DNA from: Bacteroidia bacterium
GTDB lineage: Bacteria > Bacteroidota > Bacteroidia > NS11-12g > UBA9320
DNA: 64,000 nt
NCBI GenBank assembly: GCA_020053795.1
Contig: JAGVMN010000019.1
Span: 1 to 64,000 of the forward strand
Direction of reading: 5' to 3'
A program made the translations under genes and the position numbers. Shown here one piece after another: positions 1 through 64,000 of this stretch. Position 1 is the first letter of the stretch. The number at the start of each line of letters is the position of its first letter. The notes beneath the pieces were generated by a model, which was given only the letters and a program-made list of their open reading frames with translations, was not told where the DNA came from and did not search any database.

Positions 1-39
1 AATTTTTTCCCGCAATTCTCTTTGCTGACAACCCCTTTT

Positions 40-1566
40 TTATACCTCGGTTTTCAACTCATAACAATTCACTGAACTAATTTTTAAACAACCTCTTAAA
101 TCTCCATCGGCCAGAATTCCATAAGGAGCAATATATGCCGAGGTATTATTTCCGTCAATAATATTTCTTTTGATAAGAATTTTATATCCCTGTGCCCCCG
201 CAATTTCAATTGAAGGGTTAACACCGTATGTAGGTGTTGACATTTTCCTTGAATTGTCATATTGAAATGAACAATTGTATATAAGCGTTTTACCCGGATT
301 TGTCAATTTTATGTGCCGCTTACTTTGTGTGTTTGTAGCACAGTAGGCACCACCACTTGTAAAAAGCGAATTCAGACTTAGGTCGTTGGAAGTAATAGAA
401 CAGTCCCTAATTACAGAATGGTAATATGTACTCAAAATAGATTTAAGGTTATTGGTAAAAACCGCATTGTTAACCTCCATTGTGTAAAATGGTGTATTAC
501 TGATTGCCTCAATGGCGGTAGTCAAAGAATTAAAAGTGCCACCAAATATGCTCGAAGTTTGGCCATCTACTTTAACGAATGTGCAGCCAGTTGTAACATC
601 TTGATAAAACACATTGCCTTGCTCACTAACAGTAAACTCGGCATTTTCCGCTTTAATACCTTTTCCGCGTTGGTCCCAGCATCGGTTGCTTTGATTGATG
701 CTTTCAAAAGTGCATCCACCAAAATAAACTCCGGTTACATTCTTCAGATAGACCAGATTTCTCTTATCCAAATCATATCCCCCACCTGAACTCAATGATG
801 GGAATGGGTCCTGACTCCCCCCATCAATGGTAAATTTTATATTATTCAGTCTGAATGCAGATGCTCCCTTATCACTTGACGGTGGTTTGAAGTCTATTAT
901 TTCAATGCTCGTGTAACAGTTTTTAAATACAGCCCCCGTTGACGTTCCAAGGCCGGCATAACTCTCAATAATACCACCATCACTTGAACTGATTCCTTCG
1001 TAAGCATTTTGTATGATTGCCCCAACATTCAAGACCACTCGTCCGTATTGTGCATTGAGAACTCCTCTAAATTCCAATTGGTTGTTAAATTTATTGACAT
1101 TGGGTAATTTGGTATAATGACTGGGGTGAATACCATTTGTGTTAGGAGCAAGACCAAGTATATAAATCCCTGCCCATATCGGACCTCCAGGTGGATTCTT
1201 AGTTGGGTCAAAATAGTTCTCAATTTTTCCACTAACATTGAGTATGCCCCCATTGCCCGAAGAATAGGAACGAATCTGGATTGATTTCCCCATACTAATT
1301 TTAACAACATCTCCGGATGCAATTGTTAAAACCCCATTGTCTTTAATTTCAATTCCATTATCTCTTGCATTATCTCTTTGGGGTTGAGTCAATCCAGACC
1401 AAGTTTTAGTCGCATTTTGAATAACCAATTGAGAAAAGCACAAATTGTGCGTAAAAAGTAGCGTCACAATAAGGCTAACTAGTTTGAGAAGTTGTAATTT
1501 GGCTGTTGGCTGTTGGCTGGTGGCTGGTGGCTGGTGGCTGTTGACTGAGAAGGTAGAATTTTTCAT
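40..1566 (-). CDS. Secreted beta-helix-like protein, unknown function
   Basis: A 508-residue exported protein. Residues about 24-45 form a hydrophobic signal segment ending in a likely cleavage site before QLVIQN. The rest is Gly/Asn/Ser/Thr-rich with short repeating beta-strand-and-turn units (GVLTIASGD, GGILNVSGK, SVIRDCSIT), which suggests a right-handed parallel beta-helix as in pectate-lyase-like surface proteins. No catalytic residues can be assigned. There is no T9SS sorting tail, and the protein stops abruptly after a Cys-containing stretch, so the C-terminus may be truncated or frameshifted; the window edge prevents checking. The first ~23 residues are Gln/Pro/Ser/Thr-rich and are encoded by a TGGCTGT/TGGCTGG simple repeat, so the signal peptide carries an unusual N-terminal extension. 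There is no later Met before the hydrophobic core, so this start is kept. Confidence 0.6.
   Translation of the reverse strand: MKNSTFSVNSHQPPATSQQPTAKLQLLKLVSLIVTLLFTHNLCFSQLVIQNATKTWSGLTQPQRDNARDNGIEIKDNGVLTIASGDVVKISMGKSIQIRSYSSGNGGILNVSGKIENYFDPTKNPPGGPIWAGIYILGLAPNTNGIHPSHYTKLPNVNKFNNQLEFRGVLNAQYGRVVLNVGAIIQNAYEGISSSDGGIIESYAGLGTSTGAVFKNCYTSIEIIDFKPPSSDKGASAFRLNNIKFTIDGGSQDPFPSLSSGGGYDLDKRNLVYLKNVTGVYFGGCTFESINQSNRCWDQRGKGIKAENAEFTVSEQGNVFYQDVTTGCTFVKVDGQTSSIFGGTFNSLTTAIEAISNTPFYTMEVNNAVFTNNLKSILSTYYHSVIRDCSITSNDLSLNSLFTSGGAYCATNTQSKRHIKLTNPGKTLIYNCSFQYDNSRKMSTPTYGVNPSIEIAGAQGYKILIKRNIIDGNNTSAYIAPYGILADGDLRGCLKISSVNCYELKTEV
1498..1548. repeat. TGGCTGK simple tandem repeat
   Basis: About seven head-to-tail copies of a 7-mer (TGGCTGT or TGGCTGG) are visible. 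On the minus strand they encode the N-terminal Gln/Pro/Ser/Thr stretch of the beta-helix-like protein. The unit length of 7 is not a multiple of 3, so gain or loss of one unit would shift the frame upstream of the signal peptide. Confidence 0.7.
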
Positions 1567-1604
1567 GATGACAATTTTAAGGTTTAAGAATCGGATAATT
1601 TCAT

Positions 1605-1634
1605 CAAAAGTAAATGAACATAATTAATAAACAA
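1605..1634 (-). promoter_or_regulatory. Bacteroidota-type promoter TTG-N19-TACTTTTG
   Basis: On the minus strand, TTG followed by exactly 19 nt and then TACTTTTG matches the Bacteroidota -33/-7 consensus (TTTG/TTG, ~19 nt, TAnnTTTG). It lies 38 nt upstream of the beta-helix-like protein start. Confidence 0.6.
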
Positions 1635-1764
1635 GTCAAATTTTATTTTTATGACAGATATCAGTCCTCTAATTTTCGCTGCACCTGATTTCAAAAGAAT
1701 CAACTTCTTGTTCTTTAATTTTCTATTTTGCCTTTGAGGTTTTGACAAGTTTAAAACTCAACTT

Positions 1765-2538
1765 TTAACCCTTCACTTTTAACTCTTCATCCGCCGCCTC
1801 TGCTATCATCCTTTCCACTCTTTCCTTTCCGAGGTATCTTTCAATAAGATGGTGAGCCAAATACAGAACAGGCGTTAAACCAATAGCCACTGTGAACTTG
1901 TAAGCGTAGTTCACCAAACCGATGGCAATAATTTTAGAAATCGGCCAATCAGAACCTATCCCGAAAGCTATATAGAGAACCACAAAACTGTCTATGAACT
2001 GAGAAACCAAGGTAGAACCTGTCGCCCGCAACCATATCTTCTTACCCCCTGTTGATTTTCTAAGAGCGTGAAAAATCGTGATATCAACCAACTGACCAAT
2101 CAGAAAGGCCACTAAGGAACCAAGAATAATCCAGTTGCTTTGTCCGAAAATGGCCCGATAACTTGATTGCATATCATGAACCCCTTTTGCAGAATTGCTT
2201 CCGGGCCACCAATCGGCCGGCACCAGATTTATGGCAAAAAACACCATGAGAAAACAATAGCCAATGAGGCCCACAGCGAGGTAAGAAAGAAACTTGACCC
2301 CGCGTTTCCCAAAATATTCATTGATGATATCGGTGAGAATGAAAACAACAGGCCAGAGCAAAACACCGGCTGTCATTTCGAAAGAAAGGTGCTGCCCGAA
2401 AATCAAAAGGTTGGCAGGGTTGAATCCCAATGATTTTTCAAGAGAGAATATCTTCACCCCGATAAACTCAGCTAGCAGTGCATTGGCAATGAAGAACCCC
2501 GCAAGGAGTATAAAAAGTTTGTCTGCTTTGTTTTTCAT
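1765..2538 (-). CDS. yhhQ: Queuosine precursor transporter (YhhQ/VUT family)
   Basis: A 257-residue inner-membrane protein with about six to seven hydrophobic helices. It belongs to the YhhQ (Vut_1) family, which imports queuosine precursors for tRNA modification. Family-like stretches include the TDIINEYFGKRG segment after the second or third helix and SQFIDSFVVLYIAFG near the end. The track ORF begins 21 codons further upstream, but the internal ATG (MKNKADKLF) fits the family N-terminus and is chosen here; the upstream extension is hydrophilic and unlike the family. The last residues are charged and cytoplasmic-looking. It stands alone, followed at a distance by a divergent-looking hypothetical gene on the same strand. 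Family assignment is confident; substrate specificity is inferred from the family. Confidence 0.85.
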   Translation of the reverse strand: MKNKADKLFILLAGFFIANALLAEFIGVKIFSLEKSLGFNPANLLIFGQHLSFEMTAGVLLWPVVFILTDIINEYFGKRGVKFLSYLAVGLIGYCFLMVFFAINLVPADWWPGSNSAKGVHDMQSSYRAIFGQSNWIILGSLVAFLIGQLVDITIFHALRKSTGGKKIWLRATGSTLVSQFIDSFVVLYIAFGIGSDWPISKIIAIGLVNYAYKFTVAIGLTPVLYLAHHLIERYLGKERVERMIAEAADEELKVKG

Positions 2539-2626
2539 GGGTAGTGCAAATAAACAAAATCTGTTGGTGATTCCGTTGGCTTGTCCTTTGGCTGAAGCCA
2601 ACGGGAATATGCAAAGATTAGTCAGA

Positions 2627-2962
2627 TCAAATATATCCTCTTTGTTTGATTTCAGAAATATCTTCTGAGTGCTTCACTTTTATTTCCCAAGTCGTGATGT
2701 AGTCAGGATTTACAATTATGTCACCCGTCGATTTTTCTCTGTATTCACCTGCAACGGCTTTCTTAATGGTGTCCTTGTCATAAGGCATTTGAAAGATGCT
2801 ACCATCCCTCCTTGTAAATCTCAATAGTCCACTGTCTGATAGTTCAAACAATGTCCCTGACGTTTGATACTGCTCAATTATTTTTTCGTCCTGATCAATA
2901 AAAGTCAGTCCAATAAGGAATACTTTGGCCTTCAAAAATTTCTGTAATTGTTCCCAGGTCAT
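2627..2962 (-). CDS. Small hypothetical protein
   Basis: A 111-residue, highly charged, soluble protein that I do not recognise. It has no signal peptide or membrane segment. Predicted beta-rich stretches (KVFLIGLTFIDQDEKIIEQYQ, GLLRFTRRDGSIFQMPY) alternate with Lys/Glu-rich segments, resembling a small beta-barrel or roll. It lies between rsmG (92 bp upstream on the same strand) and yhhQ, so it could be co-transcribed with the glycosyltransferase-rsmG pair. Codon use resembles the neighbours. The ORF start ATG is reasonable; no strong ribosome site is visible. Function unknown. Confidence 0.55.
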   Translation of the reverse strand: MTWEQLQKFLKAKVFLIGLTFIDQDEKIIEQYQTSGTLFELSDSGLLRFTRRDGSIFQMPYDKDTIKKAVAGEYREKSTGDIIVNPDYITTWEIKVKHSEDISEIKQRGYI

Positions 2963-3054
2963 CCTTGGTTTATTCTGTGTCAGTCACCTTGATTGAGTAT
3001 TATTGTTAAGAGTTGCCTATAATGCTTTAATTTAATGAACGGAAAAGAGAACCC

Positions 3055-3684
3055 TCATTGCACCCACAACAACTTCTTCTCCTCAAAAAAAGATTCTTCA
3101 AAAACTTCATTGAGATGAAAGGTATCCACCTGTAAGTATGGGTAAAGTTCCAACAAATTGTCTATCTCTGCTTCCAAATCCCCACCTTTGAGTGCCAATA
3201 AACCTTTCACTTTTTTAGAACTATTCTCATTCAATAGTGGTTCTGTCCAGGCAAACAATTGACTAAGACTGGCAACTGACCTTGAAACAACAACATCGTA
3301 TTTGCCTTTCAGAGCTTCCCCTCTTGTCACGTCAGCGGTGAGATTTTTCAATTCAATGGCCTCAGCTACTGCACGAACAACCTTGATCTTCTTACCGATA
3401 GAATCCACCAAATGAAACCGGCACTCCGGAAAAATAATGGCCAAAGGAATGCCCGGAAAGCCGCCACCCGTGCCGATATCGAGAACAGAACTTCCCTTCT
3501 CGAAGTCAAGAAAGGCAGCAATGCCCAAAGAATGCAATACATGGTGGAGGTAAAGGTTGTCAATATCTTTTCTGGAAACCACGTTGATCATTTCGTTCCA
3601 ACTGCCATACAACACCCCAAGTTTGCTGAATTGTTTTTTCTGGAGTGTACTCAGTTCGGGGAAATACTTTTCTATCAATTCCAT
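3055..3684 (-). CDS. rsmG: 16S rRNA (guanine527-N7)-methyltransferase RsmG
   Basis: A 209-residue SAM-dependent methyltransferase that makes m7G527 in 16S rRNA (GidB family). The SAM-binding motif I, SVLDIGTGGGFPGIPLAI, lies at about residues 66-83, followed by the typical FHLVDSIGKKIKVV acidic-loop region and the VVSRSVASL motif. The track ORF is 85 codons longer, but that extension overlaps the upstream glycosyltransferase in another frame and is Cys/Phe-rich nonsense. The internal ATG (MELIEKYFPEL) matches the family N-terminus. The start overlaps the last 10 bp of the upstream gene, so translation is probably coupled. Length is normal for the family. Confidence 0.92.
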   Translation of the reverse strand: MELIEKYFPELSTLQKKQFSKLGVLYGSWNEMINVVSRKDIDNLYLHHVLHSLGIAAFLDFEKGSSVLDIGTGGGFPGIPLAIIFPECRFHLVDSIGKKIKVVRAVAEAIELKNLTADVTRGEALKGKYDVVVSRSVASLSQLFAWTEPLLNENSSKKVKGLLALKGGDLEAEIDNLLELYPYLQVDTFHLNEVFEESFFEEKKLLWVQ

Positions 3685-4790
3685 TTTTCGGGCTTCATAA
3701 AAAGACCTTTTAAGCCCAGCGTCAGGTTGTAGAAAAGGAACAGAAAATCGAACAACGGCAGCAACGCAACAGAACGCGTTGATCTGAGTTTCATGGCTGC
3801 CGGATAAAACACTGCATACTGAACAGCAAATTTCAAAACGACCACAGAAACCAGCCAAATCCAGTCGAAGCGGAGTCCCATGAGCAGAAGTAAGGAGAAA
3901 TAGAACACGAAATGAAAAAAGGAATAAGTTCCCAGCCAAAAGCGGTGTTTGGCCTTATAAAACCTGCCCGTGGAAAGATGTCTTGATTTCTGACGCCACC
4001 AGCGGCTGAAGCTTTTCTTTGGATAAGTTTCTACAAAACTCTCCGGCACCATTTGTACCGCCGTGTTTTTCTTGTTGGCCGTTTGATTGACAAAAAGATC
4101 GTCATCTCCGGAGAGAAGGTGCTGATGTTTGGCAAATCCCTTGACGCTAAAAAAAAGATCGCGTGTATAGCTCAGGTTCCTGCCCACTGCCATATAGGGC
4201 ATACCGTTGAGGGCATAACCAAGATACTGAAGGGCAGTGTGCAGGGTTTCATAATGGATGAACATTTTCAGTGGCGACCAACCTGCTTTATAAGGAGAAT
4301 ATCCAATCACGATTTCCTTGTCTTCGCCAGTTGCAGCAACCATGCTTTTTATCCATTGATCGGACACCGGACGACAATCAGCATCGGTCAAAAGCAGTCG
4401 GTTATATTGGGCTGCTTTGATTCCCATCGTAACGGCAAACTTCTTTCCCCGGTGAAAACGATCTTCTATTTTCAGGGTCACTACTTTCAGGTTTTTAACA
4501 TGTTTAGAAAGCTCTTCGAGAAACTCTTCAGTGCCATCCCATGAGCCATCGTCAATCACCACCACTTCAAAAACAGGGTAGTCCTGGTCAATAACCGAAG
4601 GAAGATATTTCTCCAGATTTTCCCTTTCGTTTCTTGCACAGATAATCACAGAAACAGGTTCTTGTTTCGAGGTGGGATTGCGACTTGAAAAAAGAGCTGC
4701 TTTGTTGAATACCATTAAATAGAAAGCGATTAGAATCAAGGCTGATCCTGCAAATACCCAAAATATTATTTCCGAAGACTCCACGTTCAA
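3675..4790 (-). CDS. Membrane glycosyltransferase, family 2
   Basis: A 371-residue GT-A fold glycosyltransferase. An N-terminal membrane helix (about residues 9-28) precedes the catalytic domain. Visible motifs are VSVIICARNERENLE, the nucleotide-binding VVIDDGSWDGT, a DxD-equivalent TDADC, the acceptor-site GDDDLF and a QxxRW-like FSRWWRQKSRH. Three C-terminal hydrophobic helices follow. This layout matches processive or lipid-linked GT2 enzymes such as BcsA-like and hyaluronan-synthase-like proteins, though it is shorter. Start codon is TTG. It overlaps rsmG by 10 bp and heads the transcription unit. An exact TAATTTTG box lies 16 nt upstream. Sugar and acceptor cannot be told from sequence. 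Confidence 0.82.
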   Translation of the reverse strand: MNVESSEIIFWVFAGSALILIAFYLMVFNKAALFSSRNPTSKQEPVSVIICARNERENLEKYLPSVIDQDYPVFEVVVIDDGSWDGTEEFLEELSKHVKNLKVVTLKIEDRFHRGKKFAVTMGIKAAQYNRLLLTDADCRPVSDQWIKSMVAATGEDKEIVIGYSPYKAGWSPLKMFIHYETLHTALQYLGYALNGMPYMAVGRNLSYTRDLFFSVKGFAKHQHLLSGDDDLFVNQTANKKNTAVQMVPESFVETYPKKSFSRWWRQKSRHLSTGRFYKAKHRFWLGTYSFFHFVFYFSLLLLMGLRFDWIWLVSVVVLKFAVQYAVFYPAAMKLRSTRSVALLPLFDFLFLFYNLTLGLKGLFMKPEKWN

Positions 4791-4806
4791 TGCTGGATTG
4801 AGAAGG

Positions 4807-4814
4807 CAAAATTA
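4807..4814 (-). promoter_or_regulatory. -7 box TAATTTTG before glycosyltransferase
   Basis: An exact TAnnTTTG match on the minus strand, 16 nt upstream of the TTG start of the GT2-rsmG unit. No clear -33 partner was identified. Confidence 0.45.
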
Positions 4815-4868
4815 GATAGAAACGGGTCTCACTTTTCAACGAATTTGAGACCTTGTGTGCATAAAGTG

Positions 4869-7493
4869 TCAGGTATTCATTTTGAATCCAATACCTTGGT
4901 TAACCGGTTCTCCAGCAATTTTTATGATATCAATATCCTTGAAGTCTTCGCTGTCAACGGTCTGTATCATGTCGTCTGTCCTTGCATTAGCCGGTATGCC
5001 ACTCATCCTCAGGTGTTGGTGACGAACCACCTCTTCAATCACCTTTCTGACCGCACGACCATTGCCGAAATATTTATCGCGGTTGTCGTACATCATATTC
5101 ATCGTTTGCCTCAGGGTCTCTGTGCTTGCTTCACTGGTTTTAAGATTATTTTCCGAAAGCTGATTGCCGGCAATCTGAATAAGCTCGGCCACATTGAAAT
5201 CATCGAAATAGAAGGTTCGGTCGAAACGCGATTTCAGTCCGGGGTTAGATTCCAAAAATCTCCTCATATTTTCGGTATAACCCGCCGCAATGACAATGAA
5301 TTGTCCGCGGTGGTCTTCCATCCTTTTAAGTATGATTTCTATGGCTTCCTTGCCATAATCAGAGGTGCCTCCTTCAGTAAGTGAGTAGGCTTCGTCTATG
5401 AACAAAACACCGCCCATTGCCTTTTGGATTATTTCTCCCGTTCTGATGGCTGTCTGACCTACGTATCCGCCAACCAAAGTCTGACGATCGCATTCAATCA
5501 AATGACCCCGTTCTAAAATTCCAAGGGCTTTATAAATTTGTGCCAGGATTCTTGCTACTGTTGTTTTGCCGGTGCCGGGGTTTCCGGTAAACACAGAATG
5601 CAAAGAGAAAGCATCCCTCACATCTTTGCCCGTTTCTTTGTAATAGCGAACGAGCTTAATCAGTTCGTCTATATCAGCTTTTACCCGATCGAGACCTATC
5701 ATGATTTTAAGTTTGCTGACAGATTCTTTCAACAAATCTTCATCAATGGGTATATCGGCATACAAACCGGCCTTTTTCAGGTTTAATTTTTTAACATCTT
5801 CAGCCATAATGGTTGAGAGTTCATCCATTGTGAGAGAAGCAGGGTTGGCAATTTCCATGACACGAAGGCCAAGATGCATTTTGCATTCATCAATCCATGA
5901 GTTTACCAATCGGGCATTTCCGAAAAACTTGTCGCGGTTTCTGTAGGCATTCACCAATTTCTTGTATATTGCTTCTCTGGCTTCCGGACTGAAACTGATT
6001 CCTCGTTTAGAGGCAGCATAATCGGCAATTTGAATGAGTTCCTGAGGCACATAATCGGGAAAATCAAAAACCATGTTAAACCTGGATTTCAAGCCAGGGT
6101 TAGATTCCATAAAAGTATCCATTTCAGCTGGGTAACCTGCCACAATGATGGCGATATCTTCTCCTTCCGAAAGTTCTTTCAGGATTATTTCAATGGCCTC
6201 TTTGCCAAAATCCTTTGCGTCATCATCTTTTCGGGCCAATGAATATGCCTCGTCAATAAAGAGAATTCCACCTTTGGCTTTTTTTAAGGCAGCTTTTGTT
6301 TTAGGTGCTGTCTGGCCAATAAATTCAGCTACCAGATCACCGCGATCAACCTCGTGAACGTGTCCTTTGGTGAGCAAACCCAGTTTTTTATATATCTTTC
6401 CCAACTTGCGGGCCACGGTGGTTTTGCCCGTACCGGGATTGCCTTTGAAAACAGCGTGAAGGTTTATCTTTTCGCTTTCCTCAAGACCCTTGTCTTTTCG
6501 GATGGTAATAAAACTAAGGTAATTGCTGTACTCTCTGATTTTTTCTTTTACTTCACCCAGACCAATCAAGCCCTCCAATTCGTCCATCACACTTTCAATA
6601 CCTTCTTCTTTGGTGCCAATTCGGAAGGTACGGCCGATCTGGGGTGTTATTTCGTCAGTTCTTGGGTGGGAAACAGCAAAATCGGTGGCTTTTGCCTCAA
6701 TATAATCGTCTCCTACTTTAAAATATTTGGTAGCAATCAACTTATCCAGAAAAAGGATATCAACGTAATAGGTGTCTTTAGCCCAGGTACCTAAATTGTC
6801 AGAACCCCAACCTACGGTAATCGAAAAATCCTTGTCCTGAGGGTAAACAAAAAACAGTTTTGTGACACTGCCTTTCAGGAGGTTGGAGGAAGTGCGAAAG
6901 TTGAAGGTGAGCTCACAGGTCCAGTAGTTGACATTTTCTATAAGGCTCACGGCATTAAATTCAGCCCACACATAACGCACATAGTTAATATTAAAAGCTG
7001 AATAGTACTTTCTCGTTTCTATGGGAACATTGGCATCGGGTCCTTCGTATAATTTAATGGTGTTGAGTTCAAAATAAGGAAAACCGCCTTCTTTAATATT
7101 GCCGTATTCCTGAACATAAAAGTGTTTCTCGGCAATCAGTTCATTTTCTAACCATGCCTCCCATTTGTAAACCCCTTTTTTCCAATAGCCGCCTGCTGTT
7201 CTTGTACCCCACCCTTCGCGAACATAAATGGTATGATTATTCTGAGAGACCTCTCGTTCACAATTTAAATCACATATTTCCTTCTTGTCGGCATCAAGAC
7301 ATTTGAGGTGTAAATTCAACGGCCAGTCTTTGCGTTTGAATTGCAAATTGAAAAAAGAAAATTCGCAATAGACATAACTACATTCTGATTCATCAAATAC
7401 GGAACGGTACTTTTTCTTATTCTCGGCCAACCACTCGGTAGCTCCGTATATTTTTATGTTTCTGAAAAGGTAGTTTTTTATTGAAGCAGCCAT
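4869..7493 (-). CDS. Tandem CbxX/SpoVK-type AAA+ ATPase with duplicated N-terminal domain
   Basis: An 874-residue cytoplasmic protein with two AAA+ modules of the CbxX/CfqX (RuBisCO activase-like)/SpoVK family. Module 1 has Walker A GNPGTGKTT at 351-359, Walker B LFIDEAYSL near 411-419 and SNPGLKSRF at 464-472. Module 2 has the same motifs at 637-645, 697-705 and 749-757. Both modules look catalytically intact. The first ~265 residues hold two copies of a beta-rich domain of ~105 residues; each has a Y-x-S-x-F start, an EF motif, a GWG motif and ends L(I)A-x-K-x-F-x-V. The gene stands alone, with no Calvin-cycle or sporulation neighbours. Related proteins act as remodelling ATPases; the target here is unknown. 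The ATG start is supported by an upstream TAACGTTG near-match box. Confidence 0.85.
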   Translation of the reverse strand: MAASIKNYLFRNIKIYGATEWLAENKKKYRSVFDESECSYVYCEFSFFNLQFKRKDWPLNLHLKCLDADKKEICDLNCEREVSQNNHTIYVREGWGTRTAGGYWKKGVYKWEAWLENELIAEKHFYVQEYGNIKEGGFPYFELNTIKLYEGPDANVPIETRKYYSAFNINYVRYVWAEFNAVSLIENVNYWTCELTFNFRTSSNLLKGSVTKLFFVYPQDKDFSITVGWGSDNLGTWAKDTYYVDILFLDKLIATKYFKVGDDYIEAKATDFAVSHPRTDEITPQIGRTFRIGTKEEGIESVMDELEGLIGLGEVKEKIREYSNYLSFITIRKDKGLEESEKINLHAVFKGNPGTGKTTVARKLGKIYKKLGLLTKGHVHEVDRGDLVAEFIGQTAPKTKAALKKAKGGILFIDEAYSLARKDDDAKDFGKEAIEIILKELSEGEDIAIIVAGYPAEMDTFMESNPGLKSRFNMVFDFPDYVPQELIQIADYAASKRGISFSPEAREAIYKKLVNAYRNRDKFFGNARLVNSWIDECKMHLGLRVMEIANPASLTMDELSTIMAEDVKKLNLKKAGLYADIPIDEDLLKESVSKLKIMIGLDRVKADIDELIKLVRYYKETGKDVRDAFSLHSVFTGNPGTGKTTVARILAQIYKALGILERGHLIECDRQTLVGGYVGQTAIRTGEIIQKAMGGVLFIDEAYSLTEGGTSDYGKEAIEIILKRMEDHRGQFIVIAAGYTENMRRFLESNPGLKSRFDRTFYFDDFNVAELIQIAGNQLSENNLKTSEASTETLRQTMNMMYDNRDKYFGNGRAVRKVIEEVVRHQHLRMSGIPANARTDDMIQTVDSEDFKDIDIIKIAGEPVNQGIGFKMNT

Positions 7494-7581
7494 TTTTAAA
7501 TCTTGGGCAACGTTAGTAAGAAAACGAATAAAATGCAGATTATTTTTTCCTAATGGCTATAAAAAATGATGAAAGAATTTT

Positions 7582-7614
7582 TTGGGTTAATGATAAAGTT
7601 AAATGGTATTTTTG
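7582..7614 (+). promoter_or_regulatory. Promoter for tRNA cluster, TTG-N22-TATTTTTG
   Basis: An exact TATTTTTG -7 box at 7607-7614, with an upstream TTG at 7582 (spacing 22, slightly long). It ends 11 nt before the tRNA-Ser 5' end, a plausible start site for the precursor. Confidence 0.5.
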
Positions 7615-7625
7615 CCGGCTCTTTC

Positions 7626-7717
<92 letters not shown>

Positions 7718-7751
7718 GCGGGGTTTTAGCAATTAAAGCCCTCACCATTTT

Positions 7752-7825
7752 CGGGGTGTAGCGTAGCCCGGTATCGCGTCTGCTTTGGGAGCAGAAGGTC
7801 GTAGGTTCGAATCCTGCCACCCCGA
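7752..7825 (+). tRNA. tRNA-Pro (anticodon UGG)
   Basis: The acceptor stem CGGGGTG pairs with CACCCCG. The anticodon stem-loop TCTGC-TTTGGGA-GCAGA gives anticodon TGG, which reads CCN proline codons. The T arm GGTTCGAATCC is canonical. Discriminator A is followed by CAAAA, so CCA is not encoded, unlike in the two flanking tRNAs. Confidence 0.95.
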
Positions 7826-7871
7826 CAAAAGATGAGGTTTGATGCCTCATTTTTAATTTGTGAAGGTTGAT

Positions 7872-7879
7872 TATTTTTG
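7872..7879 (+). promoter_or_regulatory. -7 box TATTTTTG before tRNA-Arg
   Basis: An exact TAnnTTTG match 14 nt upstream of the tRNA-Arg 5' end, suggesting that this tRNA has its own promoter. Confidence 0.4.
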
Positions 7880-7893
7880 TTATTTAATTTACC

Positions 7894-7970
7894 GCACCCA
7901 TAGCTCAACAGGATAGAGCAACGGTTTTCTAAACCGTAGGTTTCAGGTTCGAGCCCTGATGGGTGCACCA
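7894..7970 (+). tRNA. tRNA-Arg (anticodon UCU)
   Basis: The acceptor stem GCACCCA pairs with TGGGTGC. The anticodon stem-loop ACGGT-TTTCTAA-ACCGT gives TCT, which reads AGA/AGG. The T arm GGTTCGAGCCC is followed by discriminator A and an encoded CCA. Confidence 0.95.
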
Positions 7971-8125
7971 AAAGTTCTTGTGAGACGACTTTTTTGTTTT
8001 TACAATTTTTACCAATTGTGGTTTTACCAAAATTCAATGCACATCAATTCATACCTTTTGATTTCCCATGAATATCGGTTCTCCAATTATTTATAAAGCC
8101 TTACTATTGCATTGATCTAATAGTT

Positions 8126-8875
8126 ATGAACAGAGCTTTTCTCTATGGGGATGGATTTTTTGAAACCATATATGTTCATGGTGAGGAGATTCCTTTATTC
8201 GACAGGCACTTGAAACGAGCAAGAGCCTCGGCAGACATTTTACATCTCAAATGGCCTCAATCTTTGACAGATGAGTACCTGTCATCAGAGATCCGGGAAC
8301 AGGTGAAACTCAAAAAACTGAATGAAGCCCGATGCAGAATCAGTTTTTATCGCAAAGGTGGCGGGTATTATATTCCAGAGAGCAATGACATGGAATGCCG
8401 TTTTATCCTTGATGAATTTGTTTGCCCCGAATTCGCTCTTGGGGTAATTCCGACGATTCAAGCCAACTCATTGGAAGACTTAACTGAGTGTTGCGAGAGA
8501 TTACCACCGGCAAAAGTGGTTGTTTATGATGCAAACGTCAAATCGAAAGATCCATTTTCCGGGGTCAAAAGTTTATCCGCTCAGTTCTATGTTCAGGCCG
8601 GAGTTTTTGTGAAATCAAAGGATGCTGAGGAAGGCATTATTCTTAACCGTGACCGCAGGGTAGCCGAACTTTTGTTGGGAAATGTTTTGGTTGTGAAGAA
8701 CAAACAATGGTACACCCCACCCTCGGATGAAGGTGGAATTGTAGGAGTGATGATCTCTGAATTGCTGGATAAATTTAAGAAAATAACGCTAACACCTTTG
8801 AGTACCGCTCACCTCAGCGATGCGGATATTTTAATTGGTTGTAATGCTTTAAGAGGCCTTTATCGCCTGAAATAA
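8126..8875 (+). CDS. Aminotransferase class IV (PabC-like aminodeoxychorismate lyase)
   Basis: A 249-residue PLP fold-type IV enzyme. The N-terminus (FLYGDGFFETIYVHG...PLFDRHLKRA) is the family signature. The probable PLP-binding Lys is in GVKSLSAQFYVQA, followed by the cofactor-phosphate loop LLLGNVLVVKNKQWYTPP and GGIVGVMISELL. The short length and sequence fit 4-amino-4-deoxychorismate lyase (folate pathway) better than branched-chain aminotransferase, but class IV members are hard to separate by eye. The usual TSNVF loop reads LGNVL here. The gene follows the tRNA cluster by 155 bp and converges on the CAP-domain gene, with stops 8 bp apart. No pabA/pabB neighbours are present. Confidence 0.72.
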   Translation: MNRAFLYGDGFFETIYVHGEEIPLFDRHLKRARASADILHLKWPQSLTDEYLSSEIREQVKLKKLNEARCRISFYRKGGGYYIPESNDMECRFILDEFVCPEFALGVIPTIQANSLEDLTECCERLPPAKVVVYDANVKSKDPFSGVKSLSAQFYVQAGVFVKSKDAEEGIILNRDRRVAELLLGNVLVVKNKQWYTPPSDEGGIVGVMISELLDKFKKITLTPLSTAHLSDADILIGCNALRGLYRLK

Positions 8876-8883
8876 ATGGGATA

Positions 8884-9702
8884 CTACCGAAGGTCAATCA
8901 CAATGTTGGTGCCGTATGTTTTATGTGGTTGAAGGGAGACTCCAACGGTTTTATATCCTCCCATAAGTATCAACCTGTGTCCCAAACTCTCTACTCCTTC
9001 ATCAACCAAAAGGTTGATAAGATGTTCAAAAGCTTCAAAAGACCCATAACTGCAACATTCGGCGAAATAGCCCGAACTGCATGATGGGCTATATACCGAC
9101 CTCACATGACCGACATATCCGGCCATTCCTGAATTCTTTGCATGGCAGAAAGCCCCCTGATAAAGTTCAAGGTCCGGAACAAAAACCGCTTTAGGAGCCT
9201 CATTTGAAAGATATTCTATCAGTGAAGCTTCGTATTTAGTCATGTTTGCCCTGGTTTTTTTCTTAATGTCGGCCAGATAGGTGTCCAAAAACAAATTTGG
9301 GTTCATTCGGCAAAGGTTTATCAATCGGATGAATTCTTTTTCTTCTTTGGATAAATAAGCCGCATCTTTAGCGGTGTTGGCCTTTAGATATTTGGCATCG
9401 CTCCATTGTTTAAAATCAGGTTTTTTACTCTCCTTCACACTCGGTGCGACCTCTGTCTTCTTTTGTTTGTTGATGGTTATGGGCTTATGAACCGATAGCA
9501 AACTGTCATAAGCGTTCTGAAGAATTGTCATTTGATTAAGAATAGCGTTGTTTGCCTCAAAAAGAGAATCCGTTTTCCGGACAAGCATCCGGTTCTTTTT
9601 CAACAGTTTCTCGTTTTGCTTTTGCAAGACATGGTATTTTTTGGGAGAAATGCAACCAAAGGTCAAGTGGAGAATCAATATTAGAATAACGACCCGATGC
9701 AT
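8884..9702 (-). CDS. CAP-domain (SCP/PR-1) lipoprotein
   Basis: A 272-residue probable lipoprotein. The signal segment ends at a loose lipobox, LTFGC (Cys17). Residues about 25-70 form a Leu/Asn/Lys-rich coiled coil, then a basic linker, and a C-terminal CAP (SCP/PR-1-like) domain from about 115. CAP features are FIRLINLCRMNPNLFLDTYL (helix 1), the His in YVGHVRS, the Glu/Cys-rich AECCSYG and GHRLILMGGYKTVGVSLQ at the end. The His/Glu cavity residues seem to be present. Bacterial CAP proteins are exported and of mostly unknown activity; a coiled-coil stalk tethering CAP to the membrane is inferred. It is monocistronic and convergent with the PabC-like gene. Confidence 0.72.
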   Translation of the reverse strand: MHRVVILILILHLTFGCISPKKYHVLQKQNEKLLKKNRMLVRKTDSLFEANNAILNQMTILQNAYDSLLSVHKPITINKQKKTEVAPSVKESKKPDFKQWSDAKYLKANTAKDAAYLSKEEKEFIRLINLCRMNPNLFLDTYLADIKKKTRANMTKYEASLIEYLSNEAPKAVFVPDLELYQGAFCHAKNSGMAGYVGHVRSVYSPSCSSGYFAECCSYGSFEAFEHLINLLVDEGVESLGHRLILMGGYKTVGVSLQPHKTYGTNIVIDLR

Positions 9703-9819
9703 TGGAATTGAAACGATTACTAAATAAGAATTATTTTGTCAGAATACAAGTTGAAGAACTAAAGTCAAGAATTTTCCAATAAAAAACCGGTTAGGGGTAT
9801 TAAGTTGCTTTGATTGTCT

Positions 9820-10689
9820 TTAAATCAGTTTATAGTTCTGATACTCTCCAACCCTGTAACCGGTCTTCCTTTCAAGCCAATTTAGTATTCTTGGTTTCAG
9901 CCCAAATTTCTTTTTTGACGGATCATAATAAAACTGCCAGTTCCTTCGGCTGATTCGTTCCAACATAACCTTTGGGTGAGTTTCGTCAAAATGTGTTAAT
10001 GAATCTATTATGCTATAGTCAAATTCTTTTTCGGGATCAAAACGCTCCTGAACCCATTGATCGTCATGCCATAATTTACTAGCTTCTATACTCTTGGCCT
10101 GCATGAATTTAGGGTGACGCACCCAGCCATAATGAAACATTTTAGCTCCACATTGTTTTACCTTGAGCTTGCGGTTGCCAATCCTGAAACCTTGAGCATC
10201 TCTGTAAGAATGTATTTCAGGATTGTTTCTCAACACCCTGATTTCTTTTCGGTACCAGGTTCTTGAGTCGGCTATGAAATCATAAGAACCATAGAAATGC
10301 CGGTAGTCAAATAAGAGACCTTCAACCTGGTGGTTGTCTTTCCATTGCTCCATCGAATGGCTAAGATCGGGCAGGTATTTTTCGTGCAAGCACTCATCGG
10401 CCTGTATGTAAAAGGCCCAGTCGGCTTTGGGGTTAATGGCCTGAAAAGCCTTGTCAGTTTCAAGAGCCAATACCTTTCCCCCTTTTCTCAGTGTGTCATC
10501 CCAAACAGTTTCAATAATCCTGATGCGGTGATCGCCGATTTCTTCTATCAATTCGCGGGTATGATCGTCCGAATTGCCAACGGCTACCACCACTTCATCG
10601 CACAAGGGTAATATTGACAGGACAGCTTCTTTTACCGGATAGTCCAACTTCACCGCATTCCGAACAAAAGTGAACCCACTCACAAACAT
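9820..10689 (-). CDS. Glycosyltransferase family 2-like protein
   Basis: A 289-residue soluble GT-A-like protein. It starts with VSGFTFVRNAVKLDYPVKEA, typical of family 2-like glycosyltransferases (the SunS/WaaE type), followed by CDEVVVAVGNSDDHT and the metal-site equivalent FYIQADECLHE. The central region has many aromatic and His residues (FDYRHFYGSYDF, FHYGWVRHP) that probably shape the acceptor site. No transmembrane helix is present. The gene stands alone between the CAP lipoprotein and the cytochrome peroxidase. Donor and acceptor are unknown; cell-surface polysaccharide or lipooligosaccharide is the usual role. Confidence 0.75.
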   Translation of the reverse strand: MFVSGFTFVRNAVKLDYPVKEAVLSILPLCDEVVVAVGNSDDHTRELIEEIGDHRIRIIETVWDDTLRKGGKVLALETDKAFQAINPKADWAFYIQADECLHEKYLPDLSHSMEQWKDNHQVEGLLFDYRHFYGSYDFIADSRTWYRKEIRVLRNNPEIHSYRDAQGFRIGNRKLKVKQCGAKMFHYGWVRHPKFMQAKSIEASKLWHDDQWVQERFDPEKEFDYSIIDSLTHFDETHPKVMLERISRRNWQFYYDPSKKKFGLKPRILNWLERKTGYRVGEYQNYKLI

Positions 10690-10760
10690 GGGGGCAAATT
10701 AATTGATAAAAGCGAATTGATAATTTGAAAGTGGAATACTGATCAGATTAATATGAAAAA

Positions 10761-11819
10761 TTATTTCTTCGTCAACATCTCCGGCGGTTTGATTACCTCT
10801 TCCGGCAATGTTCCCGTAAGCGAAGTTAAAAAAATAACTATTTTGCTTACCTCGTCAGGTGTCAGGTCTTTGTTCAACTGAGCCTTGGCCATAATCTTCA
10901 CTGACTCATTGAGATCACTAATACTTCCATCGTGAAAATACGGAGCAGTTTTCGCCACATTTCGAAGCGAGGGCACTTTAAAAAAGTCTTTGTCGCCTTC
11001 CACTTTGGTGTGTTGCTTTCGCCCTTCATCATTTACTGTGCTTTTGGTAAAAGTCCGGTAGTCGGCATGCACCCCGAATTTTTGAAACATTGAGCCGCCA
11101 AGACCCTGCCCGATATGACAAGTAATGCACCCGACATCCATAAAAATTCTGAGACCTGCCTCCTGATCGAGTGACAAGGCTTCGGCATCTCCTTTTAAAT
11201 AGTTGTCGAAAGGGGCCGGAGTCATCAACGTCCGTTCGAATGCCGCAATAGCTTTTTGAATGTTGAGATAAGTGAGCGGGTCTTTATCGGCAGGAAAAGC
11301 CGCTTGGAACAAATCTGAGTATTCAGGTACGGCTTTCAGTTTTTTCACCAGAAATTCTTTGGATGGAATGCCCATTTCAACGGGGTTCAGAATAGGGCCG
11401 CCTGCCTGTTCTTCCACGTCTTTGGCTCTGCCATCCCAGAACTGGGCAAAGTGAATAGCCGCATTCAATACGGTCGGAGAATTCCGTTCTCCAAATTTGC
11501 CTGCATCGCCTTTAGAAGTCGGCAGATTGTCAACGCCGAAAGTGGCGAGGTTGTGGCATGAATTGCAACTGTTGTTGCCCGTCTTGCTCAGGCGGGTATC
11601 GAAATACAGCATTTTGCCGAGTGTAAGTTTCTCAGGCGTAATAGGGTTCTCAGCATTGTCGGCTTGGGCAACAATGGGTTGAAAAATGGCTTGTGCCTGA
11701 TTAAGCAATTCATTTTCTACCATGGTTTCGGCTTTTGATTCGGTTTTTTGATCGGGTTGGTTGTTGCAGGCCACAAAAAGCAAGAACCCGAATAATGCAA
11801 AGAGAACTGGTGATTTCAT
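10761..11819 (-). CDS. Di-haem cytochrome c peroxidase, lipoprotein
   Basis: A 352-residue periplasmic di-haem peroxidase (CcpA/MauG superfamily), which reduces H2O2 with electrons from cytochrome c. The lipobox LLFVAC (Cys18) predicts a membrane-anchored lipoprotein. Haem-binding CxxCH motifs are CNSCH at 85-89 and CITCH at 231-235. Conserved segments LGKMLYFDTRLS, AQFWDGRAKDVEEQA and VPSLRNVAKTAPYFHDG are present; the last holds a typical peroxidase-family loop and a candidate distal haem ligand region. Length is normal. It is monocistronic, divergent from the TlpA-like gene. Confidence 0.9.
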   Translation of the reverse strand: MKSPVLFALFGFLLFVACNNQPDQKTESKAETMVENELLNQAQAIFQPIVAQADNAENPITPEKLTLGKMLYFDTRLSKTGNNSCNSCHNLATFGVDNLPTSKGDAGKFGERNSPTVLNAAIHFAQFWDGRAKDVEEQAGGPILNPVEMGIPSKEFLVKKLKAVPEYSDLFQAAFPADKDPLTYLNIQKAIAAFERTLMTPAPFDNYLKGDAEALSLDQEAGLRIFMDVGCITCHIGQGLGGSMFQKFGVHADYRTFTKSTVNDEGRKQHTKVEGDKDFFKVPSLRNVAKTAPYFHDGSISDLNESVKIMAKAQLNKDLTPDEVSKIVIFLTSLTGTLPEEVIKPPEMLTKK

Positions 11820-11899
11820 GAGTGTTATTTTTTTGCAAGGTATAATTGTCAGAGAATTTTGTCAATGATTTCGGTCATTAAAGGATGAATTGATTTCAT

Positions 11900-11907
11900 T
11901 ACTTTTG
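11900..11907 (+). promoter_or_regulatory. -7 box TACTTTTG, leaderless start of TlpA-like gene
   Basis: An exact TAnnTTTG box ends 6 nt before the ATG at 11914, so the predicted transcription start nearly coincides with the start codon. This favours ATG 11914 over the upstream TTG in the ORF track. Confidence 0.6.
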
Positions 11908-11913
11908 CGTAAT

Positions 11914-13401
11914 ATGAATGAGAAATTGCTCCTATCTAAATTCAAGTTTTATTCTATTTTAAGGCCAACACTGTTCATTATTAGTCTTCTTTTGGTTCAA
12001 GCTCTTCGAGCTAAAATCACCTATATCGGTGGTCACTTCCAAAAACCTAAAGCAAAAACGGTAACCATAAAGTATTATGCTTCAGTAATTAATAATATTG
12101 AACACCGATCTACTATTCAAGAGCTTAACATTGATGATAAGAATAATTTCTTGTTTGAAATTGAAACAGAAATACCAATCTCATTTCATTTAATAAACGG
12201 CAGTGATTGGCTATTTATTAATAAGTACGTCGCTCCTGGTGATAGCTTGAATTTTGATTTCAGAAAAGACCAAATCGAGGTAACTGGAAACTGTGAAGAT
12301 TGCATTGATTTTTTGTTCAATTGGGAAGAAAAATTTCTAAGTGGTAAGAAGGTGAATGAAGAGTTTAACTCGAGTTATACAAGGCTTGATCCTAAAGAAT
12401 TTGCAGGTTATTGGGACAAAAGGAGGAAAGATCAACTTAATTATTTTCATGAATTTTTCCAGGGCAAGACTGTGCCGGTTCTTTTCAAACAATATATGGA
12501 AGCTGAAATTAATTACAGTTATGCAGTTGCGATACTGCAATATTCATGGCAAAACAAATCGGCAAAGAAAATTTTGTTGGACAAATCGTATTTAGCGTTT
12601 CTTGATAATATAGTGGTTGACAACCCTGACGCTCTAATAAGTGGCAGATATATTCATTTTCTAAGGGAACTCCCTCAAAACATATGGAGTACTTATGGGG
12701 ACTTTGACAACCTGAGTGACCCTGTTAACCAATATTACGGCAAGAATCAAACGATGCTCAGAGATTCTATTGCCAGAAAACATTTTTCCGGAATAGCTTA
12801 CGATCTGGCATTGTATCAAATCTTATTCGAAAGCATTCGGAACATTGAAAGAATGAAAGGTGAAAGTTATTATGACATTATTTATAAAAACTCTGACAGC
12901 ATTCTTAGCTTGTTTCATGCCAGTTTTAACAATCAATATTACTATGACAGGCTGGTCAACAAACTGCGTGATTTGAATAAACCCAACAGGGAAGCTCCTG
13001 ATTTTTCCTTATTTGATTTAAACGGGAATAAAGTGAAATTGTCGGACTTTAAAGGCAAAGTAGTGTATCTTGATTTTTGGGCAACCAATTGTGCCCCATG
13101 TGTTAAGGAGGTGACTGATGCCATCAAACTCAAAGAAAAATTCAAAGATGAAAATGTGGTCTTTTTGTATGTATCACTTGATCATTCTATTGACAAACTG
13201 AGAAGATTTATTGATGCGAAGTCATTTAATGGAATTCACCTTATTGACCAAAGGGGATTTGCATCAGAAGTTGCAGATAGTTATGAAATAAACGCAATAC
13301 CGCGATATTTCCTGATAGATCAAAATGGGTTTATTGTTAATGAAAATGCTCCAAGGCCAAGTGCAAATCCGGAGAAATTGATTCAACATCTTATTAAATA
13401 G
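11914..13401 (+). CDS. TlpA-like thioredoxin-fold disulfide reductase
   Basis: A 495-residue exported protein. A signal or anchor helix (about residues 12-32) is followed by ~320 residues of unassigned beta/alpha sequence, as in the Bacteroidota DUF4369/TlpA architecture, and a C-terminal thioredoxin-like domain from about residue 365 (APDFSLFDLNGNKVKLSDFKGK). The redox motif is CAPC at 393-396 in FWATNCAPCVKEV, with the cis-Pro region NAIPRYFLID. It likely keeps periplasmic thiols reduced, for example during cytochrome c maturation. The cytochrome peroxidase next door is transcribed divergently, which fits but does not prove a link. The start at ATG 11914 is chosen over TTG 11890 because of the promoter position. 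Confidence 0.8.
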   Translation: MNEKLLLSKFKFYSILRPTLFIISLLLVQALRAKITYIGGHFQKPKAKTVTIKYYASVINNIEHRSTIQELNIDDKNNFLFEIETEIPISFHLINGSDWLFINKYVAPGDSLNFDFRKDQIEVTGNCEDCIDFLFNWEEKFLSGKKVNEEFNSSYTRLDPKEFAGYWDKRRKDQLNYFHEFFQGKTVPVLFKQYMEAEINYSYAVAILQYSWQNKSAKKILLDKSYLAFLDNIVVDNPDALISGRYIHFLRELPQNIWSTYGDFDNLSDPVNQYYGKNQTMLRDSIARKHFSGIAYDLALYQILFESIRNIERMKGESYYDIIYKNSDSILSLFHASFNNQYYYDRLVNKLRDLNKPNREAPDFSLFDLNGNKVKLSDFKGKVVYLDFWATNCAPCVKEVTDAIKLKEKFKDENVVFLYVSLDHSIDKLRRFIDAKSFNGIHLIDQRGFASEVADSYEINAIPRYFLIDQNGFIVNENAPRPSANPEKLIQHLIK

Positions 13402-13472
13402 CTGTTGTCTTTGTTGGAGTTTTTCTCCGACCATTCAAACTATCTGTATTATGCATACAGCTTATTTTTTAA

Positions 13473-13685
13473 TATTTCCATCAGGCACAATCCATCACCT
13501 CCTGGAGCGAATCCGACAATTCAAATATTGCCGAAGTGCCGGAACTGGCGGGCTGCATGGCCGATGGCTCAACCTATCAGGGAGCTATTGAAAATGTCGG
13601 ACTGATGATAGACGAATGGATGGAAACTGCCGGGATTAAAGGACGACCGATACCAACCCCCAAAGGAAAATTGATGTACGCTTAA
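13473..13685 (+). pseudogene. HicB-family antitoxin remnant, N-terminus lost
   Basis: An open frame directly after a stop codon, with no usable start, reads SWSESDNSNIAEVPELAGC...STYQGAIENVGLMIDEWMETA...GRPIPTPKGKLMYA. This is the typical HicB antitoxin core (VPELPGC, A-x-x-N/I-x-x-A-I-x-x-W, IPxPxG) to its natural C-terminus. The first ~10 residues, with the start codon and first beta strand, are missing. No HicA toxin frame with its dsRBD-like sequence is visible on either side. The track ORF 13405-13605 is a different frame over the same DNA and is rejected. Interpreted as a decayed toxin-antitoxin locus. Confidence 0.75.
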
Positions 13686-13794
13686 AAATCACAAAAACGA
13701 TTTAGATGCTATTTGATTGAACATAATGCCACTAATAATTCAATTACGTTTTGTTAAGGACTTTTTATCAACTTTTAGAGCCGTTGCTCGACTG

Positions 13795-13975
13795 ATATTG
13801 TAAGGCCGGACTTCAGTCCGGTCTAATAAAAGAAACCACAACCATAGTCTAATAATCGGAACCTATGCTTTGTGGCTTATATGTGTCGTCTCTACGAGAC
13901 TCAATTTTACTTTCTTCATTTTCAACGGACTGAAGTCCGTTGTTACAATATTGCCCGTCCCTACGGGACTTTTTA
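13795..13975. repeat. Two bipartite hairpin repeats
   Basis: Two units each hold two palindromes in the same order. Unit 1 has CCGGACTTCAGTCCGG, then GTCTCTACGAGAC about 70 nt on. Unit 2 has CGGACTGAAGTCCG, then GTCCCTACGGGAC about 20 nt on. All four are near-perfect hairpins with short loops. This looks like a REP-like interspersed element. Part of unit 1 (13858-13907) recurs in degenerate form at 40677-40724. The 360 bp between the HicB remnant and the cbs promoter hold nothing else recognised. Confidence 0.7.
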
Positions 13976-14045
13976 GCTTAACAAAACGATATTGACTAAT
14001 AATTTATCATTCAACATTCACAATTAACCATTAACAATTGAACAT

Positions 14046-14053
14046 TACCTTTG
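14046..14053 (+). promoter_or_regulatory. -7 box TACCTTTG, leaderless start of cbs
   Basis: An exact TAnnTTTG box ends 4 nt before the ATG of the cystathionine beta-synthase gene, predicting a leaderless or near-leaderless transcript. Confidence 0.6.
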
Positions 14054-14057
14054 CCCC

Positions 14058-15431
14058 ATGTGGTACAAAAATATACTCGAAACCATTGGCAATACGCCTT
14101 TGGTGCAAATGAACAAGATAACGGCTGAACATGGCATCAAAGCCACCGTGCTGGCCAAGATAGAAACTTCCAATCCCGGCAACAGCATCAAAGACCGTAT
14201 GGCGGTGAAGATGATAGAAGACGCCGAAAAGGACGGCAGACTAAAACCCGGCTATACCATCATAGAAGGCACGAGTGGAAATACCGGAATGGGTTTGGCC
14301 ATTGCCGCCGTCATAAAAGGATACAAATGTATTTTCACCACTACCGACAAACAAAGCCGCGAGAAAGTAGATGCCCTGAAAGCTTTCGGTGCGGAAGTGA
14401 TTGTCTGCCCTACGGATGTGGACCCCGAAGACCCAAGGAGCTACTATTCGGTGTCAACACGTTTGACTCAGGAAGTTCCAAACTCATGGAAACCGAATCA
14501 ATATGACAACTTGTCGAACACTCAGGCCCACTACGAACAAACAGGTCCTGAAATCTGGCAACAAACTGACGGAAAGATCACCCATCTGGTTGTGGGCGTC
14601 GGAACCGGAGGTACCATTTGCGGCGTGAGTAAATATCTGAAAGAGCAAAACCCGGACATCAAGGTTTGGGGAATTGACACCTATGGGTCGGTATTCAAGA
14701 AATACAAGGAGACCGGCATTTTCGACAAGGATGAAATCTATCCATACATCACCGAAGGCATCGGCGAGGATTTTTTACCAAAAAATGTTGACTTCAGTCT
14801 GATTGATCATTTCGAAAAGGTGACCGACAAAAACGCGGCTATTTATACCCGTGAACTTCCCCGTAAGGAGGGAATTTTTGTCGGTAACTCGGCAGGGGCT
14901 GCTATGGCCGGGCTTATTCAGATGAAAGACAAACTAAAAGAGACGGATGTGGTGGTGGTCATCTTTCACGACCACGGCACCCGGTATCTGGGCAAAATGT
15001 TTAACGACGACTGGATGCGTGAACGCGGGTTTCTGGAAACCGTTAAACCGAAAACCGCCAAAGAGATTGTTCAAAAGCACAGCCATTTGCCGCTGGTGAT
15101 GGCCAATACCACGGACACTATTTCGGCGGTGTATTCCAAGCTCGAAAAATACGGGATATCACAATTGCCCATTGCCGACCCTTCAGGGAAGATCGTTGGT
15201 TCCATCAACGACAATCACCTTTTTATTCAGTGCCTGAGAAATCCCGATTTACGGGACAGGCCCATTTCGGAAATCATGCAGGCTCCATTCCCGACCGTTG
15301 ATGCTAATGCCGACATCGCTGAAATTTCAAAACTGATCAACAAGGAAAACAACGCTGTTTTAGTTAAAGACATCAGCGGTTCGGTGCATATCATTACCAA
15401 GTATGATTTGATCGGGGCGATAGCGGGGTGA
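14058..15431 (+). CDS. Cystathionine beta-synthase with CBS pair
   Basis: A 457-residue PLP fold-type II enzyme that condenses serine (or O-acetylserine) with homocysteine or sulfide. PLP-binding Lys45 lies in NPGNSIKDRMA. The asparagine/substrate loop is EGTSGNTG, and the phosphate-binding glycine loop is GVGTGGTICG. After the ~330-residue catalytic domain comes a C-terminal pair of CBS domains (about 340-457: VMANTTDTISAVYSKLEKYG...QLPIADPSGKIVGSI, and IMQAPFPTVDANADI...). This architecture is that of cystathionine beta-synthase rather than plain cysteine synthase; there is no N-terminal haem domain. The gene is monocistronic, downstream of the hairpin repeats. Confidence 0.9.
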   Translation: MWYKNILETIGNTPLVQMNKITAEHGIKATVLAKIETSNPGNSIKDRMAVKMIEDAEKDGRLKPGYTIIEGTSGNTGMGLAIAAVIKGYKCIFTTTDKQSREKVDALKAFGAEVIVCPTDVDPEDPRSYYSVSTRLTQEVPNSWKPNQYDNLSNTQAHYEQTGPEIWQQTDGKITHLVVGVGTGGTICGVSKYLKEQNPDIKVWGIDTYGSVFKKYKETGIFDKDEIYPYITEGIGEDFLPKNVDFSLIDHFEKVTDKNAAIYTRELPRKEGIFVGNSAGAAMAGLIQMKDKLKETDVVVVIFHDHGTRYLGKMFNDDWMRERGFLETVKPKTAKEIVQKHSHLPLVMANTTDTISAVYSKLEKYGISQLPIADPSGKIVGSINDNHLFIQCLRNPDLRDRPISEIMQAPFPTVDANADIAEISKLINKENNAVLVKDISGSVHIITKYDLIGAIAG

Positions 15432-15598
15432 GAAGGAACCCTTCGACTTCGCTCAGGGTACAAAATATGAAAAAAGCGGCAACTGATCGGTGGTTCCAGA
15501 GCTTGTCGAAGGAAACCGAAGTTGATGAGTTTACGCTGAGCGGTTCCTTTCGGTGACTGAGCGGAGCCGAAGTCACCGACCGGAAAGACCTATTTGAG
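15432..15598. repeat. Cluster of short palindromic interspersed repeats
   Basis: The spacer between cbs and cmk consists almost wholly of short related motifs: CCCTTCGACTTCGCTCAGGG (15439-15458, ends CCCT/AGGG), GCTTGTCGAAGGAAACCG, and a perfect 8-bp stem CGGTGACT...AGTCACCG (15551-15578) around GAGCGGAGCCGA. Such CTTCGACTTCGCTCAGG-like motifs recur widely in Bacteroidota intergenic DNA. The cluster may serve as a convergent terminator for cbs and cmk. Confidence 0.55.
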
Positions 15599-15621
15599 TT
15601 GTTGAAAGTGAACGGGTTTTA

Positions 15622-16308
15622 CTACCCCGCCGCAATCACCCCTCTTGCCCATTGCAGGGCTACCTCAGCTTGTTGTTCACGAGTCATATCGGTGTTGTCG
15701 AGTGTGATGGCGTCATCGGCTTTCAGGAATGGGCTTTCTGCTCTGGTGCTGTCTATTCTGTCTCTTTCCATGATATTCATGAGTACTTCTTCATAGTTCA
15801 CATCTTTGCCTTTCTCTCGCAATTCATCAAATCGCCTTTTTGCACGTACGGCGGGTCTGGCGGTCATAAAAATTTTCAATTCGGCATCCGGAAAAACAAC
15901 GGTTCCTATATCACGACCATCCATTACCACACCCTTTTCGAGTCCTATTTTTCGCTGTTGAGCTACCAAAAAGTCCCGCACTTCTTTAATGGCACTTACC
16001 TGACTAACCCATGAAGCTACCTCCATTCCTCTTATTTCTTCCTCTACCAGTTTCCCGTTGAGAAAGGTTTCAAAAAACTGTAATGAAGGGTTAAACCTAA
16101 ACTCAATATTTATGTCGTTCAAAATTGTTGGATTTGATTTTAAATCGTCCGGCTTGAGGTTTTTAGTAAGCATATAAAGTGTCACGGCCCTGTACATGGC
16201 ACCGCTGTCAATGAACACATATCCAAGGGATTTGGCTATGTTTCTGGCGAGGGTTCCTTTTCCACACGAAGAGTGGCCGTCTACAGCAATATTTATTTTC
16301 TTGGGCAT
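15622..16308 (-). CDS. cmk: Cytidylate kinase
   Basis: A 228-residue cytoplasmic (d)CMP kinase: CMP + ATP to CDP + ADP. The P-loop region is NIAVDGHSSCGKGTLARNIA at residues 6-25; a Cys replaces the usual Ser/Gly within the loop, which occurs in the family. CMP-binding segments IDSGAMYRAVTLYML, VMDGRDIGTVVFPDAELKIFMTA and RDRIDSTRAESPF are intact. Length is normal. It is followed on the same strand (upstream) by porQ; the cmk-porQ neighbourhood recurs in Bacteroidota, and the two may share transcripts across the ~120 bp gap. Confidence 0.95.
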   Translation of the reverse strand: MPKKINIAVDGHSSCGKGTLARNIAKSLGYVFIDSGAMYRAVTLYMLTKNLKPDDLKSNPTILNDINIEFRFNPSLQFFETFLNGKLVEEEIRGMEVASWVSQVSAIKEVRDFLVAQQRKIGLEKGVVMDGRDIGTVVFPDAELKIFMTARPAVRAKRRFDELREKGKDVNYEEVLMNIMERDRIDSTRAESPFLKADDAITLDNTDMTREQQAEVALQWARGVIAAG

Positions 16309-16428
16309 TTTTCAGTCAACGGTCAATATTATGATATTTTAATAAAACAATTCGAAAATGAATTTAAAGTGCTGAATGTAAAATGAACTAAAGAAAACGG
16401 TATTGCCCTGACAATTTGAATGGAGAGA

Positions 16429-17493
16429 TTAAAATTGTGGTGTTCCTGGCCTTGCTATTTTCTTCCTTTTAAAATCACTGAGGTTTTTACTCACCGAAAA
16501 ATAATGGGCAGAAATACCGGGGAAATAGGATGAATTGCCATAAGCAATCATAAACCGTTTGATGCCCATCCCAACGCCCCAGCTAAATCCGGTCATCAAC
16601 TGGCGATTCTCAGGAGCAAGTTCTTTTCTTCGCTGATGATTGTAGCCAAAACGCACCTGAAAATTCTCCGAGAAAACCAGTTCGGCCCCAAAGATAAAGT
16701 GCCGCAACAAATTATCACCAAAGCCTACTTCATCCAATTGTTCCTGGCCTGTTTCTAAATCAGATTTTTTATAACGTTTGTTTGGATTCACATAGCCCAA
16801 ATCCCATTTCTGTATGTCGTGCATTACAATACTGAATTGAAGCGGATTGTGTTCCAGTTTTTTACTTATACCAGCCTGAATCTCGAAAGGCACTTTTTCA
16901 CGAACGTCCTGATATGGAATAAAATTGTACCCAATATTCTTCAAAAGGAGGGTAGCGGTAAGCTTCTTCTTTGGTCTGTGCCAGGCACCGCCCAGATCAA
17001 TAGCACCGGCTGTTGCGACATATTTTTCGTACACACTGTACAAGAATTTTACATTGGCCCCATAAGTAAAGTCTTTGTACTCTCTACCCCAACCAACCTG
17101 AAAATTATAATCTGACGCTGTAAAACTTCCGGTGATCTGTCCGGTGACATCTGTTTCTTCAAACTTCCCGTAATTTATATACATAATACTTCCTGAAAAG
17201 GTTCCCAAAGAGTCGTAATGTTTTACATAGGAAGCAAATCCGTTGTTAATATCGGCTAAGTAATTGGAATAATTTAGAGCCAATGTTTGATTCATGTCTT
17301 TGTTTAGCATAGCCGGATTCAGATATCCGACACCGGGGTCTTTGTCCTTCACCGAAATATAATTACTCCCAAGTGACGCCATTCGTGCCGTCGGGTCAAG
17401 GCTCAAAAAGGCAAAAGAGCGGGTACCACCCAACTGGCCGTAAGCGTTATAGCCAACAAACCACAATACGAAAAAACTAATAACTTGCCTCAT
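16429..17493 (-). CDS. porQ: Type IX secretion system protein PorQ
   Basis: A 354-residue outer-membrane beta-barrel-like protein. The signal peptide MRQVISFFVLWFVGYNAYG is followed by QLGGTRSFAFLSLDPTARMASLGSNYIS, the signature start of PorQ. The rest alternates aromatic/polar beta strands typical of a FadL-like barrel (FQVGWGREYKDFTYGANVKFLYS). PorQ works with PorU/PorV/PorZ in the attachment complex that processes and anchors T9SS cargo at the cell surface. The track ORF starts 13 codons earlier, but ATG 17493 gives a proper signal peptide. Its location beside cmk is the expected context. T9SS cargo with matching sorting tails occurs in this window at 42.3 and 45.7 kb. Confidence 0.88.
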   Translation of the reverse strand: MRQVISFFVLWFVGYNAYGQLGGTRSFAFLSLDPTARMASLGSNYISVKDKDPGVGYLNPAMLNKDMNQTLALNYSNYLADINNGFASYVKHYDSLGTFSGSIMYINYGKFEETDVTGQITGSFTASDYNFQVGWGREYKDFTYGANVKFLYSVYEKYVATAGAIDLGGAWHRPKKKLTATLLLKNIGYNFIPYQDVREKVPFEIQAGISKKLEHNPLQFSIVMHDIQKWDLGYVNPNKRYKKSDLETGQEQLDEVGFGDNLLRHFIFGAELVFSENFQVRFGYNHQRRKELAPENRQLMTGFSWGVGMGIKRFMIAYGNSSYFPGISAHYFSVSKNLSDFKRKKIARPGTPQF

Positions 17494-17849
17494 TATTTCC
17501 AATTTTATGCCATTAACGATAAAGTCTTTCAAAGATTGTGTTTAATAATTTCTAAGAAGCCCCAAAATTAGTTCTCAGATTCAAAACTCCAAGACCTAAC
17601 TATAATGCTTTCGGTTTTATGTCTCAAGTTTCAGTCATTAAGTCTTTCAACTTAAACTTAGCCCGGTTACAACTTTTATGGTTCTTCCAATTACAAAGCA
17701 ACCCATAGCCCATAGGATCAAAGGTCAATTCATCAACACTATTATTTTGACAGGCTCCGTCAAACACATTGACCCTTTATAACCTTCCACCTTACAGCAG
17801 ATCAAAACATCAGCCATTTCCCTATCCACTGACTACAATCATACTCGTC

Positions 17850-17865
17850 ATTATTTTGAAATAAT
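17850..17865. promoter_or_regulatory. Perfect palindrome ATTATTT-TG-AAATAAT upstream of feoA
   Basis: A 16-bp sequence with perfect 7-bp arms lies 30 bp upstream of the feoA start. Its AT-rich form and position suit an operator for an iron-responsive repressor (Fur- or DtxR-like), but it is not a clear match to a known Fur box. The remaining 360 bp between porQ and feoA shows nothing else. Confidence 0.4.
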
Positions 17866-17895
17866 CTAAATTGCGGCACTTAATTAATAGATTAT

Positions 17896-18117
17896 TTGCG
17901 ATTGAGCGATTTAAAAAAAGGGCAAAGGGGAAGAATCAGATCACTGGATGAAAGCGTATCAAAACTCCGCCTGTTGGAGATGGGATGCCTGCCCGGCGAA
18001 ATCGTGGAAATGCAGAATTACGCTCCGATGCGAGATCCCTTGGTCATTATTGTAAATGGAATGATCATAGCCATCAGAAAAGAAAACGCAGAGGAAATAG
18101 AAATAGAACTGCTTTGA
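17896..18117 (+). CDS. feoA: Ferrous iron transport protein FeoA
   Basis: A 73-residue SH3-like cytoplasmic protein needed for FeoB-mediated Fe(II) uptake. Family features are LSDLKKGQRGRI at the start, LRLLEMGCLPGEIVEM in the middle and PLVIIVNGMIIAIRKENAEEIEIE at the end. The start is TTG; a second TTG two codons on is equally possible and would lie just after a near-match -7 box (ATTATTTG). The stop codon overlaps the TTG start of feoB, giving tight translational coupling. Confidence 0.88.
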   Translation: MRLSDLKKGQRGRIRSLDESVSKLRLLEMGCLPGEIVEMQNYAPMRDPLVIIVNGMIIAIRKENAEEIEIELL

Positions 18118-20009
18118 ATAAACTCCAAGTTGTATTAGCTGGCAACCCCAATTGTGGCAAGAGTTCGCTGTTCAATGCCCTGACCGGATTGAAACAAAAA
18201 ACCAGCAATGTTCCCGGTACCACAGTCGAAATCAGAAAAGGAGTTTTTCCACTGGAGGACGGTCGAGAGGTGCATATCACGGATTTGCCAGGTTCATATA
18301 GCTTTCACCCTGGATCGGATGACGAAAAAGTGGCGGCTGATTACCTTTCCAATTCAAGTACTGATGATTTGGTAATCTTTATTGCCGATGCTTCACAACT
18401 GAAACGAAACCTTTTGTTTTTTAGCCAGATTGCCGATGCCGGTCGGTTTATGATTTTGGCTGTAAACATGATTGATGTAGCCGAAACCCGCGGAATCGAA
18501 ACTGATATTACACGACTTGAAAATGAACTGGGGATTCCCGTGGTTGCAATCAACGCACGCATTGGAACAGGCGTTGAAGCCATCCGAAAGAAAATTGGAG
18601 AAAATCTATTCAAAGTTCATTATAAATTTCTGCAACATAGTCCTGGCAATAAGGAAGATGAAACTGTAGATCGTTTTACGGCCATTCAAGTTTTGATGGA
18701 TAAAGTGCAAAGGAGAAAACCTCCCCTCAGGATTCTCACAGTAAAGATTGACGGCATAGTTTTACACCGTTATTGGGGAATTCTCATTTTTCTATTGGTG
18801 ATGTTTCTGGTTTTTCAATCGGTATTTTTTCTCGCTAAGTGGCCCATGGATTTGATTGAGATGCTATTCTCAGGACTGTCACAGTGGGCGGGCAGTGCAT
18901 TGCCGCCTAATTTCCTGACCGGCTTAATTATTGGCGGACTCATCCCCGGTTTATCCGGTGTGCTGGTTTTTCTGCCACAGATAGCCATCCTCTTCTTTTT
19001 TATCACTTTGCTCGAAGACTCCGGCTACATGGCCCGAATTACTTATCTGATGGACTGGCCTATGCGGAAATTTGGTCTGAGCGGGAAATCGGTTTTGCCC
19101 CTGATGAGTGGTGCCGCCTGTGCCATTCCGGCCATACTTTCAGCCAGAAGCATTGAAAACAAAAAGGAAAAACTGCTGACCATCCTTGTGACACCATTGA
19201 TGAGTTGTTCGGCCCGATTGCCTGTCTATACAATCTTGGCAGCTTTGGTAGTTCCCGATAATGCAAGTTGGGGGTTTTTCAACCTGAAGGGTTTGCTTTT
19301 GATGGGCATGTATCTGCTGGGGTTTGTTACCTCTTTGCTGGCGGCTTTGGTTATTTCCTTTTTCATCAAACAACGCAGCAAAAGCACTTTTGTCATTGAG
19401 TTGCCGGTTTACCGCACCCCGCATTTGGCCAATCTATGGCATGTTTGTTTCAACAAATCGAAAAGCTTTGTGACCGGTGCCGGGAAGATCATCCTTATTG
19501 TTTCTGTCGTTTTGTGGTTTTTAGCCTCTCACGGCTATGGCAACAAATGGGACAAGCTGAACAATACGGTTGTAACGGATACTGCTCAACACAATGCTGA
19601 AATACTGAAGGCCTCTTTTGCAGGAGAAATTGGCAAGTTCATTGAGCCTGCCATTGAACCGCTCGGATTCAACTGGAAAATAGGCATCGCATTGGTGACA
19701 TCCTTTGCTGCCCGCGAGGTTTTTGTGGGAACCATGGCCACCATTTACGGTTTGGAAAACAAAGACGACTACCGGAGTATCAAAGATAAAATGGCTTCGG
19801 ATACAAACCCAATCACCGGCAAACCCGTTTACTCGGTGGCCGTTGCTTTTTCTTTGATGATCTTTTACGCTTTTGCCATGCAGTGCATCAGCACCCTGGC
19901 GGTGGTTTATAAAGAAACCGGCTCCATCAAATTGCCGCTTTTGCAATTGACCTTTATGACGGCATTGGCCTGGCTCAGCAGTTGGCTGGTGTATGTGGTT
20001 TTGAGTTGA
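18114..20009 (+). CDS. feoB: Ferrous iron transporter FeoB
   Basis: A 631-residue inner-membrane Fe(II) permease with an N-terminal GTPase domain. G motifs are G1 GNPNCGKSS (residues 10-18), G2 NVPGTTVEI, G3 DLPGSYSF and G4 NMID. The membrane part holds two Gate motifs: GLSGVLVFLPQIAILFFFI with SGYMARITYLMD, and FAAREVFVGTMATIYG. The track ORF begins 43 codons earlier, out of frame inside feoA; TTG 18114, overlapping the feoA stop as TTGA, is the better start. The protein is shorter than the E. coli FeoB, mainly in the soluble linker. It is probably regulated with feoA by iron through the upstream palindrome (inference). Confidence 0.92.
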   Translation: MNKLQVVLAGNPNCGKSSLFNALTGLKQKTSNVPGTTVEIRKGVFPLEDGREVHITDLPGSYSFHPGSDDEKVAADYLSNSSTDDLVIFIADASQLKRNLLFFSQIADAGRFMILAVNMIDVAETRGIETDITRLENELGIPVVAINARIGTGVEAIRKKIGENLFKVHYKFLQHSPGNKEDETVDRFTAIQVLMDKVQRRKPPLRILTVKIDGIVLHRYWGILIFLLVMFLVFQSVFFLAKWPMDLIEMLFSGLSQWAGSALPPNFLTGLIIGGLIPGLSGVLVFLPQIAILFFFITLLEDSGYMARITYLMDWPMRKFGLSGKSVLPLMSGAACAIPAILSARSIENKKEKLLTILVTPLMSCSARLPVYTILAALVVPDNASWGFFNLKGLLLMGMYLLGFVTSLLAALVISFFIKQRSKSTFVIELPVYRTPHLANLWHVCFNKSKSFVTGAGKIILIVSVVLWFLASHGYGNKWDKLNNTVVTDTAQHNAEILKASFAGEIGKFIEPAIEPLGFNWKIGIALVTSFAAREVFVGTMATIYGLENKDDYRSIKDKMASDTNPITGKPVYSVAVAFSLMIFYAFAMQCISTLAVVYKETGSIKLPLLQLTFMTALAWLSSWLVYVVLS

Positions 20010-20146
20010 AGAGTATCTGTCACAAAATCAGGTTGAGTTCTTGTTCAAAAATAAAGGACTCCCGATTTATTGCTTTGGATTTCAACCCTTATCTTTACGT
20101 CTGAATTTAACATTGGATATGGGTAATCACTGAAAAAGGCAAAAGA

Positions 20147-20998
20147 ATGAGTAAGCAGAATGACATTAAAATATTTGAAGATAAAAAAGTCAGAACCCTT
20201 TGGGATGAAGATCAAGAAAAATGGTATTTTTCAATTATTGACGTAGTTGAGATACTAACTGGCAGCCCAAGACCCAGAAAATACTGGAACGCTTTAAAAA
20301 CAAAACTGACAGCAGAGGGAAGTGAACTGTCCCATAATTTGGGACAGTTGAAAATGGCTGCTGGTGATGGTAAACTTCGTATTACCGATGTTGCCGACAC
20401 CGAACAACTCTTCCGCCTCATACAGTCTATTCCATCACCTAAAGCAGAACCTTTTAAACTTTGGCTGGCACAGGTCGCTTCCGAAAGATTAGACGAAATG
20501 CAAGACCCTGAATTGACTATTGATAGGGCTTTAGAACAATATCTGCAACTTGGCTATTCTGAAAACTGGATCAACCAACGTCTGAAAAGTATTGAGATAA
20601 GAAAAGAGCTAACGGACGAATGGAAAAAGCGGGGATTGAAGGAAGGGATTCAGTTTGCAACATTAACCGACATCATCACCAAGGCATGGGCCGATAGAAC
20701 CACCAAAGAGTACAAAATTCTCAAAGGTCTGAAAAAGGAAAACCTTCGTGATAATATGACTAATACCGAACTCATTTTAAACATGCTTGCCGAGGCCTCA
20801 ACCAAGGATATTTCTGCTGCTGTAGATCCCGAAGATTTTGAAGCCAGTAAAAAAGTGGCTAGGCAGGGTGGCAATGTAGCCAGAGTGGCAAGGTTGGAAC
20901 TGGAAACAAGAACGGGAAAAAAAGTGGTGACAGCAATGAACGCAAAAACAGCGTTACAACTGAAAGAGAAAGACAACGGGAAACGAAAAAAGGGATAG
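20147..20998 (+). CDS. Bro-N domain protein (phage antirepressor-like)
   Basis: A 283-residue soluble protein. The N-terminal ~110 residues match the Bro-N fold (KVRTLWDEDQEKWYFSIIDVVEILTGS...YWNALKTKL...KLRITDVADTEQLFRLIQSIPSPKAEPFKLWLA), found in phage antirepressors and DinD-like proteins. The C-terminal part is helical and charged (ELTDEWKKRGLKEGIQFATLTDIITKAWA) and ends in a Lys-rich tail. It sits alone among housekeeping genes and converges on lon with only 3 bp between stops. No phage or mobile genes are adjacent. A role in DNA-damage or phage-related regulation is inferred from the domain only. Confidence 0.75.
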   Translation: MSKQNDIKIFEDKKVRTLWDEDQEKWYFSIIDVVEILTGSPRPRKYWNALKTKLTAEGSELSHNLGQLKMAAGDGKLRITDVADTEQLFRLIQSIPSPKAEPFKLWLAQVASERLDEMQDPELTIDRALEQYLQLGYSENWINQRLKSIEIRKELTDEWKKRGLKEGIQFATLTDIITKAWADRTTKEYKILKGLKKENLRDNMTNTELILNMLAEASTKDISAAVDPEDFEASKKVARQGGNVARVARLELETRTGKKVVTAMNAKTALQLKEKDNGKRKKG

Positions 20999-21001
20999 TG
21001 C

Positions 21002-23515
21002 TCAATCCGGCACCGAAACCATCTGCTCCGAATACTCCGCTCTCGATGGCTCGGAAAATTCCCAGGTCAGGGCATCGGTTACCAATTCGGGTAAGAGAGC
21101 TATATCCAAAACCTCCAGCATGTTTTTGACGTAGTGAAAGGTCAGGTCTGTGAGGTAACTCGGCAATATGTCTTCTATATCCTTGCGGTTGCTTTCGCAC
21201 AAAATGAGCTCGCGGATACCGGCACGCTTGGCCGCCAGAATCTTTTCCTTGATGCCACCAACAGGCAATACTTTTCCTCTAAGGGTAATCTCGCCGGTCA
21301 TGGCCAAATGAGATTTTACCTTGCGTTGGGTAAATAATGAAGCCAATGAGGTGAGGATGGTTATCCCCGCAGAAGGGCCGTCTTTTGGGACAGCACCGGC
21401 CGGAAAATGGATGTGAATATCATAGTTGTCAAAAACTCTGTGGTCTATATCTAGGTAGCGGCAATGGGCTTTGAGAAAAGTAGTTGCTGTCATGGCACTT
21501 TCTTTCATCACATCGCCGAGCTGTCCGGTGAGGGTTAGCTTGCCCTTGCCTTTGGTCAGTGAACTTTCGACAAAAAGTATTTCTCCGCCAACCGAAGTCC
21601 ATGCCAAACCGGTAACAACCCCGGCGTGTTGGTTGTCCTGATAAACATCTTTTTCAACCTTTTGGTTGCCCAAAATAAGATTCATCTCATCTGTTGTAAT
21701 TATGGCTTCAACAGGATTGCCGGCTACCACATCTTTTGCCCTGCGGCGGGCAAGGGAGGCAATCTTTTTTTCCAATCCACGAACACCTGATTCGCGGGTG
21801 TATTCGTCTATGATCTTCTCCACGGTATTATCTGCAATTTTGAACTGGTTGTTTTTCAACCCGTGTTCTTTGCGTTGTTTGGGTATCAGATATTTTTTGG
21901 CAATCTGCACTTTTTCCTCTGCTGTGTACCCATTGATTTCTATGATTTCCATCCGGTCAAGCAAAGCCGGTTGAATAGTGTCGAGTCTATTGGCAGTAGC
22001 GATAAACATGACTCTTGAAAGGTCATAATCCAAATCCACATAATTGTCATGAAAGTTGTTGTTTTGCTCTGGATCGAGTATTTCAAGCAAGGCACTCGAA
22101 GGGTCGCCTCTGAAATCGTTTCCGATTTTGTCTATCTCGTCCAAAACAAAAATGGGGTTGGAAGTCCCGGCTTTTTTAATGTTTTGAATCACACGGCCCG
22201 GCATGGCACCAATATAAGTCTTGCGGTGCCCCCGAAGTTCAGCTTCATCGTGTAATCCTCCCAGAGACATGCGGATATATTCTCTGCCTGTGGCCTTAGC
22301 GACAGATCGCCCAAGAGAAGTTTTACCAACTCCGGGAGGGCCAAACAAGCAGAGAATCGGACTTTTCATATCACCTTTCAACTGGATAACAGCCAGGTAT
22401 TCAAGTATCCTTTCTTTTACTTTTTCCAGTCCGAAATGATCTGCGTCTAAAATCTTCTCAGCTTTTTTCAGGTTGAAATGACCTTTTGAATATTCCCCCC
22501 AGGGAAGTTCCAACAACAGTTCGACATAATTCAAACTGACCGAATAATCAGGGGATACCGGGTTGATTCGCATCAACTTGTCCAGCTCCTTATTAAAGGC
22601 CTTGCTTACCTTTGCATCCCATTTTTTCTTTTCGCCTTTGGCTCTTAAGAGCTCTATTTCTCTTTCGGGTGATTCTTGTCCAAGCTCTTCCTGTATGGCT
22701 CTAATCTGCTGATGAAGAAAATATTCCCTTTGCTGCTTATCAATGTCCACTTTCACCTTACTTTGAATCTGATTTTTCAGTTCCAGCATTTGAAACTCGC
22801 GGATCAAATGACCCAAAACAAGTTCGGCTTTCTTTTGCAGGCTCAACATTTCCAGAATTTCCTGTTTTTCAATTGGTCCAACGTTGAGATTGGATGAAAC
22901 AAAGTTGATGAGGAAATTTGGGCTGTCGATATTTTTTACCACCAGATTGGCTTCGGATGGAATGTTTGGCGAGAGGTCAACAATTTTCATAGCCAGATCG
23001 CGAACAGAATCAATCAAGGCTTTGGCTTCTTTGTTTCCTTTTGATTTGCCCTCGGCAATGATGGATACCCTGGCTTTGAGGTAAGGAGATTCCTGTACTA
23101 CTTCATTCATTTGAAATTTGCGTTTTCCCTGAATGATGACTGTCGTATTGCCGTCAGGCATACGAAGCATTTTGATGATATAAGCTACCGTGCCAATGTT
23201 GTATAAATCATTGTAACCAGGATCTTCCACCTCGGGATCCCTTTGGGCCACAACTCCTATGGTTTTGTCACCTTTGTAAGCGTCACGGATCAATTTGATG
23301 GATTTGTCTCTACCAACGGTAATTGGAAAAACCACTCCCGGAAACAAAACGGTATTTCGGAGGGGAAGAATTGGCAAAACCTCAGGAGCAAGCTCTTTAG
23401 AAATTTCGTCTTCCTCTTCCTGACTCATCAAGGCAATGAACTCTGGATTTTCGTTATCGTCATCGTGAATATTTGCTGCAAAAAATAAACTATCTTGGTC
23501 TTTCGTCATTGTCAA
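21002..23515 (-). CDS. lon: ATP-dependent Lon protease
   Basis: An 837-residue cytoplasmic AAA+ serine protease (endopeptidase La). The N-terminal substrate-binding domain begins near residue 45 ([20 protein letters not shown]). A coiled-coil region runs about 230-310. The AAA+ module has Walker [10 protein letters not shown] at 392-400 and Walker B in [13 protein letters not shown]. The proteolytic domain carries Ser715 in [10 protein letters not shown] and Lys756 in [11 protein letters not shown], the Ser-Lys dyad. There is an acidic N-terminal extension ([15 protein letters not shown]) common in Bacteroidota Lon. Length is normal. It is monocistronic and converges on the Bro-N gene. Confidence 0.96.
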
Positions 23516-23574
23516 TATGTCAGAAGGTGAATTTTAATTAGAAATGCAGTACACTTTCACAATAGCTGTGCCAT

Positions 23575-25323
23575 TCAATTATTGCTAAAAAGTCCAGCTT
23601 TTAAAGAAGCAATATAGAATAGACCGAAGCCACCACCAGCCATCATAAGGTAATAATAAACCTGCGGTGACAATTGTAGAATGAGGCTTCCGGTGAAGAA
23701 CAGTATTCCCACAATGCAACTTACGCCCCCAAGCCAGGCAAGAAACAGGTAGGGCAGACTTCGATTATCTGCTCCATATTTACCCCATGATCCCATAGGC
23801 TTAACCTTGTCGAAGAAAGTTTGCAACTTCGACTCATCCGTGGGTTTGGTTAAAAAGGTAACCAGCAGCCAGGCAATAGTTGTAATTCCAACAGTTGTGA
23901 AAATGGAACCCGGAGATTTGATCCAAAAGGAATCAAATCCATTTTCTTGCAAAATTTTTAAGGTTCCAAAAACCGCAAAAGGAACTATGGTAGCCGTAAT
24001 TTCACTCCAAACATTGATTCGCCACCAATACCAGCGAAGTATCAGCACCAAACCCAATCCGGCACCGCATTCAAGAATAAACGCCCAAACTTCTTTTATT
24101 GAACCGACCATTGTGGTCACCCAAAGGGCAAAAAACATCATCAGCATGGTGGTGATTCTGGAAACCCGAACGACTTGTTTGTCCGACTTGTATGATTTTG
24201 AAAGCGGAAGAAAAAGGTCATTAACCAAGAAACTTGCCCCCCAGTTGAGTTGAGTAGAGATGGTGCTCATATAAGCTCCGAAAAAGGCTGCCAATAATAA
24301 TCCTTTTAATCCATTCGGCAAGAAATCACGCATGGCCATTACATAGCCAAGCTTTTTGTCAACTGCGGCAAGGTCAGGATAAAGAACAATGGCACAAAGG
24401 CCAACCAATATCCATGGCCATGGACGCAGACAATAATGGGCCGCTTGAAAGAACAGCGTGGCTAACAAGGAGTGTTTCTCATTTTTGGTACTCATCATTC
24501 GTTGAGCCACATAACCACCCCCGCCAGGTTCGGCACCCGGATACCAACTGCTCCACCAAATGACCCCGATAAAGGCAATAAAATCTCCCCAGCCCAAAGA
24601 AAAGCTGCCTGAGCCCACTTTGCCCAGAGATGGGAAAAAGTTCAATGTTTCGGGTGGCAGTTTTTCTTTCAAACCGGTGATTCCTCCAATTTTGTCAGAG
24701 TTCACAACAAGGATAGACAAGACAACACAACCGGTCATTGCAAAAAGAAACTGGAACATATCGGTGACCACAACACCCTTCAGACCTGAGATAGAAGAGT
24801 ATATAGCCACAAAGAGCATTGAGCCTGCTGCGTACCAGATCAATTCATTTTCGGGAATATCGAAGAATACCGCTAAAATTGAAATCAAAGCTTTATTGAC
24901 CCATGCGATTACCAGTGCATTCATAAACAACCCAAGATAGATTGCTTTAATGTTTCTCAGCCATTTTGCTCCGAGACCGCTGTAGCGAATGTCTATCAAT
25001 TCCAGTTCAGTAAGGACACCGGACCGGTGCCACAAACGGGCGAAGAAAATGGTGGTTAGCATGCCACCCAGTACAAAGCTCCACCAAAGCCAGTTGCCTG
25101 CAATTCCTTTATCGGCAACAATTTCTGTTACCGCCAATGGAGTGTCGGCGGCAAAAGTTGTTGCTACCATGGATATACCTGCCAGAAACCAGGTCAGGTT
25201 TCGTCCGCCAAGGAAGAAACCCAGCATTCCTTTTTCGGCAACCTTGCGATAATAAAGGCTTATCAGGAGTGTGACTGCAAAGAAAGCAACAACGATTAAC
25301 CAGTCCAAAACAGAAAGATGCAT
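23575..25323 (-). CDS. Sodium:solute symporter (SSS family)
   Basis: A 582-residue inner-membrane transporter with about 13-14 hydrophobic helices. SSS family features include the N-terminal helix MHLSVLDWLIVVAFFAVTLLISLYY, then GGRNLTWFLAGISMVATTFAADTPLAVTEIV (the sodium-site region of TM1-2), ELIDIRYSG after TM3, and AAFFGAYMSTISTQLNWGASFLVNDL (TM8 region with SS/T sodium ligands). The substrate is not evident; related Bacteroidota proteins are annotated for sugars, amino acids or sialic acid. It is monocistronic and divergent from the lipoprotein gene at 25470, and starts with a normal ATG. Confidence 0.88.
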   Translation of the reverse strand: MHLSVLDWLIVVAFFAVTLLISLYYRKVAEKGMLGFFLGGRNLTWFLAGISMVATTFAADTPLAVTEIVADKGIAGNWLWWSFVLGGMLTTIFFARLWHRSGVLTELELIDIRYSGLGAKWLRNIKAIYLGLFMNALVIAWVNKALISILAVFFDIPENELIWYAAGSMLFVAIYSSISGLKGVVVTDMFQFLFAMTGCVVLSILVVNSDKIGGITGLKEKLPPETLNFFPSLGKVGSGSFSLGWGDFIAFIGVIWWSSWYPGAEPGGGGYVAQRMMSTKNEKHSLLATLFFQAAHYCLRPWPWILVGLCAIVLYPDLAAVDKKLGYVMAMRDFLPNGLKGLLLAAFFGAYMSTISTQLNWGASFLVNDLFLPLSKSYKSDKQVVRVSRITTMLMMFFALWVTTMVGSIKEVWAFILECGAGLGLVLILRWYWWRINVWSEITATIVPFAVFGTLKILQENGFDSFWIKSPGSIFTTVGITTIAWLLVTFLTKPTDESKLQTFFDKVKPMGSWGKYGADNRSLPYLFLAWLGGVSCIVGILFFTGSLILQLSPQVYYYLMMAGGGFGLFYIASLKAGLFSNN

Positions 25324-25410
25324 GCGAGTAAGGATTAGGGGGTAAATTTATTTCATTTTCAGCTTTCAATCAGATAACAAATAAAAAAAATAATTACCCC
25401 ATAATTGCAT

Positions 25411-25440
25411 TTGGATTATCAAGTCTCCGCCGTATATTTG
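25411..25440 (+). promoter_or_regulatory. Promoter TTG-N19-TATATTTG
   Basis: TTG at 25411 followed by exactly 19 nt and TATATTTG is a full match to the Bacteroidota consensus, 29 nt upstream of the lipoprotein start. Confidence 0.65.
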
Positions 25441-25469
25441 CCGCCCAAATAGACAAAATTAAGAGCATT

Positions 25470-26336
25470 ATGAAAAAAGTAAAATTATTATTCCTGATGG
25501 CAGCAATTGCAGTTGGGACTTTTGTTTTTCAAAGTTGTAACGACAAAGAAAAGGTTGATCCAAAGCCGCCTACAATGAATTTTTTGGGTGGTGTTGGTTA
25601 CACTTCATCCGATGTGACCATTGGTGTAGGTACCCCATTTACCATTGGGATTACTGCAAATCATAGTTCAAAAATGAAAAATTTTAAGGTGACATTGTCA
25701 ACTGATGGCGGGGTGGCATTGCCGGTACTTGATTCTTCTATTAATACAGAAAATTTAACTTATTCCTTGACCGATGTGGCTGCTTCAACAGTAGGCGTTA
25801 CAAAACAGTATTCTTTCACCGTTACGGATAAAGATGGTCTTTCAACGACCATCACAATCACTATCACTGCCGCTACTACAAGTTCAACTCTGATCGAATC
25901 AACTACTGATGTAAAGGGTAAACCATTCAGGGTTTGGCATATTAAAGGCCCTAATTCAGGGGCTTTTGATTTATTAAACGGGAATGCTCTGACAATCGAT
26001 GATCCAAACAGTGAGAAGGATATTGTAGATTCTACCGCCATTGCCGAAATAAAAACATGGCCTGCACGGTGGGAATCCCGTAACGAAACCAGATTTAAAA
26101 AGGTTACTTCTAAATATAGTGCCATTACTAACACGACGGATTTGCAAAATGCTTGGAATAATTCTGGAACCAATGAACTTAGGTTTTATACCGGTATAAA
26201 AAAAGATGACGTTTTTATATTTAAATTGAGAAACGACCCATCTAAGCTCGTTTTGGTCGGAATTACTGATGTTGTGAATACAGGGGAAGTTGACAATTTA
26301 GATTACGTTCAATTTATTTTTAAGAAAGCTCCTTGA
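25470..26336 (+). CDS. Lipoprotein with Ig-like domain, unknown function
   Basis: A 288-residue lipoprotein. The signal peptide ends in a lipobox-like VFQSC (Cys23). Residues about 35-150 look like a bacterial Ig/cadherin-type beta sandwich (NFKVTLSTDGGV, KQYSFTVTDKDGLSTTITITI). The C-terminal half (PFRVWHIKGPNSGAFDLL...KKDDVFIFKLRNDPSKLVLVGI) resembles Bacteroidota lipoproteins of unknown role. A strong consensus promoter lies upstream and an intrinsic terminator downstream, so it is a single-gene unit that is probably well expressed. Function unknown. Confidence 0.75.
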   Translation: MKKVKLLFLMAAIAVGTFVFQSCNDKEKVDPKPPTMNFLGGVGYTSSDVTIGVGTPFTIGITANHSSKMKNFKVTLSTDGGVALPVLDSSINTENLTYSLTDVAASTVGVTKQYSFTVTDKDGLSTTITITITAATTSSTLIESTTDVKGKPFRVWHIKGPNSGAFDLLNGNALTIDDPNSEKDIVDSTAIAEIKTWPARWESRNETRFKKVTSKYSAITNTTDLQNAWNNSGTNELRFYTGIKKDDVFIFKLRNDPSKLVLVGITDVVNTGEVDNLDYVQFIFKKAP

Positions 26337-26356
26337 TATAATGTGAATATGATCAG

Positions 26357-26391
26357 AAAAGCCGTTTCAAATTATTGAATCGGCTTTTTTG
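26357..26391 (+). terminator. Intrinsic terminator after lipoprotein
   Basis: AAAAGCCG-T-TTCAA-ATTA-TTGAA-T-CGGCTTTTTT forms a 13-bp stem with one central T-T mismatch and ends in a T run. It lies 20 bp after the stop of the lipoprotein gene. The T run also contains the possible -33 element of pfkA. Confidence 0.85.
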
Positions 26392-26420
26392 TTTAATGCC
26401 AGAACTGTGTCATAGATTTG
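26389..26420 (+). promoter_or_regulatory. Promoter TTG-N21-TAGATTTG of pfkA
   Basis: An exact TAGATTTG -7 box at 26413-26420, 14 nt before the pfkA ATG. The candidate TTG at 26389-26391 lies in the T run of the preceding terminator. Confidence 0.55.
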
Positions 26421-26434
26421 AAAAAAGTTGTGAA

Positions 26435-27406
26435 ATGAAGCGAATTGGTGTTTTTACTTCAGGCGGAGATTCTCCAGGGATGAATGCGTGTATAAGGGCG
26501 GTAGTGCGAACGGCCATTCATAACAAAATTGAAGTCACTGGTATTTTATACGGATATCACGGGATGATCAATAGTTTATTTACACCATTGGATTCTAAAT
26601 CTGTTGCCAATATTATTCAACGGGGTGGTACCATACTTAAAACTTCGAGAAGTGAAGAATTCAAAACAATAGAAGGCAGACGGGTGGCCTATGAGAATAT
26701 CAGGAAAGAAGGAATCGAGGGATTGGTTTGCATTGGCGGAGACGGCACCTACACAGGTGCAAAAATATTTTATGAGGAATTCGGTATTCCAAGTATTGGT
26801 CTGCCCGGTACGATTGATAATGATTTGTACGGAACCGATTTTACCATTGGCTATGACACGGCCATCAATACTGCCATTCAGGCGATAGATAAGATTCGCG
26901 ACACGGCCGATTCACACGATCGTGTTTTTCTTGTCGAGGTGATGGGGCGTGATACGGGTTTTATTGCCGTAGATGTTGGGATAAGTTGCGGTGCAGAAGG
27001 GATTATAATTCCTGAAGACGCTGGGGACACCGAACGGATATTTGATTTTTTCGGCAGGCACGGCAAAAGACAAAAGGCTTTTTCCATAATAGTGGTGGCC
27101 GAAGGAGACGAACAGGGAGGGGCATTGGAATTGGCAAAAAAGCTTAATAAAAAATTTCCGGAAATAAAAATCAAAACAACTATTTTGGGCCATGTTCAAA
27201 GGGGCGGCAGCCCAACGGCAAGAGACAGGGTTCGGGCATCAATACTTGGCTCTAAAGCAGTAGAAGCATTGTTAAAAGGAAGAAAAAATGAAACAATCGG
27301 TATCATTGACAATGTCCCAAGATTTACAAGCTACGCAGAGGCTATTGGTCGAAGAAAGGAAATCTCTAAGGAATTAATCAAACTGGGGGAGATTCTCTCT
27401 TCATAA
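26435..27406 (+). CDS. pfkA: ATP-dependent 6-phosphofructokinase
   Basis: A 323-residue glycolytic enzyme: fructose-6-phosphate + ATP to fructose-1,6-bisphosphate. Motifs are GVFTSGGDSPGMNACIRAVV (ATP-binding start), CIGGDGTYTGA (with the GGDGT ATP/ADP motif), LPGTIDNDLYGTDFTIG with the catalytic TIDND, EVMGRDTGF and GHVQRGGSPTARDR. The GGDGT-type Gly after GGD indicates ATP rather than pyrophosphate use. The track ORF starts 20 codons upstream, but ATG 26435 is the family start and sits just after the promoter. It converges on gyrB with 8 bp between stops. Confidence 0.95.
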   Translation: MKRIGVFTSGGDSPGMNACIRAVVRTAIHNKIEVTGILYGYHGMINSLFTPLDSKSVANIIQRGGTILKTSRSEEFKTIEGRRVAYENIRKEGIEGLVCIGGDGTYTGAKIFYEEFGIPSIGLPGTIDNDLYGTDFTIGYDTAINTAIQAIDKIRDTADSHDRVFLVEVMGRDTGFIAVDVGISCGAEGIIIPEDAGDTERIFDFFGRHGKRQKAFSIIVVAEGDEQGGALELAKKLNKKFPEIKIKTTILGHVQRGGSPTARDRVRASILGSKAVEALLKGRKNETIGIIDNVPRFTSYAEAIGRRKEISKELIKLGEILSS

Positions 27407-27414
27407 CCTTTTTG

Positions 27415-29461
<2,047 letters not shown>

Positions 29462-29484
29462 TTCACCTCTTTTTTCGAATGTAA

Positions 29485-30537
29485 TTAATAACTGAGTTCG
29501 CCTCTTAAATCGGTGCATAAAGACTGTACTCTTTTCGCTTTTTTTACATTGGCAAGAACCCACATCATTTTTGTTAAGGCGGCTTCTTTTGTCATATCCG
29601 AACCGCCGATGACACCTGCCTCAAGCAACTTCTTTCCTACCTTGTATTTGTGCATGTTCACTTTGCCTTTTACACACTGACTGATGTTCAGGATCAGCGT
29701 CCCTTTACTTGAGGCCTCTGAAAGTACATCTAAAAATTTCTTATTCATAGGGGCATTGCCCGCTCCAAAACATCTAAGAATAACGCCTTCAACTTCTTTG
29801 TCATCCAACAGACGCCGCAGTGTGCAGGGTTTTAAACCAGGAAATATTGAAATATCCAAAACATTTGTATTCAATTTTTTGGTCAGGCCAAATGGTTTTT
29901 GATCAGAAGCTGGAGCCATAATTAAGTTTTGGTTGAGGTAGATGTGTTCTCCTAACCGACCCAAAGGATGATAATTGGGAGATTCAAATCCGTCAAAATC
30001 ATTGGTGCTTGCTTTTGAAGAACGATTGCCGCGAAGCAAACGATCATGAAAACAGATCATTACCTCTGCAATAACAGGTAGCCCAAAAACACCAGCGGCG
30101 GCAATATGAATGGCGTTGCTAAAATTATTGATCGCATCGGTTCTAGAATGTGAGATGGGTAATTGAGAGCCTGTCAAAACTACAGGTTTGCCAAGATTTT
30201 GAAAAATAAAACTCAAAACACTGGCGGTATAAGCCATCGTATCTGTTCCGTGAATGATAATAAAGCCGTCAAAATCATCATAATTAGCTTCTATTTCTTC
30301 GGCAATCTGAATCCAGTGTTCGGGTGTTATTTGTGAAGAGTCAATGGGTGTTTTAAAAGAATGATAGCTACAAGTAATGCCTTTTTTTGTAAAATAACCG
30401 CCCGATTGTATGGAAGGCATGTATTGAGCTAACTGCTCCCAGGCTTTTGGTTCCAAAGCACTTTTTGGGTCAGAAGGGTTAGAGGGGGCCATCCCGATAG
30501 TACCGCCTGTATAAAGAATAAATATTTTTGCGGACAT
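29485..30537 (-). CDS. ansA: Type I (cytoplasmic) L-asparaginase
   Basis: A 350-residue enzyme that hydrolyses asparagine to aspartate and ammonia. Catalytic motif 1 is YTGGTIGMAPS (nucleophile Thr) and motif 2 is IIHGTDTMAYTASVLSF. Both match the family. It has no signal peptide, so it is the cytoplasmic type. It begins 5 bp after pyrB and is the last gene of the EVE-pyrR-pyrB-ansA unit. Producing aspartate next to aspartate carbamoyltransferase makes metabolic sense: asparagine to aspartate to carbamoyl-aspartate. That link is inference from the operon. Confidence 0.92.
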   Translation of the reverse strand: MSAKIFILYTGGTIGMAPSNPSDPKSALEPKAWEQLAQYMPSIQSGGYFTKKGITCSYHSFKTPIDSSQITPEHWIQIAEEIEANYDDFDGFIIIHGTDTMAYTASVLSFIFQNLGKPVVLTGSQLPISHSRTDAINNFSNAIHIAAAGVFGLPVIAEVMICFHDRLLRGNRSSKASTNDFDGFESPNYHPLGRLGEHIYLNQNLIMAPASDQKPFGLTKKLNTNVLDISIFPGLKPCTLRRLLDDKEVEGVILRCFGAGNAPMNKKFLDVLSEASSKGTLILNISQCVKGKVNMHKYKVGKKLLEAGVIGGSDMTKEAALTKMMWVLANVKKAKRVQSLCTDLRGELSY

Positions 30538-30542
30538 CTTTT

Positions 30543-31472
30543 TCAGGATTCAACCTGTGCTGCCAAAAGATAGAGAACCGCCATCCGAACAGCCACCCCG
30601 TTTTCTACCTGTTCCAAAATGATAGCCTGCCCGCTGTCGGCCACCTCAGAAGTTATTTCCACACCTCTGTTTATGGGCCCGGGATGCATGATGACTATTT
30701 CTTTGCCGATGGCTTTCAACACATCAAGGGTCAACCCGTATTGCATGCTGTATTCCCGAAGGGATGGGAAATATTTGAAATCTTGTCTTTCATGCTGAAT
30801 CCTCAGCATATTGGCCACATCACACCAGGCCAATGCTTTTTTCAGATCGTATTCTACTGTGGCTCCCAGCGTGCTGATGAATTTCGGAATAAGGGTAGGG
30901 GGGCCGCAAACTTTTACTTCTGCTCCCAGTTTCTTGAGGCAAAGAATATTGCTCAGTGCTACTCTGCTGTGCAGAATATCACCTACAATCAATATTTTTT
31001 TTCCCGCCAAACCTCCGAGTTTTTCTCTGATAGAATAGGCATCCAGCAAAGCTTGGGTCGGGTGTTCATGTGTTCCGTCTCCGGCATTAATAATTTGGGA
31101 TTTGACATTTTTTGCAAGGAAAATACAGGCTCCCGGTGCGGGATGTCTCATCACTACCATATCCACTTTCATTGCCAGAATGTTGTTGACCGTGTCAATG
31201 AGTGTTTCACCTTTTGAAACCGAAGAAGAAGAAGCTGAGAAGTTGACAATATCGGCTGAAAGTCTTTTTTCAGCCAGTTCAAAGGAGATTCTTGTTCGGG
31301 TAGAGTTTTCGAAAAAGATATTGGCAATGGTGACATCTCTCAGCGAAGGCACCTTTTTGATAGAGCGATTGATGATTTGTTTGAAATTGTCGCTTGTCTC
31401 AAAAATGAGTTGAATGTCCTGTTCTTTCAGGTCCTTTATGCCAAGCAGGTGTCGGGTACTCAATCCCTCCAT
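30543..31472 (-). CDS. pyrB: Aspartate carbamoyltransferase catalytic subunit
   Basis: A 309-residue enzyme that condenses carbamoyl phosphate and aspartate, the first committed step of pyrimidine synthesis. The carbamoyl-phosphate site is FFENSTRTRISFELA. Other signatures are HPTQALLDAYSIREK, VGDILHSRVALSN and MHPGPINRGVEI. The protein is of normal length. No pyrI regulatory subunit is nearby. It begins 1 bp after pyrR and ends 5 bp before ansA, so it is co-transcribed and probably under PyrR or substrate control. Confidence 0.95.
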   Translation of the reverse strand: MEGLSTRHLLGIKDLKEQDIQLIFETSDNFKQIINRSIKKVPSLRDVTIANIFFENSTRTRISFELAEKRLSADIVNFSASSSSVSKGETLIDTVNNILAMKVDMVVMRHPAPGACIFLAKNVKSQIINAGDGTHEHPTQALLDAYSIREKLGGLAGKKILIVGDILHSRVALSNILCLKKLGAEVKVCGPPTLIPKFISTLGATVEYDLKKALAWCDVANMLRIQHERQDFKYFPSLREYSMQYGLTLDVLKAIGKEIVIMHPGPINRGVEITSEVADSGQAIILEQVENGVAVRMAVLYLLAAQVES

Positions 31473-31473
31473 T

Positions 31474-32016
31474 TCAATTTTTGGTTATGATCCATACTTC
31501 ATCTTTCGCTCCGTTTTCTTTCCAAAGCACTTCCACTTTATCGTGGGCCCGTGTATCTATTTTCTCTCCAACGTAATTCGGTTCTATGGGTAATTCTCTG
31601 TTGTGTACCCGATCAATCAAAACCAGAAGTTCGGTTTTAAGTGGTCTTCCGAAATCGGCCAGAGCGTTTAACGCTGATCTGACCGAACGCCCGGTGTAGA
31701 GCACATCATCAATCAGTATTACCTTTTTGTCTTCTACAATAAAATCGAGTTTGATGCTGTTGGGCACCAAAGGGCTGCTGCCCCGCCTGAAATCGTCGCG
31801 GTAAAATGTGCTGTCCAACTCTCCAAACTTTATGTTTTCATTTCCTGTTATCTCTTTTAATTTTTGATAAAGTCGCCGGGCAACTATAATTCCTCTTGGC
31901 TGAAGGCCAATGATGGCGGTATTTTGAAAATGGCCGTGGTTTTCCGCAATCTCAAGAGCGAGTCTTTGCAGGATGATACTGAGTTTATGGGCGTCGAGTA
32001 TTTGTCTCCGCTGCAT
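31474..32016 (-). CDS. pyrR: PyrR-type uracil phosphoribosyltransferase / regulator
   Basis: A 180-residue type I phosphoribosyltransferase. The PRPP-binding motif is KVILIDDVLYTGRSVRSAL. Other PyrR features are AIIGLQPRGIIVARRL and the C-terminal DTRAHDKVEVLW region. In Firmicutes PyrR binds pyr mRNA and attenuates the operon; Bacteroidota homologues may act as enzyme or regulator. No obvious anti-terminator is visible in the leader, because the operon seems nearly leaderless. The track ORF starts 11 codons upstream inside the EVE gene; ATG 32016, 1 bp after the EVE stop, is preferred. Confidence 0.9.
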   Translation of the reverse strand: MQRRQILDAHKLSIILQRLALEIAENHGHFQNTAIIGLQPRGIIVARRLYQKLKEITGNENIKFGELDSTFYRDDFRRGSSPLVPNSIKLDFIVEDKKVILIDDVLYTGRSVRSALNALADFGRPLKTELLVLIDRVHNRELPIEPNYVGEKIDTRAHDKVEVLWKENGAKDEVWIITKN

Positions 32017-32017
32017 T

Positions 32018-32425
32018 TTATTTTTCAGAGTGCCAAATAATTCGGTCAAACTCTTTTTTAGTTAATGGACTTACTGACAATCGGCCGATTTTTACCAAAG
32101 CAATATTGCTCAGTTCTGCATCGGCTTTGATGGTTTCTAAAGAAACCGGCTTTTTTAGTTTTTTTGCCGGTTTTATATCTACCGCCACCCAACGTGGATC
32201 ATCGGCTGTAGGGTCGGGAAATGCGGTTTTAATAACCTCCGCTATTCCGACTATTTCTTTTCCATCGTTGCTGTGATAAAAGAGGCACCAATCGCCAATG
32301 ACCATAGTATTCAGGTGGATTCGGGCTGCAAAATTTCTAACCCCGTCCCAGGTGGTTTTTCCTTCTCTTTGCAACCTTTCCCAGGAATAGGTTGTGGGTT
32401 CTGATTTGATTACCCAGTAGTTCAT
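32018..32425 (-). CDS. EVE-domain protein
   Basis: A 135-residue single-domain EVE (PUA-like) protein. Signatures are MNYWVIKSEPTTYSWERL, TWDGVRNFAARIHLNTM, WCLFYHSNDGKEIVGIAEV and PRWVAVDIKP. EVE domains bind modified bases in DNA or RNA. The start at the fourth codon of the track ORF (MNYWVIKSEP) is the family start and lies 6 nt after an exact TACATTTG box, so the transcript is probably leaderless. It heads the pyrR-pyrB-ansA operon with 1-bp spacing. Why an EVE protein leads a pyrimidine operon is unclear. Confidence 0.88.
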   Translation of the reverse strand: MNYWVIKSEPTTYSWERLQREGKTTWDGVRNFAARIHLNTMVIGDWCLFYHSNDGKEIVGIAEVIKTAFPDPTADDPRWVAVDIKPAKKLKKPVSLETIKADAELSNIALVKIGRLSVSPLTKKEFDRIIWHSEK

Positions 32426-32431
32426 TGGCAG

Positions 32432-32439
32432 CAAATGTA
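32432..32439 (-). promoter_or_regulatory. -7 box TACATTTG of the EVE-pyrR-pyrB-ansA operon
   Basis: An exact TAnnTTTG box on the minus strand, 6 nt upstream of the EVE ATG; this implies a leaderless operon mRNA. Confidence 0.55.
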
Positions 32440-32583
32440 ATGAAAAAGGGCTTTAATATGGGCAATTTTTCAATTTCAATGTGAATTGAAAAGCTCTTTA
32501 GAACCATGTTTTAACTGCCTGTTAAGGTTAAAGTAAGTTGATTAATGCGAACGAGTCAGATTTCAGGGTATGCTTTCATTTTG

Positions 32584-32591
32584 TATTTTTG
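32584..32591 (+). promoter_or_regulatory. -7 box TATTTTTG before TMTC-like gene
   Basis: An exact TAnnTTTG match 21 nt upstream of the chosen ATG (32613), supporting that start over the earlier in-frame ATG at 32538. Confidence 0.45.
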
Positions 32592-32612
32592 GTGCCGCAT
32601 TTCATCGGCAGT

Positions 32613-34394
32613 ATGAGCAAGAAAAAACAAAAACACCTGCAAAAAGGTCAAAATACAAATAAACCAAAATATGTATCTAAATCTTCTTTTTGGACCATGA
32701 AGCGGCATATTTATGCCATCTTAATCCTTTTGGCCGGCACCTATATTGCTTTCCAGCCTTCGCTTGACAATGGCTATGTGAACTGGGATGACGACCGGAA
32801 TTTTTATGAAAACAAACAGGTAACAGAAATTACGAAAGCCAATTTCTGGGAAAACATGGGATTGATTTTTCAGTCTTCCGTTATCGGTAACTATAACCCA
32901 CTGCCTATTGCCACTTTTGCAATTGAAAAATTGGTCTTTGGGTTGGATAAACCGTATTACTGGCATCTTGACAATCTGATCCTCCATTTGATTTGTGTGG
33001 TGTTGGCTTTCCGCATTGCACTGATGCTGGGCTTGTCGTTGCAGGGAGCATTTTTTGTTGCCATGCTTTTTGGCATACATCCGCTTCGGGTGGAGTCTGT
33101 GGCCTGGTTGACCGAGCGGAAAGACGTGCTTTTCGGGGTTTTTTATCTCGGGGCAATTTTCCTTTATATCAAATATCTTCAGACTGACCAAAACCGAAAA
33201 TATCACTGGTGGATTTTCTTATTGTTTGTTTTGTCTCTGTTCTCAAAAATTCAGGCAGTCACCTTGCCCGTTACTTTTATTTTGATTGACTATTACTTAA
33301 AAGGAAAGCTCAACTGGAAAATCGCACTCAGCAAGTGGCCCTATTTTGTAATCTCCGCCACTTTTGGTATCATTGGTATTTTTGTTCTGAAAGGTCAGGG
33401 ATCACTGGAGGCAAACAATACCTATGAGTGGTTTCAAAGACCTTTTGTTGGTTCTTTTTCCTTTATGGTTTATCTGGTAAAAAGCATTGTGCCATATCGG
33501 ATGGTGCCTTTGTATCCTTATTTGAAAGTGATGTCATGGTATATGTATGTATCAATGTTTATTTTACCTGTTACGGTTTGGTTCATCTGGTTCACCTGGA
33601 AAAGAGATTACAGGAAAGTTCTCTTTGGGTTTATGTTTTTCGTCATTAATATTTTCTTTCTGCTGCAGATTCTTGGAGCGGGTCAAGGTTATCTGGCTGA
33701 CAGGTTTACCTATATCCCGTATTTTGGGCTGTTCTTTATTTATGCTTATTTGCTCGAAAGACTGGTTGAATGGAAACCAATGGCGAGACCGATCGTCTCC
33801 GGAATTGCTGTCCTGTATCTGTTGGGGTTGGGTTATATCACCTATGAACAAACAAAAATATGGAAGGACGGGGCTTCAATGTGGACACATGTGATCAAAT
33901 ATTACAGCAACATAACGACTCCTTTTGGAAACCGGGGCAATTGGTACAGAGACCATGGTCAGCGTGACAGTGCCTTGAAAGATTATAGTGCTTCCATCCG
34001 ACTGAATCCTAAGAATGCCGGGCCTTACAACAGCAGGGCTAAGTTGTATTTTATGAGCAACAATGTGGATACGGCCAGATTAGCTTTAGCCGATTACAAT
34101 AAGGCTATATCATTGAAAACTACCAATTCAGAGTTTTATGCCAATAGGGGGGCGGCTTATGCCAAATTACAAATGCTGGACTCTGCTTTGATCGATCTCA
34201 ATAAGAGCATTGAAATGAACCCCAAATATGCCACAGCCTATCTGAACCGGTTTATAGTTTTGAGAGCTTTGAACCGATTAGAAGAAGCTTACAAAGACAC
34301 GGAGACTTTTTTGACCTTAACTCCTGATCACGCCGGAATGAAAACCGAAAGGGAAAATACGCGGAAACTCATAGAGCAGAAAAAAAAGAAATAG
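32613..34394 (+). CDS. TMTC-like multi-pass membrane protein with C-terminal TPRs
   Basis: A 593-residue protein with about 10-11 membrane helices followed by ~160 residues of tetratricopeptide repeats. The N-terminal lumenal loop FQPSLDNGYVNWDDDRNFYEN contains the acidic pair typical of GT-C glycosyltransferases. The next conserved stretch, GIHPLRVESVAWLTERKDVLFG, is a hallmark of the TMTC/PMT-like family. At least three TPR units are visible (GNRGNWYRDHGQRDSALKDY, YANRGAAYAKLQMLDSALID, YLNRFIVLRALNRLEEAYKD). Eukaryotic TMTCs are O-mannosyltransferases; the bacterial substrate is unknown. The start is set at ATG 32613, 21 nt after an exact -7 box. It converges on the receiver gene with 4 bp between stops. 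Confidence 0.8.
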   Translation: MSKKKQKHLQKGQNTNKPKYVSKSSFWTMKRHIYAILILLAGTYIAFQPSLDNGYVNWDDDRNFYENKQVTEITKANFWENMGLIFQSSVIGNYNPLPIATFAIEKLVFGLDKPYYWHLDNLILHLICVVLAFRIALMLGLSLQGAFFVAMLFGIHPLRVESVAWLTERKDVLFGVFYLGAIFLYIKYLQTDQNRKYHWWIFLLFVLSLFSKIQAVTLPVTFILIDYYLKGKLNWKIALSKWPYFVISATFGIIGIFVLKGQGSLEANNTYEWFQRPFVGSFSFMVYLVKSIVPYRMVPLYPYLKVMSWYMYVSMFILPVTVWFIWFTWKRDYRKVLFGFMFFVINIFFLLQILGAGQGYLADRFTYIPYFGLFFIYAYLLERLVEWKPMARPIVSGIAVLYLLGLGYITYEQTKIWKDGASMWTHVIKYYSNITTPFGNRGNWYRDHGQRDSALKDYSASIRLNPKNAGPYNSRAKLYFMSNNVDTARLALADYNKAISLKTTNSEFYANRGAAYAKLQMLDSALIDLNKSIEMNPKYATAYLNRFIVLRALNRLEEAYKDTETFLTLTPDHAGMKTERENTRKLIEQKKKK

Positions 34395-34398
34395 GATT

Positions 34399-34767
34399 TT
34401 ACTTTATTTGAAACTCTTCTTTGAGTTTTTTGGCCATGTCAACTGTCAATGGCTTGCTGATGAAACGACTTACGCTGTTATATTCTTCCGACTTTTCAAA
34501 ATCGTTTCGGCTGATGGATGAGGTGAGAATGCAAACAGGGAAAATAGGATGAGTAGGTTCGTACTGATCGAGAAAATCCCAGCCATTCATCCCCGGCATG
34601 TTGAGGTCTAACAACACCAGGTTTATAACCTCCTCTGTGTTCTGTATAAAGGATAAAGCCGCTTCCGCATCTTCAAAAATCTTAATCTCAGACAGAATTC
34701 CTGCTATTTGAAGAATTCTTTCGTTCAAGTGATTTTGAATACTGTCATCATCCACCAATATAATCAT
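34399..34767 (-). CDS. Stand-alone response regulator receiver protein
   Basis: A 122-residue CheY-like single receiver domain. The acidic pocket is ILVDDDS, the phosphoacceptor Asp lies in VLLDLNMPGMNGWDF, the switch Ser/Thr is in CILTSSIS and the conserved Lys is in FISKPLTV. There is no output domain and no histidine kinase nearby, so it probably takes part in a phosphorelay or protein-protein signalling encoded elsewhere. Length is complete. It converges on the TMTC-like gene. The 360 bp upstream, up to the prenyltransferase gene at 35131, contains no ORF or motif that I can recognise. Confidence 0.92.
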   Translation of the reverse strand: MIILVDDDSIQNHLNERILQIAGILSEIKIFEDAEAALSFIQNTEEVINLVLLDLNMPGMNGWDFLDQYEPTHPIFPVCILTSSISRNDFEKSEEYNSVSRFISKPLTVDMAKKLKEEFQIK

Positions 34768-35130
34768 CTTTTTTCTTTTTCGGTTCTTGCTTCCAAGGTT
34801 TCTTTAAGCGGAGATAAATGCCTTATTAATTTTGAGGCCACCTATCAGATATTGAAATAAAACCCGCTCAAAGGTCTGAATTCCTTATAATGAATTGGCA
34901 ACATTCTATTCACATTCACTATTTTCTTCTTGAATATTTGACACTTATATGGCTATATAGGAAAGCTGACACGCTATTGTGGACTGATTTTGTTTAATTA
35001 ACCTGTAAACTCTTTAGATATCTGATTGCTTTAATAATATATTACTTTGAAAAGGAACCTTTTGTTTGAAATAAAAAATAAACTTGACGCTTCTTCCGCC
35101 ACTATTGAAGCATTCGAACTGATGTAAACC

Positions 35131-36015
35131 TTACAAAAACACAATCCCGATAATTCCGGCCACAATCAACAACTTCAATCTGAGATTCACTTTGGAGAAA
35201 GACGACGGCTGTTGCAGTTTCCTCAATATGTAAACGGAGTGTAAGGTAAGCAAGCCTGCCATGCAAATCAGCATTCTGAACCAGAAATGGTGAACAAAGA
35301 TATAGACCCCGAACAGTGGGATCATCGAAATGATGCCAATAGATATAAGCATGTTTCGGGTTCTTTTGATGCCCAATTGAAGCGGAATGGTGTCATATCC
35401 AAACATGGCATCGCCTTTTATAGACTCAATTCCTTTGACCAATTCACGACTGAAAATAAGGGTTAACATCCAGGCTCCGTAAATAAAATAATGCGATTGG
35501 AAAAGATGGTAATAGAGACCGATACTGAAGAAAGAAGCCACATTCAGAATCGAAGCACTGAGTTCTCCAATAACCGCAATCTTTTGAAGTTTATGAGAAT
35601 AGAACCACAAGGCAAAAGCAAAAAAAGAAAAGAATATGAGAATATGAAAACTGGCCAGAAAAGCCAGCATCAACCCTATCACATTGAACAAGATATAGGT
35701 ATTCAAGCAAAAGGTCTTACTTATCAAGCGATCCAGAATAGTTTTGTCCGGTCGGTTCACTAAATCTTTCTCCAGATCGTAAAAACTGTTGATAATATAT
35801 CCACCGGCAATAATAAATGCGGTTGAAAACACAATCAGGTGAAGATCAGAATTGCTCAGCGTTGACCAAATAGAAACGTCCCTGTTCAGGGTTACCAAAG
35901 CGGCCACGTATTGGGCTAATGCTGTCAACAGAATATTCTGCCATCTGACCAAAGACAGCAACGCAAGAAGTTTGATGATGAGAACGCGGTATTGGCGTCG
36001 GGTGGCCAGAACCAT
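35131..36015 (-). CDS. UbiA-type prenyltransferase (GGGP-prenyltransferase-like)
   Basis: A 294-residue inner-membrane prenyltransferase with about nine hydrophobic helices. The first Asp-rich motif is NSFYDLEKDLVNRPDKT (N/D-x-x-D-x-x-x-D type); the second lies around ELVKGIESIKGDAMFGYDTIPLQLG. This pattern is close to digeranylgeranylglyceryl-phosphate-synthase-like UbiA proteins found in Bacteroidota. It starts 6 bp after mevalonate kinase, which places it in isoprenoid metabolism. The acceptor (glycerol phosphate, a quinone head group or another) cannot be decided from sequence. Confidence 0.82.
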   Translation of the reverse strand: MVLATRRQYRVLIIKLLALLSLVRWQNILLTALAQYVAALVTLNRDVSIWSTLSNSDLHLIVFSTAFIIAGGYIINSFYDLEKDLVNRPDKTILDRLISKTFCLNTYILFNVIGLMLAFLASFHILIFFSFFAFALWFYSHKLQKIAVIGELSASILNVASFFSIGLYYHLFQSHYFIYGAWMLTLIFSRELVKGIESIKGDAMFGYDTIPLQLGIKRTRNMLISIGIISMIPLFGVYIFVHHFWFRMLICMAGLLTLHSVYILRKLQQPSSFSKVNLRLKLLIVAGIIGIVFL

Positions 36016-36021
36016 TATTTA

Positions 36022-36963
36022 TTAAAACGTGTATATAACCTCCAGATCATGACCCTGAAGCAGTTTTCGTGCTTTGTTCATGTCAGGCGTAAAACCCAAA
36101 ATGAAACCCCCACCGCCACTGCCGCAAAGTTTCAGATAATAGGCCTGAGTATCAAGCCCCTGTTGCCATGCTTTTACCAAACTGCCCGGAATCATCGGAG
36201 CGAAATTTTCTAACAACAGTCGGCTTAACTTGGCCATACTGCCGAAGAGCGGTTTGAAGTCCCCTTTCAGGAAAGCATTGATGCAATCGTCATTGTATTT
36301 TTTAAACTGCTCTTTCATTATTTTTCTGAAACCTTCCTGTTTCAACTTTTCGAGAAAGAGGTGTACCAATGGCTGCGTCTCTCTCGACATGCCGGTATTC
36401 AGTAAAAAAATGGCACCATTCCCGCTGGCATTGAAACTGGGCAAACCGATGGTATCGAGGTCGTTTTTTGATTTAATCAGAATTGGAATGTTCAGATAAC
36501 ATATCAGTGGGTCAAGACCCGAGCTTTTTCCATGGAAGTAGGATTCCAGCAAGCCGAAAATGTTCTTCAGTTCTAATATATCTATTTTGTCAATGCTTTC
36601 CGAGTCAATTTTATCTATAGCATATTTGCCGTAAATGGCAGCTACTAAGGCTCCTGAACTGCCGATACCAAAACCCTGCGGAATGCTGCTATCAAATGAC
36701 ATTCCTTTTTCTATATCAATGATAAAGGCCTCCAGATCCATCTCGAAGGGCAGTTCTCCAGCCATGTAAAGAGCCTGCAAGTGGCTCAAATATTTTCTTA
36801 GAACCTTATTAGAGTTAAGGTCGGTATCTACCGGGCTTACAGGAAAATGAAAACGGCCATTGTAATTATTATAGGGAACAGATAACCCCATAGAATCCTC
36901 GATGATACCATATTCGCCAAACAAAAGAATTTTTGCGTAGTATAATGATTCTTTAAGCTTCAA
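36022..36963 (-). CDS. Mevalonate kinase
   Basis: A 313-residue GHMP kinase that phosphorylates mevalonate in isopentenyl-diphosphate synthesis. Motif 1 is AKILLFGEYGIIEDSMGLSV, the ATP loop is GFGIGSSGALVAAIYG, a substrate-side KSSGLDPL segment follows, and motif 3 is LCGSGGGGFILG. The start is TTG (36963). An exact TAGCTTTG box lies 31 nt upstream. It forms a tight operon with the UbiA-type gene. The neighbouring diphosphomevalonate decarboxylase and GYDIA kinase on the same strand make this an isoprenoid locus. Confidence 0.88.
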   Translation of the reverse strand: MKLKESLYYAKILLFGEYGIIEDSMGLSVPYNNYNGRFHFPVSPVDTDLNSNKVLRKYLSHLQALYMAGELPFEMDLEAFIIDIEKGMSFDSSIPQGFGIGSSGALVAAIYGKYAIDKIDSESIDKIDILELKNIFGLLESYFHGKSSGLDPLICYLNIPILIKSKNDLDTIGLPSFNASGNGAIFLLNTGMSRETQPLVHLFLEKLKQEGFRKIMKEQFKKYNDDCINAFLKGDFKPLFGSMAKLSRLLLENFAPMIPGSLVKAWQQGLDTQAYYLKLCGSGGGGFILGFTPDMNKARKLLQGHDLEVIYTF

Positions 36964-36993
36964 TGATTTCTTCTTTTTTTAAGATATAGCAGG

Positions 36994-37001
36994 CAAAGCT
37001 A
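36994..37001 (-). promoter_or_regulatory. -7 box TAGCTTTG before mevalonate kinase
   Basis: An exact TAnnTTTG match on the minus strand, 30 nt upstream of the TTG start. The same octamer precedes the GYDIA kinase gene. Confidence 0.45.
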
Positions 37002-37134
37002 TGGTTATATATTGATTTTAACAACACTATTTATACCCTATCTGTCTGAAAGAGTATTGATCAATGAAAGTTTGTCACATGCCACCTATATTTTTGAATT
37101 GATCGGGAAAAAAGAGTTAAAATTGAGCCGTGAA

Positions 37135-37292
37135 TAAGTTGATGAGTTGAGAAATGTTTGATGGATTGACTAAAAGGTTGATAGGTTGAGAAAAGGTTGA
37201 TCTTGGCCCTATTTGTATTTGCAAAACCCATCAACTCATGAAACACCATCCCATCTACTCTTCAACCCATCAACCTGTAAACTTATCAACCG
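37135..37292. repeat. GTTGATGAGTTGA-type repeats in inverted arrangement
   Basis: The spacer upstream of the SDR gene carries several related short units: GTTGATGAGTTGAG, GTTTGATGGATTGA, GGTTGATAGGTTGAG and AAGGTTGAT in the left half, then CCATCAACTCATGA, TTCAACCCATCAACC and TTATCAACC in the right half as their complements. The region thus has an overall imperfect inverted repeat. The remainder of the 300-bp gap shows nothing else. Confidence 0.55.
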
Positions 37293-37305
37293 CAAAAAAC
37301 AATTC

Positions 37306-38106
37306 GTGCAGGATATAAGAAACAAAGTTGTTGTTATCACAGGTTCATCACAGGGCATTGGCCTTCAAACAGCCTTGAAGTTTGGAAGAGAAGGTGCCAG
37401 ACTGGTTTTGAACGGGAGGAATGAAGAAAAACTTCTGAAAGCATCAAATTATTTTATTGAAGAAGAACTTGATGTTTTAACTGTATGTGCTGATGTTTCG
37501 ACCGATATAGGAAGGAAATTATTAATTTCTGAAACTATAAGGCATTATGGGCAATTGGATGTCTTAATAAACAATGCATCATTGTTCATGAAGTTTAGCA
37601 TTAGTGAATCGACAGATGAGGCCCTTCAGAAAATTTTAGATACGAATTTTGCCGCCCCAATCATGTTAACCAGAGAAGCATTGCCTTATCTCACAAAACA
37701 GAAAGGGTGTGTAATTATGATCTCAAGCATTGCTTCTTTTATGGGTGTGCCCCGCCACTCGGCTTATAGTGCAGCTAAAATGGGATTAACCGCTTTTAGC
37801 CAGGCACTTAGGATAGAATTGAAACCCGAAGAGGTACATGTTGGGATTGTTTACCTTGGATTTATAAAGAATGACCCTGCTAAAACAGAATTGGACGGGA
37901 ATGGCAATGGTATAAAAATGAGTTCAAGACCAACATGGTTGCAAACGAAACAAGAAACCGCTGCTAATATGATTTATAAGATGGTGATAAATCGTCAAAT
38001 CAGGAAAAAGATGGGAATTATCGGAATTGTTACTGAACCGTTTATTCTGTTTTTTCCAGGACTAACAGATTTTTTTCTAACAAGAGCTTTCAAAAAGAAT
38101 ATTTAA
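37306..38106 (+). CDS. Short-chain dehydrogenase/reductase
   Basis: A 266-residue classical SDR. The cofactor motif is VVITGSSQGIGLQTALKFG (TGxxxGxG), with NGRN after beta-2 suggesting NADP preference, the NNAS motif, catalytic Ser in MISSIASFMG and YSAAK for the Tyr/Lys pair. The track ORF starts 31 codons upstream, inside the repeat-rich spacer; GTG 37306 (VQDIRNKVVVITG) is the natural start. The C-terminus ends in a hydrophobic stretch (GIVTEPFILFFPGLTDFFL), possibly membrane-associating. It lies within the mevalonate locus but on the opposite strand. The substrate is unknown. It converges on the decarboxylase gene with 8 bp between stops. Confidence 0.85.
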   Translation: MQDIRNKVVVITGSSQGIGLQTALKFGREGARLVLNGRNEEKLLKASNYFIEEELDVLTVCADVSTDIGRKLLISETIRHYGQLDVLINNASLFMKFSISESTDEALQKILDTNFAAPIMLTREALPYLTKQKGCVIMISSIASFMGVPRHSAYSAAKMGLTAFSQALRIELKPEEVHVGIVYLGFIKNDPAKTELDGNGNGIKMSSRPTWLQTKQETAANMIYKMVINRQIRKKMGIIGIVTEPFILFFPGLTDFFLTRAFKKNI

Positions 38107-38114
38107 GCCTTTTT

Positions 38115-39152
38115 TTAGCTTATCTGAACAGGGCCTGATCCAACCTGATCATCAATAAATCTTCCCTGATGACAATAAGACAGAAGCTCATCTTTGATAA
38201 ATTTCCTGGCATTCGCTTCATCAGCCTTGGTGTAAAGAAAATGAACATTGGCCCCAGCATCGAGGGTGAAAGCAAAACTATTGTTCTTTTGTTTTCGATA
38301 CTCCCAAATGCTTTCAATAATTGCCAGTGTCTGAGGTTTCATCAGGATAAAACAGGGATCTGAGGTCATCATCATGGCATGAAGCATCAGAGCTTCGCTT
38401 TCCACAATGCCGGTAAAAGCTTCGATGTCTCCAGATGCTAACACTCCTTTTAATTTTGAAACCTGCTTTTGGGCATGTTCAAACCGGGAAGAGGCAAAAA
38501 CATGATGGCCGATCAGACTATGCCCTATACTGCTGCTCACAGTTTTTGGTCCTTCATGGACAATAAGGATGGTGTCGCAATAATCAGCAAAAACGGGATG
38601 AACATGATCCAAATTAATGGCGAACAAATCACTACTCCCATGGCAGTCTGGGTGTAACCCCCATTCATTGAAACCTCCATATACCGAGCGGCAGGCACTA
38701 CCCGATCCTATGCGTGACAGGAATGAGGCTTCTCTGATAAAATCATCAGTTTTATGGCCGGATTTTTCTGCGATGCTGAGCAGGCAAAGGGTCAGAGCAC
38801 TCATTCCGCTTGCTGAAGAAGCGATTCCGCTACTGTGTGGAAATGTATTTCGGGTTTCGATTTTCCAGTGATATTTTCCAACCAAAGGCATCTCACTTTC
38901 AATGTGTTCAAAAAAACTTTTTATTTTTGGAATAAAAGATGGTTCTGGTTTCCCGTCAAGCAGCAACTCAATTGAAAATCGCAAATGATCTGCTTTCTTA
39001 AAAGCTGATAAAATGGTTTCTGAATAACAATTACTCAGCGTAAAACTAATGGAAGCGTTGAACGGGATCTGTCCCGGTTTTTTGCCCCAGTATTTTACCA
39101 GAGCAATATTTGATGGGCTACGCCAGCAGGAACTGTAAAGAGCATCCGTCAT
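38115..39152 (-). CDS. mvaD: Diphosphomevalonate decarboxylase
   Basis: A 345-residue GHMP-fold enzyme that converts diphosphomevalonate to isopentenyl diphosphate. Characteristic segments are SPSNIALVKYWGKKPGQIPFNASISFTL at the start (quoted in part by family convention), SSGIASSASGMSALTL for the ATP-binding loop and IGSGSACRSVYGGFNEWG with substrate-binding Ser/Arg. The catalytic Asp is probably in FTLDAGANVHFLYT. Start is ATG 39152, only 5 nt after an exact TAAATTTG box inside the end of the upstream gene. It is predicted to make a leaderless mRNA, independent of the GYDIA kinase. Length is normal. Confidence 0.92.
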   Translation of the reverse strand: MTDALYSSCWRSPSNIALVKYWGKKPGQIPFNASISFTLSNCYSETILSAFKKADHLRFSIELLLDGKPEPSFIPKIKSFFEHIESEMPLVGKYHWKIETRNTFPHSSGIASSASGMSALTLCLLSIAEKSGHKTDDFIREASFLSRIGSGSACRSVYGGFNEWGLHPDCHGSSDLFAINLDHVHPVFADYCDTILIVHEGPKTVSSSIGHSLIGHHVFASSRFEHAQKQVSKLKGVLASGDIEAFTGIVESEALMLHAMMMTSDPCFILMKPQTLAIIESIWEYRKQKNNSFAFTLDAGANVHFLYTKADEANARKFIKDELLSYCHQGRFIDDQVGSGPVQIS

Positions 39153-39157
39153 TGCAG

Positions 39158-39165
39158 CAAATTTA
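39158..39165 (-). promoter_or_regulatory. -7 box TAAATTTG, leaderless start of mvaD
   Basis: An exact TAnnTTTG box on the minus strand that overlaps the stop region of the GYDIA kinase gene and lies 5 nt before the mvaD ATG. Confidence 0.55.
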
Positions 39166-40074
39166 CTTCAATATCATTTCATCCCATTCAAACTGTCTTT
39201 CAAGCCCTATTTTTCTAAAAAAAACTCTGGCTTCTTCTTTTCGGGTTGTTAGAATGAAATCCCCCCCCCAGGCACCAAGAGATTTTATGACCCCGGGAAA
39301 TGAGGAGAATCTTTCCTGTTTAATTGTTGGTTGCTTCAAAACGCCCGATAATATCTGTTCATGATTCGTCAGGCATTCCTCAAATTCACGAATGTCATTT
39401 GACCCTGCCATAACTCTTGTCAGACTGCTGATTTCATCAATCAAAACCTGATTGCATTGCCGTTTATATTTGGCAATTGCTTTCCTGCTACTTTGCTTTT
39501 GTTCCAACCAAACAAAAAGTAATTCGTTTGCAAATGTTGGGTTGAAAACTACTTTCTCCCATTTGGGTTTCCCATGATCCAATTGATAAATCAGACTCTG
39601 GCCTTGCATTGCTACGGCTATATCATAACCGCTGCCACCAAAAGTCTTTGCCAATAGTTGGAATGGATTGGCACCACTCCATTTTGCCAGATTGGAAATC
39701 AGTGTAGAACTGCTTCCCAATCCCCAGTTGCGGTCAAAATCGAGTTTGGTTGTTATCTCTATAGTCGTATCAGAATCAATAACAGAAAGGTCCAATGCTG
39801 AAAGCAATAAGGTCTTAATTATTTTTGCCAAAGCATCATCCGAACTTGTCTGTACCTTAAAATGAGGAAATGTGAACTCTGCATAAAACCAGTTCTTTCC
39901 TTTTGAATCCAATGCCGTCCATTTCAGAGTGCCGTTTTCTGTAGGCAATAATTCTACGGACATACTTTGTCCAAAAACCGTAGGAATTGCTAATGCTTCG
40001 GCACCTTCCAAAATCAGGTACTCCCCTGAGATCAACAGTTTGCCGTGTGAGAAATATTCGCTTGTCTGGATCAA
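39163..40074 (-). CDS. GYDIA-family GHMP kinase
   Basis: A 303-residue GHMP superfamily kinase. The N-terminal motif is FSHGKLLISGEYLILEGAEA, the ATP loop WGLGSSSTLISNLAKW and the family-defining motif GGSGYDIAVAMQG. This family occurs with mevalonate genes in Bacteroidota and is a candidate for the phosphomevalonate kinase step, which has no other visible gene here. The track ORF begins 15 codons upstream, but TTG 40074 gives the family-like N-terminus and lies 5 nt after an exact TAGCTTTG box. It ends 10 bp before the mvaD start. Substrate assignment is inference. Confidence 0.82.
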   Translation of the reverse strand: MIQTSEYFSHGKLLISGEYLILEGAEALAIPTVFGQSMSVELLPTENGTLKWTALDSKGKNWFYAEFTFPHFKVQTSSDDALAKIIKTLLLSALDLSVIDSDTTIEITTKLDFDRNWGLGSSSTLISNLAKWSGANPFQLLAKTFGGSGYDIAVAMQGQSLIYQLDHGKPKWEKVVFNPTFANELLFVWLEQKQSSRKAIAKYKRQCNQVLIDEISSLTRVMAGSNDIREFEECLTNHEQILSGVLKQPTIKQERFSSFPGVIKSLGAWGGDFILTTRKEEARVFFRKIGLERQFEWDEMILK

Positions 40075-40079
40075 AGGTG

Positions 40080-40087
40080 CAAAGCTA
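40080..40087 (-). promoter_or_regulatory. -7 box TAGCTTTG, leaderless TTG start of GYDIA kinase
   Basis: An exact TAnnTTTG box on the minus strand 5 nt upstream of a TTG codon that begins the family-like protein sequence; it decides the start against the upstream ATGs. Confidence 0.55.
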
Positions 40088-41317
40088 AGGCCTATAAAGC
40101 ATTTCATTGCGAAAACCATCTGTCAATTTCAATTTTTTTCAGCATTGCATCAGGATGTTTAATTCTTTATTTCCGGGATTGAAAAAATGAAAGAAATTAG
40201 TTTTGATTCGTGTATCGCAATCCCGAATTTTGATACGTTCTTATGATTTTGAATCTAAGGAAAATACAGATTCAAGCTTGAGAAAGGGTACCCTGGTTCC
40301 CTCTTGTGTTGAAAGTTCTTCATTATTTGTGTCTTATTTTATTGATTGAGGATATTGCATTTCCTCTATTAGCCTTTTCTTCATGTACTTCTTTAGATAA
40401 AGGCTATGTCTTTTGCGATTCAATTGGTTACTTAATCAGCCCATTCATTTACTTTTTTTGAACAACGGAAAATTCCCTTGCTTTAACCGCTCCTTCTTTT
40501 TCTTTAGCCGCAATGAGTCATCAAACAAACAATACTGTAAACTGATCTTCAATTAATTTAGGGTAATCCATTCGGCCAAAACCTTAACAAGTAAATAATG
40601 GGTAAGGTTGTATTTATTGCCATCTGCTGTACGTGAAGAAATTCTTTACAACTATGTGGCCATAAAAACTTAGAGTGGAACCTATGCAATTGATTTATTT
40701 ATGTCGTTTCTGTGAAGCTCAATTCATTGTCGTTTTTTATTCATCAGAAAGAAGTCTTGTTTAACAATAGCACCCGTTCACTACAAGTTTTAATAAATCA
40801 GATTTGGATGACATTACAAATGCGGATGTGTTTATGGGCACATTTTTTTTGTTTTGATAAGACGATATTTCTGGAACAGAGAAACCCCCAAAGGCTTTAT
40901 ACCCCTCTGTTTCTGTTCTTGAAGAAATGATCCACAAAATTTCTTGCTCTCCAAATTCTGTATCATCAACCCTAACCTTACTTGTGGAAAAGGCCCGTGC
41001 GAAAGAAAAATTTAAAACTGTAAAATTGCCGGGTGTAATGTATTATTGCAGTCTGTGACTATTATAAACAATTTGACAGTGGCAATTGGCCACCAATAAA
41101 ACGGAAGATATTTTATTCAAATGACAATTGCCAACCGAATAGTGACACCTTCGTTACACGGAATATTGTAAAAGTATAAAACACATGTCGGGAAACCCAA
41201 TGCTGCTTATTTTATTAACGGCCTTCATTTTTATGCGATTTTTAACATTCTTCAAAGTCTCAAATGTCATTCACGGACAGTAATATAATGTATCTGAATA
41301 CCAATGTGGATTTTTTG
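40088..41317. other. Gene-poor boundary region
   Basis: About 1.2 kb with no ORF that I can support. The track ORF 40712-40930 has no recognisable features. The only structured element is the degenerate repeat at 40677-40724. The stretch separates the compact core chromosome from the AT-rich metal island and may be eroded DNA. Confidence 0.5.
40677..40724 (+). repeat. Degenerate copy of the 13.86-kb repeat segment
   Basis: GGAACCTATGC...TATGTCGTTTCTGTGAAGCTCAATT aligns with GGAACCTATGC...TGTGTCGTCTCTACGAGACTCAATT at 13858-13907, with nearly the same length. The hairpin arms are partly destroyed here, so this is an old copy. Confidence 0.6.
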
Positions 41318-41325
41318 TACTTTTG
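41318..41325 (+). promoter_or_regulatory. -7 box TACTTTTG before a 22-codon frame
   Basis: An exact TAnnTTTG box followed 19 nt later by an ATG (41345) that opens a 22-codon frame. A promoter with start codon but almost no gene suggests a truncated gene. Confidence 0.35.
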
Positions 41326-41344
41326 AAAAAGAATAGAATTCAAC

Positions 41345-41413
41345 ATGGGGATATACAAGTCCAGAGATTTCAATTGGGAGAAAATATCAGATCCATTGAT
41401 AGCAGATGGTTAG
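41345..41413 (+). pseudogene. Truncated 22-codon reading frame
   Basis: ATG at 41345 reads MGIYKSRDFNWEKISDPLI and stops after 22 codons. It has a good promoter-like box upstream and a plausible protein-like sequence, but no continuation in any single frame. It is probably the 5' remnant of a gene disrupted when the island formed. The family is unknown. Confidence 0.3.
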
Positions 41414-41864
41414 TCTCTGTTGTTTCAATGAGGCCTGCAGGAAAGAAATAATGCAAATCTGTATTTTTTTTAACAAATTCGGCATAAATGGTGCCATTGG
41501 TTTCATTGCTATTCGTGTGAAGACCCATGAACACATTGATCTTTTAGCGACTAAATACATGGGTTACAACATTACCAAACCGGTTTATAGTGCTATTTTT
41601 ATCCATAATGTCAGCAATATAAAGCCATTTGGGGAGGATCACATGCCTGAATTTGAACTGAACATTATTCCGAACCCGGCCACAGGTTCAGTTTGCCGCA
41701 CATCTGAATTATCCTTTAAAAGAATTATCGAACCTACAGAAGAAATCGTTTACACACAATCAACCCAAAAAGCAATTAATGTATCCTTTCTTGCCGCCGG
41801 GGTTTTGTTTTCTGCAACCCGAATCCGGAAATATATTCTCCAATTTAAATTTATTAAGCAATAG
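41406..41864 (+). CDS. Hypothetical protein (possibly degraded)
   Basis: A 152-residue ORF that I do not recognise. It overlaps the end of the 22-codon frame and is followed after 3 bp by another unrecognised ORF. Composition is Ile/Phe/Cys-rich without a signal peptide; ITKPVYSAIFIHNVSN and HMPEFELNIIPNPAT read protein-like. It may be part of a decayed gene. Existence as a real gene is uncertain. Confidence 0.3.
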   Translation: MVSLCCFNEACRKEIMQICIFFNKFGINGAIGFIAIRVKTHEHIDLLATKYMGYNITKPVYSAIFIHNVSNIKPFGEDHMPEFELNIIPNPATGSVCRTSELSFKRIIEPTEEIVYTQSTQKAINVSFLAAGVLFSATRIRKYILQFKFIKQ

Positions 41865-41867
41865 CAA

Positions 41868-42275
41868 ATGAACTTCTTTGAAAATATAATGATTGCATTC
41901 GGAAGAAGAGTTTATCATTTTTTTTTCCTGGTTTCTGCCATGCTTATATGCAAAATATGTGTTCAGCATTTTTTCTATTCCAAACAGAATTTCAAATGCC
42001 CTATTTGTGAAGTACTGAAATCTGTCAGAAAACCATTACAGGTTACAATCAGTTATACAGAGTGTTTAAATAACCTCTTTGTTGAACCATTTATCAAAGA
42101 AACAGGAGATCACAATAATTTAAAGAATAAAGATTGGTTTTCATCATTTGAAACTATCTATTGGAAATTTACATTCGAAATAACGCAATTACCAAAACCC
42201 ATTTGTTCACAATCAAAAGGTAACGATAAACTCTATTTATCATTTAATCAATTAAAAATTGGTTACGATTGTTGA
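41868..42275 (+). CDS. Hypothetical protein with N-terminal hydrophobic segment
   Basis: A 135-residue ORF starting 3 bp after the previous one. Residues about 14-35 (RVYHFFFLVSAMLICKICVQ) could be a membrane anchor, followed by a CPIC pair (KQNFKCPICEVLK) that could bind metal and a polar C-terminal part. No family is recognised. Its position directly before the multicopper oxidase makes a link with metal handling possible, but this is speculative. Confidence 0.35.
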   Translation: MNFFENIMIAFGRRVYHFFFLVSAMLICKICVQHFFYSKQNFKCPICEVLKSVRKPLQVTISYTECLNNLFVEPFIKETGDHNNLKNKDWFSSFETIYWKFTFEITQLPKPICSQSKGNDKLYLSFNQLKIGYDC

Positions 42276-42326
42276 AGTTCGCTTCCGGTAATTTTCGTTT
42301 CAAACAAAAAGTTAAATAATAAAACA

Positions 42327-44027
42327 ATGTATCAAAAAATAAAAATCAAACTCGCTCTGATGTTGCCGCTGATGATTGGCATTTCCAAAGCACAAACTTT
42401 TATCCCTATTCCTGATACGCTTTCGGGAAGTATCATTGACCTAATGATAGCTGACAGCAGCAAGCAATTTTACAACGGCTATAACACCAACACCATAGGA
42501 TATAATGGCAACTATTTGGGACCTACAATTATTCTAAATAAAGGACAAAATGTGACCTTAAATGTAAACAACAAGCTCCGCAACACAACTACAACGCACT
42601 GGCACGGATTGCATGTAGCTCCGATGAATGATGGAAGTCCCCATAACCCTATAACGTCTGGTACCAAATGGAGTCCGTCTTTCACCGTAATGGATTATGC
42701 TGCAACCTACTGGTATCATCCGCACCTTCATGGTAAGACCATGGAACAGGTATTGTTGGGTGCAGCGGGTTTAATCATTGTTCGCGATTCAAATGAAAAA
42801 GCATTAACCCTGCCGCGAACTTATGGTGTTGACGATTTTCCGCTGGTGCTTCAATGGAAAACATTTGATGCAGCAACCAAACAAATTCTGATAAATGATG
42901 AATTGGATAACACAACGATGGTAAACGGGATAATGAACGGACAACTGAATGTGCCTGCACAAATGGTTCGTTTCCGTTTGCTGAATGGCAGTAGTCATCG
43001 TTTTTTTTATTTGGCAATGAACGACAGTCGCAACTTTAAAGTAATTGCCGGTGACGAAAGTTTGTTAAATGCTCCGGTTACAGTAAATAAACTCTTGATT
43101 AGCCCCGGAGAACGCTACGAAATAATTATTGATTTCAGCGGACAAACCGGAAATAATTACTACCTGAGACATATAGGCACGAAGTTGCCTGCCGGATACC
43201 CCGGTGGTCCACCTGATGCAATGGGAATGGGAACACCCGGCCCACTGGATAATACCGATTTTAATTTGTTGCAGTTTAATGTTATTGCTCCGACAGCTAG
43301 TCCTGTTACAGCCATTCCATCATCACTCATTGCAAATGTGATTACACCATCAGCCGGAGCCGGAACCAAAACTTTCAATTTGCAAGGCTCACCTATGATG
43401 AGTATGACCAACTTCACCATTAATGGTGTGCAGTTTGATAAGAATGTGATAAATTTTACTACTAAGCAAGACAGCGTTATGATTTGGAGTATAACAAACC
43501 AAAGTATGATGCCACACCCATGGCATATTCATGGCAATTATTTCTACATCACATCTATTGATGGAAGTACTCCACCAGCCTACATGCAAGGCAGAAAAGA
43601 TGTAGTAACAGTTTCACCCCAAGGTGGTACCGTGCAATTAGTGATGAAGTATGAGGATTTTAATGACCCAAATATACCGTATATGTATCACTGTCATATT
43701 TTAAGTCATGAGGATAATGGCATGATGGGGCAGTTTATTGTCAATCCAGTTTCGACCGGCATAAATGATGTGAATGCAAACTTGTTCAGTGTCATTTATC
43801 CAAATCCTACTTACAATGGCTGGACAATAGATGGCACAAGCAAAGAAAACCTGCTTTTAATTAGTCTTACAAATTCGATTGGACATGTTGTATTACAACA
43901 GACAATATTACCTGTTGCAGGTAAGTTCAATTTTAATGTTCCGGCAAATGAATTAACCGCAGGTATGTACATGCTGAGCTTAATATCTAAATCACAAAAT
44001 CAAACCGTAAAACTAATTAAGCAATGA
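42327..44027 (+). CDS. Multicopper oxidase with T9SS sorting tail
   Basis: A 566-residue exported multicopper oxidase (CueO/CopA-like), likely oxidising Cu(I) to Cu(II). The signal peptide ends near KAQ (residue 23). Copper sites are all present: HWHGLH (91-96), HPHLHG (131-136), HPWHIHG (near 400) and HCHILSHEDNGMM (455-467) with an axial Met. Met-rich stretches GMGTPG and SPMMSMTN lie in the region where CueO binds extra copper. Residues about 487-566 (VIYPNPTYNGW...GMYMLSLISKSQNQTVKLIKQ) form a type A T9SS sorting domain, so the enzyme is predicted to be secreted or surface-attached rather than periplasmic. Its stop overlaps the next ATG (ATGA). Confidence 0.92.
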   Translation: MYQKIKIKLALMLPLMIGISKAQTFIPIPDTLSGSIIDLMIADSSKQFYNGYNTNTIGYNGNYLGPTIILNKGQNVTLNVNNKLRNTTTTHWHGLHVAPMNDGSPHNPITSGTKWSPSFTVMDYAATYWYHPHLHGKTMEQVLLGAAGLIIVRDSNEKALTLPRTYGVDDFPLVLQWKTFDAATKQILINDELDNTTMVNGIMNGQLNVPAQMVRFRLLNGSSHRFFYLAMNDSRNFKVIAGDESLLNAPVTVNKLLISPGERYEIIIDFSGQTGNNYYLRHIGTKLPAGYPGGPPDAMGMGTPGPLDNTDFNLLQFNVIAPTASPVTAIPSSLIANVITPSAGAGTKTFNLQGSPMMSMTNFTINGVQFDKNVINFTTKQDSVMIWSITNQSMMPHPWHIHGNYFYITSIDGSTPPAYMQGRKDVVTVSPQGGTVQLVMKYEDFNDPNIPYMYHCHILSHEDNGMMGQFIVNPVSTGINDVNANLFSVIYPNPTYNGWTIDGTSKENLLLISLTNSIGHVVLQQTILPVAGKFNFNVPANELTAGMYMLSLISKSQNQTVKLIKQ

Positions 44028-44263
44028 AGAATAAAATCTTTATACTCTCAGTTGTTGCAGCAGTGGTTTTTACTACTGCCTGCAGCAACACAGGCAGCAG
44101 CAGCACAGCAAATCAAAAACCCACACTGGCGTCCGACACTGCTTCGCTAAAATATCAATGCCCAATGAAGTGCCAAGGAGATACTGCCTATAAAACAGCC
44201 GGACAATGTCCTGTTTGCGGAATGGACTTAAAGGAAATGGATGAAGATCATCGTCACAAATAA
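44024..44263 (+). CDS. Small lipoprotein with heavy-metal-binding domain
   Basis: A 79-residue lipoprotein (lipobox TTAC, Cys20). The mature part has one heavy-metal-binding domain of the form YQCPMKCQGDTAY...GQCPVCGMDL, a variant where CMHP is replaced by CPMKC, and a His-rich tail DEDHRHK. The start ATG overlaps the stop of the multicopper oxidase, so the two are translationally coupled. Likely a membrane-anchored copper-binding partner. Confidence 0.82.
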   Translation: MKNKIFILSVVAAVVFTTACSNTGSSSTANQKPTLASDTASLKYQCPMKCQGDTAYKTAGQCPVCGMDLKEMDEDHRHK

Positions 44264-44351
44264 TTATGGATAAAAATCATATTATCTTTGATCAGCATCT
44301 TTACAATTAATTTGAGAAAATGTTTAATTTTGCCCCGATGAATTGAAACAA

Positions 44352-44747
44352 ATGAAAAAAATTGTTGCTGTATTGCTACTGTTCCTATATGTTATGCCCT
44401 CAATGGGTATCAATTTATGGGTGCATTATTGCAACGGCTTCGTTTCTTCTGTTTCATTTGGTTTCGACGATGTAAAGAAGTGTTCTTGCAACGGCAATAC
44501 AATGAAAAAGAATTGCTGTCAGGACAAAGAGCTTTCATTCCAACTCAACGACGACCAAAACAAATCACCGCTGTTTGTACTAAACATTGCAAAGTCTGTT
44601 GACACTCAACCGGAGTTTGTTTTGGCAAACGATTTTCAAAACTCACAGGTTTTTGCTTCGGCTTCTACTTCTTTTATTCTTTGGCATCATCCGCCAGAAG
44701 AGATAAAGCAGCCGCTTTTTGTCCTTCATAGGGTATTCCGAATTTGA
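44352..44747 (+). CDS. HYC_CC_PP family protein
   Basis: A 131-residue exported small protein. A signal segment (MKKIVAVLLLFLYVMPSMG) is followed by WVHYCNGFVSSVSF (HYC motif), a KCSCNG...KKNCCQDKE Cys cluster (CC motif) and HHPPEEIK near the end (PP motif). This combination defines the Bacteroidota HYC_CC_PP family, which often lies near copper-resistance genes. His and Cys residues suggest metal binding; the exact role is unknown. ATG 44352 is preferred over the TTG three codons upstream. Confidence 0.8.
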   Translation: MKKIVAVLLLFLYVMPSMGINLWVHYCNGFVSSVSFGFDDVKKCSCNGNTMKKNCCQDKELSFQLNDDQNKSPLFVLNIAKSVDTQPEFVLANDFQNSQVFASASTSFILWHHPPEEIKQPLFVLHRVFRI

Positions 44748-44829
44748 TTGATCGTCCTTCTTTTGCCACCGACACTTGATAAGTGCCTCGGTGAGGTTTG
44801 CTTTACATCAATCTTTAAAATTCATAAAA

Positions 44830-45510
44830 TTGGAAAAAGTAATTAATCCATTTCTCATAATGTCTTTGTTGACATATTCTGTGGGAATTTACTCCCAAGA
44901 GCAACATCATGACACCCTGAGAGTATCGGACATAGATAATTTGATTCAAATGGCAACGGAAGAGTATCATAAGATGGAAACTATAAATGGTTACCCAAAT
45001 TATCATTCGTTGATCGTTCACTTTCCTTTTGTTTTAGTTTTAATAGCAGTTGTATTCCAAATGCAATCATTATTCTATCACAAAAGAGAATTCGATTTGG
45101 CCACCATGATTATCTTACCAATGGGAGTGATCGTGGTGTGGCTTGTATCCGACATCTTTCATTCACATCAGGATTTTCTGAAAGGAAGGAAAATAGAAAT
45201 CTTTGAAACGTATGAACAAACAGTAATTCTTATCTTATGGTTCTCATACGTAGTAATGCTTTTAGAAAGGAAAGGCAATTTCTGGTTACAAAAAAAATGG
45301 TTGATTGCGAGAATGGAATCAGTTGTGACTTTGTTTCCTATTGCCCCGGTAATTAATGTTTCCTTTGTCGGGTATCACGGAGATTTACATGTACACAATG
45401 AAGGAATTGGTTCTATGTTAAAAGGTTTAAAATCGCGTGAGCATCTGAAAAATGATCCGTCCAATACCCTTATAACCGATACATCGGGAAGTTACCTCCC
45501 TTTAATATGA
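44830..45510 (+). CDS. Membrane protein, DUF2231-like
   Basis: About 226 residues with an N-terminal signal segment and four hydrophobic helices. The motif NYHSLIVHFPFVLVLIAVVFQ and the late helix-turn FVGYHGDLHVHNEGIG resemble DUF2231-type membrane proteins (IHPxxVHFPIAL and GHxGGxLVYxxG patterns). His residues at helix ends could bind metal or haem. Start could be TTG 44830 or ATG 44860; the track start at 44776 adds an unlikely hydrophilic extension. It sits in the copper island between the HYC_CC_PP gene and a small Cys-tailed ORF. Confidence 0.6.
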   Translation: MEKVINPFLIMSLLTYSVGIYSQEQHHDTLRVSDIDNLIQMATEEYHKMETINGYPNYHSLIVHFPFVLVLIAVVFQMQSLFYHKREFDLATMIILPMGVIVVWLVSDIFHSHQDFLKGRKIEIFETYEQTVILILWFSYVVMLLERKGNFWLQKKWLIARMESVVTLFPIAPVINVSFVGYHGDLHVHNEGIGSMLKGLKSREHLKNDPSNTLITDTSGSYLPLI

Positions 45511-45549
45511 AACTTGGCGAATGAGGAATTCAACAAATAATTTGACAAA

Positions 45550-45726
45550 ATGAAACGGATACGTCAGATAAACACCAACACGAATGAAAAATTTGTTTAT
45601 AATGATCATCGTACCAATAAACAGAGAAATAGGATTCTGATGAAGCAACTTTTTAAAAAAATTTCTCAATACAGTTTATGGCTTTTGAAAGCAATGTTTG
45701 TTCATAAAAAATCTTGTTGTAAATGA
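45550..45726 (+). CDS. Small basic peptide with C-terminal CC motif
   Basis: A 58-codon ORF just below the track cut-off. It reads MKRIRQINTNTNEKFVYNDH at the start, has a short amphipathic helix (LFKKISQYSLWLLKAMFV) and ends HKKSCCK. The stop lies 18 bp before the next ATG and the direction matches the operon. A C-terminal Cys pair in a metal island suggests metal binding, but I know no family. It could be chance. Confidence 0.4.
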   Translation: MKRIRQINTNTNEKFVYNDHRTNKQRNRILMKQLFKKISQYSLWLLKAMFVHKKSCCK

Positions 45727-45744
45727 ATTAAAAATGAAAAAACA

Positions 45745-46842
45745 ATGAAAGCACAAAAGATAATTTCGAAAATTGCAATAGTTTGGTTATTAACTTTCTC
45801 AATAATACCTAAGGGGAACTCACAAATAGTTCTTGATATAAGAGATTTGCCGGATATAGGGGACCAACAGGTTTCGGTTAAAGTTGACAGCCTTCAGGCA
45901 TCAAATTTGTTGCCTGGAAATGCCGGAGCAAATGTCCAGTGGGACTTTAGAAATCTGAAACCCTGCTGCGGTGTTTCAATAGCGTCACATGACACTGTGT
46001 TTTGGGAAAATCATGCCACTTCTGCAAACGCAGCATTTTTTCCACTTTCGAATCTGGTCAGGACAGAAAAATGTCGGATTTATCATTCCCACACAACACA
46101 TCAGGATGAAAAAGAGTGTTCATTCACACATTATATTATAGATTCAAATGGTCTGTGGCGTTATGGTATGGAAGACCCCAAAAATTTTCTTTTTGTCTCA
46201 AATTGGAATATTTTCCCTCTTCTTTCCTATGGAGACTCACTTAAAACAGTCACAAAGCTTCATGTTCCTGTTTCAAATGACAGCATTAGAGTCTATCACA
46301 TTTTAAATTCCTCGGTAGCTGATGCATGGGGTGTAATCAGCACCCCTGATACCACAGCAAGTGTAATTCGTATTTACACTGCCGAAGTAGTTTATGACAG
46401 CTTATTCGTAAAGGGCAACCTTATACAAAGCGATGTTTATACAGGAAACTATTATTACCGATGGTATTCAAAAAATCTAGGATTTCCGGTACTTGAAATA
46501 GGCAAAGGAATGCAAATTCAAAAACCACCATTTTATCAAAAGGTGAATTATTCTTCACACAAGAATACAATACTTTCAGTTCCTGAAAATGATATTTTAA
46601 ATAGGATCAAGATTTTTCCTAACCCGTTTTCATCTTACATCAATATCAGCTTAGGGGAAAACTTTAAAAACGCTTCAATTTCAATTTTTGACCTGACCGG
46701 CCAAATGATATTAAAAGTTACAAACTTAGATTCCGAAGATGCGATTCGGACAACTGAACTTTCTCCCGGAATCTATTTCTATGTAATCGTCAACAGACAA
46801 CAAGAGATTATAAGAGGAAAAATAATTAAAAACAACTTCTGA
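45745..46842 (+). CDS. T9SS cargo protein, unknown function
   Basis: A 365-residue exported protein. A signal peptide ends near GNSQ (residue 27). The mature region is beta-rich with paired Cys (KPCCGVS, RTEKCRIYHSHTTHQDEKECSF) and a His cluster that could bind metal. Residues about 285-365 (RIKIFPNPFSSYINISLG...LSPGIYFYVIV...GKIIKNN) form a type A T9SS C-terminal sorting domain. Its stop overlaps the next gene's start (TGATG). No enzymatic signature is seen; a surface-located metal-related protein is inferred from context. Confidence 0.78.
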   Translation: MKAQKIISKIAIVWLLTFSIIPKGNSQIVLDIRDLPDIGDQQVSVKVDSLQASNLLPGNAGANVQWDFRNLKPCCGVSIASHDTVFWENHATSANAAFFPLSNLVRTEKCRIYHSHTTHQDEKECSFTHYIIDSNGLWRYGMEDPKNFLFVSNWNIFPLLSYGDSLKTVTKLHVPVSNDSIRVYHILNSSVADAWGVISTPDTTASVIRIYTAEVVYDSLFVKGNLIQSDVYTGNYYYRWYSKNLGFPVLEIGKGMQIQKPPFYQKVNYSSHKNTILSVPENDILNRIKIFPNPFSSYINISLGENFKNASISIFDLTGQMILKVTNLDSEDAIRTTELSPGIYFYVIVNRQQEIIRGKIIKNNF

Positions 46843-47420
46843 TGAAATACTTCAATTTATTTTCTTTGTTCCGGACAGCCTTCGCTTTTACATTGTTGTC
46901 AATATCCGTAGCTTGCTTTTCACAGCACGAAGGACATGGTGGTGGTGGTACAACCACCCACACCGATACTGAAACCGAAAACTATCATTATGTATGTCCA
47001 ATGCATCCCGAGATAGGCTCCGATAAACCTGGCAACTGCGTGAAATGCGGGATGAAGTTGGAACAGAAAAAAATTGAAGAAAGCAAGCCAGGTAAAAGAG
47101 TTTATTATTACTGTCAGAATCACCCATCATTCCAATCTGATAAAAAGGGGAAATGCACTATATGTGGCAGGAAACTTAAAAAGGCGAAAGAGTTTTTTTA
47201 TGAATGGCTCGAAGCACCAAATTCGAAATTGCTTAAGCCGGCTTTTCTGTTGATAAAAGATAATAATCTCAAATTAGTACCGATCATTTTAAAAAAACAA
47301 CATGAACTCAAAAAAAAGGACTTGATTAGGATAACTGCTGTTTTCTTTTTTAACAATGAAATAAATAGCTTGGCAAAGGTTCGAAATGTAAAAACCAAAA
47401 CCGTATCAGCACGAAACTAA
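46842..47420 (+). CDS. Exported protein with two heavy-metal-binding domains
   Basis: A 192-residue protein with a signal peptide (cleavage near ACFSQ). A His/Gly-rich linker (HEGHGGGGTTTHTDTE) precedes two heavy-metal-binding domains: YVCPMHPEIGSDKPGNCVKCGMKL and a divergent YYCQNHPSF...GKCTICGRKL in which Met is replaced by Arg. The C-terminal ~80 residues are basic and hydrophobic, without a family match. Translation is coupled to the T9SS cargo gene (TGATG). It probably binds Cu/Ag in the periplasm. Confidence 0.8.
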   Translation: MKYFNLFSLFRTAFAFTLLSISVACFSQHEGHGGGGTTTHTDTETENYHYVCPMHPEIGSDKPGNCVKCGMKLEQKKIEESKPGKRVYYYCQNHPSFQSDKKGKCTICGRKLKKAKEFFYEWLEAPNSKLLKPAFLLIKDNNLKLVPIILKKQHELKKKDLIRITAVFFFNNEINSLAKVRNVKTKTVSARN

Positions 47421-47482
47421 TGGCTTAATAGAATAAAAATAAAAAATAGACATTCAGATTATAAACTCTAAATCAAACAAAA

Positions 47483-47806
47483 ATGAAAACAAAAATGAAA
47501 ACAAAAATGAATTTATCAGGCCTGTTAGTCTTGATAACTATTGCATTGGCAAGTTGTATGAAAGAACAAATGGCTTGTTGTGAATTGCCGGAAACAGCAA
47601 TGGCAGGACAACCGGTAAGCTTTAGCTCATCATGCAGTAGGGATGCCGGCAGATATAAGTGGGATTTTGGTGACGGTAACACTTCAAATGATGCCAACCC
47701 TACCCATACCTACAGTGCTGCTGGCACCTATATGGTAGTGATGATGGCCTTAAGCAGGAACGATAAAAAAAAGCATGAAACGTCTAAATCAATTACCGTT
47801 AAATAG
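47483..47806 (+). CDS. PKD-domain lipoprotein
   Basis: A 107-residue lipoprotein. The lipobox is LASC (Cys25 in this numbering), followed by MKEQMACCEL and a single PKD domain: GQPVSFSSSC...YKWDFGDGNTSNDANPTHTYSAAGTYMVV. The 5' end repeats ATGAAAACAAAA, giving three in-frame ATGs (47483, 47495, 47507), so the true start is ambiguous. PKD domains mediate extracellular binding. Cys pairs could add metal affinity. Placed between two metal-binding genes. Confidence 0.72.
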   Translation: MKTKMKTKMNLSGLLVLITIALASCMKEQMACCELPETAMAGQPVSFSSSCSRDAGRYKWDFGDGNTSNDANPTHTYSAAGTYMVVMMALSRNDKKKHETSKSITVK

Positions 47807-47814
47807 TAAAAAAT

Positions 47815-48246
47815 ATGAAACTGAAAAAATTGTCACTTGCAATAGTCTTAGTATTATTTTGTTTTACTGCTTCTGTAGCTCAACAATCTGACAGCAGTAA
47901 AGTGATTATGAAAACGGAATACACCTGCTCTATGCACCCTGAGATAATAAGTATTGATCCGGGATATTGTCCTAAATGTGGTATGAAATTAATTGAAAGG
48001 GAAATAAAAATAAGACCTGAAACATTAGCACAAACTTATACTTGTTCTATGCATCCAGAAGTGATTTCAGACAAACCGGGTAAGTGCCCCAAATGTGGAA
48101 TGAATTTAATTCTTAAAGGAGATAGTTCTAAGAAACACAAGGGTTGCATGGGTATGATGGGTGGCGAAATGGGACATCCTGCGAGGTATTTTGCTATTGG
48201 AGTTGTTGCTATGGTTGCCGTAATGATGCTATTTGTGTTTCGTTAA
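47815..48246 (+). CDS. Tandem heavy-metal-binding domain membrane protein
   Basis: A 143-residue protein. A signal peptide (ends near SVAQ) is followed by two near-identical heavy-metal-binding domains, YTCSMHPEIISIDPGYCPKCGMKL and YTCSMHPEVISDKPGKCPKCGMNL, a Met/Gly/His stretch (KGCMGMMGGEMGHP) and a C-terminal membrane helix (YFAIGVVAMVAVMMLFVF). The topology puts both domains in the periplasm, tethered to the inner membrane. It begins 8 bp after the PKD lipoprotein. Likely a Cu/Ag chaperone or sponge. Confidence 0.84.
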   Translation: MKLKKLSLAIVLVLFCFTASVAQQSDSSKVIMKTEYTCSMHPEIISIDPGYCPKCGMKLIEREIKIRPETLAQTYTCSMHPEVISDKPGKCPKCGMNLILKGDSSKKHKGCMGMMGGEMGHPARYFAIGVVAMVAVMMLFVFR

Positions 48247-48392
48247 AGTTGGGTATGAATGAATAACGTCAAAATTCAATTAATATTCAACGTCATTATG
48301 GAGCAAAGCAAGGAAACATAAACTGTGTTTTCGCTTTATTCTTTAAAGACTTCATGTCGTTTTGATGAGCAAAAATGTAATAGAATTAAGTT

Positions 48393-49430
48393 ATGATTAA
48401 AATAGAAAAACTGGGAATAATTCTGAGTCCTTCGGAAAGGGAGTTTGAAAACCTTGGTGTATGCAATCCCGGCATTTATCAGGAAGGGAACAGCGTACAC
48501 ATCTTTTACAGGGCTATACAGGAAGGAAACTTTTCTACCATTGGATATTGCAAAACCGAAGGGCCGGTTCAAATCACAGAAAGACACGAGGAACCTGTAA
48601 TTATCAGAGATTTCGAGTATGAGCGACACGGAGTGGAAGATGCACGAATTGTTAAAATAGATGGCACTTTCTATCTGAACTATACGGCATACGATGGCGT
48701 CAATGCAATGGGGGCTCTCGCTACTTCAAGCAATTTAATTCATTTTAAAAAACATGGCATTGTTACCCCACCGGTCAATTATGAAGAATATGAATGCTTT
48801 GTAACATGCTGCAATGGTGATAAACTAAATCCAAAATACCATCACTATTATAATCTTTTTGCAGAGATTGGGTTGGTTGAAGACAAGTTTAGGTTGCTTA
48901 GAGACAAAGATGTAGTGCTTTTCCCAAGAAAAATAAAGGGGAAGTTTGCCATGCTTCATCGCATCTGGCCTGGTATTCAAATAGTGTATTTTGATGATTG
49001 GAGTGATTTGACCAAACCTTTCTGGGAAGATTATCTTAAAAACCTGAGCGATCATATTGTTTTAGATCCGAAAGACATTTTTGAAGTTAAATATATTGGT
49101 GCCGGCGGACCACCCATAGAAACGCACGATGGTTGGTTATTAATCTATCACGGCGTTCAGGAAACTACCACCGGAAGAACGTATCATGCTAAAGTTGCTT
49201 TACTGCAATCCGACAATCCGCAGATTGAAATTGCGAGATTGCACTATCCGCTCATTTCCCCAACCATGGAATGGGAAAAGGAGGGAGTCGTGAATAATGT
49301 CGTATTCCCAACCGGCCATTCCCTGTTCGGAAACGATTTGTATTTATATTATGGTGCCGGAGATAAGCATATTTCCGTTGCCAAATTAGATATCAATGAA
49401 CTCCTGTTGGAATTAAAACGACAACCATAA
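48393..49430 (+). CDS. GH130-type glycoside phosphorylase/hydrolase
   Basis: A 345-residue soluble protein with the GH130 five-bladed propeller pattern: NPGIYQEGNSVHIFYRA, HGVEDARIVKIDGTFYLNYTAYDG, the phosphate-site-like KGKFAMLHRIWPGIQIV and the hallmark GAGGPPIETHDGWLLIYHGV. GH130 enzymes mostly phosphorolyse or hydrolyse beta-mannosides. There is no signal peptide, so it is cytoplasmic. It is followed 6 bp later by a glycosyltransferase, and the two form a carbohydrate module within the metal island. The mannoside substrate is inferred from the family only. Confidence 0.85.
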   Translation: MIKIEKLGIILSPSEREFENLGVCNPGIYQEGNSVHIFYRAIQEGNFSTIGYCKTEGPVQITERHEEPVIIRDFEYERHGVEDARIVKIDGTFYLNYTAYDGVNAMGALATSSNLIHFKKHGIVTPPVNYEEYECFVTCCNGDKLNPKYHHYYNLFAEIGLVEDKFRLLRDKDVVLFPRKIKGKFAMLHRIWPGIQIVYFDDWSDLTKPFWEDYLKNLSDHIVLDPKDIFEVKYIGAGGPPIETHDGWLLIYHGVQETTTGRTYHAKVALLQSDNPQIEIARLHYPLISPTMEWEKEGVVNNVVFPTGHSLFGNDLYLYYGAGDKHISVAKLDINELLLELKRQP

Positions 49431-49436
49431 TCGAAT

Positions 49437-51803
49437 ATGAAGTTTCTTGAAAGAGGTATGAAAATGCTGATCATCAGCTCTTACAGTCCGCGAGAATGTG
49501 GTTTGGCCACCTTTTCAAATGACATTTTAAATGCGATTAAGCAAGTGTTTGGCAGTTCAATACCCATAGAGGTGTGTGCCCTTCAAAATGATGAATACCG
49601 CCTTCAATACGGCAAAGAAGTCACTTACATTTTATCTGCTCATTCTTTTGATGATTATCGGTGGGTAGCCGAAGAAATTAATGGTCGAAATGATATAGGA
49701 CTTGTTTGCGTGCAACATGAATTTGGGCTTTTTGGCGGAGACTATGGCGATCACCTGTTATCATTTCTATTGGCACTGAATAAACCCATTGTCACTGTTT
49801 TTCATACAGTTTTGCCGAATCCCGTCGAAGATCGGAAAAATGTAGTTCAAGCCATCGCCAACCTATCTGACAGAATTGTTGTTCTGACCAAAAAGTCGGA
49901 AGATATTTTGGTCGGCCACTATGGTTTTCAAAGATCTAAAATCAAGGTGATCCCTCATGGCACTCATATCGTGCTTTGGGAACAGAAAGAAAAGCTCAAA
50001 GCTCAACTTCACTTCAAAGACAAAATAGTGATGACCACTTTTGGTTTAATCAGCGAAAACAAAAGCATTGAAACTGTACTGTATGCCTTACCGGAAGTGG
50101 TAAAGCAACATCCTGAAGTGATTTATCTGGTACTAGGAAAAACTCACCCTGAAATCATTAAAAGAGAAGGTGAAAAATACCGCAATATGCTCCTTGAGAT
50201 TGTCAGTGACCTGGGCATCACAGATCATGTGATTTTCATCAATGAGTATCTCGGATTAAAACAATTGTTGAACTATTTGACTTTGTCCGACATCTATTTA
50301 TTTACTACCAAAGACCCACATCAAGCAGTAAGTGGCACTTTTTCTTATGCCATGAGTTGTGGTTGTGCTGTTATTTCAACTCCAATTCCGCATGCTCTTG
50401 AAAGTCTTGATTCGGGTACCGGCCTGTTACTGGACGGGTTTGGAAACCCTGAAGCTTTCAAAAAAGCCATTTTAACGTTGATAGAAAATAAAGAAGAACG
50501 AATTGTAATGGGGAAAAATGCTTATTGTCAGACCCATACATCAACCTGGGAAAATGTGGCCATTCAGTATGGGCTTTTATTCGGTGAACTGACCAACAGG
50601 TCCGAAGACCTCAGGTTTTGTTTACCACCTATCAATACAGATCATATAAAAAAACTTACCACTGACTTCGGAATACTGCAATTTTCAAGATTCAGCCAGC
50701 CCGATCCTGACTCGGGATACACACTGGATGATAATGCTAGGGCTTTGATCAATTTGATCATGTATTATGAAATTTATAAGGACGACAATGCTTTGAAATT
50801 AGCAAATACTTATTTGAGTTTTATTGAGTCTATGCAGCGGGAGAGTGGTTGGTTTGACAATTACAAGAGCTACCACCGACAATTGACAACTCAAAATTCA
50901 GCAGTGAATCTTGAAGACTCAAACGGGAGGGCACTTTGGAGTCTTGGCTATACCATTTCTCACAGGCACGTTCTCCCACAAGAAATGGTGTTGAGGGCTG
51001 AAAATTGTTGGAGAAAAGCTATTAATGGTTTGACTCATGTGACCTCCCCCAGAGCTATTTCTTATATCATCAAGGGACTTTATCATTTCTATTCGGTTTA
51101 TAAAGAAGATACCATCAGAGAGTCGGCCAATCGGTTTGCCGATCAATTATTGTATCATTATAACTTCAATTCCGGACATAAATGGCATTGGTACGAGGAC
51201 TATATGACCTATGCCAACACCGTCATGCCTGAGGCCATGATGTATAGCCATTTAATAACAGGTAACGAGCTGTATAAGAAAATTGCCATTCTCACTTTTG
51301 ATTTTCTTTTGTCTCACTATTTTATGAAAGGACAACTAAAAGTAATCTCAAACCGGGGATGGTTTAAGAAGGAAAATGACAGAGTTTTTTACGGCGAACA
51401 ACCTATAGAAGTTGCAACAACCATTATTGCTTTAGATTTGTTCTACGAGATCACCGGAAATGAAAAATACAAAGACCAGTTGGAACTCGCGTTCAGTTGG
51501 TTTCTTGGGAATAACCACCTCAGGCAAATCATGTATAACCCTGTAAACGGGGCCTCTTATGACGGTCTGGAAGACACACAGGTAAATATAAATCAGGGAG
51601 CAGAATCAACATTGTGTTTTTTCAAAGCGAGGATTATTATGGAGAAGTACGTTGTAGAAGGAACTTTTAATAAGTCTGACAATAATTTGTTGTCAGGTCA
51701 GTTAATCAATTTTGAAAAAATACAAAAAACCAAAAATAACGAATTTGCTTTTGCCAACCAGGCCTTTACAAGTAAATCAAGAAAATTTACAAAAAACAAT
51801 TAA
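49437..51803 (+). CDS. Two-domain protein: GT4 glycosyltransferase plus alpha/alpha-barrel domain
   Basis: A 788-residue cytoplasmic protein. Residues about 9-385 are a GT-B family 4 glycosyltransferase (SSYSPRECGLATFSNDILNA; KIKVIPHGTH; TTFGLISENKSIETVLYAL; GTFSYAMSCGCAVISTPIPHALE). Residues about 400-750 look like an (alpha/alpha)6 barrel as in glycoside hydrolases (DPDSGYTLDDNARALINL, LEDSNGRALWSLG, YEDYMTYANTVMPEAMM, VISNRGWF, INQGAESTLCFF). The second domain has acidic pairs that could be catalytic. The gene follows GH130 by 6 bp. Pairing synthesis and cleavage suggests a glycan made and remobilised in the cytoplasm. The product is unknown. Confidence 0.8.
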   Translation: MKFLERGMKMLIISSYSPRECGLATFSNDILNAIKQVFGSSIPIEVCALQNDEYRLQYGKEVTYILSAHSFDDYRWVAEEINGRNDIGLVCVQHEFGLFGGDYGDHLLSFLLALNKPIVTVFHTVLPNPVEDRKNVVQAIANLSDRIVVLTKKSEDILVGHYGFQRSKIKVIPHGTHIVLWEQKEKLKAQLHFKDKIVMTTFGLISENKSIETVLYALPEVVKQHPEVIYLVLGKTHPEIIKREGEKYRNMLLEIVSDLGITDHVIFINEYLGLKQLLNYLTLSDIYLFTTKDPHQAVSGTFSYAMSCGCAVISTPIPHALESLDSGTGLLLDGFGNPEAFKKAILTLIENKEERIVMGKNAYCQTHTSTWENVAIQYGLLFGELTNRSEDLRFCLPPINTDHIKKLTTDFGILQFSRFSQPDPDSGYTLDDNARALINLIMYYEIYKDDNALKLANTYLSFIESMQRESGWFDNYKSYHRQLTTQNSAVNLEDSNGRALWSLGYTISHRHVLPQEMVLRAENCWRKAINGLTHVTSPRAISYIIKGLYHFYSVYKEDTIRESANRFADQLLYHYNFNSGHKWHWYEDYMTYANTVMPEAMMYSHLITGNELYKKIAILTFDFLLSHYFMKGQLKVISNRGWFKKENDRVFYGEQPIEVATTIIALDLFYEITGNEKYKDQLELAFSWFLGNNHLRQIMYNPVNGASYDGLEDTQVNINQGAESTLCFFKARIIMEKYVVEGTFNKSDNNLLSGQLINFEKIQKTKNNEFAFANQAFTSKSRKFTKNN

Positions 51804-51806
51804 TAT

Positions 51807-52706
51807 ATGGACAGACGAAATGTATTAGGTTATTCTGGCGGGGGAGATACTTTTTCTCTTTTTGTAAATTCTCCATTATTTATTTCATCGTGCAAAAAAA
51901 AACAGCATAACAGTATGAAAATGAAGAGAGGGAATGCGGCAGAGATTATCGAAGCAGCAAGTGCTGTGTCGCATAACTATCCTAGTGTTAAAGGAAGATT
52001 AGAAGAGATAACCACCAAATTCACTAACCAAACAACGTATAAAAAAAGATATTCACAAGTATCGGGTTATCATAGCAAATCAATCTTAGTCCCGGCTATA
52101 AAAATCAATTCCGGAGATAGGATAAAGATCAAATTACAAAATCAACCTTCGGGGCCAGGAAATATACACAGGCATAGATTGGTAAACCCAGCTTTGATGG
52201 ATGATCATTCATCAGATACAGCACATTCCGGCTCCTCATTCAAGTATTGTATGACTGTAACTCAGCGTGCTGCATTGAATTGGTTTCATCCGCACATTTA
52301 TGGATACACCGTAATGAAGACGTATAAAGGGCTGGATGGAATATTCAGAATAAATGATATGGAGGAACAAGACCTGAATCGTCCTTCGGGTATTTTTTTT
52401 ACAATTCGGCTTATAATCCAAGGTAAACAGATATTTCGTGATTATACACCTGACTATGCTGCACCAATAACGGATATTACAACACAAAATTTCGAACAAT
52501 ATTTTTTCGTAAATGGAGATTCTTCACCCCTTCCATTTGCAAACAAGTGTCTTTACTTAATACGGGTGATAAATGGTTCCAATGCAAGAATAAATAATCC
52601 GGGATTAAATAAAGGCTTTACCTTCTCTGAATGGCCCGTTTTATTCAAATATGCACAACTTCTAACGATTATTCGAAAACTACAAATATTTATATTTTCA
52701 AATTAA
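51807..52706 (+). pseudogene. Degenerate multicopper oxidase remnant
   Basis: A 299-codon frame clearly related to CueO-type multicopper oxidases: an N-terminus like a Tat/lipoprotein signal (MDRRNVLGYSGGGDTF...LFISSCKKK), INSGDRIKIKLQNQPSGPGN, AALNWFHPHIYGYTVMKTYKGLDG and LYLIRVINGSNARINN. Copper ligands are lost: the first HxHG motif reads NIHRHRLVN and the second HPHxHG reads HPHIYG. The C-terminal half, with the third cupredoxin domain, is absent, and the last ~25 residues no longer resemble the family. It ends inside the region just before cusA. Interpreted as a decayed gene, although the frame is still open. Confidence 0.72.
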
Positions 52707-52714
52707 CTAAGACG

Positions 52715-55700
52715 ATGCTAAACAAAATAATTCGTTACTTTTTAGAAAACAGGCTTATCGCTTTCATGCTCCTTTTTGGTTTTGTCGCTTGGGGGATTAC
52801 TACTTCTCCATTTAACTGGAATTTAGAATGGTTCCCACGCAACCCCATTGCAGTAGATGCTATTCCGGATATTGGCGAAAATCAACAAATTATTGCTACA
52901 GGTTGGATGGGTCGAAATCCGGAGGATATAGAAAATCAAATTACCTATCCACTATCTACTGCTTTACTCGGAATACCGGGTATAAAAGATATTCGCAGTA
53001 CTTCCATGTTTGGGATGTCGTTCATCTATCTCATTTTTGAGGAAAAAATTGATTTTTACTGGAGTCGTTCCCGTATTTTGGAGAAATTAAATTCCCTGCC
53101 ACCGGGCACACTTCCGCAAGGTGTACAGCCCACCATGGGACCGGATGCCACTGCTCTCGGACAAGTTTTTTGGTACACACTCGAAGGCCGAGATCCAAAA
53201 ACAGGAAAACCAACCGGAGGATGGGATCCACAAGAGTTAAGAACCATTCAAGATTTTTATCTAAGATATATACTCAATGCCGTTTCCGGAGTTTCTGAAG
53301 TTGCTTCTATTGGCGGCTTTGTGAAAGAATACCAGGTGGATATGGACCCCAATGCACTCAAGGAAAACCGGATTAGTGCGGAACAAGTGATGAATGCAGT
53401 AATGAAAAGCAACATTGATGTGGGTGCAGCAACCATCGAAATAAATAAAGCCCAATACTACGTCCGTGGATTGGGTTACATCAAAAAATTGAAAGATTTG
53501 GAAAACGCCGTTGTTGATGTACGCAACAATATTCCTCTCCGAATAAAAGATGTGGCCAAAGTTAATTTTGGTCCTGCCATTCGTATTGGAGGCTTAGATA
53601 AGGAAGGTTCTGAGGCCGTTGGAGCCGTTGTTGTGGCCCGTTATAAATCCAACCCATTAGCCGTGATTGAAAGCATTAAAAAGAAAATTGCAGAAATCAC
53701 ACCCGGGTTACCCTCTAAAACATTGGCTGATGGAACAGTCTCTAAAGTTTCCGTAGTTCCATTTTACGATCGAACCGGATTAATAAAAGAAACGATCGGC
53801 ACCTTAGAGTCGTCCTTATCTCACGAAATTCTCATTTCTATTATTGTAATTATCGTGTTACTGATGAATCTTCGGGCGTCTTTTATTGTTGCATTTTTCT
53901 TACCCGTTGGTGTGTTGATGACTTTTGGAGCGATGAAAGTATTTGGTATTGATGCCAATATTGTTGCTTTATCAGGAATTGCAATTGCCATTGGAGTCAT
54001 GATTGACTTGGGCGTTGTAGATATTGAAAACATTATTCGACATCTGGAGATGCCAGAAAATCACAATGCAAAAGGTCGGAAATTAATAGAAGTTATCTAT
54101 ACAGGAGCCTCCGAAGTAAGAACTGCCGTAACTGTTGCACTGGCCACTACTATTGTAGGTTTTCTTCCGGTTTTTGCTATGGAGGCAGCCGAAGGAAAAT
54201 TGTTTACACCACTGGCCTACACCAAAACTTTTGCCATGGTGGCTTCTTATGTTTCCGGAATGATTGCTTTACCTGCATTAACCTACTATGTTTTTTCCGT
54301 ACGTGCCAATACCAAAAGGGTACATATTATTTTTAACGTTTCTTTGCTGTTTGCAGGACCTTTGTTTGCTATTCTTTGGGGCATATATCCTGCATTGGCT
54401 CTAACAGCATTGGGCATTAATAATTTACTGGAAAATCGTTGGCCTGAAAAATACAAAAAAATTCCTGACCTCATCAATAATGGAATCATTCTATTGGTAG
54501 CAGTTTATTATTTAGCTGTTGAATGGATGCCTTTGGGTGTCGCCAACAGTGTACTGGTTAATATACTTTTTGTTGGGGGAATTACGGCCTTCATTCTTGG
54601 AATTATTTCTTTGGTTGTTAACCATTACGAAAAAACGTTGAGATGGTGTTTAGCCAACAAATTCAAATTTATGTTACTTCCATTTTTTACACTTTTGTTG
54701 GGCTTTACCGTTTGGCAAGGAGGTGAAAAAATATTCGGTTGGATAGCAAATGGAACTGAGAAAATTGGTTGGAATGTCCGTCAAACTTCCCTATGGGAAA
54801 GTCTCATACATAAATTTCCGGGTACAGGTAAAGAATTTATGCCAGCACTTAATGAAGGCTCTTTTTTGCTGATGCCAACCACCATGCCTCATTCAGGAGT
54901 GGAAGAAAATATGGATGTAATTGCAGTGCTTGACCAACGGGTTCGTGCAATCCCTGAAGTAGAAGTAGTAGTTGGAAAATGGGGACGTGCTAACTCTGCC
55001 CTAGACCCTTCACCGGTTTCGATGTACGAAAATCTCATTAACTACAAATCCGAATACATCCAAAACGAGGATGGTTACCGGATGCGTTTTAAAGTAGATG
55101 ATGATGGTAATTTTCTACTGAAAGATTCCACCACTTATAAAATAGAAAAAGACGGGTATAAAACTATTTTTGCTCATCAGCTTATTAGCGATGAAAGTGG
55201 AGAATACTTCCGCCAGTGGCGGCCCGAAATAAAAAAAGCGAATGACATTTGGAAAGAAATTATCAAAGCCGCATCAATTCCGGGCATGACTTCTGCCCCT
55301 AAAATTCAACCCATCGAAACGCGTTTGATAATGTTGCAAACAGGAATGAGGGCACCAATGGGTATGAAGGTGTTTGGACCAGACCTTGCTACCATCGAAA
55401 AAGTGGGTATTGATTTAGAAAACGTACTTAAAGAAGTTCCATCCGTTTCGGCAGTTTCTGTTTTCGCCGATAGAATTGTTGGTACGCCCTATTTGGAGAT
55501 AGAAATAAATAGAGAAGCCATTGCCCGTTATGGGTTAACAATAGAAGAAATGCAAACGACAATCAGTTCTGCTATTGGTGGAGAAAAAATTTCTACCACT
55601 GTTGAAGGGCGAGAACGGTTTCCGATTCGTATTCGTTACGCCCGAGCTTACCGTGATAATCCCGCAGACTTAAAGAAAATTTTGATTCCCACACCCATCA

Positions 55701-56542
55701 TGGTTCAAGTTCCATTAGGAGAATTGGCTGAAATAACCTACAAACGTGGACCCCAAATGATACGTGGTGAAAATACATTTTTGTCAGGTTTTGTGATATT
55801 TGATAAAAAACCCGCGTATGCCGAAGTAGATGTTGTGGAAGAAGCACAACGATTTATTGATTCTAAAATAAAATCGGGTGATCTTGTTATTCCTCCGGGA
55901 GTTTCCTATAAATTTTCGGGTAATTTTGAAAATCAGGTTAGGGCAACCAAACGCCTGATGATAGTTGTTCCCCTGTCGTTATTGGTAATATTTATGATTC
56001 TTTATTTTCAGTTTAAAACTGTTACGGCCTCTTTTATTCACTTTTCGGGCGTTTTTGTTGCCTTTGCAGGGGGTTTTATCTTGATTTGGTTATATGGACA
56101 GGATTGGTTTTTAAACTTTTCTGTAGCTGGGATAAACATGCGTGACTTGTTTCAAATTCATCCAATTAATTTGAGCGTTGCTGTTTGGGTAGGATTTATT
56201 GCCTTGTTTGGAATAGCAACCAATGATGGGGTAATCATGGGAACATATATTCATCAAATCTTCGAAAAATTAAATCCAAAAACAATTGAAGAAGTTCGAG
56301 AAGCTGTTGTTATTGCAGGAAAAAAACGGGTTCGTCCCGCCATGATGACCGGTGCTTGTGCCATTATCGCCTTATTGCCGGTACTGACCTCTACCGGTAA
56401 AGGGGCCGACATTATGGTTCCGATTGCTATTCCAACTTTTGGGGGTATGGTAATACAAATGATGACTATATTGGTCGTACCTATTTTACAATATATCTGG
56501 CGGGCTAATGTGATCAAAAAGGAATTAAAACAAAAACAATAA
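52715..56542 (+). CDS. cusA: Heavy-metal RND efflux pump (CusA/CzcA family)
   Basis: A 1275-residue inner-membrane RND transporter that exports Cu(I)/Ag(I) or divalent metals through a tripartite complex. The start MLNKIIRYFLENRLIAFMLL is typical; the 28-codon longer track start overlaps the oxidase remnant. Family segments include DAIPDIGENQQIIATGWMGR, GIAIAIGVMIDLGVVDIENI (proton relay in TM4), MPALNEGSFLLMPTTMP and GIATNDGVIMGTYI. About 12 membrane helices are visible plus two large periplasmic loops. Length exceeds E. coli CusA (1047), due to an extra membrane region around residues 560-680. Methionines in the porter domain suit Cu/Ag, so CusA is favoured over CzcA. TolC and adaptor genes follow. 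Confidence 0.9.
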   Translation: MLNKIIRYFLENRLIAFMLLFGFVAWGITTSPFNWNLEWFPRNPIAVDAIPDIGENQQIIATGWMGRNPEDIENQITYPLSTALLGIPGIKDIRSTSMFGMSFIYLIFEEKIDFYWSRSRILEKLNSLPPGTLPQGVQPTMGPDATALGQVFWYTLEGRDPKTGKPTGGWDPQELRTIQDFYLRYILNAVSGVSEVASIGGFVKEYQVDMDPNALKENRISAEQVMNAVMKSNIDVGAATIEINKAQYYVRGLGYIKKLKDLENAVVDVRNNIPLRIKDVAKVNFGPAIRIGGLDKEGSEAVGAVVVARYKSNPLAVIESIKKKIAEITPGLPSKTLADGTVSKVSVVPFYDRTGLIKETIGTLESSLSHEILISIIVIIVLLMNLRASFIVAFFLPVGVLMTFGAMKVFGIDANIVALSGIAIAIGVMIDLGVVDIENIIRHLEMPENHNAKGRKLIEVIYTGASEVRTAVTVALATTIVGFLPVFAMEAAEGKLFTPLAYTKTFAMVASYVSGMIALPALTYYVFSVRANTKRVHIIFNVSLLFAGPLFAILWGIYPALALTALGINNLLENRWPEKYKKIPDLINNGIILLVAVYYLAVEWMPLGVANSVLVNILFVGGITAFILGIISLVVNHYEKTLRWCLANKFKFMLLPFFTLLLGFTVWQGGEKIFGWIANGTEKIGWNVRQTSLWESLIHKFPGTGKEFMPALNEGSFLLMPTTMPHSGVEENMDVIAVLDQRVRAIPEVEVVVGKWGRANSALDPSPVSMYENLINYKSEYIQNEDGYRMRFKVDDDGNFLLKDSTTYKIEKDGYKTIFAHQLISDESGEYFRQWRPEIKKANDIWKEIIKAASIPGMTSAPKIQPIETRLIMLQTGMRAPMGMKVFGPDLATIEKVGIDLENVLKEVPSVSAVSVFADRIVGTPYLEIEINREAIARYGLTIEEMQTTISSAIGGEKISTTVEGRERFPIRIRYARAYRDNPADLKKILIPTPIMVQVPLGELAEITYKRGPQMIRGENTFLSGFVIFDKKPAYAEVDVVEEAQRFIDSKIKSGDLVIPPGVSYKFSGNFENQVRATKRLMIVVPLSLLVIFMILYFQFKTVTASFIHFSGVFVAFAGGFILIWLYGQDWFLNFSVAGINMRDLFQIHPINLSVAVWVGFIALFGIATNDGVIMGTYIHQIFEKLNPKTIEEVREAVVIAGKKRVRPAMMTGACAIIALLPVLTSTGKGADIMVPIAIPTFGGMVIQMMTILVVPILQYIWRANVIKKELKQKQ

Positions 56543-56558
56543 TAATAAGAATATATAG

Positions 56559-57803
56559 ATGAAAACAATATTAATTTTTCTTTTGTTGCTTTGGATGAAC
56601 GCTTCATTGTTTGCCCAAAAGGAGTTAGCCCCTTATCTAAAAACAGCCTCCGAAAACAATGCAGCACTAAGGTCAGCTTTTAGCGACTATAAGGCTTCTT
56701 TAGAAATGTTGCCTCAAGCAAAAGCCTTGCCCGACCCACAATTAATGTTTCAATACTTTACCACTCCGCTATTATTAGAAATGGGGCAGCAGCGTTTTAA
56801 TCTTGATGCATCACAAGCATTTCCTTGGTTTGGAAAACTTAAAGCCCAAGAGCAAGTAGCGGCTGAAATGGCAAAGGCGAAATACGAATCGTTTATAAAC
56901 GAAAGAAACAAACTGTTTTATCAAGTAAAAAACGCCTATTTTAACCTTTATGTTCAGCATAAATCGGTCATCATAATAGCAGAAAATTTACGTTTATTGC
57001 AATCGTTTCGCGAATTGGCAAAAATAAGGTTTGAAGTAGGGAAGGGCTCATTTGTTAATGTACTTCGTGCCGATATCGAAATTGCTGAGTTAGAAAATAA
57101 ACTCGCCTATCTCAATGATACGGAATGGCCGTTGTTAGCTGAATTTCAAAAATTACTGAACACAAAAAATATTGGTAAAATTCAATTTCCGGAAATCTTG
57201 TGGAAAGATTCGTTAATTGATAATAAAATCATTCTGCTTGATTCTATTACTGCCAACAATCCCTCATTAAAGAGAATGGATAATGAAATTGCATCATGGG
57301 AAAAACAGATGGAAGTTGCGAAAAAAATGGGTTACCCATCTTTTTTATTGGGAGTGCAATACATGAACATGTCGAAACGCTCGGGCGAATTCCCAAATAA
57401 TGGGAAGGATATGTATTTATTCCCTGAATTGGGCGTAATGATTCCGCTTTATCGAAAAAAATACTCCGCCATGGTTAATGAAGCTAAATACAAAAGTGAA
57501 GCGGCCACTTATCAAAAAATAGATATGACCAACGAGCTAATCAGTGAAATGGAAATGAATTATCGAGATTACAGCAATGCTCAACGGAGTGTGGTTTTAT
57601 ATGCCCGTTTGTTTAATCTCAGCAAAAATGCAAAAGAATTGTTATTGTCGTCATTTTCGGCAGCAGGAACAGATTTTGAGGAAGTGTTGCGTATGCAAAA
57701 ACAAGAACTCATGTATGCCTTAACTTTAGAGGAAACCAGAGGCATGCTCAATACAAGTGTAGCTTATATCAATTATTTAACCGGAAGTGAGAAACTAATG
57801 TGA
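56559..57803 (+). CDS. TolC-family outer-membrane channel (CusC-like)
   Basis: A 414-residue outer membrane factor. A signal peptide (ends near LFAQ, residue 20) is followed by two long helical repeats typical of TolC proteins (ENNAALRSAFSDYKASLEMLPQAKALPDPQLMFQYF; NERNKLFYQVKNAYFNLYVQHKSVIIIAENLRLL). It begins 16 bp after cusA and is the channel for the same RND pump. No lipobox, unlike E. coli CusC. The metal specificity cannot be read here. Confidence 0.88.
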   Translation: MKTILIFLLLLWMNASLFAQKELAPYLKTASENNAALRSAFSDYKASLEMLPQAKALPDPQLMFQYFTTPLLLEMGQQRFNLDASQAFPWFGKLKAQEQVAAEMAKAKYESFINERNKLFYQVKNAYFNLYVQHKSVIIIAENLRLLQSFRELAKIRFEVGKGSFVNVLRADIEIAELENKLAYLNDTEWPLLAEFQKLLNTKNIGKIQFPEILWKDSLIDNKIILLDSITANNPSLKRMDNEIASWEKQMEVAKKMGYPSFLLGVQYMNMSKRSGEFPNNGKDMYLFPELGVMIPLYRKKYSAMVNEAKYKSEAATYQKIDMTNELISEMEMNYRDYSNAQRSVVLYARLFNLSKNAKELLLSSFSAAGTDFEEVLRMQKQELMYALTLEETRGMLNTSVAYINYLTGSEKLM

Positions 57804-57866
57804 AGGTGATGAATTTAAATAGAATAATTAAAAACAAACAGTTGAAAAACAAATAAAAAGTAAAAA

Positions 57867-59645
57867 ATGATGAGAAATAAAAAGCAACTTCTTATTTACA
57901 CCGCTCTTATAATTGGCGGAGTATTAATTGGATGGATGATTTTTGGTGGGAATACGAATAATGCGTCGAAGCAAATTTCCATAACAAATAACATGAAACA
58001 ACAAGTCAAAGTGTGGACTTGTTCCATGCATCCTCAAATACGTAAAGACGATCCAGGGAAATGCCCTATTTGTGCAATGGATTTAATTCCGTTGAATAAT
58101 GAGGATGATGCGACTACCGGAGATAATCAAATTCAACTAAGCGAAAGTGCCATGAAAATTGCTGAAGTGCAAACTTATGTAGTTCAAAAAGCAGCTCCCA
58201 TAAAGGAAATCCGACTTTCAGGGAAAATAAAACCTGACGAGCGAAAAGTGGAAGTGATTACTGCACGTTTTGCCGGAAGAATTGAAAAACTTTTTGTCAA
58301 TTTTACTGGTCAGCAGGTGCAGAAAGGCGAAAAATTGGCAACTGTTTATTCACCCGATTTAATTACTGCACAAAAAGAATTGTTTGAAGCCACTAAGTTT
58401 AAAAAAACCAATCCCGAATATTACAAGGCAGCTAAAAACAAGCTAAAGTTATGGTCGCTATCCGATAAACAAATAGAGAGCATCGAACAAAATGGTGAGC
58501 CGCAAAATTATTTTGATATTATTTCACCATTGAGTGGAACGGTACTTAAAAAAGAAGTGGCATTAGGCGATTATTTAGAACAAGGAACTTTGCTGTTTAA
58601 AGTAGCTGACCTTACCACCGTTTGGGCACTTTTTGACGCCTACGAAAGCGATTTACCTTGGATCCGCATCAATGATAAAGTGACTTTTGAACTTCAATCA
58701 CAGCCCGGAAAACAATTTAGCAACAGCATTACTTTTATAGACCCGGTTGTAAATATTGAAACCCGGGTAGCTGCGGTGAGAACAGAAATGACTAACTCAG
58801 ATAACTTACTCAAACCAGAAATGTTTGTTAAAGGATTGATTCAGGCAAAGTTACCCAACATTCAAAATGCATTGCTGATTCCAAAATCATCTGTTTTATG
58901 GACAGGCAAAACGGCAGTTGTCTATGTAAGGATAAAAGAGCAAACCAAACCTACTTTTGAGTATCGTGAAATTAGATTAGGCGAAGATGCCGGAAATTTT
59001 TATGTTGTTAAAGAGGGTTTAAATGAATACGAAGAAATTGTAACAAATGGGGTATTTAAAATAGATGCTGCTGCACAATTAGCCGGTAAACAAAGTATGA
59101 TGAATATAAAAAGGAAAAAAGATAGTACAGATGGCCATGCCGGAATGGATATGTCGTCAAAACTTAAAGGTGCTGAATTAGAAAAATCAATATCCATTAA
59201 TTCCGCTGCAAAAGAGGCGTTACAGCCTATTTTTAAGGAATATTTATTGATGAAAAATGCTTTGACGGCTGACGATTTTAGTTTAGCCAAGAAATCAGCT
59301 ATTACTTTTCAATCAGCATTATCAAAAATAGAAATGTCGCTTTTTACCGGTACAGCTCATACCATTTGGATGAAACACAGCAAAAAAATTAAAGAAGCGT
59401 TAAATTCTGCATCACAATTTAATACTATTGAAGAAGTCAGAAAATCTTTCCAAACCATTTCAAAAGGAATGATAGGAATAACAATCTCATTGAAGCCCTA
59501 TGATAAGCCTATTTATGTAGAATTTTGTCCAATGGCAAACGAAAATAAAGGAGCAGATTGGATGAGTTTGGAAAAGGAAATTAAAAACCCCTACCTCGGA
59601 AAAGCAATGCTGACGTGTGGGGAAGTTAAACAGGAAATTAAATAG
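57867..59645 (+). CDS. cusB: RND periplasmic adaptor (CusB-like) with heavy-metal-binding domain and DUF3347 tail
   Basis: A 592-residue membrane-fusion protein. One membrane helix (about 8-27) is followed by a heavy-metal-binding domain (VWTCSMHPQIRKDDPGKCPICAMDL, 49-73; Ala replaces Gly in CGM), a Cus/Czc-type adaptor core (VITARFAGRIEKLFVNFTGQ; SPLSGTVLKKEVALGDYLEQG; KSSVLWTGKTAVVYVR), and from about residue 440 a DUF3347 domain that ends in EFCPMANENKGADWMS and LTCGEV. Three possible metal sites thus sit on one adaptor. It starts with two consecutive ATGs. It completes the cusA-tolC-cusB transcription unit. Confidence 0.9.
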   Translation: MMRNKKQLLIYTALIIGGVLIGWMIFGGNTNNASKQISITNNMKQQVKVWTCSMHPQIRKDDPGKCPICAMDLIPLNNEDDATTGDNQIQLSESAMKIAEVQTYVVQKAAPIKEIRLSGKIKPDERKVEVITARFAGRIEKLFVNFTGQQVQKGEKLATVYSPDLITAQKELFEATKFKKTNPEYYKAAKNKLKLWSLSDKQIESIEQNGEPQNYFDIISPLSGTVLKKEVALGDYLEQGTLLFKVADLTTVWALFDAYESDLPWIRINDKVTFELQSQPGKQFSNSITFIDPVVNIETRVAAVRTEMTNSDNLLKPEMFVKGLIQAKLPNIQNALLIPKSSVLWTGKTAVVYVRIKEQTKPTFEYREIRLGEDAGNFYVVKEGLNEYEEIVTNGVFKIDAAAQLAGKQSMMNIKRKKDSTDGHAGMDMSSKLKGAELEKSISINSAAKEALQPIFKEYLLMKNALTADDFSLAKKSAITFQSALSKIEMSLFTGTAHTIWMKHSKKIKEALNSASQFNTIEEVRKSFQTISKGMIGITISLKPYDKPIYVEFCPMANENKGADWMSLEKEIKNPYLGKAMLTCGEVKQEIK

Positions 59646-59681
59646 GTTATAGAAATGAGTACCACATTGAATGGAAAAAAC

Positions 59682-60059
59682 ATGAATAAAAAAATTAAAA
59701 ACTTGCTACTATTTATGATTTTATATGCAGTTTGTGCAACGACTTGTTTTGCACAAACAGGACTAAAAATATCAATCGATAGTTTACCAGAACCGGTGAA
59801 AGAGCAATTGCACCAAAAATATCATGGATATTCGATTGCTTCTATCCTTCGTGAAACACTCAAAAATGGGGAAATCGCCTATTTGTTAAATATTCAGAGA
59901 GATAAAAATGCGTCTGTAATGATTGTTTATCATTTAATATATGATTCGGAGGGGAACTTATTGAGTAAGAAAAAAGAAAAAGAATATTATTATACAGGTA
60001 ATGAAAAAAAATCAACACCAATTACTCCGAGCAGAAATCAAGGAGGTCATCAACATTAG
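59682..60059 (+). CDS. Small exported protein, PepSY-like, with His-rich end
   Basis: About 125 residues from ATG 59682 (the track start nine codons earlier is less likely). A signal peptide ends near TCFAQ. The mature region, LKISIDSLPEPVKEQLHQKYHGYSIASILRETLKNGEIAYLLNIQRD, resembles PepSY-like periplasmic domains. The C-terminus ends GGHQH, a His motif shared with other island proteins. Likely a periplasmic accessory to the Cus pump. The family is a tentative call. Confidence 0.6.
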   Translation: MNKKIKNLLLFMILYAVCATTCFAQTGLKISIDSLPEPVKEQLHQKYHGYSIASILRETLKNGEIAYLLNIQRDKNASVMIVYHLIYDSEGNLLSKKKEKEYYYTGNEKKSTPITPSRNQGGHQH

Positions 60060-60110
60060 CAAAAAAATAGAGAACCAATTATTTGTAATTCTTTTAAATA
60101 AACAAGAATA

Positions 60111-60532
60111 ATGAAAAAACAAAAATTACTAATTGCAGTGTCAGTTAGTCTTTTTAGCCTTACTGTTACCATGGCACAAGAGTATGATCATACTAAAATG
60201 AGAACTGATGATACGGTCCAAATGAAAATTGATAACAAAATAAGATATGCCTGCAACATGAAATTTGATGGTGAGAAAACATACGAAAAAGAAGGGACAT
60301 GCCCGAAATGTGGGATGACTCTAATAAAATTAGAAGAAGGATTAAGAGTTGATTCTAAAAAAGAATCATCAGGAAAAAAGATGGTGCAAGAATGTTATCA
60401 TTTTATAGTTGTTTAAAGCACCCTGAAATTGAACAAAACAAGCAGGGAACTTGTCTGAAATGTGGCATGAGATTAAAAGCAATAAAAAAAGAAGGCAAAA
60501 AAGAAGACGATCACAGTAGTCATAACCTTTAA
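60111..60532 (+). CDS. Exported protein with two heavy-metal-binding domains, split by a frame change
   Basis: Frame 0 (60111-60416, 101 residues) encodes a signal peptide (ends TMAQ) and one heavy-metal-binding domain (YACNMKFDGEKTYEKEGTCPKCGMTL), then stops. The -1 frame, entered at the in-frame heptamer A AAA AAG (60374-60380), continues without a stop through DGARMLSFYSCLKHPEIEQN, a second domain ending CLKCGMRL, and a His/Asp tail to TAA 60530-60532. The full product would be ~140 residues, like the two-domain protein at 47.8 kb. It is either programmed -1 frameshifting, a one-base loss in an A run, or a sequencing error. An in-frame ATG (60392) could also restart translation of the second part. 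Confidence 0.75.
60374..60380 (+). promoter_or_regulatory. In-frame slippery heptamer A AAA AAG
   Basis: The heptamer is in the X XXY YYZ register of the 60111 frame. Slippage by -1 here links the two metal-binding domains. Downstream, GGTGC (60383) and GCACC (60418) could pair, but the stem is only 5 bp and very close, so a stimulatory structure is not convincing. Confidence 0.45.
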
Positions 60533-60676
60533 CATGTAAACAAACATAAATTGGAAAGAAAATTGAGAACATCGCTTCTTTTTCCTTACCATATCGTGTA
60601 AATGAATTAGGAAAGAAACTCTTTAACACATGTATAAATATAAATAATTAGTTATATACATATAAAAACAAAAATT

Positions 60677-61099
60677 ATGAAAACACAAAAATTAGTACTC
60701 ACATTGGCAATTGGTTTATTTAGCTATGCAGCTACAATGGCCCAAACACACGATCATTCTAAAATGAAACCGAATGATTCTACCAAAATGAAACCGGTTG
60801 AAGGAGGGCAAAAAGTACCAAACAGTCAAGTTTGCTTTCCCAATAATCGCTACATGGGAGCAGAACAACTTTCTGTAGAAATTGATGGCAAAACTTATTA
60901 CGGCTGTTGCAATGGCTGTATTGAAAGGTTAAAAAATGAGCCTGAAGTCAGATATGGCGTTGATCCTTTAACCGAGAAAAAAGTGAATAAGGCAACTGCC
61001 TATATTGTTATTAAACCAGGTAGTACCGGAGGTGAAGTTCTTTATTTTGAATCAAAAGTGAATTATCAAAAGTTCATGAAAAAAAATGATAAAATTTAA
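60677..61099 (+). CDS. Exported TRASH/YHS-like metal-binding protein
   Basis: A 140-residue protein with a signal peptide (ends TMAQ), a short His/Met/Lys linker (THDHSKMKPNDSTKMKP) and a domain with CFPNNRYMG...TYYGCCNGCIERLKNEPEVRYGVDPLTEKK, which fits a TRASH/YHS-like Cys-based metal site. The N-terminus is very similar to the protein at 60111 (MKxQKLxxxxxxxLFSxxxTMAQ), so the two likely share an ancestor for that part. It is followed 5 bp later by the next gene. Role: probable periplasmic copper/silver binding. Confidence 0.75.
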   Translation: MKTQKLVLTLAIGLFSYAATMAQTHDHSKMKPNDSTKMKPVEGGQKVPNSQVCFPNNRYMGAEQLSVEIDGKTYYGCCNGCIERLKNEPEVRYGVDPLTEKKVNKATAYIVIKPGSTGGEVLYFESKVNYQKFMKKNDKI

Positions 61100-61104
61100 A
61101 TAAA

Positions 61105-61683
61105 ATGAAACACATATTAAAAAAAACCGGATCATTGTTCTTTATGTTACTGCTGCTGAGTGTCAGAACCTTAATGGCACAGCAAAATCATGAAGAAAGT
61201 TCTCATTCTCATGCTAATCATCCGCCACATGGCGGACAAATAAAAGAAGTTGGTAAGTACCAAATTGAAATGGTTACTGATTTATACTTAAAAAAAGATC
61301 AACTATCTTTTTACTTGTTTACGAGCAATTTAGTGCCAATTTCTATTGATGGAATTTCGGGCACAGTGACGATTGAGTATAAAAATGGCTCCACAACAAC
61401 TGATACTTTGCTTGCAAATGGAGATGACTATTTCGTAGCACAGTTAGGAAATAAAGAACCCTTTACCTGTACAATAAAACTTCAGGAAGAAGAAAAAGTT
61501 GTTATAGCAGTTTTTTCCGTGTCTGAATTAGATTTAAAGACAAATAGTGTTTACACTTGTTCTATGCATCCTGAAATAGTGCAAAACAGACCCGGAAAGT
61601 GTCCGAAATGTGGAATGGAATTAATAGCAACCAAAAAAGAAATCAAGAAAGAGGAAGAAAATCACGGTGGCCATAATCATTAA
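61105..61683 (+). CDS. Exported protein with His-rich N-terminus and heavy-metal-binding C-terminus
   Basis: A 192-residue protein. The signal peptide ends near LMAQ. The mature N-terminus is His-rich (ESSHSHANHPPHGGQIKE), followed by a beta-rich domain (YQIEMVTDLYLKKDQLSFYL...ISGTVTIEYKNG) like those fused to CzcB-type adaptors, then a heavy-metal-binding domain (YTCSMHPEIVQNRPGKCPKCGMEL) and a tail ending HGGHNH. It could present metal to the RND adaptor. It is the last of a run of tightly spaced metal genes, followed by an inverted repeat. Confidence 0.8.
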   Translation: MKHILKKTGSLFFMLLLLSVRTLMAQQNHEESSHSHANHPPHGGQIKEVGKYQIEMVTDLYLKKDQLSFYLFTSNLVPISIDGISGTVTIEYKNGSTTTDTLLANGDDYFVAQLGNKEPFTCTIKLQEEEKVVIAVFSVSELDLKTNSVYTCSMHPEIVQNRPGKCPKCGMELIATKKEIKKEEENHGGHNH

Positions 61684-61693
61684 AATCAATATA

Positions 61694-61786
61694 TCCTGTA
61701 TAAGGTAAGAAAAAGAGAATATCTGTTTATTTTCTTCTTAAATGGTTAAAATTAAACAAAAGATATACTCTTTTTCTTACGCAGGA
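61694..61786. repeat. Long imperfect inverted repeat (hairpin)
   Basis: GTAAGAAAAAGAGAATATCT (61705-61724) and AGATATACTCTTTTTCTTAC (61761-61780) are complementary with one mismatch in 20. Outer TCCTG/CAGGA adds a further 5 bp beyond a bulge. The loop is 36 nt and AT-rich. It lies between two genes and could act as a terminator, an mRNA-processing hairpin or a MITE remnant. Confidence 0.6.
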
Positions 61787-61799
61787 ATTATGAATAACG

Positions 61800-62672
61800 A
61801 TGAATAATTTTTCGCAAATCATTCAACAGTATAAAAACGTTGGAAATATATTATATTTTTTGCAACCAACGTGGTTTCCACCATTTAATACGGCTATTGT
61901 CAATGGATTTAATTTTTTATTTAAAGATAAAAAGAAATTAGGAAGTTGGACAGAATATCTAAAAATAAGAGAGACGATTATCGAAACCAACAACAAACAT
62001 AAAGCCGAATTATCTAATGATTTAGGAGCAATTGCAGGGTTATTTTTTGAAATAGGCTCAAAAAAAATGTTGATTGGGAATGATGAATATTTAAACAAAG
62101 GGGAACGAATAAAATTTGAAAAAAACATTATAAAACGTCAAAAAGAAATTCAAGATGAAAAAGTTGAGGAAAATCATCACAGCGAAATGCAATACCATTT
62201 ATTAAAAATTGGTACTTCACAAGGTTTTGATGTTACCCCTGCCAGTAATGACAAAAGTAAATCTTTTAACAATCAAAAGTTTTCTTTTATTTCAATGGAT
62301 AAATTCCCTGAATTGGCTACTGACAAAGATACCCAAAACACCATAAAACTGATTGATGTGCTTTGGTCTCAAAAAGAAACTAAAAAAATTGTTGGAGCTT
62401 TTGAAGTAGAAAAAAGCACCAGTATTTATTCAAGTATTTTACGACTATCCGATTTGTATTATAGTATTGGGAATGGGGAGGAAGTGTTTTATATTATCAT
62501 TCCTGATTCCCGTGAAAAAGATGTAATTCACCAATTGCACCGGCCGGTTATCAAGAATTCAAAAATGAACATTAAATATATTTTATTTTCTGAATTAAGA
62601 TCTAATTGTGATGCCATTTGCAAATTTGGAACCGATAAACTTATTATGGAAAAGATTGCAAAATCAATTTAA
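61800..62672 (+). CDS. PD-(D/E)XK nuclease-like protein
   Basis: A 290-residue soluble protein. The N-terminal half is helical and unassigned. The C-terminal half holds a pattern like the PD-(D/E)XK nuclease core: [19 protein letters not shown], then [37 protein letters not shown], where Asp and E-V-E-K give a D...ExEK-like site. Then [20 protein letters not shown] and [10 protein letters not shown] follow. Similar domains occur in restriction-like proteins. It has no partner methylase. Its place in the metal island, right after the inverted repeat, may mark an inserted gene. Confidence 0.55.
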
Positions 62673-62681
62673 AGTCTTAGT

Positions 62682-63227
62682 ATGAAAAAATATGTTTTTA
62701 TAATTGCTTTTATCCTATGCGAGTTATTTTTTTTATCTCGGGTTAATGCACAAGATATTTATCGAACTCAAAATGGAGATATGCTCATAACCGCTGTTTC
62801 CGGCGATACCGTTTTTAAAGTAACTTCAAAGGAATTGTTGATTTTACTAAATTATAAAGATGCAAGTATTACAATTAAAATGGATAAATCTACCTTTAAA
62901 ACAGGGAATGATTCAATAGATAAAAAGTTAGCTTTAATGAAAGACATTATTGAGTTCAAAGGCAAATTAGATTTAGAATTCATTAATACCCAAGATCATC
63001 CTCCTCTTGATTTTAAAGTAAAAGGTATTCTTTCTTCCAATCAAAAAACAATATACGGCGACGGGCGTCTGGCCCATATTTCTTTCAGAGGCACTTATTC
63101 TTGCCTTCTGACGCTTAGACTCAATTTAAAAATGAAAGATTTAGGGTTAAATTTTGAAGCCTTCGATTTAAAAGAGGATATTCAAATTGAAATTGCTCAA
63201 ACAGTATTAAATAAATCAAACGAGTAA
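62682..63227 (+). CDS. YceI-like periplasmic protein
   Basis: A 181-residue protein with a signal peptide (ends near VNAQ, residue 24). The mature region resembles the YceI lipocalin-like fold: an early strand with SGDTVFKVTSKELLILLNYKDASITIKMDKSTF, then KDIIEFKGKLDLEFINTQDHPPLDFKVKGIL and a late LNLKMKDLGLNFE. YceI proteins bind isoprenoid-like lipids; similar genes turn up near copper systems. It starts 10 bp after the PD-(D/E)XK-like gene. The assignment is moderate. Confidence 0.6.
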   Translation: MKKYVFIIAFILCELFFLSRVNAQDIYRTQNGDMLITAVSGDTVFKVTSKELLILLNYKDASITIKMDKSTFKTGNDSIDKKLALMKDIIEFKGKLDLEFINTQDHPPLDFKVKGILSSNQKTIYGDGRLAHISFRGTYSCLLTLRLNLKMKDLGLNFEAFDLKEDIQIEIAQTVLNKSNE

Positions 63228-63248
63228 ATATTTGCAGTCAAATACGCA

Positions 63249-63458
63249 ATGAAAACGGCAATCACACTACCTGCATTATTCCATACAGCGATCATGTTCA
63301 TAGCTTTATACAAGAGCATTACTTCGGGAAAAAAAGCAGGAAAAACCGTGCAAACTGAAAATCGCATTGATCAAATCCCTGTGTGCAAAATTGATAGGAT
63401 AAAAGTGGAACCAAAACTTGAATACCCCGAAATCATCATCACTTTCACCAACCACTAA
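63249..63458 (+). CDS. Small hypothetical protein
   Basis: A 69-residue ORF with an N-terminal hydrophobic segment (ITLPALFHTAIMFIALYKSI), a Lys-rich middle and a short C-terminal strand (YPEIIITFTNH). No family recognised. It lies 21 bp after the YceI-like gene and 10 bp before the P-type ATPase, in the same direction, so it may be a real member of the operon or a degraded fragment. Confidence 0.35.
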   Translation: MKTAITLPALFHTAIMFIALYKSITSGKKAGKTVQTENRIDQIPVCKIDRIKVEPKLEYPEIIITFTNH

Positions 63459-63468
63459 TTATAGACTT

Positions 63469-64000
63469 ATGGAACTTATAAATCAGCACTTAGAGAACCA
63501 CAGTCCCATTGACCACCAAGCTAATCATGTTGAAAGCGGTCACGACAAACATAAAGGACATAATGTCTCTGATTTGTGGAAACGGTTTATTGTATGTTCA
63601 ATAGTTACTATTCCTGTGCTTGCCTTGTCACACATGATGCAACAGTGGATAGGGTTTAAATTAGCTTTTGCAGGTGATAAATATGTGCTTGCAATTCTTT
63701 CAACCTATATTTTTATTTATGGTGGTTATCCTTTTCTGAAAGGATTGTATGATGAGGTAAAAGCCAAAGCCATAGGCATGATGACCCTGATAGGGGTTGC
63801 TATTATAGTAGCATGGGCATACAGTGTTGCCGTCACTTTCGGTTTGTCGGGAATGGATTTTTATTGGGAAATGGCAACCCTGATTGACATTATGCTTATT
63901 GGGCACTACTTTGAAATGAAATCGGTAATGAGTGCTTCCCGTTCTCTTGAACTGCTTGTGAAAATGATGCCATCAAACGCTCACCATATTGTAAACGGAC
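63469..64000 (+). CDS. Copper-transporting P-type ATPase, 5' part
   Basis: The first 177 codons of a P1B-type ATPase, cut by the window end and therefore absent from the track. The N-terminus is His-rich (NHSPIDHQANHVESGHDKHKGH), followed by membrane helices: FIVCSIVTIPVLALSHMM, AILSTYIFIYGGYPFLKG, and MATLIDIMLIGHYFEMKSVMSASRSLELLVKMMP, which matches the region before the actuator domain. The His-rich start without a CxxC HMA domain is typical of CopB-type ATPases. It would export copper or silver from the cytoplasm and completes the island's efflux set. Confidence 0.85.
   Translation, partial: MELINQHLENHSPIDHQANHVESGHDKHKGHNVSDLWKRFIVCSIVTIPVLALSHMMQQWIGFKLAFAGDKYVLAILSTYIFIYGGYPFLKGLYDEVKAKAIGMMTLIGVAIIVAWAYSVAVTFGLSGMDFYWEMATLIDIMLIGHYFEMKSVMSASRSLELLVKMMPSNAHHIVNG

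Follow-up and report, generated by a model that had tools for sequence, protein, structure and literature searches.

Two adjacent genes in the draft genome of a member of the Bacteroidia (GenBank assembly GCA_020053795.1, contig JAGVMN010000019.1), encoding a GH130 protein and a fusion of a GT4-type GT-B domain with an (α/α)-barrel domain, on balance appear to represent a mobile two-gene module of mannoside turnover that belongs to general-stress islands, was acquired laterally and landed in a copper region. This view builds on the conservation of the pair, the lack of it in other copper islands, its position in the phylogeny and the mannose-activation genes that adjoin it in relatives, all of which are observed; from these we infer the enzymatic activities, the linkage, the sugar donor, the role and the transfer event. 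The relevant features of the window (the whole stretch of 64,000 nucleotides that was analyzed) are as follows.

42327-44027: multicopper oxidase with a T9SS C-terminal sorting tail
47815-48246, plus strand: protein with two heavy-metal-binding (HMBD) domains (PF19335), upstream boundary of the pair
48393-49430, plus strand: GH130 protein, predicted β-1,2-mannoside phosphorylase (345 aa; PF04041)
49431-49436: intergenic gap of 6 bp between the GH130 and fusion genes
49437-51803, plus strand: GT4-type GT-B/(α/α)-barrel fusion (788 aa; PF00534/PF13439)
51807-52706, plus strand: multicopper oxidase remnant (PF07732 alone of the three Cu-oxidase domains), downstream boundary of the pair
52715-56542, plus strand: cusA-type RND pump (TIGR00914, 762 bits)

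The open reading frame positions, Pfam searches and fold search agree with the preliminary description of this region, which placed a GH130-type gene and a fused GT4/(α/α)-barrel gene 6 bp apart amid metal-resistance genes; the pair is indeed flanked by genes for HMBD proteins, multicopper oxidases, CusA, an outer-membrane efflux protein (OEP), CusB and a Cu P-type ATPase. On the upstream side lie HMBD, PKD and T9SS-tagged proteins along with the multicopper oxidase at 42327, which is probably secreted or surface-bound, given its T9SS sorting tail. The order on the downstream side is the decayed multicopper oxidase, cusA, the OEP gene and cusB, and the Cu P-type ATPase gene starts at 63418 and continues beyond the end of the window. 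The oxidase remnant, which starts 3 bp after the fusion stop, consists of the first domain only, and its copper-ligand motifs, read from the translation as HRHR and HPHIYG, are damaged. The 6-bp gap within the pair, which is about 11-14 bp in the close relatives, is consistent with a single transcript. Inspection by eye revealed no apparent signal peptide on either protein. A search for the ends of a mobile element around the pair yielded nothing beyond a 17-nt imperfect direct repeat (48270-48286 and 51790-51806; 15/17 positions), which is AT-rich and may be due to chance.

The association of the two genes recurs across several phyla: of 61 loci with the fusion, 42 have the GH130 gene as immediate neighbor in the same orientation and 2 in the opposite orientation, and 9 have it no farther than 5 kb away. 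Recurrence at this frequency (42/61) in other loci places the adjacency far above chance, and the two genes are a real conserved module. In the 13 close relatives, in which the fusion is 62-72% identical to that of the window, GH130 is invariably directly upstream (13/13), although the GT4 gene of one of these (L007) appears as two open reading frames. The fusion was found in 74 of the 396 sampled genomes of the phylum, and plasmid-borne versions, at ~30-36% identity, are present in Alphaproteobacteria, Fusobacteriota and Deinococcota. The literature searched yielded no characterization of the pair, which is widespread, mobile and, as far as that literature shows, uncharacterized.

The preliminary description also spoke of the presence of the pair in metal islands, and a link of this kind found no support in the comparison with other genomes. 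Multicopper oxidase, HMBD, CusB and close CusA genes were found in none of 49 pair loci, most of them with about 20 kb of context, nor in 18 further loci (0/67 in total), and RND pumps occur in only four of these loci, at about 18-29% identity. Conversely, the pair is absent from all 26 cus islands, including four with a CusA 79-85% identical to that of the window. The respective 95% upper bounds are about 6% (0/49) and about 11% (0/26), rough values owing to relatedness among the genomes and to contigs that in some cases stop shortly beyond the genes. This cross-genome count, proposed by the preliminary description itself, finds the pair usually elsewhere, the outcome that it had named as speaking against its reading. 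The copper neighborhood is local to this genome and is not conserved, and a copper-specific role of the pair is rejected given zero co-occurrence from both sides. The shared strand and the tight packing with cus genes, down to the 3-bp spacing after the fusion, could be taken to mean that the pair is copper-related, for example by making a glycan that binds copper or shields the cell from it, and that the operon recruited the pair on this account; however, such packing is seen in this one genome, both counts speak against a copper role, and the gene directly downstream of the pair is a decayed oxidase gene, so that we consider recruitment for copper highly improbable. In two genomes with a close CusA (G554, with an 85% identical cusA copy, and G685), the HMBD gene directly precedes cusA, whereas in the window the pair lies in between; the window therefore looks like the same layout interrupted by the pair and the oxidase remnant. 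The pair would then have landed between the HMBD gene and the remnant, just ahead of cusA.

In the maximum likelihood tree of the fusion, the window sequence belongs to a 100/100 clade in which all other members are named Flavobacteriaceae or family f5, whereas the eight sequences from its own order branch elsewhere. Given that the closest pairs are all from Flavobacteriaceae and that the own-order versions are just 43-48% identical, lateral arrival of the pair is likely; within this clade the window sequence branches at the base, and the tree accordingly leaves the donor and the direction of transfer unproven. The CusA of the window likewise has far closer relatives in other families of the class than in its own order (62% at most), and the pair and CusA probably arrived by separate lateral transfers. 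The different affinities of the pair and the surrounding cusA, in a draft genome that is 74% complete and split into 76 contigs, might alternatively reflect a chimera of assembly or binning; yet the pair is continuous with 48 kb of upstream and 21 kb of downstream sequence on a single 72.7-kb contig, and its GC content (0.39-0.40) fits that of the neighboring island genes (0.36-0.40), which makes an artifact very unlikely. A recent plasmid origin of the local DNA is rejected as well, the search of plasmids having returned no match.

Elsewhere, the company of the pair is of a different kind. MlaE/MlaF/MlaD lipid transporters are encoded near it in 16 loci, and the other recurrent neighbors include a Ca-type P-ATPase, CbpA, universal stress proteins (USP), Hsp20, Dps and chaperones; in Flavobacterium, AMP/thymidine phosphorylase is found together with PRPP synthetase, and in Devosia the pair adjoins cydXAB. 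A gene of the stress set is within reach in only 25 of 65 pair loci, so the stress association is a tendency. The microoxia-induced set of Bradyrhizobium includes MlaE, MCE, USP, DnaJ, thymidine phosphorylase, PRPP synthetase, Hsp20 and CusA/CzcA (PMC6515984), and the overlap of this set with the neighbors of the pair suggests, by analogy, a low-oxygen theme. On the contig of the window itself, the row of genes at the end (L095:3418-12655, from window position 63418) consists of the Cu P-ATPase, a Ca-type P-ATPase, a protein with an Mrr-like nuclease domain, an MgtC/DUF4010 protein, a β-CASP hydrolase and an AMP/thymidine phosphorylase, the last resembling (62-63%) its counterpart next to two Flavobacterium pairs. 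The copper island ends in this stress-type cassette and, since the cassette holds both kinds of genes, stress and copper genes are mixed on this contig.

The GH130 protein matches PF04041 (2e-46); its best NCBIfam model is β-1,2-mannobiose phosphorylase (200 bits, under the cut-off of 450), and its profile matches include the structures 9fj8 (2.7e-86) and 7fip (3.9e-86). The catalytic Asp, D83, is part of the motif E82-D83-x-R85, in which it is invariant in 31 sequences, and D83, K172, R190 and H253 are conserved in the GH130 alignment. K172 aligns with the Lys of 9fj8, 7fip and 5b0p, and the β-1,4 enzyme 1vkd has Arg at this position. In GH130, such a Lys (K199 of BT3780) specifies the β-1,2 linkage (PMC4599007), and judging by the alignment K172 is its putative counterpart. 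The window protein thus shares with the phosphorylases Teth514_1789 (7fip), 9fj8 and Lin0857 (5b0p) the fold family, the catalytic Asp in ED-x-R, the β-1,2 Lys, R190, H253 and the lack of an apparent secretion signal; it differs from them in an insertion of ~45 residues between positions 126 and 171, in Tyr234 at the basic position (K/R) that precedes I/V-G, in its score below the equivalog cut-off and in having a fused GT4 protein as its partner. R190 and H253 may correspond to two of the three basic residues with which GH130 phosphorylases bind phosphate, and the putative third position is the one occupied by Tyr234. Phosphorolysis of a β-1,2-mannoside is its likeliest predicted activity. 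Hydrolysis, that is, a β-1,2-mannosidase, would fit the match to the BT3780 mannosidase model (91 bits) and the Tyr at one basic position of the phosphorylases, but phosphorylase models score higher (200 and 136 bits), the top PDB matches are phosphorylases, and R190 and H253 are retained as in those enzymes, which renders this alternative improbable.

The partner is less conventional. Its N-terminal half matches Glycos_transf_1 (PF00534, 7.5e-18), and both PF00534 and PF13439 are detected in 44 of 44 fusion members; the GT-B domain spans about residues 1-390 and the barrel about residues 395-745. The EX7E motif and the donor-site Arg, the roles of which in GT4 enzymes are well known and which together mark retaining glycosyltransferases of this family, are both missing. 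The motif is replaced by Q296-X7-Y304, invariant across the 44-member alignment, in which Y304 occupies the position of the second Glu according to the alignments with 6kih and MshA, and Q296 that of the first Glu by spacing; the Arg is replaced by Leu (39 members), Phe (4) or Ile (1). Lys209 and His123 are retained. Compared with sucrose-phosphate synthase (6kih), MshA (3c48) and PimA (2gej), the fusion therefore has in common the GT-B domain, these two residues and the Gly motifs, and differs in QX7Y, in Leu, Phe or Ile in place of Arg and in the fused barrel. With EX7E turned into QX7Y and the donor-site Arg replaced, the transferase reaction may deviate from textbook chemistry, and the remodeled site may use no nucleotide sugar at all.

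The C-terminal half is all-α, with weak Pfam matches to GH127/GH88, and a fold search identifies it as an AGE/YPO2471-like barrel. The AlphaFold model of the full-length fusion (pLDDT 51) is too poor for use; for the barrel domain alone (pTM 0.73), the best PDB match is YPO2471 (7tem), followed by AGE-family epimerases. The (α/α) barrel is common to the fusion, YPO2471 and the AGE-family epimerases and mannose isomerases (5x32, 5zig), with TM-scores that are low (about 0.5-0.65) and come from a model of moderate quality; for 7tem there is a sequence match as well (whole-profile E-value 2.3e-21), which extends to the DD-x-AR motif. In the barrel alignment a DD pair is invariant but no His is, which makes AGE-type chemistry unlikely.

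Further clues to the substrate come from relatives. On sphingomonad plasmids, the order is manC-PMI-GT4-GH130-phosphomannomutase after groESL (L167, L179) or manC-GT4-GH130 beside dnaK-grpE (L174, L175); L166 and L178 have PMI-GT4-GH130. The presence of manC beside these pairs points toward GDP-mannose, the donor with which the preliminary description proposed to assay the enzymes, but the QX7Y and donor-site changes, which that description had not noticed, weaken the reading of the fusion as a plain GDP-mannose transferase. Nor was a mannose-1-phosphate guanylyltransferase found in the 74%-complete host genome, either with TIGR01479 (GMP_PMI) or with the sphingomonad manC; TIGR01472 (gmd) gave just one weak match below its cut-off, and of the two nucleotidyltransferases detected, one is RmlA/GlmU-like and the other is encoded in a heptose-type cluster.

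For the module proposed here, the fusion would transfer mannose from an activated donor, most likely GDP-mannose, to make a cytoplasmic β-mannoside, probably β-1,2-linked, that would serve as a reserve or protectant under stress, possibly including low oxygen in keeping with the islands concerned; the GH130 protein would phosphorolyze this mannoside to α-mannose-1-phosphate, so that the sugar is recovered without ATP. The earlier idea of a mannoside that is built and recycled thus remains plausible and is better supported than before, by K172, by the kinship with β-1,2 phosphorylases and by the manC, PMI and phosphomannomutase genes of sphingomonads, the activities being predicted ones. The pair might instead serve salvage only, external β-mannosides being taken up or trimmed, with GH130 feeding mannose-1-phosphate to metabolism and the fusion acting as a degrading or phosphorolytic enzyme instead of a synthase. 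GH130 phosphorylases of Thermoanaerobacter have been placed in a GDP-mannose salvage pathway, where a sugar ABC transporter and GH5 lie beside GH130 in a β-mannan cluster (PMC4264767), and the loss of the GT4 donor-site residues, together with a barrel that is similar to sugar-active (α/α) barrels and retains acidic residues, the DD pair among them, would suit such a function. In the window, however, the neighbors are copper genes, and among the recurrent neighbors elsewhere are genes for stress proteins and for Mla lipid transport. Nor do the annotated recurrent clusters show any conspicuous SusCD pair, extracellular glycanase or sugar ABC transporter. The sphingomonad clusters have manC, which converts mannose-1-phosphate to GDP-mannose, yet salvage into GDP-mannose would need manC too. 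Taken together, salvage alone seems rather unlikely.

If a β-mannoside is both made and recycled by the pair, bacterial stress islands would gain a storage or protectant sugar cycle, and the EX7E rule would have an exception among GT-B active sites. The pair merits attention as an uncharacterized stress-island sugar module and not as a copper system, and the mannose-enzyme context in sphingomonads makes the question of its substrate directly testable. A bolder and quite tentative proposal is that the fusion, with its QX7Y motif and barrel, represents a GT-B mannosyl enzyme of a new type and runs with GH130 a bacterial counterpart of mannogen, in which mobile stress islands of several phyla would encode the turnover of a cytoplasmic β-1,2-mannoside that acts as a reserve or protectant. 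In the mannogen cycle of Leishmania, a cytoplasmic β-1,2-mannan is handled by GT108 dual transferase/phosphorylases (PMC8950772). The likeness lies in the idea of such a mannan being built and then phosphorolyzed; in Leishmania a single GH130-like protein does both jobs, whereas in the pair two separate proteins would share them.

Two minor observations concern individual genomes. A Flavobacteriaceae-like pair on a contig (CALPUN020000156.1, locus L010) of a metagenome-assembled genome labeled Bifidobacterium breve probably represents binning contamination. One other genome (G068) carries two divergent fusion genes (L043 and L044), which are 69% and 45% identical to that of the window.
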